NCBI RefSeq assembly: GCF_004135405.1 | Contig: NZ_CP035491.1 | Coordinates: 2,976,001-3,040,000 of the forward strand | Direction: 5' to 3' | Source of the DNA: Agromyces protaetiae | GTDB taxonomy: Bacteria; Actinomycetota; Actinomycetes; Actinomycetales; Microbacteriaceae | DNA length: 64,000 nucleotides | In this document: positions 1-64,000 of the stretch, piece after piece | Position numbering within the stretch: the first letter of the stretch is position 1 | How the letters are laid out: each line of letters opens with the position of its first letter | Notes under the pieces: generated by a model | What the model was told of the DNA's origin: nothing | The model's input: the letters and a program-made list of their open reading frames with translations, nothing else | Database searches by the model: none | Program-made: the position numbers and the translations under genes

Positions 1-363
1 GAGATTCTGCAGTCCCTGGTCAAGGAAGAAGCCGAAGCGCTGCGAGAATCGACGCACGGCTACATGGTGCACTTCGGTCGGGGCGACGCTGGGCGATTCG
101 TCGAACCGGAAGACGCGGCCGCGCGTGATGCTGAGTGGCCCTTCGCCAAGCGAAAGCGCGACCTCGTTCGCACCTGGTGTGGCGCCGAGGCGGTCGACCG
201 GATGGAGGAACTCGCGGCGCTTCGGAAGGAAGTGGTGCGGGTCGACGAGCTGCTGAGCGAAGCAATACGCGCCCTCCAGGACGCCGGACAGAAGGCGAAG
301 GCGGACGACCTCACCCGGCGTTTCGGCGTGCCGCTCTCCGAGGCGAAGAGCCACCGCTGGTAG
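1..363 (+). CDS. Hypothetical protein, 5' end outside window
   Basis: The frame is open from the first base, so the gene starts upstream of the window. An internal ATG at 64 would give 99 residues, but the codons before it read as normal coding sequence. The visible part is charged and helical, with a Glu/Lys/Arg-rich C-terminal half that could form a coiled coil, and it ends in KSHRW. I do not recognise a family. It converges on the gene that ends at 364, with no spacer between the two stop codons. Confidence 0.6.
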   Translation, partial: EILQSLVKEEAEALRESTHGYMVHFGRGDAGRFVEPEDAAARDAEWPFAKRKRDLVRTWCGAEAVDRMEELAALRKEVVRVDELLSEAIRALQDAGQKAKADDLTRRFGVPLSEAKSHRW

Positions 364-1719
364 TCAGGCGGGCCGGCGCGGCGGGGTGCGCACCGACCAG
401 CCGTGCGGCATGAACGCGTCCAACTCGTGAGTCGGTATGTCATCCGGCTCGTCGACGCTGAGCGCCGCGGCGTCGAGGATCGGATCTACCCGCAGCGCCT
501 CTGACCGGAGCAACTCGGCCCAGGCTCGTGCCGACGATGCACCTCCTTGGTCCTGGAGCTCAAGGGAACGCTGCTCGATCGCATCGGCATAGTCGCGGAG
601 GTCTCGCGCCAGGCGCCACTGCTGCAGCTGCGCCGTCGCGCGGTCCTGGTTCAGCTTCTGGACGTACCGCTGGCGGGCGACCGGGACGGCCGCCTCCCAT
701 TCACGTAGTTTCGCCTGATACTCGTCCTCGCGGCGCTGTCGCTGCGTTCGTGCGGCGGCCGCGAGCTCGTCAACGACGTTGAAGACCTCCGGCAGCTTGT
801 CAGCGAGCTTCCAGCGACGGCGGTCAGCCCACCATCTGTTCGGGTAGACGCTGACAAGTTCCAGACGAAGCCGCCCGTTCCATACCTCCCGCCGGGTGGG
901 GCTGACGCGCTGCCAGTCGTACTTGCGAGTTGCGATCTCGGCGTCATCGTACACATCGCGCTTCTCCTTCTCCTCGCTGAGCACGAGACGGTAGCTGTCG
1001 TCCCCAACGGCGACCAGGCACGTCGGGGTCTCGTCGACCGTGAGCGTCCAGCCCCGTCGCTCGCACTCCTCCGCGATGGCCTGCACCACCGCCAACGCGC
1101 GCGGACGCTGCTGCTCGCTGACAAGCACAAGCGACGGGGAAGCCGTCAGCGCACGGACCTCGGTGCGTCCTCGATCCGGCTCCGCTGGGATGGCGATGCG
1201 CGCTTCCTGCGGGACCTCGTCCGAGATCGTGACGAGTTCGACCACGAGCGGGCCGGCCTTCGTGCCGGACAGTTTCAGCCGCTGATGGGGTGGAAGGTCA
1301 CCGGCAGCACGAGCCCGTTCGACTGCACGGCGAACGGCGATGCGCTCTGAAGGAGTGGGCGTCTCAATGCGAAGTACGCCGCCGCCCACGTCGAGACGCT
1401 CGAAGAGGTCCGGGATGGGCTCAGTCTGAGGCTCAGGCGGGCGGACGGGTGGAGGCGGCCGTCGCGCAGCTTTGGGCGGCTGTTCCGGTTCGTCTGAGGG
1501 TGGATAGGCGTCGTGCAGGAGGTAGTACTCACCGCCGGTGGTCAGCTGCGCTCGCCAGCTGGCACCGTGGCCACGGATAGCGGCAAGACCACGGCGCTCC
1601 AGAGCACGCGCGGTGATGCGATGATCGAAGCCCTCATCGTACACGCCCTTGGGCCGTCCATCGCCGATCCACCGGAGCACCGCGAGCTGTTTGCTGTTGA
1701 GGAGCGCATACCGAGCCAC
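364..1719 (-). CDS. Large hypothetical protein of the element
   Basis: This is a 451-residue protein I do not recognise. Residues 1-75 look like a small helical or winged-helix region (LLNSKQLAVLRWIGDG onward). Residues 75-105 form a Pro-rich linker. The middle (about 110-300) has mixed alpha/beta composition. Residues 315-420 are strongly helical, rich in Arg, Gln and Glu, and probably coiled coil. There is no signal peptide, membrane segment or Cys cluster. It is divergent from the gene starting near 1776, and the intergenic region holds a long hairpin that might be an operator for both. Similar multi-part unknown proteins occur on actinobacterial mobile elements, but I cannot name a function. 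Confidence 0.7.
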   Translation of the reverse strand: MARYALLNSKQLAVLRWIGDGRPKGVYDEGFDHRITARALERRGLAAIRGHGASWRAQLTTGGEYYLLHDAYPPSDEPEQPPKAARRPPPPVRPPEPQTEPIPDLFERLDVGGGVLRIETPTPSERIAVRRAVERARAAGDLPPHQRLKLSGTKAGPLVVELVTISDEVPQEARIAIPAEPDRGRTEVRALTASPSLVLVSEQQRPRALAVVQAIAEECERRGWTLTVDETPTCLVAVGDDSYRLVLSEEKEKRDVYDDAEIATRKYDWQRVSPTRREVWNGRLRLELVSVYPNRWWADRRRWKLADKLPEVFNVVDELAAAARTQRQRREDEYQAKLREWEAAVPVARQRYVQKLNQDRATAQLQQWRLARDLRDYADAIEQRSLELQDQGGASSARAWAELLRSEALRVDPILDAAALSVDEPDDIPTHELDAFMPHGWSVRTPPRRPA

Positions 1720-1760
1720 GTTGCCGAAGCGTAGCCGCCAGGCGGCTTCGCTTCCCAGTG

Positions 1761-1802
1761 CAACTCGACGGCCCTATGGTGACCACCATGGGCGTCGAGT
1801 TG
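1761..1802. repeat. 18-bp hairpin overlapping start codons of a Zn-ribbon gene
   Basis: The left arm 1761-1780 and right arm 1785-1802 pair over 18 bp (10 + 3 + 5) with single-base bulges at G1771 and T1775, and a GACC loop at 1781-1784. The outer arms are CAACTCGACG and CGTCGAGTTG. The candidate ATG starts at 1776 and 1788 lie inside it, while a GTG at 1758 lies just outside. It sits in a divergent intergenic region, so it may be a DNA operator, or an RNA hairpin that hides the start codon. Which one is inference. Confidence 0.6.
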
Positions 1803-2141
1803 AACTACTCCTGGTACGTCGCACGCCTGCGGGAGGAAGGAAGCTTCCACACGGCCACCGAGAACCTTCCCGTCGACGTGGCCGAGTTCCGCCGCGAGCT
1901 CCGCCGAGCGATGAAGGTCGCGGGGCTACGGCTGCAAACCTCAAATCGCAGCGGCCTATTCATCGCGTGGGATCCGGACTATGAAGTACCCGCCGAGAAG
2001 CTCCGTGCCGTGATGGAAGCGACGTCACTGAGCGCTGGACCCCTGCCGCCGTCGTGCCCGAACTGCGGCGGACTGTGCCTGGCGGAACGGAAGGCCTGGC
2101 GCTGTCCGAACTGCGGGATGGCGGTCCTCGCGACGCGATGA
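1776..2141 (+). CDS. Small protein with C-terminal zinc ribbon
   Basis: About 121 residues from the ATG at 1776; GTG at 1758 and ATG at 1788 are alternatives, and none has a good ribosome binding site. The N-terminal part is charged and helical. The C-terminus has two CPNCG knuckles about 16 residues apart, a typical zinc ribbon that suggests nucleic acid or protein binding. It overlaps the next gene by ATGA at 2138-2141, so the two are probably translationally coupled. Start codons at 1776 and 1788 lie within the hairpin at 1761-1802, which may control translation. The specific function is unknown. Confidence 0.55.
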   Translation: MVTTMGVELNYSWYVARLREEGSFHTATENLPVDVAEFRRELRRAMKVAGLRLQTSNRSGLFIAWDPDYEVPAEKLRAVMEATSLSAGPLPPSCPNCGGLCLAERKAWRCPNCGMAVLATR

Positions 2142-2362
2142 TGTCGGTGGTCGAGGATACCGTTCCGATCATGAGAGGTGTGCACTGTCCGACGAAGCGT
2201 CCGCCGCTTCAGAGCGAAGCGGAAGCAGTCGTGATCGCGCGCCGCGCGCACAAGCCGACGAAGGTGGTGCGTTGCCCGTACTGCGGCTGGTGGCACGTCG
2301 TCGGTGTCGGGTCGCCGCTCGAGCAGCCAAGCAAACCACGGAAGCCGCAACCTCGCCGCTGA
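2138..2362 (+). CDS. Small zinc-binding protein
   Basis: This 74-residue protein starts at the ATG that overlaps the preceding stop codon (ATGA), so an N-terminal extension back to 2054 is unlikely. It contains HCPTKRP at about residue 15 and CPYCGWWH near residue 50, which together could bind one zinc ion. Very small proteins with this CPTKR...CPYCGWWH pattern are common on actinobacterial phages and integrative elements, usually without known function. It forms a two-gene unit with the zinc-ribbon gene upstream. Confidence 0.55.
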   Translation: MMSVVEDTVPIMRGVHCPTKRPPLQSEAEAVVIARRAHKPTKVVRCPYCGWWHVVGVGSPLEQPSKPRKPQPRR

Positions 2363-2533
2363 CGTGATTCGTGCCGAGGGAGCCTTCAAGCCCAGCTATG
2401 TCGATTCTGATTCAGTGCCGGAGCCAGCCCAGTCAGCACTAGCTATTCGCCCCCGGTCAAGCAGTCGCGAGGACAAACGCGCCGCCGTCTCTTGTCCACA
2501 GCCTTTGTTGTTATTTCTACGGCAGGCGAAGCC

Positions 2534-2562
2534 TTGCCAAGAACGCGCTCGTACTTCATAGT
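2534..2562 (+). promoter_or_regulatory. Probable promoter of the pilin-FISUMP gene
   Basis: TTGCCA (2534-2539), a 17-base spacer and CATAGT (2557-2562) lie just upstream of the ATG at 2574. The spacer shares GAACG and CTCGT elements with the segment at 10380-10408. The predicted transcript start would be only a few bases before the ATG, so the mRNA would be leaderless or nearly so, which fits the lack of a Shine-Dalgarno sequence. Confidence 0.4.
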
Positions 2563-2573
2563 CAGGCGCAGTT

Positions 2574-3716
2574 ATGGCACGAAGGGCATCACGCACCACT
2601 CCGAATCACTTGGCAGAGCCGCAGCGCGGCGCAGGTTTCACGATCGTCGAACTACTCATCGTCATCGTGGTTATCGCCATCCTTGCGACAATCACGGTCG
2701 TCTCTTACAACGGTGTCGTGAATCAGGCGAATGAGACTGCAGTGAAGAGCGATCTCCAAACGTTGACGAGCATCCTTGAGCTGGACAGCATCACTTCGGG
2801 CAGTTATCCAGCCACCGCCAATGCCGCAAACGGAGGCCGAGGGCTCGCCCTGAACGGCGGGCGCACTGTCGCCTACACATCGACGGGCGATACGTATTGC
2901 GTCGCCGTGACGGGCGGGTCGATCACCTTCTCATACGACTCAACTACCCGGCGCACGGTTAGTGGCGCCTGTGACGTTGGTGGCGGAGGTGGCGGAGGTG
3001 ATGGCACTATTGCCGACGGCAGCGTCATTCAAACCATCACGGCAGCAAATTGCCTGACGACCCGTACGCGGGCCGTTGACGCCCGGGACAATCACACCTA
3101 CTGGGTGCAGAAGCTAGCTGATGGCAAGTGTTGGATGCTCACTAATCTTGGCTACGCCGGGGGCGGCACGAATACCTATGCAGACGTAAAGTCCTTGGCG
3201 AACGGCACAGGGGGCTCCACAACCTACACAGCCGCTCGGTACTACGTTGTTCCAGGTACGACAAACTTCACGACGGAGCCGACCGCACCATCTATCTCAA
3301 CCGACGGCACAGGCCAGTACGGCTACTTCTATAATTGGTGTGCCGCCATGGGTGCCCAAACCAGCACGAGTGCTTGTGCAAATGCGACAACTCCGACGCC
3401 AAGTACAACCATCTCGATATGTCCCGCTGGCTGGCGATTACCTAGAGTCAGCAGTGGCGATTTCAGCGCTCTGAATACCGCCATTAATGGTGGCTCAGCG
3501 ACGACAGATGCCGGGCTGCGTACAGGATGGCTCACGCAGCGGACAGGCTGGTGGGACAGTGGGTTTAAGTATCTGGGTAGCGACGGCAACTACTGGTCGT
3601 CGACTCAGAGCTCAGCTACCAATGCCTACCAGCTGAACTTCGGGAGTTCTTACGTCTATCCGGCTGATGATGACTATAAACTCTACGGGTTAGCTGTGCG
3701 GTGCGTTGCCGTATAG
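2574..3716 (+). CDS. Type IV pilin-like protein with FISUMP-type domain
   Basis: A 380-residue protein. Residues 1-21 are a short basic prepilin leader ending in Gly21. Phe22 begins the mature N-terminus, FTIVELLIVIVV, with the conserved Glu at position 5 (Glu26) followed by a hydrophobic helix to about residue 45. After a short globular region there is a Gly-rich linker (about 136-143). Residues 150-380 carry motifs of the FISUMP family (TIGR02145): TYWVQKLADGKCWMLTNL-like block, YGYFYNWCAA, ICPAGWRLP, NYWSSTQ and a terminal VRCV. The domain has many Cys residues, as expected outside the cell. The gene stands alone: no prepilin peptidase, assembly ATPase or platform protein is in the window. 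Base composition is visibly poorer in GC than its neighbours, suggesting separate transfer. Probably a minor pilin or surface adhesin. Confidence 0.85.
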   Translation: MARRASRTTPNHLAEPQRGAGFTIVELLIVIVVIAILATITVVSYNGVVNQANETAVKSDLQTLTSILELDSITSGSYPATANAANGGRGLALNGGRTVAYTSTGDTYCVAVTGGSITFSYDSTTRRTVSGACDVGGGGGGGDGTIADGSVIQTITAANCLTTRTRAVDARDNHTYWVQKLADGKCWMLTNLGYAGGGTNTYADVKSLANGTGGSTTYTAARYYVVPGTTNFTTEPTAPSISTDGTGQYGYFYNWCAAMGAQTSTSACANATTPTPSTTISICPAGWRLPRVSSGDFSALNTAINGGSATTDAGLRTGWLTQRTGWWDSGFKYLGSDGNYWSSTQSSATNAYQLNFGSSYVYPADDDYKLYGLAVRCVAV

Positions 3717-3770
3717 ATTGCCGAACCGGCCACGTACAAGCATTCGCAGGAGCTCTATTCGCGTCTCAAT

Positions 3771-3820
3771 AAGAGAAGAGCCCGCCGAGCGACGGAAGTC
3801 GCCCGGCGGGCTCTTCTCTT
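3771..3820. terminator. Bidirectional terminator between convergent genes
   Basis: A perfect 17-bp stem (3771-3787 with 3804-3820) continues, after one A-C mismatch, into an inner 5-bp stem with a GGAA tetraloop (3789-3802). The arms begin with AAGAGAAGAG and end with CTCTTCTCTT, so each strand has a pyrimidine-rich 3' tail. It separates the convergent pilin gene and the beta-helix gene. Confidence 0.9.
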
Positions 3821-3850
3821 TCGCTCGAGGCGGGCTCGAGTGGGTGTCGG

Positions 3851-4318
3851 TCAGCTGACCGTCATGCCTCCTTTGAGGCTTCCCTGGTTGATGTGTGCGA
3901 AGTGCTGAAGGAGCACCCCGCCGCTGACACGTGCGTCACCGTCGATGCGGGCGTGGTCGGCGAGCGTCACCTGTCCGCGGACGATGGCGTCTCCTCCGAT
4001 GCGGCTGCTCCCGCGAAGGGTGCATCCATCGGCGACCACTGCGTTGTCTTCGACCACGGACTCATCGAAGAGTCGGACAGAGCCGACGACGATCGCGCGC
4101 CCTCGCACCATGGCGCGGAGGCCAACATGGACCGTCGACGCAACGTGCGCGCTGAGCGCGACGAGCCCGCCACCGTTGAGGTGAGATCGATAGGGCACGC
4201 CGTGGATGTCCACCACCGGGCTTTCGTCGAAGCTCACTCGCCACGGGCCGAGTACTGTCGCAAGCTCGTCGCTCGTAACTGCGGTCTGGACTTCACTGAC
4301 AGGTAGTTCTTGCGGCAA
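3851..4318 (-). CDS. Left-handed beta-helix (hexapeptide-repeat-like) protein
   Basis: From the TTG at 4318 the protein has 155 residues. That start has AGGGGGA about five bases upstream. The longer frame to an ATG at 4396 would place the start inside a hairpin. Residues 50-150 have the periodic small/hydrophobic pattern of left-handed parallel beta-helices (AIVVGSVRLFDES, AVVADGCTLRGSSRI, AIVRGQVTLADHARIDGDAR). Such repeat proteins are frequent on prophages and mobile elements and are related in fold to hexapeptide transferases, but no acetyltransferase catalytic signature is evident. No signal peptide. Function unknown. Confidence 0.7.
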   Translation of the reverse strand: MPQELPVSEVQTAVTSDELATVLGPWRVSFDESPVVDIHGVPYRSHLNGGGLVALSAHVASTVHVGLRAMVRGRAIVVGSVRLFDESVVEDNAVVADGCTLRGSSRIGGDAIVRGQVTLADHARIDGDARVSGGVLLQHFAHINQGSLKGGMTVS

Positions 4319-4360
4319 ATCGCTCCCCCTAATTCCTCGGGTATCTCGTTCCCTGCAGTT

Positions 4361-4418
4361 GCAGGAGCGACGCCACCACTTCACGCGCATTCTCACGCGG
4401 TGGTGTCGTCACTCCTGC
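4361..4418. repeat. Long imperfect inverted repeat
   Basis: GCAGGAG (4361-4367) pairs with CTCCTGC (4412-4418). After one mismatch, 4369-4379 pairs with 4400-4410 at 10 of 11 positions, and CGCG (4384-4387) pairs with CGCG (4396-4399). About 21 base pairs form in 58 bases. It lies between two minus-strand genes, just upstream of the beta-helix gene's preferred start. It could be a terminator or attenuator for the gene above, although no U-run follows on the minus strand. Confidence 0.55.
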
Positions 4419-4598
4419 ACCCGAGAAACGGATGTAGAGCTATCCCGAACCGCTCAAGCCGATAGGTCGGCGAGCGTTCCGTTGAAGATTCTCGTATCAG
4501 ATGAGTGCTTCAACTGCCGCACATTGTCGCACATTTGTTCGAACGTGTCAATAGGTCGAAAGCGTGATGCACCGTATCCGCTGCGCTACCCCTGGTGC

Positions 4599-5870
4599 TT
4601 ATGGTTGCTCGTCGCTCCGCATTCGGTCGGACTTGAGAGCGCTCGGCTCGGACCGAATCGCACCGATGCGATCGAGCGCCGCCCGTAGGTCGCCGACACT
4701 CCGCTCTGCAAGGCGATCATCGCCCTGGAGGTCGAGAATCCGGTCGATCTCTTCCAGCTGCACCCCGGCGACGGCCCAGGCGAGCTGTGTCTCTTCGAGC
4801 CGCATCGGAACAACTGCTGGTGGCGTCTGACCGGTCAGCTGTCTCCACTCCTGTCGTGTTTGCATCGCCATCGTCGCTGAGTTGCTGAGTTGCACCGGTG
4901 TCAACGTGACCCAGGGTCGCACGTACCGCTCCGACAGGCGCCGTGCGTGCCGTGCATGGCTTGCGGCGAACTCGCCGCCGTCCATCGGGCTGATGAGGGT
5001 CATGAGGTCGGAAAGCGACGCCTCGAAGACGGCGGGGGTGAGCCGTTCAAGCACGCCTCGGATACGCACCAGTACCACGAGGCGCCGTCCGAACTCAGCC
5101 CACGACGCTGGGGGCGGCATTTCTAGTTCCGAAGCGATGTCTTCCGCCTCGGTGAGGAGCGCCGGGACGATCCGCTGCCCGAGGCGCCGTACCCGTTCGT
5201 AGAAGGCCTGCACTGCCGGAGGCGTGGAGTCTTCGTGGTGGGTTGGTCGCTGCACCGCTGCGCCGTCGTCAGGAGCCACGGGAACGCCGGCCCGGACGAG
5301 CCGATTCGTGCGTGAGTCCCAGAACTCGGCGCCGTCGCCGTCATGGGTGAGGGCAAGCAAGAACGCAATCAGGGCGTCCTGAACCTGCGCCTTGAGCGGG
5401 TTGCGTCGCCCGTTCTCGTAGTCAGCGGCCCCGAGTGGGAACGGCTCGCTCAGACCTTGCCGACGTCCACGGTACTCGTGCGCAGCCCACGCATGCCGAA
5501 AGGATCGCCGGTCGACATCGCGCGCGTACTCGTGCTCGTCGGCCAGGCCCGCCGTCTTCGTATAGGCAGCCCACTGCTCGCGCGTCGGGCGAAGCTCCGA
5601 GATTCCCCACCAGGCGCACGCTGCCCATAGGAGGGCACGGAACTCATCCCACTGGGGCGCGTCGGAGGCGTCGCGGTCGAAGGCGGCGACGGACGCCAGA
5701 ACTCTGCTCTCAAGTCGTTCACCCGGCGACAGTTCAAGCGCCGCAGCGAGGACAGGGAAGTGCTCGCGGGCGAAGATGCGGACATCGTGCCGCTTCGAGC
5801 TGGCTTCCTCACGGAGTCCGCGCTCCCAATCAGACACCACTGATGCGTCCTTTGGCGTCGGGGCTCCCAT
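4599..5870 (-). CDS. Hypothetical protein of the element
   Basis: From the ATG at 5870 the protein has 423 residues. The frame stays open to 6083, but the extra 71 residues are compositionally odd (basic, Trp- and Gly-rich) and look like read-through. The protein is mostly helical, Arg/Glu/Ala-rich and soluble, with no Cys cluster, P-loop or membrane segment that I can see. Trp-rich segments occur near residues 78-95 (ACAWWGISELRPTREQWAAY). The C-terminus is acidic and ends in SDEQP. I do not recognise a family. The gene stands alone on this strand between a gap of about 200 bp and a divergent gene starting at 6110. Confidence 0.6.
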   Translation of the reverse strand: MGAPTPKDASVVSDWERGLREEASSKRHDVRIFAREHFPVLAAALELSPGERLESRVLASVAAFDRDASDAPQWDEFRALLWAACAWWGISELRPTREQWAAYTKTAGLADEHEYARDVDRRSFRHAWAAHEYRGRRQGLSEPFPLGAADYENGRRNPLKAQVQDALIAFLLALTHDGDGAEFWDSRTNRLVRAGVPVAPDDGAAVQRPTHHEDSTPPAVQAFYERVRRLGQRIVPALLTEAEDIASELEMPPPASWAEFGRRLVVLVRIRGVLERLTPAVFEASLSDLMTLISPMDGGEFAASHARHARRLSERYVRPWVTLTPVQLSNSATMAMQTRQEWRQLTGQTPPAVVPMRLEETQLAWAVAGVQLEEIDRILDLQGDDRLAERSVGDLRAALDRIGAIRSEPSALKSDRMRSDEQP

Positions 5871-6109
5871 CTGTTCAGCGTATCCAGAGCGTCGCAGCTG
5901 CGACGAAGCCTCGGCACCGTTCGCGCGACGCTTTCGCCGTCCCACCGGCGACTTCCACGTTTCCCTCCCGGCTCCTCCCCACGTTCCGCACCACGTCTCC
6001 AGGTTCGCGCCCACATCCGCGGGCAACGTCCCTCGATGGCTCATACCGTCGTCGTCATTACCGGCTCGTCCGGTCTTCACCACCCATCCACCAACACCGA
6101 GGAGTCCTC

Positions 6110-6598
6110 GTGACCACCACCATCCCGAGCGCGCAGCTCGAGGCGATCACCCGCCTTGAGCTTGCCGCCGACGCGCTGTGGAAGGCGCTCCGCGCCGTGC
6201 AGCACCCGGACCTGAGCTTCACCGGGGGCGCCGTTATCGCGCCATCGGGCCGCAAGCACCTGGCCGAGATCCACAGCACGCTGCACGCCATCGAGCAGTC
6301 CATCCACCCCAGCGATCAGCCGATCGACGAGCCGCCGACTGATGAGGTCGAGCCGCCGCCGAGCCTGGACGAGTTCATCCTGAGCGACTCGGAACACCGC
6401 ATCGTGCAGTCCGTGGCGCTCAACCTCGCAACTGACCTCGCGTCGGTGTTCCGCGGTGCCCGTGCGCATCTGACGCTCCACCCGAGCTTCGCCACGGACC
6501 CGGAGATCACCAACCTCGTCCTTGGCGCCGCCCTCGCTGAGTCCAGCCGCTTGGGCCGCCGCATCGCCACGCTCCTCGACGCCAAGTCCGCCGCATAG
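6110..6598 (+). CDS. Hypothetical protein of the element
   Basis: A 162-residue protein starting at the GTG at 6110, preceded by GAGGAG about seven bases upstream. The open frame extends back to 5435 opposite another gene, but that part looks like a shadow. It has an N-terminal helical domain (ITRLELAADALWKALRAVQ), a Pro/Glu-rich acidic linker around residues 68-85, and a C-terminal helical domain. No membrane segment or recognisable motif. A hairpin terminator follows at 6615-6644, so it is probably a single transcription unit. Confidence 0.6.
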   Translation: MTTTIPSAQLEAITRLELAADALWKALRAVQHPDLSFTGGAVIAPSGRKHLAEIHSTLHAIEQSIHPSDQPIDEPPTDEVEPPPSLDEFILSDSEHRIVQSVALNLATDLASVFRGARAHLTLHPSFATDPEITNLVLGAALAESSRLGRRIATLLDAKSAA

Positions 6599-6614
6599 CG
6601 AAGCCCCATAAGGC

Positions 6615-6644
6615 GGGGTGGCTCAGCGCCAACTGAGCCACCCC
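6615..6644 (+). terminator. Rho-independent-like terminator
   Basis: A perfect 12-bp stem (6615-6626 with 6633-6644) with a six-base loop CGCCAA follows the stop codon at 6598. There is no long U-run after it, which is common for high-GC actinobacterial terminators. Confidence 0.65.
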
Positions 6645-6699
6645 CGTCATCCAGTTGCTCCACCCCATCCCAGTGAAAGAACAAGGAAAGGAAACGTCG

Positions 6700-7479
6700 A
6701 TGACGTTCTCAGTATCGCGCCGCGCACTCAAGCTCGGCATCACCGCCACAGCTTTGGTGGCTACCTCCGCCGCCTTGGCGGGCTGTTCGACCCACGCCTC
6801 CGGCGACCTCGGTCGCCTGCAGGCGGTGCTCGCCACTTGTCCGACGGACCAGCAGCTCAACGTCTATGACGCCGTCGATGGCACGGGAACGACCCGGGAC
6901 GACCAGATCGCCCGCGAGTACCTCAAGTACCTCGAAGCGGACGTCGAGAAGGCCGCCGTCTGCGGTGGACATGTGTCGATCGTGGCGTTCGGCACCAACT
7001 CCGTGACCGCCCCGATCTACGAGGCGGACCTGTCCGTGCCGGGCTCGACCGACATCGCCCGGCTCCGCCGCGTCCCCGACGTCGTCGCGGAGACGATGAA
7101 GGAAGTCGCCGGCAACTACCAGTCCGCGATCGAGTTGCTGCCCCAGGGCGGGACCGACGTCACGGGACTGCTGCGCCTGCTCGGGGAGGCCCGCGACCTG
7201 CGTCCGGACCTCCAGCTGCAAGCGACCATCCTCACGGACGGCCTCACTAACCAGGGCGTGGTCATCAACCACGAACTGAGTGACGCGGAGGCCACCAGCC
7301 TGGCGGACTCGGTCAGCGTGCCGGATCTCTCGGGCGCGACGGTGTCAGTGGTCGGGATCGGTCGCGTGGCCGGCGACCCGCTGTCGAGCGGCTTCATCGA
7401 GGGGCTCAAGGCCTTCTACACCCGCCTCTGCGGCAACGCGAACGCCGACAAGTGCCTCGTCGTGACGGACGGGCGGTGA
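6700..7479 (+). CDS. Lipoprotein with vWA-like domain
   Basis: From the ATG at 6700 (AAGGAAAGGAAAC upstream) the protein has 259 residues. It has an Arg-containing signal peptide and a lipobox LAGC with Cys29, so it should be lipid-anchored outside the membrane. The mature part resembles a vWA-type fold. The strand LNVYDAVDGTGTT places D60-x-T62-x-T64 where the metal-ion site motif DxSxS normally sits, and a later block, LQLQATILTDGLTN, supplies a possible second Asp. It overlaps the next gene by GTGA at 7476-7479 and heads a three-gene set ending with a second vWA protein. This suggests a membrane-linked complex on both faces. The vWA assignment is inference from motif and context. Confidence 0.7.
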   Translation: MTFSVSRRALKLGITATALVATSAALAGCSTHASGDLGRLQAVLATCPTDQQLNVYDAVDGTGTTRDDQIAREYLKYLEADVEKAAVCGGHVSIVAFGTNSVTAPIYEADLSVPGSTDIARLRRVPDVVAETMKEVAGNYQSAIELLPQGGTDVTGLLRLLGEARDLRPDLQLQATILTDGLTNQGVVINHELSDAEATSLADSVSVPDLSGATVSVVGIGRVAGDPLSSGFIEGLKAFYTRLCGNANADKCLVVTDGR

Positions 7480-8558
7480 GGACCGTGGCTCACGCTCTCG
7501 ACCCGGCGACGGCCGCGCTCGAAGCCGAAGCCCTCGCTGAGCAGATCGCGCTGCAACCCGTCGACGAGGCCCACGCCATGGCCCGTCCGAGCGGGATCGG
7601 CGAGACCTACCTGGAGCTCGAGCGCCAGGCGTTCGAAGACGAGCAGCCGCCGCTGTTTGACGCCTCCGGGCTGGAAGCGGCCCGCGAGACAGCCAAGGAG
7701 GCGGCGGGACTCACTCCCGCCGCCTCCGCGGCACAGCGCCTCCTCGACGGCCATGCACCGCTTCTGCACGCCGCCGAAGCACGCAGCCTCCAGGTCCGTG
7801 ACGCACTCTCCGCGTTCCGTCGCCGCGCACCCGGCGCCTACAAGTGGCACCTGCTCACCAAGGCGGGATTGCTCGTCGGGGACGTCACGACGCTGGCGGG
7901 GTCGTTCATCTGGCTCGGCGAGGAACCCGTCCTCGCGACGGTCATGGCGGTCAGCGCCGCCGTCGCCACGGTCACGGCCGGATTGTCGGGGGCGGAGGTG
8001 CGCGACGCACGCAACCGCGCACGCCGAACCCGTCCCTCGGAAGCACTCACCGAAGGACAGCGCGGGTACGCGCACCTCTTCGAGGCACCCGACCCCGGCT
8101 GGCCCTTCGTCCGAGCACTCGCCTGGGTGTCCGTCGGCGTGGCCGGCGTCATCGCGGCGGCGATCTTCGCACTCCGGTCGAGCATCGAAGACCCGCTCGT
8201 CGGGCTGGTCTTCGGCGGCATCGCCGCAGCCATCGCGGCAGCCAGCTGGATCGAGTCCTACATGTACGCCGACGACATCGCCGACCTGCTCGACGCCACC
8301 GACAAGGACTACCGGGTCGAACTCGCCCGTGCGCAGCAGCTCGCCAACGCTCCCAGCTGGCAGCGCCGCGAGCAGGCGCTCGTCGAGGCAGACTCCATCA
8401 CCCGCGAGAACCAAGCCCGCGGGGAAGCAGCACGCCTGCACCTGCGGGCACTGCGCTTCGGGATCCTGCGCCGCAACCCGCAGATCGTCGGGCACGGGTA
8501 CGCCAGCGAGCCGACCGCCATCGGACAGACAACGCGCCGAGGCGGTGGTGCCAAGTGA
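7476..8558 (+). CDS. Four-helix membrane protein between two vWA genes
   Basis: A 360-residue protein. The GTG at 7476 overlaps the previous stop (GTGA); the next in-frame GTG at 7485 is an alternative. The N-terminal 115 residues are soluble, Ala/Glu-rich and helical. Two hydrophobic hairpins follow: about residues 130-165 (LLVGDVTTLAGSFIWLG and ATVMAVSAAVATVTAGLSG) and 208-250 (VRALAWVSVGVAGVIAAAIF and LVGLVFGGIAAAIAAASW). The C-terminal 100 residues are helical, basic and probably cytoplasmic. It overlaps the downstream vWA gene by GTGA at 8555-8558. No named family recognised. Its place suggests it links the external lipoprotein to the cytoplasmic vWA protein. Confidence 0.7.
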   Translation: MRTVAHALDPATAALEAEALAEQIALQPVDEAHAMARPSGIGETYLELERQAFEDEQPPLFDASGLEAARETAKEAAGLTPAASAAQRLLDGHAPLLHAAEARSLQVRDALSAFRRRAPGAYKWHLLTKAGLLVGDVTTLAGSFIWLGEEPVLATVMAVSAAVATVTAGLSGAEVRDARNRARRTRPSEALTEGQRGYAHLFEAPDPGWPFVRALAWVSVGVAGVIAAAIFALRSSIEDPLVGLVFGGIAAAIAAASWIESYMYADDIADLLDATDKDYRVELARAQQLANAPSWQRREQALVEADSITRENQARGEAARLHLRALRFGILRRNPQIVGHGYASEPTAIGQTTRRGGGAK

Positions 8559-9280
8559 CTCCGCACCTCCAGCCATCGGGAGTTCTGCCCGGCGGCATCC
8601 TCCCGCTCCGACCGGAGCGAACGATCCGCGAGCCGTACGTCGAGCTGGGCTGGCCCGGGTTCGAGTCCAAGACTCCGAGTCTCGATCTGCTGCTCTTTGA
8701 CGACTCCGGCTCGGTCACGGCACCACACGGCACCGACCCTGTCGGGAACCGCTTCGCCGAAGCGTGGAACGCCATCCGCCTTGTCGCGGAGTGGACACAC
8801 ACGTCACGGGCCAAGGTCGCGGTACTGCACTTCGACCACCCCGTCGGAGCCAGCGAAGTCACGGCGCTGAACCACCGGCGTCTCGAGGATTTGCTGCGCC
8901 CGTCGCTCGCCATCCCGCGCGGCGGGCTCGGGACCAGCGACCTGCTCCCGAGCCTGGAGGCCGCCGAGATCGTCGCCTCTGAGCACCCAGAGCACGACGT
9001 CCGCCTGACGGTCTTCTCGGACTTCCAGCTCACCGACCCGGACCCACGGGTGGCGTTGACGGCGCTGGAAGCCTTCCCCGGCGCAGTGCATGCCGTGGTG
9101 CTCAGCGGCGGTGCACCCCGCGATCTCGACGGCGCCGCCAACGTCACGGTCACACCGCTTCGCGCCAGCGATCCGCCCGGCAGCTTCGCCGCCGCCATCC
9201 ACCGGTCGCTGACCACTACGCGGCGAGGCCACCGGTACTCGGTGCTGCACCGCGGAACCAGTACGGGGAGGCGGCCGTGA
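8555..9280 (+). CDS. vWA domain protein
   Basis: A 241-residue soluble protein starting at the GTG that overlaps the preceding stop. LDLLLFDDSGSVT contains a canonical metal-ion-dependent adhesion site, D49-x-S51-x-S53. The Thr in the GGLGTSD segment and the Asp in TVFSDFQLTD are in the positions expected for the other two metal ligands. There is no signal peptide, so it is likely cytoplasmic. vWA domains usually mediate metal-dependent protein binding. Here it closes a three-gene unit with a vWA-like lipoprotein and a membrane protein, all coupled by four-base overlaps. Confidence 0.75.
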   Translation: MTPHLQPSGVLPGGILPLRPERTIREPYVELGWPGFESKTPSLDLLLFDDSGSVTAPHGTDPVGNRFAEAWNAIRLVAEWTHTSRAKVAVLHFDHPVGASEVTALNHRRLEDLLRPSLAIPRGGLGTSDLLPSLEAAEIVASEHPEHDVRLTVFSDFQLTDPDPRVALTALEAFPGAVHAVVLSGGAPRDLDGAANVTVTPLRASDPPGSFAAAIHRSLTTTRRGHRYSVLHRGTSTGRRP

Positions 9281-9358
9281 GCAACCAGCCGTCCTGCCTG
9301 CACCAGTCGCAGTCCCTGCGCTGGAAGTCCGCACCTCCGTCGCGCCGCGATCGGCGCA

Positions 9359-9387
9359 TTGACAACGCAACCCGACTCGTTCTTACT
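9359..9387 (+). promoter_or_regulatory. Probable promoter of the MT-A70 gene
   Basis: TTGACA (9359-9364), a 17-base spacer and CTTACT (9382-9387). The segment aligns well with 10380-10408: both read ATTGACA, then ACCCG, CTCGTTC and a CCGTC-rich stretch. It lies inside the frame extension upstream of the ATG at 9433, supporting that ATG as the true start. Confidence 0.5.
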
Positions 9388-9432
9388 CATCCGTCCGCCC
9401 GCCGTAACCACGGGCGAGAAGGGAGGTTCACC

Positions 9433-10101
9433 ATGACCACCACTACGAAGACCGCAGCCGCTCCCCCGGCACACGGTCAGAAGACGGCCGCCCGGCCGCA
9501 GCGCTACGGCGTCATCGCGGCGGACCCGCCGTGGAACGTCCAGCAGGTTGGGAAGCTCGGCGCGAGCGAGCACTACGACCTCATGACCCTCGATCAGATC
9601 AAGGGCATGGGCGACGCGGTGCAGGCCCTGGCCGAAGACAACGCCCACCTCTACCTGTGGGTCACGAACGCGACGCTCCGCGTCGGCTACGACGTCATGG
9701 AGGCGTGGGGCTTCACGCCTCGCTCCCCGCTGACGTGGGTCAAGCCGCGCTTCACGCTCGGCAACTACCTGCGCAACGCCACCGAGCACGTCCTGTTCGG
9801 CACCCGCGGCAAGGCACCCGTGCAGTTCAAGAGCCAGCCGACGTGGGTGTTCGCCCCGCTTCAGGAGCACTCGGTGAAACCCGACGAGATGTACTCGATC
9901 ATCGACCGTGTCTCCGGGCGCGACACCAAGAAGCTCGAGCTCTTCGCCCGACGCCGCCCGCCGGCCCCGAACTGGTCGGTGTGGGGCAACGAGATCGAGA
10001 GCGACGTCACGCTCGCCCCGTGGGGCTACCCCGTCCCGAGCGACTTCGGCCGTCAGGACGACGTCGTTCCCGAATCCGGCGACGGAGAAGGCGAGGGGTG
10101 A
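9433..10101 (+). CDS. MT-A70 family N6-adenine DNA methyltransferase
   Basis: From the ATG at 9433 (GGGAGG seven bases upstream) the protein has 222 residues, usual for phage and element MT-A70 enzymes. It has the catalytic motif D31-P-P-W34 in GVIAADPPWNVQQ, the helix YDLMTLDQIKGMGDAVQALA, and the later blocks LYLWVTNATLRVGYDVMEAWGF and TEHVLFGTRGKAP with KLELFARR near the end, all typical of the family. These enzymes transfer a methyl group from S-adenosylmethionine to adenine N6. No restriction endonuclease gene adjoins it, so it is a solitary enzyme that probably protects the element or marks its DNA. The frame extension back to GTG 9277 contains a promoter-like segment and is not counted. 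Confidence 0.85.
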   Translation: MTTTTKTAAAPPAHGQKTAARPQRYGVIAADPPWNVQQVGKLGASEHYDLMTLDQIKGMGDAVQALAEDNAHLYLWVTNATLRVGYDVMEAWGFTPRSPLTWVKPRFTLGNYLRNATEHVLFGTRGKAPVQFKSQPTWVFAPLQEHSVKPDEMYSIIDRVSGRDTKKLELFARRRPPAPNWSVWGNEIESDVTLAPWGYPVPSDFGRQDDVVPESGDGEGEG

Positions 10102-10104
10102 GCC

Positions 10105-10329
10105 GTGTTCGGCAGCGACAACAACAAGCACGACGACGAGAAGCCTGAGACGATCATGCAGAAGTTCTTCCGCGCGTGTCTGCTGGGGCTTGCCGGAGTC
10201 TTCGTACTCTGGCTGGCGATCCAGCTGCTGGCCCAGTTCTGGGGGTGGCTGCTGCTGGCAGCCGCCCTCGGCGGGCTCGTCTGGGCGACCATCTGGTTCG
10301 TCCACTGGCGTCGCGACCGGCGGTGGTGA
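10105..10329 (+). CDS. Small membrane protein
   Basis: A 74-residue protein starting at the GTG at 10105, three bases after the methyltransferase stop. An acidic/Lys-rich N-terminus of about 20 residues is followed by hydrophobic residues 21-68, enough for two short transmembrane helices around an AQFWGW turn, and a basic tail WRRDRRW. It could be an accessory of the transfer machinery, but no family is recognised. It shares the transcription unit of the methyltransferase. Confidence 0.55.
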   Translation: MFGSDNNKHDDEKPETIMQKFFRACLLGLAGVFVLWLAIQLLAQFWGWLLLAAALGGLVWATIWFVHWRRDRRW

Positions 10330-10379
10330 GCATGAGCACATTCACCTCTGGCAAAGCGTTGTGGAATGCACAACGGGGA

Positions 10380-10408
10380 TTGACAGAACGGACCCGCTCG
10401 TTCATAGT
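10380..10408 (+). promoter_or_regulatory. Probable promoter ahead of the coupling-ATPase unit
   Basis: TTGACA (10380-10385), a 17-base spacer and CATAGT (10403-10408). It is a near copy of the segment at 9359-9387 and shares TTCATAGTC with 2555-2563. It would drive the genes from 10490 on and leaves a leader of roughly 75 bases. Confidence 0.5.
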
Positions 10409-10489
10409 CCGTCGTCCGCTCTGCGCTCCGGAGGCCTCCGAAGCAGTCGGGCAAGCCCTTATCAATCCGAACCCGAAAGGAGGTGAATC

Positions 10490-10729
10490 ATGACCCATCA
10501 CACCCCCAAGCGTCGCCCGTACACTCGCCGATTCCGGCAGGTCTACGTCGCGACCGCCCGCCGCGAACGCACCCCTGAGACGTTTGCGCGCATCATTACC
10601 AACGCCGCCCTCGGCACGGCACAACGCGAAGCCGACGCCCGCGCCGACCACGCAGCCCGGCTGAGCCCCCAGCGGGCTCCCGACAGTCCGGCGCGGCTGC
10701 CGACTGGCGAGGAGGCAGGCCATGCCTGA
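10490..10729 (+). CDS. Small basic hypothetical protein
   Basis: A 79-residue protein with a near-perfect ribosome binding site (AAAGGAGGTGA) seven bases before its ATG. It is very rich in Arg (RRPYTRRFRQVYVATARRER), which suggests nucleic-acid binding or a partner role for the ATPase that follows. It overlaps the coupling ATPase gene by eight bases, so the two are translationally coupled. Small basic proteins are often found directly upstream of TraG-like genes on actinobacterial elements. No family recognised. Confidence 0.6.
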   Translation: MTHHTPKRRPYTRRFRQVYVATARRERTPETFARIITNAALGTAQREADARADHAARLSPQRAPDSPARLPTGEEAGHA

Positions 10730-12872
10730 GCCCTTCGTCTTCACCCGGCTCTATCTGCCCCGCCCGATCATGGCCGAGACGGTCACGAACCTGATTCGCC
10801 GCCTGACCGGCTCCGACGCACCCCGACCACTCTCACTCGAGGTACGGGCGGTGGACGACGGCATCCACTACATCCTGGGGTGCACACCGACCAGCGTGCA
10901 TAAGCTGCGGCACCTGCTGCGGAGCCTCTCCCCTGACGTGGTGTTCGCCACCACCACCCGCGCGCCACTGGCGGCCGCACGGCGCGTCGAGGCACGTCAG
11001 AACGGCATGCCCATCGGCGCGCCGGATCCGGAGCCGCTCACCGCCGCCATCTATGGCGCGCTGAGTGTCCGGAGGGCAGGCGAGAAGCTCGTGCTACAGG
11101 TCGTTCTCGGCCGCGCGTCGGCGCCGCAATTCGTCCGTCCCGATGCACCTGACCCGCTCCAGCCGATCGGGTCACGGCTCTGGCACGGCGTCAAGAAGGC
11201 TGCGCCCGAGACGCGCCGCAAGCTCCAGGACCACGCCGCCGAACCTCGGCTCCACGTCGCGCTTCGCATCGGCGTCGACGGCCCCGACCCAAAGCGCCGC
11301 GAGGCCCTGACGCACGGCCTGTTCGGCAGCTTGCAGGGGCTGGAGGCGATAGGGGTGCAGTTGCGGCTGGTTCCCGAGTCGCCCCGTGAGCTGCATCTCG
11401 GATCCTCCAAGCACGCGCGTCTTCAGCTGACGGCGTCTGAACTCGCGCCGCTCTTGGGCTGGCCGCTCGGAGAATCCAACCTCCCGGGCGTCGACCCCCT
11501 CCATCCGAAACGTCTGCCGGTGCCGAAGGACGTTTCCGCGAAGGAGAGTGTCTTCGCCCTCGGGACCGCGGCCGGACCCGAGCGACCGATCGGCATCACT
11601 GCCGAGGCGCGTCTCAGCCACGTGTCCGTGCTGGGCCCAACCGGCGCAGGCAAGACCGAGGCTGTGCTGGTGCCATGGCTGCTGTCGGACGTTCGAACGG
11701 GCCACCCCGCCTGCTTCATCGATCCGAAAGGGCAGGGCGTCGAATACGTCCTCGACCTGCTCACGACGGAGGAAGGCGAACGCGTCGTCCTCTATGACCC
11801 GTCGGATCCCGAGGGCACGGCCGGCTTCAACCCGCTCGACGCTCGCGGCCGTGACGCCTACGCCGTCGCCGACAGCGTCCTCGCCGTCTTCAAGTCCGTC
11901 TTCGCCCAAGGCTGGGGCCCGCGCACGGAGGACATCCTCTACGCGTCCGTGCTCACCCTGGCGATCGACGGACAGCGCCGAGCAGCCCCGCACACGCTCC
12001 TCGATATCCCGAAGCTGCTCACCGATCAGGCGTTCCGACGCACCGTCACGCCTGCCGTCGCGGGTGAAGCGGAGATCGCCCGATTCTGGGCGCGCTACGA
12101 GGCACTCAAGCCTGCCCAACAGGAGAACGAGATCGCGGCTCCGATGAACAAGCTGCGCAGGTATCTCATGCGCCGCGGCGCGGCGGCCATCCTGGGCCAG
12201 GCAGACCCGCCATTCCATCTCCGTGACATTTGGAAGGGCGATCGCATCGTCCTTGTCAGCGTCAACGAAGCCTTGGCCGGGACCGAGACCGCACAGCTCA
12301 TCGGCGGGCTCATCTGTGCCGAAGTGTTCATGGCCGCCGGGGAGCGTGCCACCGAGACGAACCCGAAGAAGCGCCCCGGCTTCGTCTACGTCGATGAGGT
12401 CAGGAAGTTCCTGCGCCTCCCTGTGCCGTTGGAGTCGGCGCTCGAGATATCCCGCTCCTACGGCGTCGGCTGGGCACTCTTTGGGCAGGGCTTCTACCAA
12501 ATGGGCAGCGAGCTCGCCGATGCCATCGAGATCAACACGAAGAGCAAGGTCGTCTATGCAACCAGTGCGAAAGAGGCCAAACGCATCGCCAGCTCGAGCC
12601 CGGCACTCGCCGCCGCAGATATCCAGGAGCTTCCACAGTACGAGGTCTACGCCGACCTTCTGACAACCAAGGGGTCAAGCGGCTGGATGTCCGCCCGAAC
12701 CTTGGTGCCACCTGCACGAACGGGGCACGGCCGAGACCTCCGCGCTGCGCTTAGGAAGCGCCAGTCCTCGGCGGCAACTACGCCGCCGCTGACCCCAGCT
12801 GTCCAGCCTGAGCCGGTGTCTGTTGCGCCCTCGTTCGACTCCTCCTCACCAGTGAAGCGGAGGCGCTCGTGA
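10722..12872 (+). CDS. TraG/VirD4-like type IV coupling ATPase
   Basis: A 716-residue protein. The N-terminal 290 residues form an unrecognised alpha/beta region without clear membrane helices. The C-terminal two thirds are a RecA-like DNA-translocase domain: Walker A GPTGAGKTEA at about residues 305-314, FIDPKGQGVEYVLDLL, the FNPLD motif, Walker B FVYVDEV at about 554-560, and LFGQGFYQM with a sensor region after it. Coupling proteins deliver the relaxase-DNA complex to the mating channel. The lack of an N-terminal membrane anchor is common in actinobacterial versions, where neighbouring small membrane proteins may anchor it. It follows a small basic gene with an eight-base overlap. The extreme C-terminus is Pro/Ser-rich and disordered. 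A plain DUF87-type ATPase with another role is the main alternative. Confidence 0.85.
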   Translation: MPEPFVFTRLYLPRPIMAETVTNLIRRLTGSDAPRPLSLEVRAVDDGIHYILGCTPTSVHKLRHLLRSLSPDVVFATTTRAPLAAARRVEARQNGMPIGAPDPEPLTAAIYGALSVRRAGEKLVLQVVLGRASAPQFVRPDAPDPLQPIGSRLWHGVKKAAPETRRKLQDHAAEPRLHVALRIGVDGPDPKRREALTHGLFGSLQGLEAIGVQLRLVPESPRELHLGSSKHARLQLTASELAPLLGWPLGESNLPGVDPLHPKRLPVPKDVSAKESVFALGTAAGPERPIGITAEARLSHVSVLGPTGAGKTEAVLVPWLLSDVRTGHPACFIDPKGQGVEYVLDLLTTEEGERVVLYDPSDPEGTAGFNPLDARGRDAYAVADSVLAVFKSVFAQGWGPRTEDILYASVLTLAIDGQRRAAPHTLLDIPKLLTDQAFRRTVTPAVAGEAEIARFWARYEALKPAQQENEIAAPMNKLRRYLMRRGAAAILGQADPPFHLRDIWKGDRIVLVSVNEALAGTETAQLIGGLICAEVFMAAGERATETNPKKRPGFVYVDEVRKFLRLPVPLESALEISRSYGVGWALFGQGFYQMGSELADAIEINTKSKVVYATSAKEAKRIASSSPALAAADIQELPQYEVYADLLTTKGSSGWMSARTLVPPARTGHGRDLRAALRKRQSSAATTPPLTPAVQPEPVSVAPSFDSSSPVKRRRS

Positions 12873-12969
12873 GGACAGTTCACGCCCTCTGCGAGAGGGA
12901 GGGAAACGCGCGAGTCGGTGCGCCAGTCGAAGCAGCGTCGTGGCGCTCCTATCGGCCTGTTACCGGCCT

Positions 12970-13011
12970 CATCCCAGCCTCTTGGGATGGAACTCCCGCT
13001 CATTCGAGCGG
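12970..13011 (+). promoter_or_regulatory. Tandem hairpins in the coupling-ATPase/replication-relaxation gap
   Basis: A 7-bp stem CATCCCA/TGGGATG (12970-12976 with 12983-12989) is followed by a 6-bp stem CCGCTC/GAGCGG (12996-13001 with 13006-13011) around ATTC. They lie in the 178-base gap 12873-13050, 40 bases before the next start codon. They may be a terminator or attenuator. The rest of the gap shows no clear gene. Confidence 0.4.
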
Positions 13012-13050
13012 TGCACGGCCGCTCCCACAGACCCCGCCAGGAGGTGTCTC

Positions 13051-13902
13051 GTGACCGACACTTGGACACCTACCAGAGTGCGAGAGCTGGAGAGCTTACT
13101 CACCGAACGCGACGGCCACATCCTCGAAGACCTCGAACGATTCCGCGCGCTGTCGACCCGCCTCATCCAGCGCCTGCACTTTCCAGCCGGACTCCACGGA
13201 CTCCATGCCACCGTCCCGACGGCAACCCGCCTCGCGAACCGGGTGCTGCTGCGGCTCGAAGCTCATGGCCTCATCGCCCGCATCGACCGACGCGTCGGCG
13301 GCGCCTTACGTGGCTCCGCAGCCACCACGTGGCACCTGGCGGCCACCGGTGAACGGCTCCTCCGAGCACGTCGAGGGGAATCAGGGAGGCGACGCTACGT
13401 CACTCCCTCCCGCGACTTCCTCGCCCACACGCTCGCCGTTGCGGAGTTCGCAGGCGCGACAAAGGAATCGGAGTTGCGTGGCGAGATCGACGTGCTCGAA
13501 CTCGACACCGAACCGTCTTGCTGGCGACCCTTCCACGGGCCAGTGGGCGTCGTGACGCTCAAGCCAGACCTGTTCACCGTTGTCGCGAACGCTGACGTCG
13601 AAGCTCACGTCTTCGTAGAGATCGACCGCGGCACCGAGCACCTGCCCGCCGTGATCAAGAAGTGCCGCACCTACCAGCAGTACCGACAGACCGGCCTCGC
13701 ACAAGCGAGCAGCGGCGTCTTCCCGGCCGTGCTCTGGGTAACCCCAGACGCCGAGCGGGCACGCAAGCTCCGTACCGCCATCCGAAGAGAACCCGACCTT
13801 CCGGCGGACCTCTTCACCATCTGCGAGGAAGCCGAAGCGCTCACTGCGCTCACGGTCTTCCTCGCCCCATCACCAACTTCAAGAAAGGAGGTTTCATCAT
13901 GA
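13051..13902 (+). CDS. Replication-relaxation family protein
   Basis: A 283-residue protein from the GTG at 13051, with CAGGAGGTG nine bases upstream; the longer frame back to 12940 crosses the hairpins and is rejected. The N-terminal half looks like a winged-helix DNA-binding domain (LANRVLLRLEAHGLIARIDRR, then WHLAATGERLL, the usual LxxxGxxxL pattern). The C-terminal half has VEIDRGTEHLPAVIKKCRTY, the hallmark of the Replic_Relax family (PF13814), with a nuclease-like Glu-x-Asp-Arg-Gly motif. Members are found on actinobacterial plasmids and integrative elements near TraG-like genes and are thought to help plasmid replication or transfer. It overlaps the next gene by ATGA. Confidence 0.8.
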   Translation: MTDTWTPTRVRELESLLTERDGHILEDLERFRALSTRLIQRLHFPAGLHGLHATVPTATRLANRVLLRLEAHGLIARIDRRVGGALRGSAATTWHLAATGERLLRARRGESGRRRYVTPSRDFLAHTLAVAEFAGATKESELRGEIDVLELDTEPSCWRPFHGPVGVVTLKPDLFTVVANADVEAHVFVEIDRGTEHLPAVIKKCRTYQQYRQTGLAQASSGVFPAVLWVTPDAERARKLRTAIRREPDLPADLFTICEEAEALTALTVFLAPSPTSRKEVSS

Positions 13903-14219
13903 CCACCTCACGACAACAGATTCCATTCAACTTTGACTCCACACTCCCGGCCTCGCTCGACCAGGCCGACACCGCGCTCCAGATCCTCGACGACTGGAGC
14001 TACGGCGACACCGACGTCGCCGATGAGGGCATCGCCCGGCTCCTCGCTGCCACCCTGCACGACGGACCCGGCACCGCTCTCGAACACTTCGCCTCAACAG
14101 GCGAACTCGACGCCGAAGCCGCCCTTCGCGAACTCGGACAGGCCACGGTCCCACTCGAACGAGAGGGCTGGGTCGACGCCCTCGGACGCTACATCATCAA
14201 CGGAGGACACCGATCATGA
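13899..14219 (+). CDS. Small acidic hypothetical protein
   Basis: A 106-residue protein starting at the ATG at 13899 after a strong AAAGGAGG site; the ATG overlaps the previous stop (ATGA). It is acidic and helical, with Asp/Glu-rich segments such as LQILDDWSYGDTDVADEG, and is DNA-mimic-like in charge. It overlaps the next gene by ATGA at 14216-14219. Small acidic proteins at this place in element operons may be antirestriction or accessory factors, but no specific family is recognised. Confidence 0.6.
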   Translation: MTTSRQQIPFNFDSTLPASLDQADTALQILDDWSYGDTDVADEGIARLLAATLHDGPGTALEHFASTGELDAEAALRELGQATVPLEREGWVDALGRYIINGGHRS

Positions 14220-15043
14220 GCGAGCTCCAACCCACCCCGCACACTCCTGAGGTCCGTCCCGCCCCTGAACGGGAGAGCCCGGACTGGCGTCGCCTTATCG
14301 TCGCCCGCGATCGATTCCTTGACCGCATCGCCGACGGCCTCGCGCGCGCCAACGCAGAGCACGACGAGATCGACGAACCCACCGCTCGCTGCATCGCCCA
14401 CGTGCTCGGCCGAGCCTACGGGCGAGAAAGCGCCCTCGCAGGCTTCGGACGCACCGGCGAAGGCCACTACCTGAGCCTGCGCGACGAGTACCTCGACCTC
14501 TACGGCGACGAGCAGGCCGATCCGATCACCAAGGAGATGATCGACTGGCTCGGCACCTACCTCGTTCAGCGTGAGAACACCGGCACCGGCCGGCGCTTCA
14601 TGAACGAGCACCAGCCGCCCGAGCTCGATCAATTGCTGGTGCGCACCAGCGTGCGAATCGGCGAGGGACGCTTCATCGTGAACGTCCCCGCGAGCTGGCA
14701 CAGCGGCCACGAGGACGAGCTCGTCGAACTGCTCACCACGCTGCAACTCGACCAGGACGAAGCGCTCCAGGCGTTCCTATCGCTGCCCGATGTCAGCGCT
14801 GGGACCGACGACATCATGGAGAGCTTCCACGAGGCGTTCACCGGAACGTACCGAAACGAGGAGGCAGTGCTCCGCGCCCTCAGCCCGCTCGAGGACTGGG
14901 AGAACAGCCTCGCGGACTGGTGCATCGACAACGGCGTCGAACCCGAAGCCCTCGACTGGAACTACGAACCGCTGATGGTGCGACTCCGCGACATCTACGA
15001 CGTCGTCGAAGGAAAGGAGGTGCTCCATGTCTTCGTCAAGTAG
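14216..15043 (+). CDS. Acidic protein, possibly ArdA-like antirestriction
   Basis: A 275-residue, strongly acidic protein coupled to the preceding gene by ATGA. The C-terminal region (about 200-275) resembles ArdA proteins. MESFHEAFTGTYRNEEA recalls their Phe-x-x-x-Tyr/Phe-x-Gly-x-Tyr segment, and LMVRLRDIYDVVEG followed by VLHVF recalls the ending with a Tyr and an HVF motif. ArdA mimics DNA and inhibits type I restriction enzymes, helping incoming elements establish. The high Asp/Glu content fits DNA mimicry. The N-terminal 130 residues do not match ArdA in any way I can see. The call is tentative. The 3' end overlaps the start of the next gene by 17 bases. Confidence 0.4.
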   Translation: MSELQPTPHTPEVRPAPERESPDWRRLIVARDRFLDRIADGLARANAEHDEIDEPTARCIAHVLGRAYGRESALAGFGRTGEGHYLSLRDEYLDLYGDEQADPITKEMIDWLGTYLVQRENTGTGRRFMNEHQPPELDQLLVRTSVRIGEGRFIVNVPASWHSGHEDELVELLTTLQLDQDEALQAFLSLPDVSAGTDDIMESFHEAFTGTYRNEEAVLRALSPLEDWENSLADWCIDNGVEPEALDWNYEPLMVRLRDIYDVVEGKEVLHVFVK

Positions 15044-15356
15044 CCCCCCACACCAGGCGCGGCACGTTCCGCCGAAACGCGGACGCGGACGCCCTCGACT
15101 CCGTCGAGATGTCCGCGTTGAGCCCACCCGCCGGCCGACACCCGATCGCCGCAAGCTCACCCGCGCACTGCTGGCACTGGTGGAAGCCACCGAGCTTTCG
15201 GTGATTGCCGCCACTCTGCAGCAGCGCGCCGTGCCGGAAGGATCCCACGTGCGCCCACACGAGGCCGACGGCGGCGGCGCTTCCGAGGCAGCCGGGCCAC
15301 GCGGCGAGCGCGCCCCTCACGGCCCACACGCGGGCACTGAAGGGCACGAGGGGTAA
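15027..15356 (+). CDS. Small AT-hook-like basic protein upstream of integrase
   Basis: A 109-residue protein whose ATG is preceded by AAAGGAGG inside the end of the previous gene. The N-terminus carries PKRGRGRPRLRR, which matches the AT-hook core Arg-Gly-Arg-Pro flanked by basic residues. A short helix (KLTRALLALVEATELSVIAATLQ) and a Gly/His/Ala-rich tail follow. It lies 44 bases before the recombinase gene. Directionality factors of serine integrases are small, varied in sequence and often encoded next to the integrase, so this is a candidate, but an unrelated DNA-binding protein is equally possible. Confidence 0.5.
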   Translation: MSSSSSPPHQARHVPPKRGRGRPRLRRDVRVEPTRRPTPDRRKLTRALLALVEATELSVIAATLQQRAVPEGSHVRPHEADGGGASEAAGPRGERAPHGPHAGTEGHEG

Positions 15357-15400
15357 CCGTCGGCACGTAAACCACGCATCAAAGAGAGAAGGAAGCCGTC

Positions 15401-17395
<1,995 letters not shown>

Positions 17396-17556
17396 ATGCT
17401 CCCGATCGCTCGGAGGCAACTTGACCATCATAGCGGCTTCTAGAGGCGCCTTCGTACACACCCACCCTTCGCACGCGAAGTTCCGGATGCATCCATGGGG
17501 ACTCGAAAGAAGCTCATCGTCGAGCGGATGTCACCCGCCCTCGTTACCCTCGAGAG

Positions 17557-18195
17557 ATGACGTCCGCGGGCATCGAAACCGGCTCCCCCGTCCTCCGCGT
17601 GGTCTCCGCGGCCGACGTGCCGTTCGCCGACGTCGCGGCCGTCTTCGGCACGCGCGGCGACGCGGCCGGCTGCTGGTGCCAGTGGTACAAGATCCCTGGC
17701 TCCGACTGGCGATCGGTCGGCGTCGACTCGCTCCGTGATCGGCTCGCCTCCCAGCTCGCCGAGGGCGGGCGCGCCGCGCAGAGCGGCCGCGAGCAGGGCC
17801 CCGGTCTCCTCGCCTACCTCGGCGACACGCCCGTCGGCTGGTGCGCGGTCGAACCTCGCCCGGGCCTCCCCCGCCTCCGCGGCAGCCGCATCGTCACGAC
17901 GGGCACGAGACATCCCGACCTCGATGATGCCGCGATCTGGGCGGTGACGTGCTTCGTGGTCCCCAGGGCGCACCGCCGCAAGGGAGTCGGCTCGGCACTC
18001 GCGCGTGCGGCGGTCGAGTACGCGCGCGAGGGCGGCGCGCGGGCGCTCGAGGCGTACGCGGTCGACGCGACGACCGGCACGAAGCGCGCCGCCGACCTCT
18101 TCCACGGCGCGATCTCGATGTTCGAGGCGGCCGGGTTCACCGAGGTCGCACGCACGTCGCCGACTCGCGCCGTCATGCAGATCGAGTTCGGCTGA
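17557..18195 (+). CDS. GNAT family N-acetyltransferase
   Basis: A 212-residue protein starting at the ATG at 17557. The GNAT core is visible: AYLGDTPVGWCAVEPR (strands 2-3), AIWAVTCFVVPRAHRRKGVGSALARAAVEYA (strand 4 and the acetyl-CoA pyrophosphate-binding motif Arg-x-x-Gly-x-Gly), and MFEAAGFTEVARTSPTRAVMQIEF at the end. The N-terminal GCWCQWYKIPGSDW segment is typical of a subfamily common in actinobacteria. The substrate is unknown. It is the first core gene after the element and shows normal high-GC codon use. Confidence 0.85.
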   Translation: MTSAGIETGSPVLRVVSAADVPFADVAAVFGTRGDAAGCWCQWYKIPGSDWRSVGVDSLRDRLASQLAEGGRAAQSGREQGPGLLAYLGDTPVGWCAVEPRPGLPRLRGSRIVTTGTRHPDLDDAAIWAVTCFVVPRAHRRKGVGSALARAAVEYAREGGARALEAYAVDATTGTKRAADLFHGAISMFEAAGFTEVARTSPTRAVMQIEFG

Positions 18196-18227
18196 TGCGT
18201 GCGGCGCCGACCCGAGACATCCGCTCG

Positions 18228-18464
18228 TCAGATCCCGTCGATGCGCACGCGCTTGATGCGCGCCGTATGGCCGCGCACGATCTCGACGGCCGACCGGGGC
18301 ACTCCGAAGTGCTCGGCGACCGCGCGTTCGACGCCCGCGTTCGCGGCGCCGTCGACGGCGCGCTCGCGCACGGTGACGACCCAGGATGCCGCGGGGTCGT
18401 CCTCGAGGGGTTCGACCGACGCGCCCTTGCGACTGCCGGGCTTGACGCGCACCGTGATGTCCAC
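18228..18464 (-). CDS. DUF167 family protein
   Basis: A 78-residue protein with GTG start. The sequence DITVRVKPGSRKGASVE, then VRERAVDGAANAGVERAVAEHFGVP and VEIVRGHTARIKRVRI, matches the DUF167 (YggU-like) family over its whole length. The family folds as a small alpha/beta domain of unknown function, conserved from bacteria to eukaryotes. The gene is convergent with the acetyltransferase and divergent from the MFS transporter. Confidence 0.9.
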   Translation of the reverse strand: MDITVRVKPGSRKGASVEPLEDDPAASWVVTVRERAVDGAANAGVERAVAEHFGVPRSAVEIVRGHTARIKRVRIDGI

Positions 18465-18559
18465 GCCGTCGAGGCTACCGCGGCGCGAGGGACGCGAACG
18501 GCTCCTCCGATCGAATATGCCCGGGCGGGAATGCCGCGCGCCGGCGGCGACTTGGCACT

Positions 18560-20011
18560 ATGGTGACCCTTCCCGCCTCGAACGCCGTCGGCTTCCGCTC
18601 CGAACGCGGACCCGTGCTCCTCGCCCTCATGCTCTCGACGGGGCTCATCGCGATCGACGCGACGATCCTCGCGACCGCGGTGCCGAGCGTCGTCAAAGAG
18701 CTGGGCTCGTTCGAGCAGTTCCCGTGGCTGTTCTCGGTGTACCTGCTCGCGCAGGCCGTGTCCGTACCGATCTACTCGAAGCTCGCCGACACGGTGGGCC
18801 GCAAGCCCATCATCCTCGTCGGCATCGGGCTGTTCCTCCTCGGCTCGATCTTGTGCGGCGCAGCCTGGAGCATGCCCGCCCTCATCGCCTTCCGCGCGAT
18901 CCAGGGCCTCGGCGCGGGCGCCGTCGCGCCCATGTCGATGACGATCGTGGGCGACATCTACACGGTCGCCGAGCGCGCCAAGGTGCAGGGGTACATCGCG
19001 AGCGTGTGGGCGATCGCCTCCGTCGTCGGCCCGGCGCTCGGCGGCGTCTTCAGCCAGTTCACGTCGTGGCGGTGGATCTTCTTCGTCAACATCCCGCTGT
19101 GTCTCATCGCGGCGTTCATGATCCTCCGCTCATTCCATGAACAGGTCGAGCGGAAGCCCCACAAGCTCGACTGGCTCGGGTCGGCGCTCCTCACCGCGGG
19201 CCTCACCCTCGTCATCCTCGGGCTCCTCGAAGGCGGGCACGCCTGGGCGTGGGGGTCGTGGCAGACGATCGCGATCTTCGCGGTCGGCGCCGCGGCGCTC
19301 GTCGCGTTCGCGTTCGCCGAACGACGCGCCGCCGAGCCCGTGCTCGACCTCTCGATCTTCTCGCGCCGGCTCATCTCGTCGACGACGCTCGTGTCGATCG
19401 GCGTCGGCGCGATCCTCATCGGCATCACGTCCTACATCCCGACCTATCTCGAAGGCTCGATCCGCGTCGTCCCGCTCGTGTCGGGAGCGGCGGTCGCAGC
19501 GCTCACGCTCGGCTGGCCGCTCGCGGCGACGCTTGCAGGCCGGATGTACCTCGCCCTCGGATTCCGCACCACCGTGCTCATCGGGGCGACGATCGCCCTC
19601 GCGGGCACGATCGCGCTCGCCCTCATCTCCCCCTACCCGAACCCGTGGACGATCGGCGCGACGGCGTTCGTCATCGGCTTCGGCCTCGGCTGGGTCGCCG
19701 CCCCGAGCCTCATCGCCGCGCAGTCGTCGGTCGGATGGAGCGAGCGCGGCGTCGTCACCGGGACGAACGCGTTTGCGCGTTCTGCCGGCAGTGCCGTCGG
19801 CGTCGCCGTGTTCGGCGCGATCGCCAACGCGATCTTCACGGCCACACCGAACGGCGAGCAGGTGCCGTCGGTCGTCGAAGCCGCCGGCACGGCCGTGTTC
19901 GTCGGCGTCGCCGTCACCACCGCGCTCATGCTCCTCGCGGGCCTCGCAATGCCGCGCGTCCGCGCGGAAGACCTCGTCGCCGCCGACCCGCGCGCCGAAT
20001 CGGCCGGATAG
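18560..20011 (+). CDS. MFS drug exporter, DHA2 type
   Basis: A 483-residue membrane protein with about 14 hydrophobic helices, the length of EmrB/QacA-type proton antiporters. Helix 1 contains LIAIDATILATAVPSV with the family's Asp. Loop 2-3 has motif A (KLADTVGRKPIIL), helix 5 has motif C (SVVGPALGGVFSQF), and WRWIFFVNIPLC follows. It probably exports a toxic or signalling compound. The ATG at 18560 has no clear Shine-Dalgarno site, so a leaderless start is possible. It ends six bases before the der stop codon (convergent). Confidence 0.9.
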   Translation: MVTLPASNAVGFRSERGPVLLALMLSTGLIAIDATILATAVPSVVKELGSFEQFPWLFSVYLLAQAVSVPIYSKLADTVGRKPIILVGIGLFLLGSILCGAAWSMPALIAFRAIQGLGAGAVAPMSMTIVGDIYTVAERAKVQGYIASVWAIASVVGPALGGVFSQFTSWRWIFFVNIPLCLIAAFMILRSFHEQVERKPHKLDWLGSALLTAGLTLVILGLLEGGHAWAWGSWQTIAIFAVGAAALVAFAFAERRAAEPVLDLSIFSRRLISSTTLVSIGVGAILIGITSYIPTYLEGSIRVVPLVSGAAVAALTLGWPLAATLAGRMYLALGFRTTVLIGATIALAGTIALALISPYPNPWTIGATAFVIGFGLGWVAAPSLIAAQSSVGWSERGVVTGTNAFARSAGSAVGVAVFGAIANAIFTATPNGEQVPSVVEAAGTAVFVGVAVTTALMLLAGLAMPRVRAEDLVAADPRAESAG

Positions 20012-20017
20012 CGCGCC

Positions 20018-21532
20018 CTACTTCGTGCGCTGCCGCCGCTCGCGCACGCGCATGTTGAGCACGATGGGCGAGCCCTCGAACCCGTAGATCTCGCGCAGGC
20101 GCCGCTGGATGAACCGGCGGTAGCCCGGGTCCAGGAACCCGGTCGTGAAGAGCACGAATGTCGGCGGGCGGCTCGCGGCCTGCGTGCCGAACAGGATGCG
20201 GGGCTGCTTGCCGCCGCGCACGGGGTGCGGGTGCTCCTGCGTGAGCTCGGTGAGGAACGCGTTGAACTTGCCCGTGGGGATGCGGGTGTCCCACGACTCG
20301 AGGGCGGTCTCGAGTGCGGGCACGAGCTTCTCGAGGTGACGCCCCGTCTTCGCGGAGATGTTGACGCGCGGCGCCCACGAGACATGGTGGAGGTCTTGCT
20401 CGATCTCGCGTTCGAGGTAGCGGCGGCGGTCGTCGTCGAGCTCGTCCCACTTGTTGTAGGCGATGACGAGCGCCCGGCCCGACTCGAGCACGAGGTCGAT
20501 GATGCGGACGTCTTGCTCGGAGATCACCTGGGTCACGTCGATGAGCACGACGGCGACCTCGGCCTTCTCGAGCGCAGCCTGGGTACGAAGCGTCGCGTAG
20601 AAGTCGGCCCCCTGCTGCAGGTGCACGCGCCGACGGATGCCAGCGGTGTCGACGAAGCGCCACACCTTGCCGCCGAGCTCGATCTGCTCGTCGACGGGGT
20701 CGCGCGTGGTGCCCGCGAGCTCGTTGACGACGACGCGCTCTTCACCCGCGGCCTTGTTCAGGAGAGAGCTCTTGCCGACGTTCGGGCGCCCGAGGATCGC
20801 GACCCGACGGGGGCCGCCGATCTCCTGCTTGGCAACGGCCGACACCTCGGGCAGCACCTTGAACACCTCGTCGAGGAGGTCTGCGACGCCCCGGCCGTGC
20901 AGGGCCGAGACGGGGTACGGCTCGCCGAGGCCGAGATTCCAGAGCGCTGCGGCCTCGGGCTCCTGCCTGGCGTCGTCGACCTTGTTGGCGACGAGGAAGA
21001 CGGGCTTCTTCGCCTGGCGGAGCATGCGCACGACGTGCTCGTCGGTCGAGGTCGCGCCGACGGTCGCGTCGACGACGAACAGCACGACGTCGGAGAGGTC
21101 GATCGCGACCTCGGCCTGGGCCGCGACGGATGCATCGATGCCCTTCGCGTCGGGCTCCCACCCGCCCGTGTCGACGAGCGTGAAGCGGCGGTCGAGCCAC
21201 TCGCCCTTGTATGAGACGCGGTCGCGGGTGACGCCCGGGGTGTCTTCGACGACCGCTTCGCGGCGGCCGAGGATGCGGTTCACGAGCGCCGACTTGCCGA
21301 CGTTCGGACGGCCGACGATCGCGATGACGGGGAGCGCCGGGAGGTAGGTGACGCCGTCTTCGCCCTCTTCGGCGTGGTCGAGGAGTTCGAGGTCTTCGTC
21401 GTCGAGCTCGTAGTCGTCGAGGCCACCGCGGAGGGCTGCGGCGCGCTGCTCGGCGAGGTCCTCGTCGACATCGGCGAGACGTTCGGCGAGGTCGTCGTCG
21501 TGCGCTTCGAACTCTTCGTCGCGGTCGGTCAT
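20018..21532 (-). CDS. der: Ribosome biogenesis GTPase Der (EngA)
   Basis: A 504-residue protein from the ATG at 21532, with AGGAGA upstream; the longer GTG start at 21568 lacks one. Two GTPase domains are present in tandem: [14 protein letters not shown] with DTPG and NKVD, then [14 protein letters not shown] with DTAG and NKWD. A C-terminal KH-like domain ends in LNMRVRERR. The N-terminal 65 residues are an acidic extension usual in actinobacteria. Der is needed for 50S subunit assembly. It follows cmk in a minus-strand run, as in other Microbacteriaceae. Confidence 0.97.
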
Positions 21533-21619
21533 GGGGTTCTCCTCAAGTCTTCGGGGCGCGAGGCTCACGGCACCTGATCGCGTGCGCGATCGGCGCGATG
21601 CGAATCACCCCGCCTCTAT

Positions 21620-22309
21620 TCAATCAGTGACCGGCTGAGAGTCCGTGATGACCGCGATCACGGCGTCGACGGTCTCACCGAAATCGAGGTCGGTGGAGTC
21701 GACCGTGACGACGCCGTCGGCTGCGGTCATGAAGTCGACGACCTTCGAATCGGCGCGGTCGCGCGCCTGCAGCCGGGCACCTGTCTCGGCGGCGTCCTCG
21801 CCCGTGAGTTCGGCGGCGCGACGCGACATCCGGACCTCTTCGGACGCCGTGAGCAGGATCCGCGCGGGCGCGTCAGGCGCGACGACCGTCGTGATGTCAC
21901 GCCCCTCGACGATGATGCCGGGGCGCGGCTCGTCGGCCATGCTCGCGCGGAAGAACTCGATGAGACGGGTTCGCACCTCGGGCACGCGTGCGACCTTGCT
22001 GACGACCGCCGAGATCGACGGCTCGCGGATCGCGTCGGTCACGTCGACGTCGCCGACGTGCACGGCGTAGCCGGCGGGGTCGGTGCCGATGCGGTACTCG
22101 AAGCCGTCGAGCAGGGAGACGACGGAAGCCTCGTCGTCGAGCTCGATCCCCGAGGCGACCGCGTGCCACGCGAACGCGCGATAGGCGGCGCCCGTGTCGA
22201 GGAACCCGTAGCCGAGACGCGCCGCGGCCGCCTTCGACACGCTCGACTTGCCGCTGCCCGCGGGGCCGTCGATCGCGACGACGAAAGGGATCTCGAGGGG
22301 GTGGGTCAT
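21620..22309 (-). CDS. cmk: Cytidylate kinase
   Basis: A 229-residue protein with the P-loop [15 protein letters not shown] near residue 14, then [14 protein letters not shown] (CMP-binding region), [14 protein letters not shown] and [16 protein letters not shown] with the catalytic Arg-Asp, and the lid [11 protein letters not shown]. It phosphorylates CMP and dCMP to the diphosphates. It lies seven bases downstream of tyrA and 87 bases upstream of der in the conserved block. Confidence 0.97.
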
Positions 22310-22316
22310 GAGCGGG

Positions 22317-23399
22317 TCATCCTGCGATCCGCCAGCCGCGTTCGGCCAGCTCGGTGGTCAGTCGGTCGGCCGCCTCGGGCAGCACTTGCACCTCGGCGAG
22401 GCCGACCTGACGGCCGGGCGAGTGCTCGAGGCGGAGGTCTTCGAGGTTGACGCCGATCTCGCCGATCTCGGCGAGGAGGCGTGCGAGCTGCCCAGGCCGG
22501 TCGTCGACCATGACGATGACGGTCGTGAACCGCTTGTCGGTGCCGTGCTTGCCAGGCAGCCGCTCGACGCCGAGGTTGCCGCCCGCGAGCTCCTCGGCGA
22601 CGCGCTTGCGCGCGCCCGGCGCGGTCGGATCGGCGAGTGCGTCGATGAAACGGTCGAGGTCGTCGCGGTAGGCGAGCAGGATGTCTCTCACGGGCGCCGC
22701 GTTCGCCCCGAGGATCTGCACCCACAGGTCGGGGTCGCTCCCGGCGATGCGCGTGACGTCGCGGACGCCTTGGCCGGCGAGCCCGAGCGCCGCGTTGGGC
22801 GCGTCGAGGAACCGGCGCGCCATGACGCTCGACACGACCTGCGGAACGTGCGAGATGAGCGCGACCCCGCGGTCGTGTTCCTCGGCGGTCAGTTCGACGA
22901 GCGTCGCCCCCAGGTCGAGGATGAGGTCGTCGACGACGCTCCCCCGCTGGTAGCCGATGCCGTCGTGCACGGCGACGACCCACGGGCGCCCGACGAAGAG
23001 GTCGGCGCGCGCGGCGAGCGGTCCGCCGCGCTCACGACCCGCGAGCGGATGGGAGCCGACGTACCGGCTGACATCGGCGCCCACGGTGACGAGTTCATCG
23101 AGGATGCCGCTCTTGACGCTCGCGACATCCGTCACGACGGCGTCGGGGAACGCCGCGAGCTCGGCCGCGACGACGCGCGCGGTGACATCGGGCGGCACGC
23201 AGACGACGACGAGCACGGGCTCGTCGGAGTCGAGCGGGGCGCGACCGGCGCCGAGGTCGATCGCGATCGCGACATGGGTGGGCGAGGCATCCGCGAGGAT
23301 CACGTCGACGCCGCGTGCGCGCAGCCCGAGCGCGACGCTCGTGCCGAGGAGGCCTGCGCCGACGACGCGTACCGAGCCGGTGAGGCGTGAGACGACCAC
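22317..23399 (-). CDS. tyrA: Prephenate dehydrogenase
   Basis: A 360-residue protein with a GTG start. The N-terminal NAD-binding fold shows [19 protein letters not shown]. The central region has [13 protein letters not shown], the conserved His/Arg region of the family that binds prephenate. The C-terminal 75 residues form an ACT domain ([21 protein letters not shown]), consistent with feedback control by tyrosine. It converts prephenate to 4-hydroxyphenylpyruvate in tyrosine synthesis. Its start codon directly abuts the rluB stop codon, so the two are probably translationally coupled. Confidence 0.93.
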
Positions 23400-24179
23400 C
23401 TAGCGCTTTCCCTTCTGACCGGCGTCCGCAGCACGGGCGATCGTGAGGAGCTGGCCGCGTTCGATTGTAGTGAGTTCGCGGACCGCGCCCGATCGGAGGG
23501 TGCCGAGGTGCAAGGGCCCGAACTGACGGCGCACGAGGTCGACGACGGGGTGGTCGACGGCGTCGAACATGCGGCGCACGATGCGGTTGCGCCCCGAGTG
23601 GAGCGTCACCTCGACGATCGTGTGCCGCGAGTCGCCCTGCGCCTGCAGGATGCGCGCGCGGTCGACGGCGATGGGGCCGTCTTCGAGCTCGATGCCGTTC
23701 TTCAACTGCTGCAGCGTCTGCGCCGCGACCCGACCGCGCACCTTCGCGATGTACGTCTTCTCGACGCCGAACGACGGGTGCGCGAGCACGTGCGCGAGTT
23801 CGCCGTCGTTGGTGAGGAGCAGCAGCCCGCTCGTCTCGGCGTCGAGGCGGCCGACGTTGAACACGCGCTCTTCGAGGTCGTTCGTGAACCGTGTGAGGTC
23901 GGGGCGCCCCTGCTCGTCGCGCATCGACGACACTACGCCCGTCGGCTTGTTGAGCATGTAGTAGCGCTTCTCGGCGTCGAGCTGGATCGCCGTGCCGTCG
24001 ACCGCGACGCGGTCGTGCTCGGGGTCGATGCGCGAGCCCAACTCGGTGACGACCTTGCCGTTCACCTCGACGCGGCCTTCGACGATGAGCTGCTCGGAGA
24101 CGCGGCGGCTCGCGACGCCCGCGGCGGCGAGGGCCTTCTGCAGGCGGACGCCGTCGGTGCGTTCTTCAGACGCGGTCAT
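23400..24179 (-). CDS. rluB: rRNA pseudouridine synthase, RsuA/RluB family
   Basis: A 259-residue protein. The N-terminal S4 RNA-binding domain is VRLQKALAAAGVASRRVSEQLIVEGRVEVNG. The catalytic domain has NVGRLDAETSGLLLLTNDG with the catalytic Asp in GRLD, then YIAKVRG, and GRNRIVRRMFDAVDHPV. It should isomerise a uridine in 23S rRNA. The 5' end overlaps the scpB 3' end by 14 bases, as in many actinobacteria. Confidence 0.93.
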   Translation of the reverse strand: MTASEERTDGVRLQKALAAAGVASRRVSEQLIVEGRVEVNGKVVTELGSRIDPEHDRVAVDGTAIQLDAEKRYYMLNKPTGVVSSMRDEQGRPDLTRFTNDLEERVFNVGRLDAETSGLLLLTNDGELAHVLAHPSFGVEKTYIAKVRGRVAAQTLQQLKNGIELEDGPIAVDRARILQAQGDSRHTIVEVTLHSGRNRIVRRMFDAVDHPVVDLVRRQFGPLHLGTLRSGAVRELTTIERGQLLTIARAADAGQKGKR

Positions 24180-24858
24180 GGTCGAATCCTTCCTGGCCGT
24201 CGTCGAGGAGCGGCGAGATGTGGGGCAGTTCGTCGAGCGAGTTGAGCCCGAGGTTCTGGAGGAGCAGGTCGGTCGTGCCGTACAGGATCGCGCCCGTCTC
24301 GGCGTCGGTGTCGACCTCGGCGATGAGCCCGCGCCCGACGAGCGTGCGCACGACCGAGTCGACGTTGACGGCGCGGATCGACGCGATCTGCGAGCGCGAG
24401 ATCGGCTGCTTGTACGCGACGACCGAGAGCGTCTCGAGGGCGGGTTGCGAGAGCTTCGTCGAGGTCTGCGTGAGCACGAAGTCCGCGACGAGGCGGTCGT
24501 AGTCGGTCCGCGTGTAGAAGCGCCAGCCGCCGCCTACTTCGCGGAGTTCGAAGGCACGGCGGATGCTTCCCGCCGATGCCGCGGCGACCTCGTCGGTGCG
24601 GGGCTCCCCCGAGGCATCCACGCCGTCGTAGTCGGCCACGAGTCGCGCGATCGCCGACTTCACCTCGGCGACCGGGCGCGCGACGGCTGCCGCGAGCGCG
24701 ACGACGCCGACCGGCTCGTCGGACACGAAGAGGATCGCTTCGAGCGCGCGGTCGAGGTCGAGGCGCGGATGACCGGGCACGTCGAGCGGGGTCGCGACCG
24801 AGACCTCGGCCGCGAGGTCGTCCGCGACGCCTTCGGATGTCTCGGGCTCACTCGTCAT
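24166..24858 (-). CDS. scpB: Segregation and condensation protein ScpB
   Basis: A 230-residue protein from the ATG at 24858, which overlaps the scpA 3' end by 11 bases. It has two winged-helix domains: DLDRALEAILFVSDEPVGV in the first and LSQPALETLSVVAYKQPISRSQIASIRAVN with GLIAEV in the second, the signature of ScpB. It forms the condensin-like complex with SMC and ScpA. An upstream frame extension overlapping scpA is a shadow. Confidence 0.95.
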   Translation of the reverse strand: MTSEPETSEGVADDLAAEVSVATPLDVPGHPRLDLDRALEAILFVSDEPVGVVALAAAVARPVAEVKSAIARLVADYDGVDASGEPRTDEVAAASAGSIRRAFELREVGGGWRFYTRTDYDRLVADFVLTQTSTKLSQPALETLSVVAYKQPISRSQIASIRAVNVDSVVRTLVGRGLIAEVDTDAETGAILYGTTDLLLQNLGLNSLDELPHISPLLDDGQEGFDHDRV

Positions 24859-25777
24859 AGTCGGCTCCCAGGCTGTCGAGGTTGGCATCGGACCAGTGAT
24901 CGGCGGTCCATCGGAGGGTGAGCTCGCCGAGCGGCTCGACCTGCTCGAACCCGATCGCCGCGTGGCGGTAGAGCTCGAGCACGGCGAGAAAGCGCGCGAC
25001 GACCACACCTTGCCGGTCGATGCCCGCGATGAGCTGTCGGAAGGTGACCGCTTCGCCGCGGCGCAGCCGCGCGACGACGTGCGCGGCCTGCTCGCGGATC
25101 GACACGAGCGGGGCGTGCAGGTGGTCGAGGCCGACGACGGGGATCTCGCGCGGCGTGAGGGCGAGGGTCGCGAGCGCCGCGAAATCGTCTGCCGTGAGGG
25201 TCCACTTGAGCTCGGGGTCGCGTTGACGGAAGCGCTCTTCGAGCCGGACTGTGCGCGCGTGCCGCCCCGCCTCGACGTCGATGCGCTCGGCGAACCACGC
25301 CGACGCCTGCTTGAACGCGCGGTACTGGAGCAGGCGGGCGAAGAGCAGGTCGCGCGCTTCGAGGAGTGCGACGTCTTCGGCGTCGACGAGTTCGCCCTGC
25401 GGCAGGAGCCCCGCAACCTTCAGGTCGAGCAGCGTCGCCGCCACGACGAGGAACTCGCTCGCGCGATCGAGCTCCTCCTCGGAGTCGAGGCCCTTCAGGT
25501 ACGAGATGAACTCGTCGGTCACCTTCGAGAGCGACACCTCGGTGATGTCGAGCTCGTGCTTCGCGATGAGCGAGAGCAAGAGGTCGAACGGCCCCTCGAA
25601 GTTGGTCAGCGCGACGCGGAAGCCCGCGTCGGGTGCACCATCGGACGCGCCGACCGCCTCGGACGGCGCGTCGGATGCGTGGAACGCCCCGCCCGAGGCA
25701 TCCGTCGCCGTGCCGACCGCGACCGGGCCGAACGCCGCCCGTTCCTCGTCGGGGCTCCGCTCAGGCGACCGCGCCAC
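24848..25777 (-). CDS. scpA: Segregation and condensation protein ScpA
   Basis: Up to 309 residues from the GTG at 25777, which overlaps the parA 3' end by 17 bases; the first 50 residues are poorly conserved, so the true start may be further in. The core begins at FRVALTNFEGPFDLLLSLIAKHELDITEVSLSKVTDEF, the kleisin N-terminal helix pair, and continues to the C-terminal winged helix (VARFLAVLELYRHAAIGFEQ). It bridges the two SMC heads together with ScpB. Confidence 0.94.
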   Translation of the reverse strand: MARSPERSPDEERAAFGPVAVGTATDASGGAFHASDAPSEAVGASDGAPDAGFRVALTNFEGPFDLLLSLIAKHELDITEVSLSKVTDEFISYLKGLDSEEELDRASEFLVVAATLLDLKVAGLLPQGELVDAEDVALLEARDLLFARLLQYRAFKQASAWFAERIDVEAGRHARTVRLEERFRQRDPELKWTLTADDFAALATLALTPREIPVVGLDHLHAPLVSIREQAAHVVARLRRGEAVTFRQLIAGIDRQGVVVARFLAVLELYRHAAIGFEQVEPLGELTLRWTADHWSDANLDSLGADYDE

Positions 25778-26648
25778 GGAAGACCAGTTCCCTCGCGAGC
25801 TGGCGGTAGGCCTTCGACGCCTGGTGCTCGGGGGCGAACTCGGTGATCGGCACCGCGGCGACCGTCGCGTCGGGGAACTTGACCGTGCGCGTGATGACCG
25901 TCTCGAGCACGTCGTCGCCGAACGCGCCGATGACCCGCTCGAGCACCTCACGCGAGTGCAGCGTGCGCGCGTCGTACATCGTCGCGAGGATGCCGTCGAG
26001 CTGGATCGCGGGGTTCAGCCGGTCGCGCACCTTGTCGATCGTCTCGATGAGGAGCGCGACGCCGCGGAGGGCGAAGTACTCGCACTCGAGCGGGATGACG
26101 ACGCCGTGCGCGGCCGTGAGCGCGTTGACGGTCAAGAGGCCGAGCGACGGCTGGCAGTCGATCAGGATGACGTCGTAGAGCGGGGCGACGCGCTTCAGCA
26201 CACCCGCGAGGATCTGCTCACGCGCGACCTCGTTGACGAGATGCACCTCGGCCGCCGACAGGTCGATGTTCGCGGGGATGACGTCGAGACCCTCGACGCT
26301 CGACTTCTGGATCGCGTCAATCGGGTCGAGCTGCCGCGAGAGCAGCAGGTCGTAGATCGTCGTCACGTCGTGGCTCTGCACGCCGAGCCCCGCCGACAAC
26401 GCGCCCTGCGGGTCGAAATCGATCGCGAGCACGCGGCGACCGTACTCGGCGAGCGCGGCGCCGAGGTTGATCGACGTCGTCGTCTTGCCGACGCCGCCCT
26501 TCTGGTTGCAGAGGGCGATGATGCGAGCCGGCCCGTGCGAGCGGAGCGCTGCGGGTTCGGGGAACTCGCGATGCGGACGCCCCGTGGGACCGAGCTCGGA
26601 GTCAAGCGAAGCGGTGCCGTCCGCCTGGTCGAGCGTCTGGTCGGTCAC
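25761..26648 (-). CDS. ParA/Soj family ATPase
   Basis: A 295-residue protein from the GTG at 26648 (AGGAGA upstream). The deviant Walker A is CNQKGGVGKTTTSINLG, followed by AIDFDPQGALSAGLG and LIDCQPSLGLLTVNAL. It is the second ParA homologue typical of the actinobacterial xerD-parA-scpAB block, distinct from the parAB pair near the origin, and no parB adjoins it here. It probably works with ScpAB/SMC in chromosome organisation, but its exact role is not established. Confidence 0.92.
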   Translation of the reverse strand: MTDQTLDQADGTASLDSELGPTGRPHREFPEPAALRSHGPARIIALCNQKGGVGKTTTSINLGAALAEYGRRVLAIDFDPQGALSAGLGVQSHDVTTIYDLLLSRQLDPIDAIQKSSVEGLDVIPANIDLSAAEVHLVNEVAREQILAGVLKRVAPLYDVILIDCQPSLGLLTVNALTAAHGVVIPLECEYFALRGVALLIETIDKVRDRLNPAIQLDGILATMYDARTLHSREVLERVIGAFGDDVLETVITRTVKFPDATVAAVPITEFAPEHQASKAYRQLARELVFRGAVA

Positions 26649-26687
26649 GTGCGATTCATCTCCTCGTGGCTGCAAGTTCGGTCGATT

Positions 26688-27593
26688 CTATCGAGCCCGC
26701 GGGTGGGCCTGCGTGTACATCTCTCGGAGTGTGTCGGCTGTCACGAGCGTGTAGATCTGCGTCGTCGCGACCGACGCATGGCCCAACAGCTCTTGCACGA
26801 CGCGCACGTCGGCGCCGCCCTGCAGGAGGTGGGTCGCGAAGGAGTGGCGCAGGGTATGAGGAGAGACGGATGCCTCGAGCCCCGCCCGCTCAGCGGCGCC
26901 CTTGATGGCGTCCCATGCCGCCTGACGGCTGAGCCGGCCGCCGCGTGCGCCGAGGAAGAGCGCAGGCGTCGCCTTGCCACGCACCGACAGCATCGGTCGC
27001 GCGCGCACGAGGTACGCGGCGAGCGCCGCCCGCGCGTAGCTGCCGACGGGCACGATGCGCTGCTTGCCGCCTTTGCCGAAGAGCCGCACGACCTCGTCGT
27101 CGACGAGGTCGTCGACATTCAGCGCTGTCGCCTCCGACACGCGCGCGCCCGTCGCATACAGCAACTCGAGGAACGCCTTGTCGCGCAATTGCACGGGCTC
27201 ATCGCCCGCGGTCGCATCGAGGAGCGCGCCCACCTCGTCGATCGTGATCGCCTTCGGAAGCCGGGCAGGGCGCTTCGGCGGCCGGAGCTCACGGGAGACA
27301 TCCGCTTCGACGCGTCCCTCGTCGAGGAGGAACCGATGAAGCCCTCGCACCGACGAGAGCACGCGTGCGACCGACGACACGCCGAGCGGCGGCTCGCGGT
27401 CGGTCGAAAGGTACCTCGTGAACGCCGAGAGGTCGGCCTCGGTCGCCGACGACGCGTCCGCGATGCCGTGGAATTCCAACCACTCCCGATACATCGCGAG
27501 GTCGCGCGTGTACGACACGAGCGTGTTGCGGGCGAGCCCGCGCTCGACGGCGAGATGACGGAGGTACCCGTCGATCGCGCCCCGATCGCTCAC
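26688..27593 (-). CDS. xerD: Site-specific tyrosine recombinase XerD
   Basis: A 301-residue protein from the GTG at 27593 with GGGGGAG just upstream; the longer frame to 27656 would overlap the NUDIX gene. The N-terminal SAM-like domain is [23 protein letters not shown]. The catalytic residues are visible: Arg in [15 protein letters not shown], Lys in [22 protein letters not shown] (His-x-x-Arg), [14 protein letters not shown] (His and the nucleophile Tyr). It resolves chromosome dimers at dif with XerC. Its place next to NUDIX and parA is conserved, so it is not part of a mobile element. Confidence 0.94.
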
Positions 27594-27616
27594 CGACTCC
27601 CCCGGTCGTCCACTCG

Positions 27617-28255
27617 TCAGCGGTTCGCGCCGCGCGGCCGGGAACGGCCCGGCCACGGGGCATCCGCAGCGCCGAGCGTCGACCAGCCGCGCGCTCGCGC
27701 CGCCTGCGCCGCGAGCGCCGCGACGACGAGCGGCGCGTTCCGCACGTCGCGTGCGAGCACGACGTCGACGAGGTCGTCGAGCGGCACCCAGCGGAGTTCG
27801 AGATCGGACTCCTCGTGCTCGCGCTCGAACGCTTCAGCCGTCGCCGAGAGTCCGCGCGCGAGGTAGATGCGGATCGACTCGTCGCTGCCGCCCGGCGATG
27901 TCCAGAGGTCGCTCAAGACAGCCCACTCGGATGCCTCGAGGTCGGCCTCCTCGGCGAGCTCGCGCTTCGCGCCCGCAAGAGGGTCTTCGCCGGGGACGTC
28001 GAGGAGTCCGGCCGGGATCTCCCAGTCGCGGTACCCGATCGGGTGCCGGTACTGCTTGATCACGAGCACCCGGTCGTCGTCGTCGATCGCGAGCACGCCG
28101 ACGGCGCCCGTGTGGTCGACGAAGTCGCGCGTGACGTCGACGCCGTCGTAGTCGAAGGTCTCACGGCGGATGTCCCACACGCGCCCCTCGAAAACGCGCT
28201 CACTCGACCGCAGAGGCAGCGCGACGGGTTCGTCGGCGAGTTCGGCTTCGGCCAT
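27617..28255 (-). CDS. NUDIX hydrolase, ADP-ribose pyrophosphatase type
   Basis: A 212-residue protein. The NUDIX box is [20 protein letters not shown] at about residues 89-108, preceded by [24 protein letters not shown], the segment typical of ADP-ribose pyrophosphatases. It probably hydrolyses ADP-ribose or related dinucleotide derivatives. The tail ([19 protein letters not shown]) is divergent. It lies three bases after pyrG and just before xerD, the usual actinobacterial order. Confidence 0.9.
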
Positions 28256-28258
28256 GTC

Positions 28259-31746
<3,488 letters not shown>

Positions 31747-31754
<8 letters not shown>

Positions 31755-32661
31755 GTCCTGACGGCCCTCTCCACCCCGTGACCGGCAGGTCGAACTTGTT
31801 CACGAGCCGGTCGGTGAACGGTGCCTCGTGGAGTCTCGCGAGCCGCACGGGCACGGGCGACTTCCGCACGATGACCCTGGCGCCCGGCGGGATGTCGAAC
31901 ATCCGCCGCCCGTCGCACCACAGCACCGCGGCTGCGTCTGTGCGCTGGAGCAATTCGACCGCGAGCGATGACTCGGGCCCGACGACGAGGGGCCGTGCGA
32001 AGAGCGCGTGGGCGCTGAGCGGCACGAGCAGGAGCGCCTCGACGCTCGGCCACACGACCGGCCCGCCCGCCGAGAAGGAGTACGCGGTCGACCCGGTGGG
32101 CGTCGACATCACGACGCCGTCGCAGCCGAATGACGAAAGCGGTCGGCGGTCGACCTCGATGACGACCTCGAGCATCCGCTCGCGTTCGGCCTTCTCGACG
32201 GTGGCCTCGTTGAGCGCCCAGCTCTCGTAGACGACCTTCGTGCCCGATTTCACTCGCACGGCGAGCGTCATGCGCTCCTCGACCGCGTAGTCGCGTGCGA
32301 GCGCCCGTGCGATCGTGATGTCGAGGTCGTCGCGCTCGCTCTCGGCGAGGAAGCCGACATGGCCGAGGTTCACCCCGAGCAGCGGCACCGTCTGGTCGCG
32401 GACGAGTTCGGCGGCCCTGAGGATCGTGCCGTCGCCGCCGAGCACGATGACGAGTTCGACCTCTGCCGGGTCGATGTCTTCGAATCGGCGCACGCGACCG
32501 TTGAGCGACGGCACGAACTCGTGGACGGCGTCCCATTGCTCGTCGGCGATGACGGGCACGGCATCGGCCGCGAGGAGTTTCGCGCAGACGTCGCCGATGG
32601 CTTCGAGGGCCACTTGCCTGCCCGTGTGGGCGACGATGAGGAAGAGTCGGGCGTCGGTCAC
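31747..32661 (-). CDS. nadK: NAD kinase
   Basis: A 304-residue protein from the GTG at 32661 (TGGAGGTG upstream), overlapping the tlyA stop (GTGA). Key motifs are VIVLGGDGTILRAAE, GVNLGHVGFLAE, ALNEATVEKAER and STPTGSTAYSFSAGGP, the family's NAD- and phosphate-binding loops. It phosphorylates NAD to NADP. An upstream frame extension to 32826 is a shadow of tlyA. Confidence 0.96.
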
Positions 32662-33467
32662 GCGCTCGCACCTCCAGTCAATTGCTCGACACGACGTGTC
32701 CATTGTGACGGATCGCCTTCGACCCGGGCGCGCAGATGCACGAGGAGCTCGAGGTTTCCGTGAGAACCCGCGATTGGGGAGGACAGGACGCCGGCGGTGC
32801 CGAGCCCGAGGTCGAACGCGGCCCACAGCACATTGGTCACCGCGTCGGCGCGGAGGGCAGGGTCGCGGACGACGCCCTCGCGGATGCCTCCGCGCCCGAC
32901 CTCGAACTGCGGCTTCACGAGCAGCACGAAGTCGGCGTCGTCGGCAGCGGTCGCACGGAGCGCGGGCAGCACCGTGGTGAGGGAGATGAAGGAGAGGTCG
33001 GCGGTCACGAGCGACGGCGCTTCACCGACCCCGGTGAGCTTCTCGAGTTCGGCGCGATCGAGGTTCCGGACGTTGCAGCCTTCGACCGCGACGAGCCGGT
33101 CGGCGCCGCGCAGTTCGGGCGCGAGCTGGTCGTGCCCGACGTCGACCGCGAGCACGACTCGCGCACCGCGTTCGAGCAACACTTGGCTGAACCCCCCGGT
33201 GGACGCCCCCGCGTCGAGCACCACCCGCCCGGCCGGGTCGACCCCGAACCCGTCGAGCGCCGCGATGAGTTTGTGTGCGGCGCGGCTCACGTAGTGGTCG
33301 TCGGCGGCGACCACGAGAGCCGTGTCGTCGTCGACCTTGTGCGACGGCTTGACGACGGGCCTGCCGTCGACCGTCACCGCACCCGCGGCGATGAGGGTCG
33401 CGGCGTGCGTGCGCGACCGTGCGAGGCCGCGTGCCGCGAGGGCCGCGTCGAGACGCTGTTCGGCCAT
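32658..33467 (-). CDS. tlyA: TlyA family rRNA 2'-O-methyltransferase
   Basis: A 269-residue protein from the ATG at 33467. The N-terminal S4 domain is RLDAALAARGLARSRTHAATLIAAGAVTVDGRPV. The FtsJ-like methyltransferase domain follows, with VVLDAGASTGGFSQVLLERGA (S-adenosylmethionine site), VTADLSFISL and VLLVKPQFEVGRGGI. TlyA methylates cytidines in 16S and 23S rRNA and is known for its role in capreomycin sensitivity in mycobacteria. It overlaps nadK by four bases. Confidence 0.94.
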   Translation of the reverse strand: MAEQRLDAALAARGLARSRTHAATLIAAGAVTVDGRPVVKPSHKVDDDTALVVAADDHYVSRAAHKLIAALDGFGVDPAGRVVLDAGASTGGFSQVLLERGARVVLAVDVGHDQLAPELRGADRLVAVEGCNVRNLDRAELEKLTGVGEAPSLVTADLSFISLTTVLPALRATAADDADFVLLVKPQFEVGRGGIREGVVRDPALRADAVTNVLWAAFDLGLGTAGVLSSPIAGSHGNLELLVHLRARVEGDPSQWTRRVEQLTGGASA

Positions 33468-33468
33468 C

Positions 33469-33657
33469 TCAGGCGTCGCCGCGCGCCGGGTCGGAGCGCT
33501 CGAGATCGCTCCGCAGCAGATCGGCGAGCTCTTGATACCGGGGCGCGCGCTCGGCGAGCGGAAGCGCTTCGATCGCATCGATCGCGCTCGGCTCGCCGGC
33601 ATCGGCGTGCGATGCGCTCGCGGGCGCGTCGTCGCGTCGTTCGGATGCCTCGTCCAT
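33469..33657 (-). CDS. Small hypothetical protein between HAD phosphatase and tlyA
   Basis: A 62-residue acidic protein from the ATG at 33657; the frame extends to 33726. The C-terminal part (AIDAIEALPLAERAPRYQELADLLRSDLE) is helical. Small proteins of this kind sit between the HAD gene and tlyA in related actinobacteria, which supports it being real. It ends one base before the tlyA start, so it is cotranscribed. Function unknown. Confidence 0.6.
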   Translation of the reverse strand: MDEASERRDDAPASASHADAGEPSAIDAIEALPLAERAPRYQELADLLRSDLERSDPARGDA

Positions 33658-33722
33658 GTCCTCCACGCTACCGGGTGCCGCCGACGAGCAGGTCGAGCCC
33701 GAGACATCCGTTCGCGCGTCGT

Positions 33723-34748
33723 TCACGCGTAGAGCTGCTCGGGAACCTGCAGCGCGTGTATGGGCCGCCCCGACTCCCAGATCACCGCGCAGGCTGCCCG
33801 CAGGAGGTCGAGCTCGTCGTCGCCCTCGGCGGCGATCACGACGCGGTCGCCGTCGAGTCGCACCTTCGCACGACCGACGCGGACGGTGTCACGCGTCCGT
33901 TCGGCGACCGGGTAGGCGGCGTGGAGGTCCCTCAGGTCACCGAGGATGAAGTCAGGGCGCATGGATGCATCGGCCGCGAGCAACTGCTTGGCGCGGTCGA
34001 TTCCGGTGAGCACCATCGCCGACGCGAAGCCCGCGCGGTTGGCGCCGAGGATGTCGGTGTCGAGCCGGTCGCCGATCATGAGCGGATTCGAAGCGCCGAA
34101 CCGGCGTTTCGCCTCGTCGAAGATCGGCGTTTCGGGCTTGCCGGCGACGACCGGGAACCTGCCCACCGCAGTGTGCACGGCCGAGACGAGCGTGCCGTTG
34201 CCGGGGGCGATGCCGCGCGCGACCGGAATCGTCCAGTCCATGTTCGTGGCGATCCAGGGAAGGCCGTTCTCGTCGGCGAAGCCGCCGGCGTTGAGCGCGA
34301 AGGCGGCTTCGGCCAGTTGCAGCCAGCCGACCTCGGGCGCGAAGCCCTGCACGACGGCTGCGGGCGCGTCGTCGGCCGACCTCGTGACGCGGTACCCGCG
34401 TCGCTCGAGCTCGGTGACGATGCCTTCCCCGCCGACGACGAGCACGAGCGCGCCCGGTTCGACGCGTTCGGCGAGGAGGTGCATCGCCGCCTGCGGCGAG
34501 GTCACGACGTCGGATGCCTCGACTTCGAGTCCGAGGTCGGTGAGGTGCCGCGCGACCGTCGCGTCGCTCCGCGAGGCGTTGTTCGTGACGTATCCGACCG
34601 CGTGCCCGGTCTTCGCCGCGTTGAGACTCTCGACGGCGTAGGGGATCGCGTGGGCCCCTTTGTAGACGACGCCGTCGAGGTCGGCGAGCACGGCGTCGAC
34701 GCCCTCGAGGGGCGTCGCGGACTCAATCCTCGTGCGGAACAGCGCCAT
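33723..34748 (-). CDS. HAD-IIA family phosphatase
   Basis: A 341-residue protein from the ATG at 34748 (GAGGACG upstream). The HAD motifs are VLADLDGVVYKG (nucleophile Asp), YVTNNASRS, GKPETPIFDEA and MIGDRLDTDILGANRAG. This is the NagD/PGP class that removes phosphate from small sugar phosphates or nitrophenyl phosphate in vitro. In this sequence the frame is joined to the RGG-rich gene upstream, but that fusion is explained by a missing base at 34884-34888. The true upstream stop would then be at 34723, overlapping this gene by 26 bases. Confidence 0.9.
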   Translation of the reverse strand: MALFRTRIESATPLEGVDAVLADLDGVVYKGAHAIPYAVESLNAAKTGHAVGYVTNNASRSDATVARHLTDLGLEVEASDVVTSPQAAMHLLAERVEPGALVLVVGGEGIVTELERRGYRVTRSADDAPAAVVQGFAPEVGWLQLAEAAFALNAGGFADENGLPWIATNMDWTIPVARGIAPGNGTLVSAVHTAVGRFPVVAGKPETPIFDEAKRRFGASNPLMIGDRLDTDILGANRAGFASAMVLTGIDRAKQLLAADASMRPDFILGDLRDLHAAYPVAERTRDTVRVGRAKVRLDGDRVVIAAEGDDELDLLRAACAVIWESGRPIHALQVPEQLYA

Positions 34749-36386
34749 CGGCGTCGTCCTCGAGTTCGTCGAGCAGGGCTGCGACTTCGGGCTCGATCGC
34801 GTCGGCGGGGTCGCCCTCCTCGGATGCTTCGGATGCCTCGGATGCCTCCGACGACTCGCGCGCGTCGACGACGACCGGTGCATCCCCCACTCGTCGTCGA
34901 TCTCGAAGACCTCGAACACTTCTTCGTCGGCGGGGCCCGCGAGCGCCTCTTCGGCTCGCTCCGCGAGCGCACGCCAGCGCTCGGCGTCTGCCGTGCGACC
35001 GAGCTCGTCGAGCACCTCGGCGTACGCCGAGAAGAGCGACGGGCTGTAACTGAACGCGCGCTCGGAGTCGAGCTGCGGGATCTCGAGCTCGGCGAGCGCG
35101 AGTTCGGGCTGACCCAGATCGAGTCGGGCACCCGACATCGCGATCGCGAGGCTCGCCTGCACGGCGGCCGGCAGTTCGGTACGGTCGATGGATCGTCCGA
35201 GCTCGAGGGCTCGGTCGGGGCGACCGACGCCGCGCTCGCTGTCGACCATGAGTGCGATCTGGTCGTTCTTCCCCGAGATGCGTCGGTACGTGCGGAGCTC
35301 GCGGAGGGCGAGTGCGAAGTCGCCCGTCTCGTATGCCGTGATCGCGAGCGTCTCCCGGACGACCGCGACCCGCCCGGCCCGTCGCCCGGCAGCGAGAGCG
35401 TGACGGTGCGCGAGCTCGGGGTCGCTCTCGAGGAAGAGCGCAGCAGCCGCAAGGTGTCGTGCGACGTCCTCCGCGTTGTCCTTACTGAGGGTCTTCAACT
35501 CGATCCGCGCCTCTTTCGCGAGGTCGCGGGCTTGAATGTCCTCAGGAAGGAAGGGGTCGTTGTGACGCGGACGTTCGAACGAGTGCCGGTCGTCATGCTC
35601 ACGAGCACCGGATGATCCGCGGTCGCCGCCGTACGACGGACGCCCCTGGCGGCCGGTGCGCGAGTCGTACCGGCCCGCGCCGTCGGAGCGCCGCTCGCCG
35701 TCGTACCGCTTCCCGCCCTCCGGGCGCGAGCCCGAACCGTACCGGGGCCGGTCTTCGCCGTACCGGGGACGGTCGCCCGACGGCCGGTCGCCGCGCTGAC
35801 CGCCGTCCGAACGACGCTGGCCGTCGTACCGCTTCCCGCCCTCCGGGCGCGAACCGCCCTCGTACCGACGCTGACCACCATCGGGCCGACGCTCTCCGCC
35901 GTCTCTACGCGGACCGTCGGAACGACGCTGGCCGCCCTGGTACCCGCGCTCACCGCCGTCCGAACGACGCTGGCCGTCGTACCGCTTCCCGCCCTCCGGG
36001 CGATTGCCGCTCCAACGGTCGGAACCTCCCTGCCGATCGCCCGAGGGCAGACCGCGGTCATCGCGGCGGGGCCGATCGGTCCGATCGCTCCGGTAGCCGC
36101 GGCCACCGAAGCGGTCGCCGCCGTTGCCTCGATCACTCCGAGCGCCGTCGCTCGGACGGTAGCCGCGCTCACCGGCCGGCCGGCCGGCCGGGTCGGAGCT
36201 GCGACCGCGAGCGCCGTATCCGCCGCCTTCTCGCTGAGGCCGACCGCCTCCCGCGCCACGATCACGGGGTGCACCTTCGCTCCCGGCACGCGACGAACTG
36301 CGGTTGGGACGGTCACCGGATCCCCGGGATTCGTCGCGCCGCTGAGGTCGCTCGTCGTCTCGGCCGCCGTTCGTGGAATCCGTCAC
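34723..36386 (-). CDS. RGG-repeat protein with helical repeat domain; frameshifted as sequenced
   Basis: The GTG at 36386 begins an N-terminal region of about 270 residues rich in Arg, Gly, Asp and Ser, with imperfect repeats of RPEGGKRYDGQRRSDGG. This is an RGG-type, RNA-binding-like disordered region. The second half (about 290-500) is a helical, TPR-like domain (HALAAGRRAGRVAVVRETLAITAYETGDFALALREL). Near 34888 the frame changes to a basic nonsense stretch. One extra G in the GGGGG run (CCCCC 34884-34888 on the given strand) restores an acidic tail (ALLDELEDDADG) ending at 34723, and the length then divides by three. So the 921-residue fusion with the HAD gene is an artefact or a recent mutation. 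The role is unknown; related proteins are annotated as hypothetical or primosomal-like. Confidence 0.75.
35690..36005. repeat. Imperfect tandem repeats in the RGG protein
   Basis: A block reading CGTCGTACCGCTTCCCGCCC followed by TCCGGGCG appears near 35698, 35822 and 35977, with related shorter units between. It encodes the repeated RPEGGKRYDG motif on the minus strand. Confidence 0.8.
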
Positions 36387-36456
36387 TGTTCGTCCTGTCG
36401 TCTTCGGGAATCGCTCGACTCCACGGTACTGCTCGCCGTTGTGAGCGGCCTTAAAT

Positions 36457-36492
36457 ACGAATGGGCCACCCGTGTTGGGGTGGCCCATTCGT
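36457..36492 (-). terminator. rRNA operon terminator
   Basis: A perfect 15-bp stem (36457-36471 with 36478-36492) with a six-base loop lies just beyond the 5S 3' end. On the minus strand it is followed by an AT-rich stretch. It separates the rRNA operon from the RGG gene. Confidence 0.85.
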
Positions 36493-36501
36493 CAATGAAT
36501 G

Positions 36502-36619
36502 TCCGGCGGTGTCCTACTCTCCCACAGGGTCGCCCCTGCAGTACCATCGGCGCTGCGAGTCTTAGCTTCCGGGTTCGGAATGTGTCCGGGCGTTTCCCTC
36601 GCGCTATGGCCGCCGAAAC
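36502..36619 (-). rRNA. rrf: 5S ribosomal RNA
   Basis: The minus strand begins GTTTCGGCGGCCATAGCG, contains CCGAACCCGGAAGCTAAG and GATGGTACTGCAGGGG, and ends with GAGAGTAGGACACCGCCGG. This is a full actinobacterial 5S rRNA of about 117 bases. It is the last gene of the operon. The 23S-5S spacer (36620-36811) holds no gene but carries one arm of the 23S processing stem. Confidence 0.97.
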
Positions 36620-36730
36620 TCTAGAACCAACACGTCCCACAGGGTGGGGGTTGGTGGTCTCGGTGCACACACCCCCCGGTTCTTGTGTTTTGGGGTGTGT
36701 GGTTTCTGCTGTGCAGTTGTATGTGTGTTT

Positions 36731-36769
36731 CCGTCTGAAGGGAACCACAGAGTGGACGCGAGAAATCTT
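36731..36769. other. Right arm of 23S rRNA processing stem
   Basis: This segment and 40043-40080 are nearly reverse-complementary over about 38 bases in the transcript, with a perfect 12-bp core (36751-36762 with 40050-40061). They bracket the 23S gene and should form the double-stranded stalk cut by RNase III. Confidence 0.8.
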
Positions 36770-36811
36770 GGCCACCTACACACGCCTTACGAAAACTGTG
36801 TGGGTGTAGTG

Positions 36812-41908
<5,097 letters not shown>

Positions 41909-42464
41909 AAAAAGATTCCCAACCAACCCAAAAAAGCCGGCCGAGGAGTTTGATCTCTGACAGAAAAAACAACTGACTCCAAAGAATCAAAATTGTCCAT
42001 CAATCAAAGGAATCCCACCCGGCAAAACCGGGTCGGGGTTCAAAAAATTGGCATTGAACATAGTGCACGCTGTTGAGTTCTCAAGAAACGGACGCCCCCG
42101 CCTCCACACCAGAAAAACCAGCGCTTCACAACAGGGAACCAAACATTTCCACCACCCGGCCATCCCAACCAAGGGACGCATCCGGACGCTTCAAACACCC
42201 GAGCAAAACACCACTCGACATGTTCGGAACCATCACCACTTGAGAACCAAGCAACGGAGAAGAGAAGAACCTCTCTCAACGCTCCCGGCCCTGTGGGGCA
42301 ACAGATGAATACTTTACGCACACCCCCACCACCCACGCAAACCCACCCCACACCCCGGGCGTGTCGCACCACCACCACACCACAAAACCCCAGAACAACC
42401 CGCAAAAACTTCCTTCAGCTCCCCGACGCCCCTCGGCTTCGCCCGTCCGCCCACTCCCGCACGA
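41909..42464 (-). promoter_or_regulatory. rRNA leader and promoter region
   Basis: No gene is seen in this 556-base region. On the minus strand it contains a TTGAGAACT segment near 42070-42085, like the antitermination and processing boxes of actinobacterial rRNA leaders, directly next to the 5' arm of the 16S stalk (42063-42075). A possible promoter is TTGCGT (42335-42340), an 18-base spacer and TAAAGT (42311-42316). Confidence 0.6.
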
Positions 42465-43859
42465 TCACGCCCAGTCGGCGGTGTCGCTTCCCCAGGCATG
42501 CGGCGGAGTCATCCATTCATCGTCGCTCCCGACATAGCCCGCTGCCGGACGCGGCACGACGACATCGCCGGCGGATCCGACGAGATGCTGCGCCTCGGCG
42601 ACGCGATCGTCATCGCCGAGCTCGCCGGCGGGCGAACGATCGGGCGTTCGCGGGCCCCCAAGGAGTTCGGCCGCGGTGCGCCGAAGCGACATGCGGACGC
42701 CGCGAGCGTCTGTCGCGCCCCGTCCGTCGAGCACCGTCGTCACCGCGGCGGCGAGCAGGTACCCGGTCGCGTGGTCGAGCGCCTGCACGGGCAGCGCGCC
42801 CGGACGCTCGCCGTCGGGCGACTCGATCCAGGCGATGCCGCTCTCGGCCTGGACGAGACTGTCGAATCCGGCACGTTCCGCCTCGCCTGGGCCGAACCCC
42901 CACGCGCTCAACTGCGCGATGACGAGGGACGGATGTCTCGCAGCGAGCGTGCGCGGATCGAGTCCGAGCCGCTCGAGCGACGCCGGCCGATATCCGAGCA
43001 CGAGCACGTCCGCCGCCGCGAGCAGGTCGTCGAAGCGGCGGCGATCCGACCGTGACCGCAGGTCGAGAAGCGCGGAGCGCTTGCCTGCGCCGCTATCAAG
43101 GTGCTGCCATCCGATCTCGGCGGGTTCGGGCGGGTCGATCCGAAGCACCTCGGCGCCGAAGAGCCCCAGCGTTCGGGTTGCGACGGGCCCCGCGATCACG
43201 CGGGTGAGATCGAGCACGCGGATGCCGTCGAGCGGGCGCCCCACCGGGCGGGACGCCCCGAGCGGCCGGCGATCGGATGTCTCGGAGTCGACGAGTTCGA
43301 TGAGCGGCGCAGCCGCGCGAGCGGCGGTGTCTGCGGGATCTTCTCGGCTCACCACCACGCAGAGTCCGCCGGCCGCGGTGACGTCGGCCGAGACATCCGC
43401 CGCAGTTCGCGACTCGAGCGCCGACGCGAGTGCTGCACCTTCGGCGTCGGCAGAGAGGCCGAGCACCCGACGGAGCGCGGCAGCATGATGCGGATAGTTC
43501 GCGTGGGTGCGGACCCAGCCGTCGGAGGTCTGCCAGAAGCCCGACAGGGGCGCCCAGGCAGCGGGGCGCACGCCGTCGATCGCGAAGACGCGTTCGCTCC
43601 CGAACGCCGTTGCGATGCGAGCACCGCTCAGCCGAAGAGCCGGGACGCGCTCGCCGCCGGCCGCGATCGCCGCCGCAAAGCTCGCCGCCGCGACCGAGTC
43701 GGCAGCGAGCCCGGCGACGTCGAGTCGCGCGGGCAGCGGCGGCTCGGGCAGCGCCCCGACGAGCGCGAGTTCGCTCTCGTCACGGCCGAGCTCTCGCCAC
43801 GCGCGCGCCAGGACACGTCGTGGGTCGAAAGCCGCGGCCGTGGCATCCGTGCCGTCCAT
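42465..43859 (-). CDS. CaiB/BaiF-type (family III) CoA transferase
   Basis: A 464-residue protein from the ATG at 43859. The second half has the family signature: DGIRVLDLTRVIAGPVATRTLGLFGAEVLRIDPP, then SGAGKRSALLDLRSRSDRRRF, DLLAAADVLVLGYRPASLERLGLD and LVIAQLSAWGFGPG. The first half is a related but degenerate domain (LSGFWQTSDGWVRTHANYPHH). Family III enzymes move CoA between carboxylic acids. The substrate here is unknown. It is transcribed toward the rRNA leader and lies downstream of tyrS, separated by a terminator. Confidence 0.85.
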   Translation of the reverse strand: MDGTDATAAAFDPRRVLARAWRELGRDESELALVGALPEPPLPARLDVAGLAADSVAAASFAAAIAAGGERVPALRLSGARIATAFGSERVFAIDGVRPAAWAPLSGFWQTSDGWVRTHANYPHHAAALRRVLGLSADAEGAALASALESRTAADVSADVTAAGGLCVVVSREDPADTAARAAAPLIELVDSETSDRRPLGASRPVGRPLDGIRVLDLTRVIAGPVATRTLGLFGAEVLRIDPPEPAEIGWQHLDSGAGKRSALLDLRSRSDRRRFDDLLAAADVLVLGYRPASLERLGLDPRTLAARHPSLVIAQLSAWGFGPGEAERAGFDSLVQAESGIAWIESPDGERPGALPVQALDHATGYLLAAAVTTVLDGRGATDARGVRMSLRRTAAELLGGPRTPDRSPAGELGDDDRVAEAQHLVGSAGDVVVPRPAAGYVGSDDEWMTPPHAWGSDTADWA

Positions 43860-43908
43860 GCGGTCAGGCTAACCGTCACGCGGGCTGCGCGCCGCAGCCA
43901 CCCGCGAA

Positions 43909-43934
43909 CCCGTGGCCTCTCGCGAGGCCACGGG
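43909..43934 (-). terminator. tyrS terminator
   Basis: A perfect 11-bp stem CCCGTGGCCTC/GAGGCCACGGG with a TCGC tetraloop lies just after the tyrS stop codon. There is no U-run, as is usual here. Confidence 0.7.
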
Positions 43935-43942
43935 CCGGGAAC

Positions 43943-45244
43943 TCAGGAGACGAAGACGCCCGCGAGGGTCTTCTTGCCGCGGCGGAGCACGGCGAGGGCG
44001 CCCGACCCGGCGAAGTCGGCGAGCGTCGCCGACTCGTCGTCGACGCGACGGTTGTCGATCGAGACGCCGCCCTGCTTGATCGCGCGACGGCCCTCGCTGA
44101 GGCTCGCGACGAGACCGGTGTCGACAAGGAGCTGCGCGACGGGCGCGTCGGCCGCGGCCGTCGTGTTGGGGAGCTCTTCGAACGCCGACGCGAGCGTCGC
44201 GCGATCGAGCGACGCGAGGTCGCCCTGCCCGAAGAGGGCCTGCGAGGCCGCGATGACCGACGCCGTGGCATCCGCCCCATGGACGAGGGTCGTGACCTCT
44301 GACGCGAGCACGCGCTGGGCCTCGCGCTTGAACGGCTCCGCCTCGACGAGTGCGGCGAGCTCTTCGATGCGCGCGCGGCTGAGGAACGTGAAGACCTTGA
44401 GCCGGTCGATCACGTCGGCGTCGTCGGTGTTGAGCCAGAACTGGTAGAAGCGGTACGGGCTGCACATCTCGGGGTCGAGCCAGATCGCGTTGCCCTCGCT
44501 CTTGCCGAACTTCGTGCCGTCGGAGTTCGTGATGAGCGGCGTGCCGATCGCGTGCGCCGAGACGCCCTCGACGCGATGGATGAGGTCGGTGCCGCTCGTG
44601 AGGTTGCCCCACTGGTCGCTGCCGCCCGTCTGCAGGACGCAGCCGTACAGTCGGTAGAGCTCGAGGAAGTCGAAGCCCTGGAGGATCTGGTAGCTGAACT
44701 CGGTGTACGAGATGCCCGCGTCGGAGTTCAGGCGCGAGGCGACCGCGTCCTTCTTCAGCATCGTGCCGACGCGGTAGTGCTTGCCGATCTCGCGCAGGAA
44801 GTCGATCGCGCTGAGTCCGGCCGTCCAGTCGAGATTGTTGACGAGGCGCACGGCGTTCTCGCCCTCGGCCGACAGGAAGCGGGACACCTGGGCCTGCAGG
44901 TACCCGACCCACTCGGCAACGGTCTCTTTCGTGTTGAGCGTGCGCTCGGCCGTCGGGCGGGGGTCGCCGATGAGTCCGGTCGATCCGCCGACGAGGCCGA
45001 GCGGCTTGTGGCCCGCGAGCTGGAGCCGGCGCAGCACGAGGAGCTGCACGAGGTTGCCGAGGTGCAGGCTCGGCGCGGTCGGGTCGAACCCGCAGTAGTA
45101 CGTGATCGGCTCGCCCGCGAGGAGCTCTTTGAGCGCAGTCTGGTCGGTCGAGACGTGGACGAGGCCGCGCCAGACGAGCTCCTCCCAGACGTCTTCGAAG
45201 GAGGCGTCGTTCTGCTGGGTCGCGAGGATCACGGGGTCTGACAC
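43943..45244 (-). CDS. tyrS: Tyrosyl-tRNA synthetase
   Basis: A 433-residue class I synthetase. The HIGH-like motif lies in CGFDPTAPSLHLGNLV, GGSTGLIGDP follows, the tyrosine site includes YTEFSYQILQ and GSDQWGN, and KMSKS appears as KFGKS near residue 243. The C-terminal S4 domain is LVDTGLVASLSEGRRAIKQGGVSIDN. It charges tRNA-Tyr. The GTG start has no good ribosome binding site but lies eight bases after a GATACT box, so the transcript may be leaderless. Confidence 0.97.
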   Translation of the reverse strand: MSDPVILATQQNDASFEDVWEELVWRGLVHVSTDQTALKELLAGEPITYYCGFDPTAPSLHLGNLVQLLVLRRLQLAGHKPLGLVGGSTGLIGDPRPTAERTLNTKETVAEWVGYLQAQVSRFLSAEGENAVRLVNNLDWTAGLSAIDFLREIGKHYRVGTMLKKDAVASRLNSDAGISYTEFSYQILQGFDFLELYRLYGCVLQTGGSDQWGNLTSGTDLIHRVEGVSAHAIGTPLITNSDGTKFGKSEGNAIWLDPEMCSPYRFYQFWLNTDDADVIDRLKVFTFLSRARIEELAALVEAEPFKREAQRVLASEVTTLVHGADATASVIAASQALFGQGDLASLDRATLASAFEELPNTTAAADAPVAQLLVDTGLVASLSEGRRAIKQGGVSIDNRRVDDESATLADFAGSGALAVLRRGKKTLAGVFVS

Positions 45245-45252
45245 CCCGCAAG

Positions 45253-45258
45253 AGTATC
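45253..45258 (-). promoter_or_regulatory. -10 box of a probable leaderless tyrS promoter
   Basis: GATACT on the minus strand is eight bases upstream of the GTG at 45244, the same spacing seen for pyrG. A -35 box is not clear. Confidence 0.35.
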
Positions 45259-45282
45259 AGCGGAATGATTCACGACTCACCC

Positions 45283-45312
45283 TTAACTCATCGGTGATTA
45301 ATACTGTATGCT
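45283..45312 (+). promoter_or_regulatory. Probable promoter of the SatD-like gene
   Basis: TTAACT (45283-45288), an 18-base spacer and TATGCT (45307-45312) lie in an unusually AT-rich stretch 50 bases before the ATG at 45362. TGAT and ATCA edges with TTA/TAA inner parts (45294-45318) form a weak dyad that may be a regulator site. Confidence 0.4.
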
Positions 45313-45361
45313 TACATCAAGCGCAATGAAGTCGGCAGGGTGAAGCGCAGGAAGGGGCACG

Positions 45362-45970
45362 ATGATCGTCCTCACCGCGGATCAGGTCTCGAGTCGCACG
45401 AGCGCCGACCTCGCCGGCCTCGAACGCGACCGCATCCAACTCGAGCACGGCGACCGCCTGCTCCTGCCCGTCGCGCGCAACGCAGGCGACGAGATCCAGA
45501 TGCTCACGGCCGACGCGCGCACCGCCGTCGACCTCGTCCTCGAGCTCACGCGCGACGGCGAATGGAGCGTCGGCGTCGGCGTCGGCTCGGTACGAGAACC
45601 GTTGCCCGAAGACATCCGGGAGGCCAGCGGCGACGCGTTCTTCGCCGCCCGCGACGCCGTCGATCGCGCGAAGAAGAGCACACCGCGAGTCGCGATCGAA
45701 GCCGACTCCCCCGACACCGCCCACGTCGAAGCGCTCTTCCGCCTCGCGCTCATCCTGCGCGAACGCCGCTCCGAGCAGGGCTGGGAGGTCTACGACCGAC
45801 TCGTCGCGGGCGCCTCGCAATCCGAGATCGCCGATGCGCTCGGCGTGAGCGCCCCGGCGATCAGCGCGCGAGTCAAGTCGGCGAACATCCGCGCCGAGCT
45901 CGACGCGGTGCCCGCGCTCGCTAGGCTGCTCGCACAACTGGATGCCTCGACGGGAGCGCGACACGCATGA
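45362..45970 (+). CDS. SatD-like protein with C-terminal helix-turn-helix
   Basis: A 202-residue protein with GGAAGGGG ten bases before the ATG. The N-terminal half (VLTADQVSSR, LLLPVARNAGDEIQMLTADA, VGVGVGSVREPLP, FFAARDAVDRAKKSTPRVAI) follows the pattern of the SatD family. The C-terminal half ends in a helix-turn-helix (DRLVAGASQSEIADALGVSAPAISARVKSANI). It could sense a ligand and control its own operon. It overlaps the next gene by ATGA, and a SatD gene next to a DUF3307 gene is a recurrent pair in bacteria. The biochemical role is not established. Confidence 0.7.
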   Translation: MIVLTADQVSSRTSADLAGLERDRIQLEHGDRLLLPVARNAGDEIQMLTADARTAVDLVLELTRDGEWSVGVGVGSVREPLPEDIREASGDAFFAARDAVDRAKKSTPRVAIEADSPDTAHVEALFRLALILRERRSEQGWEVYDRLVAGASQSEIADALGVSAPAISARVKSANIRAELDAVPALARLLAQLDASTGARHA

Positions 45971-46581
45971 GCTACCTGCCCCCCTTCTTCTTCCTCGGCG
46001 CGATCGTCTGGGTGCTCTTCGTCCTCGCTCTCATCACCGCGGCCACGTTCTCGATCCTCGCCGCGGTGCGGCCGAAGAAGCCGTTCGTGTGGATCGCGGC
46101 GGGCTCGCTCGGCGCCGCCGTGCTCGCCGCCGCGGCGCTCGAAGGGCAGTCCGGGTTCGGAACCACACCGCTCGTCGTGCTGCTCGGCCTCACCGTCGCG
46201 GTGTTCGGCGGCAGCGCCGCAGCGGGCACGGCGCTCGACCTCGCCATGGGCAGGTCGGTCACGCCCGGGCTGCACGGCGGCATCATCGTCACCGACCGGC
46301 GCATCGACGCGGGCGTCGCGCCCGGTGTGAAGGGAGACGAGCGTCGACGGGAAGTGCTCCGCGGCGGACTCACGATCGGCGTGCTCGAACGGTTCGCGGC
46401 CGCCGCGACGATCATCGCCGGATTCCCCGAAGGGCTCGCGATCATCATCGCCGTCAAGGGCGTCGGCCGGTTCACCGAACTCGACGCGCCCGAAGCACGC
46501 GAGCGGTTCATCATCGGCACGTTCGCGAGCCTCATCTGGGCGTGCGCGGTCGGGCTCGCGGTGCGGCTCGCGATCGCCTGA
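45967..46581 (+). CDS. Membrane protein with DUF3307-like C-terminus
   Basis: A 204-residue protein overlapping the SatD-like gene by ATGA. Hydrophobic segments lie at about 7-33, 40-57, 66-88, 142-160 and 180-202. The segment GVLERFAAAATIIAGFPEGLAIIIAVKGVGRFTEL followed by ERFIIGTFASLIWA resembles the end of DUF3307 proteins, which pair with SatD. The full DUF3307 N-terminus is not obvious, so this may be a shorter relative. Probably works in the inner membrane with the SatD-like protein. Confidence 0.6.
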   Translation: MSYLPPFFFLGAIVWVLFVLALITAATFSILAAVRPKKPFVWIAAGSLGAAVLAAAALEGQSGFGTTPLVVLLGLTVAVFGGSAAAGTALDLAMGRSVTPGLHGGIIVTDRRIDAGVAPGVKGDERRREVLRGGLTIGVLERFAAAATIIAGFPEGLAIIIAVKGVGRFTELDAPEARERFIIGTFASLIWACAVGLAVRLAIA

Positions 46582-46626
46582 GCTCTCGTCGCCGCGCTCG
46601 CGCGCGTGATCGCGGATGCCTCGCGC

Positions 46627-49639
<3,013 letters not shown>

Positions 49640-49689
49640 GAGGCGATACTGCCTTTCACGGGTGCGGTTCGCAGTGGAAGTCGGTGACG

Positions 49690-50904
49690 TCAGGAGAGGG
49701 ACGCGACGGATGTCTCGGCGAGGACGGTCTCGAGCGCACGCCCGAACCGGTCGGCGAACTCGTCGAGCTCGGCATCGCCGATGATGAGGGGCGGCGCGAG
49801 GCGGATCGTCGAGTCGTTCGCGGCGTTGACGATGAGGCCGGCGTCGAGCGCCGCGTGCATGACCTGCACGGCGACGGGCTCGGCGAGCGCGACGCCGAGC
49901 AGCAGTCCGCGACCGCGGACGCCGGTGACGAGCGGCGAACCGATGGCCTCGATGCGCTCACGGAGCGCGACACCGTTGACGGCCGCGCGCTCGACGAGTC
50001 CGGCCCGCTCGATCTCGCCGAGCACCGCGTTCGCGACGGCCGTCGCGAGCGGGTTGCCGCCGAACGTCGAGCCGTGCTGGCCCTTCTGGTAGAGGTCGCT
50101 CGTCGCGCCGAAGGTCACGAGTCCGCCGATCGGGAATCCGCCGCCGATGCCCTTCGCGATCGTGATCGCGTCGGGCGTGATGCCCGCGTGCTGGAACGCG
50201 AACCATGCACCCGTGCGGCCGGCGCCCGTCTGGATCTCGTCGACGATGAGGAGCGCGCCGTGTCGGGTCGTCAACTCGCGGGCCTTCTCGAGGAACCCGT
50301 CGGGCAATTCGACGACGCCGGCTTCGCCCTGGATCGGTTCGACGAAGAGGGCGGCGACCGAGTCGTCGATGGATGCCTCGAGCGCCTCGAGCGTCGCGGG
50401 GATGTGCTCGATGCCGCCGATGAGGGGCTCGAACGGCTGCCGCATGTGCGGCTTGCCGGTGAGCGCGAGCGCTCCGGTCGTGCGGCCGTGGAACGCGTCG
50501 ACGAGCGCGAGGACGCGAGTGCGCGCCCCGCCCGAGTTGTTCAGGCGTGCGAGCTTGAGCGCGGCCTCGTTCGCCTCGGCGCCCGAGTTGCCGAACCAGG
50601 CACGGCCGCCGTCGGTCGTCCCCGCGAGCCGCGTCACGCGCTCGGCGAGTTCGATCGCGGGCTCGGTCGCGAAGTAGTTGGAGACGTGCGCGATCTTCGA
50701 CGCCTGCGCCGTCACAGCCTCGACGAACACGGGGTGCGCGTGGCCGAGCGCGTTGACGGCGATGCCCGCGAGGAAGTCGAGGTACTCGTTGCCCTCGTCG
50801 TCCCACACCCGCGCGCCGTCGCCGCGTTCGAGCTTGCGCAGCGGCATCCCGATCGAACGCATGATGCGCTCGTCGAACCGTGACTGCCAAGTGCCGCCGC
50901 TCAT
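49690..50904 (-). CDS. argD: Acetylornithine aminotransferase
   Basis: A 404-residue class III PLP-dependent aminotransferase. Features are [21 protein letters not shown]-type start (split here), [30 protein letters not shown] and the PLP lysine in [14 protein letters not shown] near residue 249. It overlaps the argB stop by four bases. It makes N-acetylornithine in arginine synthesis. Confidence 0.95.
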
Positions 50905-51808
50905 GCGTCGTCCTCCGTTCCTGCGGGCACCACTTCGGTGCCCGATCCCTGCTTCGTGAACACCTCGAGCAGGATCGAGTGCGGCTCACGGCCGTCGATG
51001 ATGGCCGCCTTCGGCACCCCGCCGTCGACCGCCTCGAGGCACGCGGTCATCTTGGGGATCATGCCCGACTCCAGGCTCGGCAGGAGCGCTTCGAGTTCGG
51101 GCACTTCGATGACCGAGACGAGCGAGTCGCGGTTCGGCCAGTCGCGGTAGAGGCCTGCGACATCCGTCAGGATGACGAGTTTCGCGGCGCCGAGTGCGAT
51201 CGCGAGCGCTGCCGCCGCGGAGTCGGCGTTGACGTTGAGCGACTGCCCCGGGCGGTCGCCGTCGGGCGCGATCGAGGAGACGACGGGGATGCGCCCGGCG
51301 TCGAGGAGCGCCTGCACGGCCGCCGGGTCGACCCTGACGACGTCGCCGACGAGACCCAGGTCGACCTCTTCGCCGTCGACGATCGCCCCCGGCGCCGGCC
51401 CGTGAAAAGCCCGGCGTCTTCACCCGACACGCCGCTCGCGAGCGGTCCGTGCCGGTTGATGAGGCTCACGAGCTCACGGTTCACCTGGCCCGTGAGCACC
51501 ATCCTGACGACGTCCATCGCTTCGGGCGTCGTGACCCGGTAGCCGCCGCGGAACTCGCTCGCGATGCCCAGCCGGTCGAGCATGGAGGAGATCTGCGGGC
51601 CGCCGCCGTGGACGACGACGGGCTTGATGCCCGCGTAGCGGAGGTACACCATGTCTTCGGCGAACGCCTGTTGGAGTTCGGGGCTCACCATGGCGTTGCC
51701 GCCGAACTTCACGACGATGGTCTCGCCGTGGAAGCGTTTCAACCACGGCAGGGCCTCGATGAGCGTGCGCGCCTTCTCGGCTGCCTCGAGTGCTTCGGTC
51801 TCGGTCAT
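50901..51808 (-). pseudogene. argB: Acetylglutamate kinase, frameshifted as sequenced
   Basis: The N-terminal part from the ATG at 51808 has [23 protein letters not shown] and [13 protein letters not shown]. At CCCCC 51386-51390 (GGGGG on the minus strand) the frame breaks. The continuation ([55 protein letters not shown]) is intact in the next frame to 50901. One added G restores an uninterrupted 302-residue acetylglutamate kinase, and the total then divides by three. Given the otherwise complete arginine cluster, an assembly error is more likely than real loss. Confidence 0.9.
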
Positions 51809-51815
51809 CGTCGGC

Positions 51816-52973
51816 TCAGCTCGAGTAGGCGCTGTTCTCGTGCACGTAGTCGTGCGTGAGATCGTTCGTGCGAATGGCGGCGGATGCCTCGCCCGCGTGC
51901 AGTTCGATGAGCACGTGTGTGGCACGCGGCGTGAGGTCGACCTCGTCGCGCGGCCGGTCGGGGCGACCCGCGTGGCAGACCTGCACGCCGTTCATCGACA
52001 CGTCGACGAGGTAGGGATCGAACGGTGCCTGCGTCGTACCGATCGCGGCGAGCACCCGGCCCCAGTTGGGGTCGTTGCCGAAGATCGCGGCCTTGAAGAG
52101 GTTGTTACGGGCGACCGAGCGGCCGACCTCGACGGCGTCGTCTTCGGTCACGGCGCCCACGACCTCGATCGTGATGTCGTGGCTCGCGCCCTCGGCGTCG
52201 GCCTGCAGTTGCGAGGCGAGCGAATCGCACGCGGCCGTCACCGCCGCCGTGAGCTCTTCGAGCGTGGGCGTGACGCCCGAGGCGCCGCTCGCGAGGAGCG
52301 TCACCTGGTCGTTCGTCGACATGCAGCCGTCGGAGTCGAGCCGGTCGAACGTCACGCGCGTCGCGGCGCGGAGCGCCGTGTCGAGGTCGGATGCCTCTGC
52401 CGCCGCGTCGGTCGTCAGCACGACGAGCATCGTGGCGAGGCCGGGAGCGAGCATGCCCGCGCCCTTCGCCATGCCGCCCACCGTCCAGCCGCCGCCGTCG
52501 ACCACGACGGTTTTGGGCTTCGAGTCGGTCGTCATGATGGCCCGGGCCGCATCGGCGCCCGCTTGCTCGTCGGAGCCGAGCCGGTTCGCCGCCGACAGCA
52601 CGCCCTCTTCGAGGACCTCGCCGTCGAGCTGGTCGCCGATCAACCCCGTCGAACACACGAGCACGTCGCCCGCCGACACGCCGAGCGCCGACGCCGCCGC
52701 CTCGGCCGTGCGGTGCGTCACCTGGAACCCCTCGGGGCCGGTGAAGCAGTTCGCCCCGCCCGAGTTGAGCACGATCGCCGAGACGACGCCGTCGACGACG
52801 ACCTGCTGCGACCAGATGATCGGATTGGCCTTCGCCCGGTTCGACGTGAAGACGGCGGCGCCCGCCTGCGACGGTCCGCGGTTCACGACGACCGCGAGGT
52901 CGAGCGCGCCGGTGCGCTTGATGCCCGCGGCGATGCCCGCCGCTTCGAAGCCTTGCGCGGCGGTGACGGTCAC
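51816..52973 (-). CDS. argJ: Glutamate N-acetyltransferase / amino-acid acetyltransferase
   Basis: A 385-residue protein from the GTG at 52973, overlapping the argC stop (GTGA). The self-cleavage region is [19 protein letters not shown], with the cleavage before the Thr that becomes the nucleophile. [16 protein letters not shown] and [13 protein letters not shown] are also family motifs. It recycles acetyl groups from acetylornithine to glutamate. The frame extends far upstream inside argC, but that part is a shadow. Confidence 0.96.
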
Positions 52974-54013
52974 GGGGCGACTCCGTTCACGGGAAGGCCG
53001 GTCGACTCGGCGAGACCGAGCGCGATGTTGGCGGATTGGATGGCGGCACCCGCGGTGCCCTTCACGAGATTGTCGACGGCGGCGATCACGACGACACGAC
53101 CCGCAGCCTCGTCGACGGCGAGGCCGATGAGCGCGGTGTTCGCGCCCGTGACATCCGAAGTCTTCGGGAACTCGCCCTCGGGAAGCAACTGCACGAACCG
53201 CTCCCCCGCGTACGCGTCCTCCCACGCGGCGCGCACTTGCGCCGCCGTCGTGCCCGGCACGAGCTTCGCCGACGAGGTCGCGAGGATGCCCCGCGCCATC
53301 GGCACGAGCACGGGCGTGAACGAGATCGTCGGCTCCGATGCGCCCGCCCACCGCAGCGCCTGCTGGATCTCGGGGATGTGCCGGTGCGTGCCGCCGACGG
53401 CATACGGGTTCGCCGAGCCGAGGATCTCGGACGCGAGGAGGTGGGGCTTCAAGCTCTTGCCGGCCCCCGACGGGCCGACCGCGAGCACGGACACGAGGTC
53501 GTGCTCGTCGATGACGCCTGCCCGGATGCCCGGGGCGAGCGACAGCGCGACGGTCGAGGCGTTGCAGCCCGGTGCCGCGATGCGCCGCGACTTCGCGAGC
53601 CGGTCGCGCTGCGTGCCCTGGAGCCGCGGCAGTTCGGGCACCCCGTAGGCCCACGACCCGTGATGCTCGCCGCCGTAGAACGCCGCCCAGTCGACAGGCG
53701 ACTCGAGTCGGTGGTCGGCACCGCAGTCGATCACGAGCGTGTCCTCGGAAAGCTCGGCGGCCACGGCCCCTGACGCGCCGTGCGGCAGCGCCAGGAAGAC
53801 GACGTCGTGCCCCGCGAGCGTCTCGGCCGAGGTCTCTTTGAGCGTCAGATGCGTGTAGCTGCGCAGGTGCGGCTGCGCTGCGACGAGCGGCTGGCCGGCG
53901 CTCGAGTGCGCCGTGACGGTGCGGACTTCGAAATCGGGGTGATCGGCGAGGAGCCGAAGGATTTCTCCACCGGCATAGCCGGATGCGCCGGAAACGGCGA
54001 CGGAGTAGGTCAT
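52970..54013 (-). CDS. argC: N-acetyl-gamma-glutamyl-phosphate reductase
   Basis: A 347-residue protein. The NADP fold begins [22 protein letters not shown], and the catalytic Cys lies in [15 protein letters not shown] near residue 148. [11 protein letters not shown] and [12 protein letters not shown] follow. It is the first gene of argC-J-B-D-F-H. The gap upstream (54014-54238) holds no gene or obvious ARG box that I can point to. Confidence 0.96.
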
Positions 54014-54238
54014 GGATCCACCTTAGGACTGTGCGAACGAGGGTCTCGACTCCGGCGACGCCCGCACAGGGTCGGCTCAGGCCGACGCGGGGGTCGCCGA
54101 GATTCGGCGCTCGCCACGACGTCGGACGCGCAGCACCGCCGCGCGAGCTGCGCGGGATGGGGCGACCAGGACGGTGGACATGTCAGGCACCATATCCGCG
54201 GGAGGCTGCCGAGTGCAAACCGAGCGGATGCCTCAGGG

Positions 54239-54663
54239 TCACACGGCGCCGCGCGTGTGCACCCACGCGCGGTCGACGAGGGACGCGAGGACGTCGAGGT
54301 CGATCGTCGAGAGGCGGCCGACCCAGAGGCATCCGACGCCGATCTTGACCTTGCCGAGCTGGGCGACCAGCTCGTCGACGCCGTGCTCGCGGAGGTGTGG
54401 CTCATGCAGGCCGTAGAGCGAGATCGACGCCTTGCGCGGCGAGAACGCGACGACCGGCCACTCCCCTCGCGGCCTGCTGCCGTGCGCGTGTGCACGAGCC
54501 CGTAGCCGATGATCGACGGCCCCCACATGACGGCGTCGGTGCCGGTCACGCGGTCGAACAGGTCTCGGAGCTCCCATCCGTCTTCGCGTCGGCCTGCGGG
54601 CTCGACGCGGTCGAGGAACTCGGCGACGGATGACCCGGTCGGCTGCGTCTTCGCTTCGGCCAT
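54239..54663 (-). pseudogene. DUF1801 family protein, frameshifted as sequenced
   Basis: The ATG at 54663 begins SSVAEFLDRVEPAGRREDGW, then VMWGPSIIGYGLVHTRTAAGREG. The frame then breaks at a GGGG run (CCCC 54463-54466 on the given strand). The next frame continues WPVVAFSPRKASISLYGLHE, LGKVKIGVGCLWVGRL and ends WVHTRGAV at 54239. With one G added the protein has 141 residues and matches DUF1801 (YdhG-like) over its length. The function is unknown. The same one-G deficit is seen in argB and the RGG gene. Confidence 0.8.
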
Positions 54664-54767
54664 GCCTCAGGGTACCGCCGGGGCGCTTCCGGAGACACCG
54701 GTCGAGACGGCGAACGCCGACCCCGAGGCATCCGGATGCCTCGAAGCCGGCGTTCGAACCGGGTCGC

Positions 54768-57326
54768 TCAGTCGCGGATGGCTGCCCCGAAGCGCGCGCC
54801 TGCGAGCGCCGAGCCCGCGAGCTTCGCCTCGCTCGCCTCGGCCGCAGTCAGCGTGCGGTCGGGGGCGCGGAAACGCAACGCGAACGTGAGGCTCTTCGCG
54901 TCGGCGGCGACACCCTGGCCGCGGTAGTCGTCGACGAGCTCGAGGTGCTCGAGCAGCTCGCCCGCGCCTTCGCGCACGGCCGCCGCGACCTCGCCCGCGG
55001 GCACGTCGCGCGCCACGACGAGCGACAGGTCTTGCGTCGCGGCCGGGAACGTGCCGATGGGCGTCGCCTCGACGGGACGGTCGCCCGCGGCGATGACGGC
55101 GTCGAGGTCGAGCTCGGCGACCGCGACCACACGCGGCAGGTCGAGCTCGGCGGCGAGCGCCGGGTGCAGCTCGCCCGCGAAGCCGACGCGCTCGCCCGCG
55201 ACGCGGAGCTCGGCCGTGCGACCCGGGTGGAGCGCAGCATGACGGCCCTGCGCGATCTCGATCTCGACGCCCGTCGCGAGCGCGATGCGGCGCACGCGGT
55301 CGAGCGCGTCGGCGAGGCCCACGGCGACCGCCGGACGGCCCGGCGCCTTCTGCAGCAGCGAGCCCGTGAGGAGCACGGCGGCGTGCCGCGGCTGCACGGG
55401 GATGCCCGCGCGGAGCGCGGCGAGCTCGGCGTCGGACGGCAGCGCCCCGCCCGCGGGCAGGTCGGCCGAGCCGAGCGTGCCGTCTTCGGACGGCAGGAAG
55501 ACGAGCCCGAGTTCGAACACGTCGAGGTCGACGAGTCCGCGCGAAAGGTTGCGGCGTGCAACCTCGACGAGACCCGGAAGCAGCGACCGGCGCAGGTAGG
55601 GACGCGTCGCATCGAGCGCGTTCGCGACCTTCACCTGCGCGACCGGCGAGCCGTCGACGCTGCCGAAGCGCTGGTTGTCGGCGTCGGCCGTGAACGGGAA
55701 CGCGAGCACCTCGGTCGAGCCCGAGCCCGCCAGCACGTCGGCGACCTGCTTGCGCAGGCGCTGCGAACGCGTGAGGCCGCGACCGGGCGGCGCGACGGGC
55801 AGCACGGCCGGGATGCGGTCGTAGCCGACGAGTCGGGCGACCTCTTCGGCGAGCTCTTCGCGGCCCGTGAGGTCGGGGCGCCAGCTCGGCGGCACGACCT
55901 CGAGCGCGCGGTCGACGGGCGTCACGACGGCGCCGATCTCGGCGAGCGCATCGTGCACCTCGGCGGCCGTGTAGTCGACGCCGATGAGGCGCGACACGAA
56001 GGCGTCGGGAAGAATGATCGCCTCGCGCGCGGGCGCGCCGCCCACGACGGGTGCGACCGCGTCGACCGAGCCGCCCGCGAGGTCGGCCATGAGCTGAGCG
56101 ACCCGCGCCGCGGCCGCCGCCGCGATCTCGGGGTCGACGCCGCGCTCGAAGCGCTTGGACGCCTCGCTCGGCAGCTTGTGCCGACGCGCCGTGCGCGCGA
56201 TCGACACCGGGTCGAAGTTCGCCGCCTCGATCAAGACGTTGGCGGTGGCGTCCGAGATCTCGGTCTCGGCGCCGCCCATCACGCCCGCGAGGCCGATCGC
56301 GCCGCGGTCGTCGGTGATGAGGAGGTCTTCGGCGTCGAGCTTCCGCACCTTGCCGTCGAGGGTCTCGAGGGTCTCGCCGGCGCGGGCCCGGCGCACGACG
56401 ATGCCGCCCCGCAGGAGGTCGAGGTCGTAGCCGTGGATCGGCTGGCCGAGTTCGAGCATGACGTAGTTCGTGATGTCGACGAGGAGCGACAGCGAGCGGA
56501 TGCCCGCGAGCTTCAGCCGCGCGATCATCCACGGGGGCGTCGGACGGGTCGCGTCGACGCCGCGCACGATGCGCGTCGCGAACACGGATGCGCCGACCTT
56601 GCCGCGGATGGGCGACTCGTCGGCGATCGCCACGGGGAACGCCGTGCCGTCGGCAGCGGCCGAGCCCGAGGCATCCGTCGTCTCGACCGCGCGCGCGGCG
56701 ACCGCCCCGACCGGGTCGCGGAAGACCGCGCCCGTGGCGTGCGCGTACTCGCGCGCGACGCCGCGGATCGAGAACGCGTAGCCGCGGTCGGGCGTGACGT
56801 TGATCTCGACGGCCGCGTCGTTCAGGCCGAGGAGCGCGATCGCGTCGGTGCCGACGGGCGCGTCGACACCGAGCGTCGAGAGCCGCAGGATGCCGTCGTG
56901 GTCGTCGCCGAGGCCGAGCTCCTTCGTCGAGGCGATCATGCCGTCGGAGACGTGCCCATAGGTCTTGCGCGCCGCGATCGGGAACGGACCCGGCAGCGTG
57001 GCACCCGGCAGCGTCACGACGACCTTGTCGCCCACGAAGAAGTTGCGCGCACCGCACACGATGCCGTGCACGGCCTCGCCGCCGTCGGCCGCGACCTCGC
57101 CCTCGGGCGCGACGCGCACCTGGCACCAGCGGATCGTCTTGCCGTTGGACTGCGGCTCCTCGACGAACTCGAGGACCTCGCCCACGACGATGGGCCCGGA
57201 CACCTCGAAGGCGTGCACGCCCTCTTCTTCGAGCCCGACCTTCACGAGGGCGGCGTGGACGTCTTCGGGCGTCGTGCCCGGCTTGAGCTCGACGTACTCG
57301 GCGAGCCAGGAAAGAGGCACGCGCAT
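54768..57326 (-). CDS. pheT: Phenylalanyl-tRNA synthetase beta subunit
   Basis: An 852-residue protein from the ATG at 57326, two bases after the pheS stop. Order of domains: MRVPLSWLAEYVELKP, an OB-fold tRNA-binding region (GPIVVGEVLEFVEEP), B3/B4 editing domain (DDHDGILRLSTLGVDAPVG then VEINVTPDRGYAFSIRGVAREYAHAT), B5 (about 420-490, REAIILPDAFVSRLIG), the catalytic-like domain, and a C-terminal anticodon-binding domain (FPAATQDLSLVVARDVPAGEV). Very long open frames on the other strand and upstream are GC-driven shadows. Confidence 0.97.
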   Translation of the reverse strand: MRVPLSWLAEYVELKPGTTPEDVHAALVKVGLEEEGVHAFEVSGPIVVGEVLEFVEEPQSNGKTIRWCQVRVAPEGEVAADGGEAVHGIVCGARNFFVGDKVVVTLPGATLPGPFPIAARKTYGHVSDGMIASTKELGLGDDHDGILRLSTLGVDAPVGTDAIALLGLNDAAVEINVTPDRGYAFSIRGVAREYAHATGAVFRDPVGAVAARAVETTDASGSAAADGTAFPVAIADESPIRGKVGASVFATRIVRGVDATRPTPPWMIARLKLAGIRSLSLLVDITNYVMLELGQPIHGYDLDLLRGGIVVRRARAGETLETLDGKVRKLDAEDLLITDDRGAIGLAGVMGGAETEISDATANVLIEAANFDPVSIARTARRHKLPSEASKRFERGVDPEIAAAAAARVAQLMADLAGGSVDAVAPVVGGAPAREAIILPDAFVSRLIGVDYTAAEVHDALAEIGAVVTPVDRALEVVPPSWRPDLTGREELAEEVARLVGYDRIPAVLPVAPPGRGLTRSQRLRKQVADVLAGSGSTEVLAFPFTADADNQRFGSVDGSPVAQVKVANALDATRPYLRRSLLPGLVEVARRNLSRGLVDLDVFELGLVFLPSEDGTLGSADLPAGGALPSDAELAALRAGIPVQPRHAAVLLTGSLLQKAPGRPAVAVGLADALDRVRRIALATGVEIEIAQGRHAALHPGRTAELRVAGERVGFAGELHPALAAELDLPRVVAVAELDLDAVIAAGDRPVEATPIGTFPAATQDLSLVVARDVPAGEVAAAVREGAGELLEHLELVDDYRGQGVAADAKSLTFALRFRAPDRTLTAAEASEAKLAGSALAGARFGAAIRD

Positions 57327-57328
57327 GA

Positions 57329-58369
57329 TCAGACCACCATTCCGAACTGCTGGGAGAAGCGGACATCGCCCTCGGCCATGTCGCGCATGTCTTGCACGCC
57401 GTCGCGCAGCATGAGGCCGCGCTCGACGCCCATGCCGAACGCGAAGCCCGTGTACACGTCGGGGTCGATGCCCGCCGAACGCAGCACGTTCGGGTGCACC
57501 ATGCCGCAGCCGCCCCACTCGATCCAGCGCGCGCCGCCCTTGAAGGTCGGGTGCCAGAAGTCGAGCTCGGCGCTCGGCTCGGTGAACGGGAAGAAGCTCG
57601 GACGCAGACGCACCTGCGCCTCGTCGCCGAAGATCGACTTCACGAAGTGGTCGAGCGTGCCCTTCAGGTGCGCCATCGTGAGGCCCTTGTCGACCGCGAG
57701 CCCCTCGAACTGCATGAAGACGGGCAGGTGCGTCGCGTCGAACTCGTCGGTGCGGTACACGCGGCCCGGCGCGAGCACGTAGATCGGCACCTCGCGGTCG
57801 AGCATCGAGCGCACCTGCACGGGGCTCGTGTGCGTCCGCAGCACGAGGTGCGATTCGGGCGGATCGATGAAGAAGGTGTCTTGCATGGCGCGCGCGGGGT
57901 GGTCGGCGTCGAAGTTCAACGCGTCGAAGTTGAACCACTCGCTTTCGACCTCGGGGCCTTCGGCGATCTCCCAGCCCATGCCCGTGAAGACCTCGCTCAC
58001 CCGGTCTTGCAGAAGCGACAGCGGATGCCTCGCGCCCGCCTGGACGCGAGAGGGCAACGCCGTGACGTCCACCGCCTCGGCCGCGAGCTGCGCCTCGGCC
58101 TCGGCGGCCGTGATCTCGGCCTCGCGCGCCGTGAACGCCTGGTTCACGCGCCCGCGCGCCTGCCCGACGAGCTTGCCGAGAGCGGCCTTCTGATCGTTCG
58201 GCACATCGCGCAGGAGCGCGTTCAGCTGCGCGAGCGGCGACTTCTCGCCCGTGTGCTCGGTACGGACCTGCTTGAGCGCGGCGGAGTCGTCTGCCGCCGC
58301 GATCGCGGCGAGTGCCGCATCGACGGCCGCGTCGACCGCGGACTCGGTGATTTCTGTGGGCTCGGACAC
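57329..58369 (-). CDS. pheS: Phenylalanyl-tRNA synthetase alpha subunit
   Basis: A 346-residue class II synthetase subunit. The N-terminal coiled coil is followed by HPLSLLQDRVSEVFTGMGWEIAEGPEVESEWFNFDALN, then RTHTSPVQVRSM, the motif VYRTDEFDATHLPVFMQFEG, RLRPSFFPFTEPSAELDFWH and GMGVERGLMLRDGV. It pairs with PheT to charge tRNA-Phe. No attenuator peptide is evident in the 50 bases upstream that I checked. Confidence 0.97.
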   Translation of the reverse strand: MSEPTEITESAVDAAVDAALAAIAAADDSAALKQVRTEHTGEKSPLAQLNALLRDVPNDQKAALGKLVGQARGRVNQAFTAREAEITAAEAEAQLAAEAVDVTALPSRVQAGARHPLSLLQDRVSEVFTGMGWEIAEGPEVESEWFNFDALNFDADHPARAMQDTFFIDPPESHLVLRTHTSPVQVRSMLDREVPIYVLAPGRVYRTDEFDATHLPVFMQFEGLAVDKGLTMAHLKGTLDHFVKSIFGDEAQVRLRPSFFPFTEPSAELDFWHPTFKGGARWIEWGGCGMVHPNVLRSAGIDPDVYTGFAFGMGVERGLMLRDGVQDMRDMAEGDVRFSQQFGMVV

Positions 58370-58417
58370 GAGGTACGAGTCTACCGGCGGGCGGATGCCT
58401 CGGCGTCGCCGTCGGGT

Positions 58418-59329
58418 TCAGCGCCCGTCGTGGCCGGCCGCGCCGTCGAGTCCGGACTGGACGGCGATCACCCGCGTCGCCGTCATCTCCTGGTCGAGCG
58501 CCTCCGGCGCTGCCGTCGCGATCTTGGCCGAGCGTCGAAGGCGCTTCTCGACCCGGACGGCGACGAGCGAGAGCAGCAGACAGAGCGCGATGTAGATGAT
58601 GCCGACGACGATCGTCGCGGGCACGATGGGCGACCCGTACGTCGACTGCGAACCGATGTAGCGCGCGTAGAACAGGAGTTCTTGGTACGTGATGATGTAG
58701 CCGAGCGCCGTGTCTTTGAGGGTCACGACGAGTTGCGCGATGATGACCGGCAGCATCGCCCGGATCGCCTGCGGCAGCAGGATGAGCCGCATGACGCCGG
58801 ACTTGCGGAGGCCGATCGCGTACCCCGCCTCGCTCTGCCCGCGCGGCAGCGCCTCGACGCCCGCGCGGAACACCTCGGCGAGCACCGATCCGTTGTAGGC
58901 GATGAGCGCGATGACGACCGCCCAGTACGGCTCCATCTTGACGCCGAGCACGGGCAGACCGTAGTAGAGCAGGAACATGAAGATGAGCACGGGCACCGCC
59001 CGGAGCAGCTCGACGACCGCCCCGACGGGAACCCGCACCCATGCGTGCACCGACATTCGCCCGATCGCGAGGATGAACCCGAGCGCGAGCGCGCCGACCG
59101 CCGCGACCGCGAACGCCTGCAGCGTGCGGAGGAGAGCCGCGCCGACCTGCAGCCACACGTTCGTGAACGTGAACGCGTACCACTTCTCGGCCGAGAACTG
59201 GCCGGTCTCCCACAGCCTCCACACGAAGAATCCCGCGATCGCCGCCACGACGACGATCGTCACGACGCCCAGGATGCGGTTCCGGGCGATCGCGCGAGGC
59301 CCGGGCACGTCGTAGAGCACGCTGCTCAT
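58418..59329 (-). CDS. gluD: Amino-acid ABC transporter permease (GluD type)
   Basis: A 303-residue protein from the ATG at 59329, overlapping the previous gene (ATGA). It has several transmembrane helices and the EAA loop EVFRAGVEALPRGQSEAGYAIGL. RAVPVLIFMFLLYYGLP is typical of polar amino-acid permeases. The order and content match gluABCD of corynebacteria, which imports glutamate. Substrate specificity is inference. The long frame to 59953 upstream is a shadow. Confidence 0.88.
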   Translation of the reverse strand: MSSVLYDVPGPRAIARNRILGVVTIVVVAAIAGFFVWRLWETGQFSAEKWYAFTFTNVWLQVGAALLRTLQAFAVAAVGALALGFILAIGRMSVHAWVRVPVGAVVELLRAVPVLIFMFLLYYGLPVLGVKMEPYWAVVIALIAYNGSVLAEVFRAGVEALPRGQSEAGYAIGLRKSGVMRLILLPQAIRAMLPVIIAQLVVTLKDTALGYIITYQELLFYARYIGSQSTYGSPIVPATIVVGIIYIALCLLLSLVAVRVEKRLRRSAKIATAAPEALDQEMTATRVIAVQSGLDGAAGHDGR

Positions 59330-59982
59330 CGGGCCACCTTCCACCGGTTCTCGAGCGCTCGCTGCGCCCACGACAAGAGCAGGACGAGCGCGACGAAGAT
59401 CGCCATGACCCACAGCAGCACGATGAACTGGTTCTCGCCGTCTTCGCTCATGTTCGCGCGGATCGAGCCGAGGTTCACGACCGAGAATCCCGCCGCAACC
59501 GTCGTGTTCTTGAGCAGGGCGATGAAGACGCTCATCATGGGCGGGATGACCGAGCGGAACGCCTGCGGAAGCACGACGAGGGTCATCACCTGGCCGAACG
59601 TGAGCCCGAGCGCACGCGCCGCCTCGGCCTGGCCCACCGGGACCGTGTTGATGCCCGAACGGATCGTCTCGGCCACATACGTCGCCGTGTAGATGCCGAG
59701 CGCCGAGATCGCGAGCGTGAGAGACACCCCGCTCGTCAGACGAAGCCCGAGCAGCGGCGGCAGCGCGAACGCGAAGGCGAAGAACACGAGCGTGAGGGGG
59801 GTGTTGCGAATCGTGTTGACGTAGAGGATGCCGATGCCGCGCGCGATCGGCACGGGCGAGACGCGCATGGCGCCCACGAGCGTGCCGAGCACGAGGGCGA
59901 GCGCGCCGCCACCGAAGAAGAGCACGATCGTGCCGAGCAGGGTCTCGCCCCACAGCGGGAGGTAGTCGGTGATGACGCCCAC
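59326..59982 (-). CDS. gluC: Amino-acid ABC transporter permease (GluC type)
   Basis: A 218-residue protein from the GTG at 59982 with GAGGAG upstream. About five transmembrane helices and the EAA loop ETIRSGINTVPVGQAEAARALGL are visible, with NTIRNTPLTLVFFAFAFALP before. It forms the heterodimeric channel with the next gene. It is separated from the binding protein gene by a strong hairpin. Confidence 0.88.
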   Translation of the reverse strand: MGVITDYLPLWGETLLGTIVLFFGGGALALVLGTLVGAMRVSPVPIARGIGILYVNTIRNTPLTLVFFAFAFALPPLLGLRLTSGVSLTLAISALGIYTATYVAETIRSGINTVPVGQAEAARALGLTFGQVMTLVVLPQAFRSVIPPMMSVFIALLKNTTVAAGFSVVNLGSIRANMSEDGENQFIVLLWVMAIFVALVLLLSWAQRALENRWKVAR

Positions 59983-60038
59983 GTGTGCTCCTCAGCGGTG
60001 TCGTGGATGACCCGGGTTCGCACCCGGAGGGAAGATCG

Positions 60039-60073
60039 GTCCCAGGGGAGCGGGCACGCCGCTCCCCTGGGAC
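60039..60073 (-). terminator. Intercistronic hairpin between gluB and gluC
   Basis: A perfect 15-bp stem (60039-60053 with 60059-60073) with a five-base loop lies just after the binding-protein stop. Such hairpins often give partial termination or 3'-end protection so that the binding protein is made in excess over the permeases. Confidence 0.75.
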
Positions 60074-60080
60074 AGGCGGA

Positions 60081-60983
60081 TCAGTCGACCGCGGGCTGCG
60101 TGCCCTGAATGCCCGCCGGAGCGAGGTTCAGGTCGAAGAGCGCCTGCCACACGTCGCCGCCGTTCGTGAACAGGTCGTTGATGTGCTGCTGCAGGACGGT
60201 GTCGCCCTTCGCGAGGCCGACGCCGTAGCGCTCCTCGCTGAACGGCTCGCCCGCGATCTTCAGTGCGTCGGGGTCTTGCGCGACGTACCCCGCGAGGATC
60301 GCCTCGTCGGTCGTGATCGCGTCGACCGAGCCGGCCTTCAGCTGCTCGACGCACTGCGAGTACGTGTCGTACTCGACCGTGTCGCCCGGGCTGAACTCGT
60401 CGCGAATGCGCTGCAGCGGAGTCGAGCCCGTCACCGAGCACACGATCTTGCCCGCGAGGTCGTCGGGGCCGTTGATGTCGGTGTTGTCGGCGGCGACGAG
60501 CAGGCCCTGGCCAGTGATGAAGTACGGACCCGCGAAGTCGATCTGCTCCTTGCGCTTGTCGGTGATCGAGTACGTGCCGACGTAGTAGTCGATGTCGCCG
60601 TTCACGATCGCCTGCTCGCGGTTGGCCGACGGGATCGTCTGGTATTCGATCTGGTCTTCGCCGAACCCGAGCGACGCGGCGATCCACTGCGCGATGCCGA
60701 TGTCGAAGCCGCTGCGCTCACCGGTCGCGGCGTCTTCGTAGCCGAGGCCCGGCTGGTCGTTCTTCACGCCGATGATGACCTTGCCGCGTTCGGTCATGTT
60801 GTCGAACGTCGGGCTGCCCTCGAGGGCGACGTCGGTCGCGACCTCCCACAGGGCGCCCGTTTCCTCTTCGCCCGCTCCGGCGTCGCCGCCAGGATCGGCG
60901 GGAGAGCCGCTGTTGCACGCGGTGAGCGCGAGGGCCGCGACGGCCAGACCGGCGATGGCGCCGGCGATTCGTGTGGTTCGCAT
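60081..60983 (-). CDS. gluB: Amino-acid-binding lipoprotein (GluB type)
   Basis: A 300-residue secreted lipoprotein. The signal peptide ends at LTAC (Cys23) after a hydrophobic core. The solute-binding fold (family 3) shows GKVIIGVKNDQPGLGYED, SGFDIGIAQWIAASLG, DYYVGTYSITDKRKEQIDFAGPY split motifs and ITTDEAILAGYVAQDPD. It captures a polar amino acid, probably glutamate, outside the cell. Confidence 0.9.
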   Translation of the reverse strand: MRTTRIAGAIAGLAVAALALTACNSGSPADPGGDAGAGEEETGALWEVATDVALEGSPTFDNMTERGKVIIGVKNDQPGLGYEDAATGERSGFDIGIAQWIAASLGFGEDQIEYQTIPSANREQAIVNGDIDYYVGTYSITDKRKEQIDFAGPYFITGQGLLVAADNTDINGPDDLAGKIVCSVTGSTPLQRIRDEFSPGDTVEYDTYSQCVEQLKAGSVDAITTDEAILAGYVAQDPDALKIAGEPFSEERYGVGLAKGDTVLQQHINDLFTNGGDVWQALFDLNLAPAGIQGTQPAVD

Positions 60984-61052
60984 GATTCCTCCTGGTTTCG
61001 TGTCGTCTTCCGGGGTTTCGAGTCGGGTTGCGTCGGTTCGTTTCGGGCTGCG

Positions 61053-61778
61053 TCAGTGCGTGATGAGCTTGGAGAGGAAGTCTCTCGCGCGAGCGCTCTG
61101 CGGGTTCGTGAAGAACTCGTCGGGCGTCGCCTCTTCCACGATCTGGCCGTCGGCCATGAAGACGACGCGATCGGCCGCCTTGCGGGCGAAACCCATCTCG
61201 TGCGTGACGACGATCATCGTCATGCCGTCTTGCGCGAGGCGCACCATGACGTCGAGCACCTCGTTGATCATCTCGGGATCGAGGGCGCTCGTCGGCTCGT
61301 CGAAGAGCATGACCTTGGGATTCATCGCGAGCGCACGCGCGATCGCGACGCGCTGCTGCTGGCCCCCCGACAACTGGGCGGGCAGCTTCGACGCCTGCTG
61401 GCCGACGCCGACGCGATCGAGCAGCACCTTGGCGGCGGCCTCGGCGTCGGCCTTCGACTGCTTGCGGACCCTGATCGGTCCGAGCGTGACGTTGTCGAGC
61501 ACCGTGAGATGCGCGAAAAGGTTGAACGACTGGAATACCATGCCGACATCTGCGCGGAGCGCTGCGAGCGCCTTGCCCTCTTGAGGCAGTTCGTCGCCGT
61601 CGATGCGGATCGACCCCGACGTGAACGTCTCGAGGCGGTTGATCGTGCGGCACAGGGTCGATTTGCCCGACCCCGACGGCCCGATGACGACGACGACCTC
61701 GCCCCGGCTGACGGTGAGCGACACGTCCTTCAACGCGTGGAACTGCCCGTAGTGCTTGTCGACGTGGTCGACCACCAC
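61053..61778 (-). CDS. gluA: Amino-acid ABC transporter ATP-binding protein (GluA type)
   Basis: A 241-residue ATPase from the GTG at 61778 (GGGGGAG six bases upstream). Walker A is [11 protein letters not shown]-loop [13 protein letters not shown], signature [15 protein letters not shown], Walker [15 protein letters not shown] and switch VVTHEMGF. An alternative start at the ATG at 61840 would fit only if one G were added to the CCCCC run 61787-61791. The protein would then gain a plausible 21-residue N-terminus. It powers the gluBCD importer. Confidence 0.9.
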
Positions 61779-61933
61779 GAGCGGCTCCCCCGGCGGACCG
61801 AGATGTTCGAGGTCGGCGGACTCGCTGGCGTGGGCTCCATATCCCCCAAACTAGGGATGCCGACGGCGCACACGCCAGGGCCTCGCCCACGCGGTTACCG
61901 ATTCGTGACTCGTTCGAAACGAACGAGTGAAGC

Positions 61934-62734
61934 TCAGCTGCGGTGCGCGAACGCGCTCTCGTAGAGGCAGACCGAGGCCGCCGTCGCGAGGTTCATCGAC
62001 TCGGCGTGCCCGTAGATCGGAACCGTCACGGCGCGATCGGCGAGCGCGAGCTGCGCGTCGGGAAGCCCGTGGGCCTCATTGCCGAACAGCCACGCCGTCG
62101 GCCGGGCGAGCACGCCCTCGGTGCGGATCGAGAGCAGGTCTTCACCCTTGACGTCGGCCGCGAGTACCGTGAGCCCCGCCGCGCGTGCGCGGGTCAGCAC
62201 GTCTTCGAGTTCCGCGCCGACCGCGACCGGAAGGTGGAAGATCGACCCCGTCGAACTGCGCACGACCTTCGGGTTGTAGAGGTCGACGGCGCAACCGGTC
62301 AACACGACGGCGTCGGCGCCGGCCGCGTCGGCCGCACGCACGATCGTGCCGAGGTTGCCCGGATCGCGCACCTCCTCGAGGATCGCGACGAGCCTCGGCT
62401 TCGCGGCGAACACGTCTTTCACCGCCGTCGGGAACTGCCGGCACACGGCCACGAACCCCTGCGGCGTGACCGTGTCGGCCATCGACTCGAGCACCTCTTC
62501 GGTGACGTACTCGACCTCGACGCCCGCGACGACCGCCGCCTCCTCGATGCCCGGATACCGGTCGAGCGCCGTCGGCGTCGCGAACAGCTCGGTCACGAGC
62601 TCGGGCCGGAACTCGAGCGCCTCGGATACGGCCTGCGGCCCCTCGAGCAGGAACAGGCCGCTCTCGACGCGCGCAGGCTTCTTCGCGAGCTTCGCCACGG
62701 CGCGCACGCGCGGGGAACGGGGGTTCTCGAGCAT
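61934..62734 (-). CDS. SpoU/TrmH family RNA 2'-O-methyltransferase
   Basis: A 266-residue protein. The N-terminal substrate-binding domain is FLLEGPQAVSEALEF. The knotted SPOUT domain has motif 1 VRDPGNLGTIVRAADAAGAD, motif 2 NPKVVRSSTGSIFHLPV and motif 3 WLFGNEAHGLP with IPIYGHAESMNLATAASV-like C-terminus. It should methylate a ribose in rRNA or tRNA. It is between the transporter and the rplT operon, a common neighbour of pheST and rplT. Confidence 0.93.
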   Translation of the reverse strand: MLENPRSPRVRAVAKLAKKPARVESGLFLLEGPQAVSEALEFRPELVTELFATPTALDRYPGIEEAAVVAGVEVEYVTEEVLESMADTVTPQGFVAVCRQFPTAVKDVFAAKPRLVAILEEVRDPGNLGTIVRAADAAGADAVVLTGCAVDLYNPKVVRSSTGSIFHLPVAVGAELEDVLTRARAAGLTVLAADVKGEDLLSIRTEGVLARPTAWLFGNEAHGLPDAQLALADRAVTVPIYGHAESMNLATAASVCLYESAFAHRS

Positions 62735-62780
62735 GCGTCCAGTCTAGAGAACCGCCCGCTCGAGACATCCGGACACGCGA

Positions 62781-62816
62781 AAGGCCCCGTCCCTCTCGAA
62801 CGAGGGACGGGGCCTT
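62781..62816 (-). terminator. Terminator of the infC-rpmI-rplT operon
   Basis: A perfect 15-bp stem (62781-62795 with 62802-62816) with a six-base loop lies 18 bases after the rplT stop. On the minus strand it is followed by TTTCGCG. Confidence 0.8.
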
Positions 62817-62834
62817 CGGAAACCGGAGCGGGGC

Positions 62835-63221
62835 TTACGCCGCGTTCTTCGGAGCGTTGACGTCGGCCGGGAGGGCCTTCTTCGCCGACTCGACGATCGA
62901 CGCGAACGTCGCCGGCTCGTTGACCGCGAGCTCCGCGAGGATGCGACGGTCGACCTCGATGCCCGCGAGGGCGAGGCCCTGGATGAGGCGGTTGTAGGTC
63001 AGGCCGTGCTGACGCGACGCCGCGTTGATCCGCTGGATCCAGAGACGACGGAAGTCGCCCTTCTTCTTGCGACGGTCGTTGTACGAGTAGACGAGCGAGT
63101 GGGTGACCTGCTCCTTCGCCTTGCGGTAGAGGCGCGACCGCTGACCGCGGTAGCCCTCGGCACGCTCGAGGATGACCCGACGCTTCTTGTGGGCGTTGAC
63201 TGCCCGCTTGACTCTAGCCAT
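62835..63221 (-). CDS. rplT: 50S ribosomal protein L20
   Basis: A 128-residue protein, [19 protein letters not shown] followed by [17 protein letters not shown] and [19 protein letters not shown], matching L20 throughout. L20 is an early assembly protein and a translational regulator of its operon in several bacteria. It is 31 bases downstream of rpmI. Confidence 0.98.
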
Positions 63222-63252
63222 TTCGTGTTACTTCCTTACGGGGTCGTGCGGC

Positions 63253-63447
63253 TCAGCGGCCGAGCAGCTTGTTGATGACCTTGGCGTCGGGCGCCGAGAG
63301 GACCTTGTCCTGGTTGAGGCGGCGGGTGCGCACCGAGGACTTGCCCTCGAGGTTGTGGCGCATGCCGGCCTGCTGCTTCTTCAGCTTGCCGGTGCCGGTG
63401 ATCTTGAAGCGCTTCTTGGCCCCGGAGTGGGTCTTCTGCTTCGGCAT
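63253..63447 (-). CDS. rpmI: 50S ribosomal protein L35
   Basis: A 64-residue protein, [20 protein letters not shown], ending VINKLLGR. The ATG at 63447 has GGAGAGAC upstream. A longer frame to 63570 is not real. It lies between infC and rplT in the standard order. Confidence 0.98.
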
Positions 63448-63526
63448 CTCGTGTCTCTCCTTGGTTCTGCCACCGCGCGTTGCGCGGCGGACGGGGGTGC
63501 CGGGTCGGAACCCGGTGGTCTTGGGG

Positions 63527-64000
63527 CTACTGGGCGTCGGACTCGACGGGCTCGGCCTCTTCGGCCGCACCGGGTCGTGCCTTCGCAGCAGCGCGCTGTG
63601 CGTTCGCCTCGGCCTTGGCCTCGGACTTGTTCTTCAGAGGAGCGATGACCATGACCATGTTGCGGCCGTCGATCGTGGGGTTGTGCTCGACCGTGCCGAA
63701 CTCAGCCACGTCTTCCGCGAAGCGCTGGAGGAGGCGGACGCCCATCTCGGGACGCGACTGCTCGCGGCCCCGGAAGAGGATCATCGCCTTGACCTTGTCA
63801 CCGGTCTTCAAGAAGCCGATGGCGCGCTTCATCTTGGTCTCGTAGTCGTGCTTGTCGATCTTGAGGCGGAACCGGACCTCTTTGAGGATCGTGTTCGCCT
63901 GGTTGCGCCGGGCCTCCTTGGCCTTCTGCGCAGCCTCGTACTTGTACTTGCCGTAGTCCATGATCTTGACGACCGGGGGACGCGAGTTCGGAGCGACCTC
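63527..64000 (-). CDS. infC: Translation initiation factor IF-3, N-terminus outside window
   Basis: The frame is open to the window end: [23 protein letters not shown]-type sequence (split here), then [42 protein letters not shown] and [21 protein letters not shown]. The C-terminal domain of IF-3 is complete and is followed by an Ala/Glu-rich tail. The ATG at 63961 is internal. IF-3 stops the 30S and 50S subunits joining early and checks the start codon. A unique AUU start, known elsewhere, cannot be checked. Confidence 0.97.

Follow-up and report, generated by a model that had tools for sequence, protein, structure and literature searches.

Three genes at the head of a transfer-gene cluster

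In the window (the whole stretch of 64,000 nt that was analysed), three co-directional genes, here named A, B and C (6700-7479, about 7476/7485-8558 and 8555-9280), precede the backbone genes, the integrase gene and the probable attachment site of a mobile element. The features are, in order of position:

6110..6598, plus strand, 162-aa helical protein, upstream of gene A
6700..7479, plus strand, gene A: vWA-like lipoprotein of 259 aa, conserved in five loci
7485..8558, plus strand, gene B: four-TM membrane protein, 357-360 aa; alternative GTG start at 7476
8555..9280, plus strand, gene C: cytosolic vWA protein of 241 aa with a complete MIDAS
9433..10101, plus strand, MT-A70 adenine methyltransferase, the next backbone gene after the trio
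10105..10329, plus strand, 74-aa membrane protein (TM74), backbone
10490..10729, plus strand, 79-aa conserved protein, backbone
10722..12872, plus strand, T4SS-type DNA coupling ATPase (PF02534)
13078..13902, plus strand, Replic_Relax protein (PF13814)
13899..14219, plus strand, 106-aa protein, backbone
14216..15043, plus strand, 275-aa protein, backbone
15401..17356, plus strand, serine integrase (Resolvase/Recombinase/Zn_ribbon_recom; PF00239/PF07508) at the right element end; the start could be 15551
17319..17395, minus strand, tRNA-Pro, the probable attachment site, overlapping the integrase gene end

The product of gene A has a lipobox (LAGC29) in its signal sequence, and the residues SRRALKLG, which lie ahead of the hydrophobic stretch, are reminiscent of a Tat signal; the protein is predicted to be located outside the membrane. 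An earlier note on this DNA had described a variant metal site of the form D-x-T-x-T, and this is what we read: D60-G-T62-G-T64, accompanied by T152/D153 and D180-G181. D60 is conserved in four of the five copies and a Ser or Thr at the +2 position in all five, and D153, D180 and G181 are invariant. The conserved motif pattern makes A vWA-like. A Pfam search with A, however, gave no match, hhalign detected no homology between the profiles of A and C, and the AlphaFold (AF2) model is poor (pLDDT 42; for A and B alike, the input sequences were those of the window and Planctomonas deserti only). Among the structural neighbours of that model, vWA is the commonest fold, with Z scores of 4.5-6.3 (Z values below 8 can reflect merely a common arrangement). 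On the motif pattern and the model together, a vWA fold in A is likely, though no sequence profile supports it.

Gene B specifies four hydrophobic segments, the first of which is weak in the window's own copy, in agreement with the four transmembrane helices noted before. The positive-inside rule gives an N-in/C-in topology with large cytosolic N- and C-terminal helical parts, where the loop between segments 2 and 3 (38 residues, seven of them K/R) lies inside by prediction and both outer loops are short (3-6 residues each). The match to SLATT_1 is weak (NCBIfam E 1.1e-4; 22.2 bits versus a curated cut-off of 41); at the loosest setting, it extends to two of four gene B homologues, and no other convincing family was found. 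MotA_ExbB does not match any gene B copy, and the structure model of B was unusable.

The product of gene C has neither a signal nor a TM segment. It carries the canonical D-x-S-x-S previously pointed out, within the MIDAS D49-D-S51-G-S53, T127 and D156, all residues of which are invariant in four copies, save for one Thr to Ser replacement. The C profile matches the vWA chain of CLCA1 (6pyo) with an E of 4.9e-6, and a distant homologue (P0015) matches VWA_2 with an E of 3.2e-4, below the curated cut-off. With its MIDAS residues lying in a vWA-like profile match, C is a vWA protein by sequence. The proposal that A and C reside on opposite sides of the membrane, with B between them, agrees with the predicted locations, A outside and C inside.

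That all three genes overlap by four bases, as had been claimed, holds for one junction. B and C overlap by four bases in each of the three elements in which we found the complete trio (the shared bases are GTGA in the window, at 8555-8558, and likewise in P. deserti, whereas the third copy has ATGA). Use of the GTG at 7476 as the gene B start would give a four-base A/B overlap too, but the aligned starts of the relatives correspond to the window's GTG at 7485, which leaves a 5-nt gap after A; gene B starts with an ATG 2 nt past the stop of A in P. deserti and with an ATG 5 nt past it in the third copy. The A/B overlap in the window is, thus, probably not real.

The presence of an integrase, a coupling protein and a relaxase-type protein beside tRNA-Pro identifies the surrounding DNA as an integrative mobilisable element. 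A search over 57 kb leftward for a repeat of the tRNA-Pro end yielded none of at least 14 bases, and the left element end was not found. A single model for VirB4-type ATPases (AAA_10) gave nothing above cut-off in the whole genome, with a weak match outside the element; the element, therefore, looks mobilisable rather than self-transmissible. The MT-A70, TM74, 79-aa, coupling ATPase, Replic_Relax, 106-aa and 275-aa genes occur co-directionally and in the same order in the P. deserti element, mostly at 75-86% identity (60% for the 79-aa protein), and the serine integrase is 55% identical.

Type I restriction genes, named from sequence resemblance, are present on the element as well. At loci L008 and L009, 9-17 kb to the left of the window, the proteins resembling HsdR and HsdM share 95% and 93% identity with their counterparts in the P. 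deserti element, against just 55% for the specificity-like protein, a sign of target-domain exchange. Another part of the element (window 2574-3716) encodes a pilin-like protein with an N-terminal methylation motif and a Fib_succ_major domain, and the minus strand at 3851-4396 encodes a hexapeptide-repeat (beta-solenoid) protein, which occurs in the P. deserti element (64%) and in locus L040. Elsewhere in the window, the G+C content of 36500-42300 is about 0.56 between flanks of 0.70; no ORF of at least 200 aa is listed there, and the region could be an rRNA operon.

Recurrence of the trio and its place in the element

The trio is single-copy in its own genome (3.68 Mb, one contig). A family-wide search returned one relative, in P. 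deserti, where A, B and C are 66, 56 and 59% identical to those of the window. A third copy, in a third genus (G696, locus L042), sits at the same place; it was found among the elements retrieved with the coupling ATPase, and its A, B and C are 40, 38 and 49% identical. The co-occurrence check that had been suggested earlier, thus, shows the A-B-C order and spacing recurring in the elements of two other genera, and the idea of a conserved trio carried by the element is borne out in three elements of three genera. Small helical ORFs, alike in position, lie ahead of A in P. deserti and L042 as well. Searches of genome contigs with gene A gave a match in P. deserti only and with gene C none; neither plasmids searched by tblastn with A, B and C nor plasmids and phages searched with a distant C gave a match; and viral contigs scanned with A, B and C held no relatives. 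Wide genome samples each contained at most two matching genomes besides the window.

Elements related to that of the window were found with the coupling ATPase in 22 of 349 Microbacteriaceae genomes (about 6%). In these elements the trio, where present, occupies the opening slot of the cluster of transfer genes (MT-A70, coupling protein, relaxase). Upstream DNA was readable at 18 loci, and there the slot before MT-A70 holds a pair of small genes, S and T, in 14 instances (L037-L040, L043-L047, L049-L052 and L054), the trio in three, neither in one (L048, with a 71-aa single-TM protein), and both in none. S is a soluble protein of about 100 aa, and T (about 95 aa) consists of one TM segment and a charged helix; neither has a Pfam match, and a profile search for S in the window's genome found it absent. 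Since the slot opens the transfer cluster and has essentially two fillings, we favour a transfer-linked role over that of ordinary cargo; it is the cargo reading that the slot test weakens.

In a phylogeny of the coupling proteins, the window and P. deserti share a group with the pair elements L037-L040 (100/99), and L042 falls outside. A tree constrained to unite the trio elements is 18 log units worse (AU p 0.052, a marginal rejection), which is suggestive of the trio elements being scattered on the tree. Between the window and P. deserti, the trio (56-66% identity) is less similar than most of the backbone (75-86%); between the window and L042, the two ranges are similar, 38-49% for the trio and 30-48% for the backbone. 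Module exchange between elements is the simplest reading of the tree and identity patterns taken together. At L043 (G190), the MT-A70 is 83% identical to that of the window and the coupling protein 36%, so the methylase gene, too, seems to be mobile between elements.

Two distant loci preserve A and B with an OmpA-domain partner. In G796, which belongs to another class of the phylum and was found with the C profile, an OmpA-domain lipoprotein (P0016; family match E 4.5e-12) is followed by A, B, C and a 43-aa CXXCXGXG-type protein, within a small island that includes an integrase-like gene (named by sequence resemblance; Pfam had no match for the fragment). In G811, found with the B profile, A (E 3.7e-33 against the profile) and B (E 4.7e-19) are followed by an OmpA-domain protein (P0019; family match E 3.4e-9) of MotB-like layout, consisting of one TM segment, devoid of Asp, and the OmpA domain. 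The G811 neighbours are ordinary chromosomal genes, and C is absent nearby, a weak C-profile match being located on another contig. Further class-wide samples yielded no additional distant copies. The 43-aa protein directly after C (L059:9800-9928) shows weak matches to the Anti-TRAP and DnaJ zinc domains; as a functional clue, it and a neighbouring 462-aa protein in G796 led nowhere.

Over the five loci, C is present in four and OmpA in two, and the A-B order is kept in all. A and B, being constant, form the core, with C and OmpA as variable partners, and recurrence in two other genera, with A and B also found in two further lineages of the phylum, makes the trio more than chance. That the three genes are unrelated neighbours that do not act together is hardly credible, given the same order in three elements, the B/C overlap in all three and the constant A-B order.

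Possible functions of the trio

The products of the trio probably assemble into an envelope-spanning complex of a kind not described before. Our leading reading, which we put forward tentatively, is that this complex, encoded by one of the two alternative fillings of the first slot in mobilisable Microbacteriaceae elements, controls DNA transfer. In such a complex, A would be anchored outside the membrane and bind an acidic or extended ligand via its variant metal site; B would pass on the state of A, received at its short outer loops, to the large helical parts at its cytosolic ends; and C would dock on these ends through its canonical metal site and signal onward to a partner in the cytosol, for which the coupling protein/relaxase machinery encoded nearby is the likeliest candidate. 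Acting as a mating signal, a gate or exclusion, the complex would govern either DNA transfer or incoming DNA. The earlier note had proposed signalling, surface exclusion or defence; what now bears on this choice is the position of the slot next to the transfer genes, the S/T pair that excludes the trio in sister elements, and the OmpA-domain protein accompanying the distant copies. Several observations count against this reading: none of the trio genes matches known transfer or exclusion proteins, the window's genome has no recognisable VirB4-type ATPase by the single model used, A and B occur on the G811 chromosome and the G796 island without transfer genes seen, and a common origin of the trio elements is rejected only marginally on the tree. 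A broader proposal, which we hold with less confidence, is that A and B, an outward-facing vWA lipoprotein and a four-TM transducer, are the core of an undescribed envelope-spanning vWA switch of Actinomycetota that recruits a cytosolic vWA protein, OmpA or both, and that in mobile elements has been wired into transfer or exclusion, trading places with the S/T pair. The OmpA-type, peptidoglycan-binding partner in the distant loci suggests that the ancestral role was probably cell-wall sensing or anchoring.

A close rival, ranking just behind the transfer-linked role and in itself somewhat doubtful, is a phage-defence (abortive) module, in which A would sense envelope damage or phage, B would be a membrane-permeabilising effector and C an adaptor or restraint. 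Members of the SLATT group are predicted to act as effectors of conflict systems by forming pores (PMC7159879), and the weak SLATT_1 match of B points in this direction, albeit with a score far under the curated cut-off (22 versus 41 bits). The sporadic and mobile distribution of the trio and the type I restriction genes on the same element are likewise consistent with defence, and the combination of A and B with an OmpA-type protein recalls the wall-sensing Zorya (PMC11890865). Conversely, PADLOC models do not match A or C and match B only at an E of 0.88, and the searches turned up no effector domain, be it a nuclease, a nucleotide-signal domain or another. The slot, moreover, is contiguous with the transfer genes and has essentially one alternative pair, rather than changing defence genes.

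It is rather improbable that A, B and OmpA represent a host-type complex for envelope maintenance or wall anchoring that was acquired by the element and serves the host instead of the element. The G811 locus, with A, B and OmpA among ordinary chromosomal genes, and the OmpA family matches in both distant genomes would fit such a function, but great rarity in whole genomes is unlike a maintenance system, and in the element family the trio replaces a backbone pair. Far less probable still is a motor driven by protons or ions, of the MotAB, ZorAB or TolQ-vWA type, with B as the stator and OmpA or vWA as the wall-side partner. Pairs of vWA proteins and TolQ-like motors have been described (PMC12204202), and the layout of the G811 OmpA protein is MotB-like. 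However, B has no MotA_ExbB match, the TM segment of the G811 OmpA protein lacks the Asp, its G796 counterpart is a lipoprotein, and neither A (a lipoprotein) nor C (without TM) would supply a transpore helix. We have set the motor aside for want of both the TM Asp and any match to MotA.

Should the complex prove real, it would constitute a vWA device with a face on each side of a monoderm envelope, located at the point where a mobile element governs its own transfer; the parts of which it would consist normally work singly or together with an AAA+ ATPase. The element family amounts to a natural experiment, in which otherwise similar transfer clusters have one filling of the slot or the other, trio or S/T pair, and the function of the slot can be asked directly.

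Comparison with described systems

The earlier note knew of no described system with this layout, and our literature searches (SLATT with vWA, vWA with entry exclusion, and vWA with lipoprotein and defence) gave none either. Conjugative entry or surface exclusion pairs such as TraT/TraS comprise an outer lipoprotein and an inner-membrane protein. The trio shares with them a lipoprotein and an inner-membrane protein encoded beside transfer genes; no sequence relation was found, and these pairs have neither vWA sites nor a cytosolic third protein. Triads of a TerY-type vWA protein, a kinase and a phosphatase feature a cytosolic, standalone vWA protein in a three-gene set, and a related actinobacterial triad has been described (PMC7159879); unlike in these triads, a kinase or PP2C phosphatase gene is absent next to C. 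The MoxR-vWA ternary conflict systems (PMC7159879) have a three-gene layout as well, and their vWA component is thought to grasp a peptide via its metal site, but the gene for their AAA+ partner was not seen near the trio elements, G796 or G811 (in gene lists, with Pfam on selected neighbours).

Zorya, with its ZorA/ZorB core (PMC11890865), resembles the distant A and B copies in joining a membrane protein to an OmpA-type wall-binding partner. Zorya needs MotA/MotB-like subunits (PMC11890865), whereas at the A and B loci B is not MotA-like by sequence, the TM Asp is lacking, no ZorC, ZorD or ZorE was seen, and vWA proteins are found instead. Lastly, the vWA proteins paired with TolQ-like motors (PMC12204202) differ by a transpore helix with a conserved Asp and by their TolQ-like partner, where the trio has a lipoprotein (A), a cytosolic protein (C) and a membrane protein (B) without a MotA_ExbB match; what these systems have in common with the trio is a vWA domain outside the membrane coupled to a multi-TM protein of the inner membrane.

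Follow-up and report, generated by a model that had tools for sequence, protein, structure and literature searches.

One-base deletions at G/C runs, probably systematic undercalls, split argB and essential genes in the Agromyces protaetiae genome assembly

Introduction

Residual homopolymer indels in long-read bacterial assemblies shift reading frames and generate false pseudogenes, as described in passages of two reports (PMC8011154, PMC12007338), and an excerpt of a third states that a high-GC genome needed more depth in MinION assemblies (PMC6325685). The frame breaks analyzed here resemble the long-read homopolymer errors treated in those passages (Homopolish, PMC8011154; Kastor, PMC12007338; MinION, PMC6325685) in that single-base deletions give rise to frameshifts and an excess of pseudogenes within an otherwise complete assembly. 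They differ in that the accepted sites all lie at G/C runs. A second comparison is provided by the phase variation and indel tolerance of actinobacteria without MutSL, for which a passage of PMC11551767 reports that indels of 1-2 bases are not repaired by the NucS system of M. smegmatis. Frameshifts tied to runs in an actinobacterium are common to that passage and to the present genome; in contrast to the tolerance it describes, essential genes are split here in their only copies, every accepted change is a deletion, and three same-genus relatives carry no break supported by multiple references.

The present analysis concerns a 64,000-nucleotide stretch (the window) of the Agromyces protaetiae genome (G000), in which a sequence-only reading had proposed that argB, an RGG-repeat gene and a DUF1801 gene each lack exactly one G in a G-run, and that this pattern reflects systematic undercalling in the assembly rather than three real mutations. 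The sampled parts of the genome are 68-71% G+C.

Results

Split genes in the window. The argB gene (acetylglutamate kinase; 50901-51808, minus strand) is distributed over two frames, as defined by alignment to relatives and by the family profile, and the switch falls at a G-run at 51386-51390 that reads CCCCC on the plus strand. At this run a base is present in 19 of 19 aligned relatives, while G000 has a gap of one, so that the claim of an argB one base short at this very run holds up; the alignment set comprised 19 loci, drawn from the 58 relatives that matched at the DNA level. Within the aligned segment, the reading frame stays open for at most 296-303 codons in the relatives versus 213 here, and the two halves match positions 1-107 and 113-231 of the NCBIfam argB model in different frames. 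Across the whole genome no argB match scored above the cut-off of 151.3 bits, the search returning the two halves and weak matches of 22.4 and 20.6 bits. The broken gene is part of an arginine cluster on the minus strand (47244-54013; argC, argJ, argB, argD, argF and argH, assigned with NCBIfam), the five intact members of which score above cut-off as equivalogs or subfamilies. The cluster had been described as otherwise complete; argC, argJ, argD, argF and argH are present in it, and argG sits intact elsewhere in the genome (G000:C1:1115445-1116665).

The RGG-repeat gene extends on the minus strand from a likely GTG start, chosen by eye, to a stop in the shifted frame (34723-36387), and its end is overlapped by a downstream gene for a HAD-type hydrolase (33723-34748, minus strand), identified by the HAD families found in a 921-aa open reading frame. 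This frame (33723-36488) arises because the unshifted RGG frame continues through the HAD gene. In five of five syntenic relatives the RGG gene instead ends 40 nt ahead of the HAD motif and in a different frame. The 921-aa RGG-HAD 'fusion' is, judged from the called sequence and its syntenic counterparts, an artefact of the called sequence; an annotation of this assembly could list the frame as a fusion protein. That the RGG gene is shifted is thus supported by its separation from the HAD gene in all five relatives, but the exact site assigned to the break, the minus-strand G-run at 34884-34888 (CCCCC on the plus strand), is not fixed to the base, because the acidic tail of the protein aligns poorly. 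This run is a plausible site for the frame change.

The third proposed gene (54239-54663, minus strand) also occupies two frames when aligned to the relative G023, with the switch at a G-run at 54463-54466 (CCCC on the plus strand), where G000 has a one-base gap. G023 is the sole syntenic relative of five with a blastn match to this gene, no such match being found in the remaining four, so the missing base is seen against one relative. The family name is tentative, because the G023 orthologue scores 23.6 bits against the Pfam DUF1801 cut-off of 27.2 bits; we refer to the gene as DUF1801-like.

A fourth break in the window, absent from the list of the sequence-only reading, lies in a gene for a GlnQ-like ABC transporter ATPase (61053-61840, minus strand; family taken from the G023 orthologue). 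The frame switches 49 bases past the likely ATG, at a G-run at 61787-61791 (CCCCC on the plus strand), where a base is present in five of five aligned relatives. The gene may have been overlooked because the list of open reading frames contained a long frame beginning at an internal ATPase start.

The window also carries an rRNA operon (5S, 23S and 16S; 36501-41909, minus strand). Neither 16S nor 23S contains a unique deletion relative to five relatives, a comparison of little power given the only five G/C runs of at least 5 bases there; 23S has three unique inserted columns at two variable places.

Frame breaks across the genome and in relatives. A systematic cause predicts similar faults beyond the window, so that breaks found there favor undercalling. 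We scanned the window and four 100-kb blocks, 464 kb of the genome in all, together with the syntenic stretches of three one-contig relatives of the same genus (G023, G034 and G031) as controls. Open reading frames filtered by codon-position G+C were subjected to a custom frameshift-tolerant protein-to-DNA alignment that required at least 20 aligned residues on each side of a break, and the covered lengths were 237 kb here and 314, 269 and 290 kb in G023, G034 and G031, respectively. These filtered frames replaced an unfiltered six-frame scan, which was dominated by shadow frames (54 clusters each in G000, G023 and G034).

Comparison with related genomes had been proposed as a check on the three breaks, and it returned one-base breaks in this genome: five were backed by at least two of the three relatives, versus 0, 0 and 0 in G023, G034 and G031. 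Each of the five lacks one base at a G/C run of 4-5, and from covered length alone the chance of all five falling in this genome is 0.0004. These breaks beyond the window, metG and prs included, support the earlier proposal of systematic undercalling over real mutation. Looser criteria separate the genomes less well, with 15 sites here versus 5, 7 and 6 when single-reference sites are included (the control rows being taken as listed by the scan) and 20 versus 9, 12 and 4 with shorter flanks. A tblastn scan gave 15 sites here versus 2, 0 and 1; 11 of these 15 have a net change of -1, and the four with another net change (A 14489, A 97295, B 48069 and D 76020) were omitted. A scan for DNA gaps did not separate the genomes (26 sites versus 30, 23 and 24, or 4 versus 3, 2 and 1 with at least two references, the control sites being raw counts). 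The ratio of one-base deletions to insertions in that scan was 19:4 here versus 8:17, 7:13 and 9:13 in the relatives, whose skew partly mirrors this genome, itself among their references.

Essential genes among the split genes. By their G023 orthologues, the five genes with multi-reference breaks encode an MFS transporter, a MocR-like regulator, L-serine ammonia-lyase, methionyl-tRNA synthetase (metG) and ribose-phosphate diphosphokinase (prs). Methionyl-tRNA synthetase and PRPP synthase are indispensable, and true loss of either would be lethal. The breaks lie near G000:C1 1845840 in metG and near 1865344 in prs. For metG no match in the whole genome exceeded the curated cut-off, which 14 of 14 control genomes passed; the gene is represented by two halves that lie in different frames, and the other eight matches are partial and weak (21-71 bits). 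With a broader Pfam model, nine of nine matches pass its low cut-off, and only the two halves jointly span the model. Likewise, the two halves of prs are the sole matches above cut-off, two of ten, in a whole-genome search. Given that metG and prs exist solely as split copies, either the called sequence is wrong at these positions or expression corrects the frame.

These observations bear on whether the deletions could be genuine, having arisen by slippage at G/C runs and been left unmended by NucS, so that argB and the other genes would be true pseudogenes or phase-variable. The passage on M. smegmatis, in which indels of 1-2 bases escape NucS (PMC11551767), lends this explanation a mechanism, and any one break in a non-essential gene, such as that in the DUF1801-like gene, could be genuine. 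Real slippage, however, is difficult to reconcile with metG and prs being known solely as split copies, as genes needed for life are not spared, with the one-sidedness of the changes (13 of 13 accepted sites are deletions), or with zero multi-reference breaks in three relatives of the same genus. We regard it as very unlikely.

Run length and context of the deletions. The accepted sites form a curated set of 13, chosen by the analyst, that comprises 11 of the 15 single- or multi-reference sites of the alignment scan together with D 21072, added though below the identity filter, and the RGG site, added though outside the filter on open reading frames. Fourteen of those 15 scan sites are deletions; the remaining one is an insertion located ahead of a start codon. 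Four of the 15 were dropped. A 97307 has low identity and is covered by another reference in which no shift is needed; B 62227 and C 11729 appear, by eye, to lie upstream of a start codon; and B 23042 is a single-reference site near a gene end and not at a run of at least 4. This last site, a possible break around position 3042 of block B (L052), is seen against G031 alone.

All 13 curated sites lack a single base at a G/C run, whose called length is 4 at seven sites and 5 at six, which agrees with the original observation that the breaks are all deletions in G-runs. Of one-base deletions placed at random over the covered positions, 4.5% would have their junction at a G/C run of at least 4 bases, compared with five of five multi-reference sites. 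If the lost base is taken to belong to the run, 7 inferred 5-base runs are undercalled versus 244 intact (~3%; the 244 include five event runs called as 5) and 5 inferred 6-base runs versus 15 (~25%), with the RGG site left out (Fisher p 0.0007). The undercall rate would thus rise with run length, a dependence that real slippage would share. Six-base runs are slightly scarcer here, at 8.0 per 100 kb versus 9.4, 12.1 and 12.3 in the relatives, with no clear depletion.

The identity of the lost base is less secure than its absence. In the 1-3 relatives compared, G/C runs of at least 5 bases are absent from 11 of the 13 curated sites, and for this reason we infer, rather than observe, that a run base is missing; at single sites an adjacent base may be the one lost. 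The earlier statement that each gene lacks one G is accordingly borne out as to a base missing relative to the orthologues, while its identity as a G of the run is the probable part. The same 11 sites would also fit an assembly that had instead dropped a lone base beside G's, such as a C flanked by them, perhaps in a context such as a modified motif, with the loss itself creating the runs. The base following the run on the G strand offers this explanation some further support, being A at 8 of 13 sites compared with 19-33% of other runs of 4-6 bases, a post hoc excess (p 0.002 against 22%). If lone bases flanked by G's or C's were lost at a uniform rate, however, the merged runs would mostly be 2-3 long and would reach at least 4 in 18% of cases, so that the observed 13 of 13 has a probability of ~2e-10 for this curated set, context-specific loss aside. 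Loss of lone bases is therefore improbable, though it deserves more weight than real slippage. Separately, the frequent A after the G-run among the 13 curated sites may reflect an influence of sequence context on the caller.

Correction of the frame during expression. A correct assembly and a living cell could also be reconciled if the shifted genes yielded their proteins by programmed frameshifting, or by slippage of the transcript at G-runs. The affected families are, however, unrelated; their orthologues are open without a shift; and the site is not conserved, as the base is present in 19 of 19 relatives for argB and in five of five for the ATPase. In addition, the covered stretches hold approximately 240 five-base runs that cause no break. 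We therefore hold such programmed events to be scarcely credible. It is just as far-fetched that the short runs are real and that the strain survives a pervasive loss of one base in its G-runs by efficient slippage in transcription or translation, even in metG and prs.

Discussion

The breaks are, in our assessment, very probably base-calling or consensus errors that are systematic in this assembly, a reading drawn from comparison of the called sequence with its relatives. We infer that the bases were lost in sequencing. Under this explanation, the assembly would call G/C runs of approximately 5-6 bases one base short, and more often so as the run lengthens. Such undercalls would shift the frame in a few per cent of genes; a very rough extrapolation by length, with 90% coding assumed, would put the number of affected genes genome-wide at ~170. 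In the living cell, the argB, RGG-repeat, DUF1801-like, ABC-ATPase, metG and prs genes would all be intact.

For users of this genome, the broken argB, metG and prs, and likely many more apparent 'pseudogenes', would be spurious, and the case indicates that a one-contig genome recorded as 100% complete and 0% contaminated can still hold errors of this kind. The split genes are almost certainly an artefact of the assembly rather than a real feature, and biologically ordinary. The apparent break in argB in particular is a warning that the strain should not be taken as unable to make arginine.
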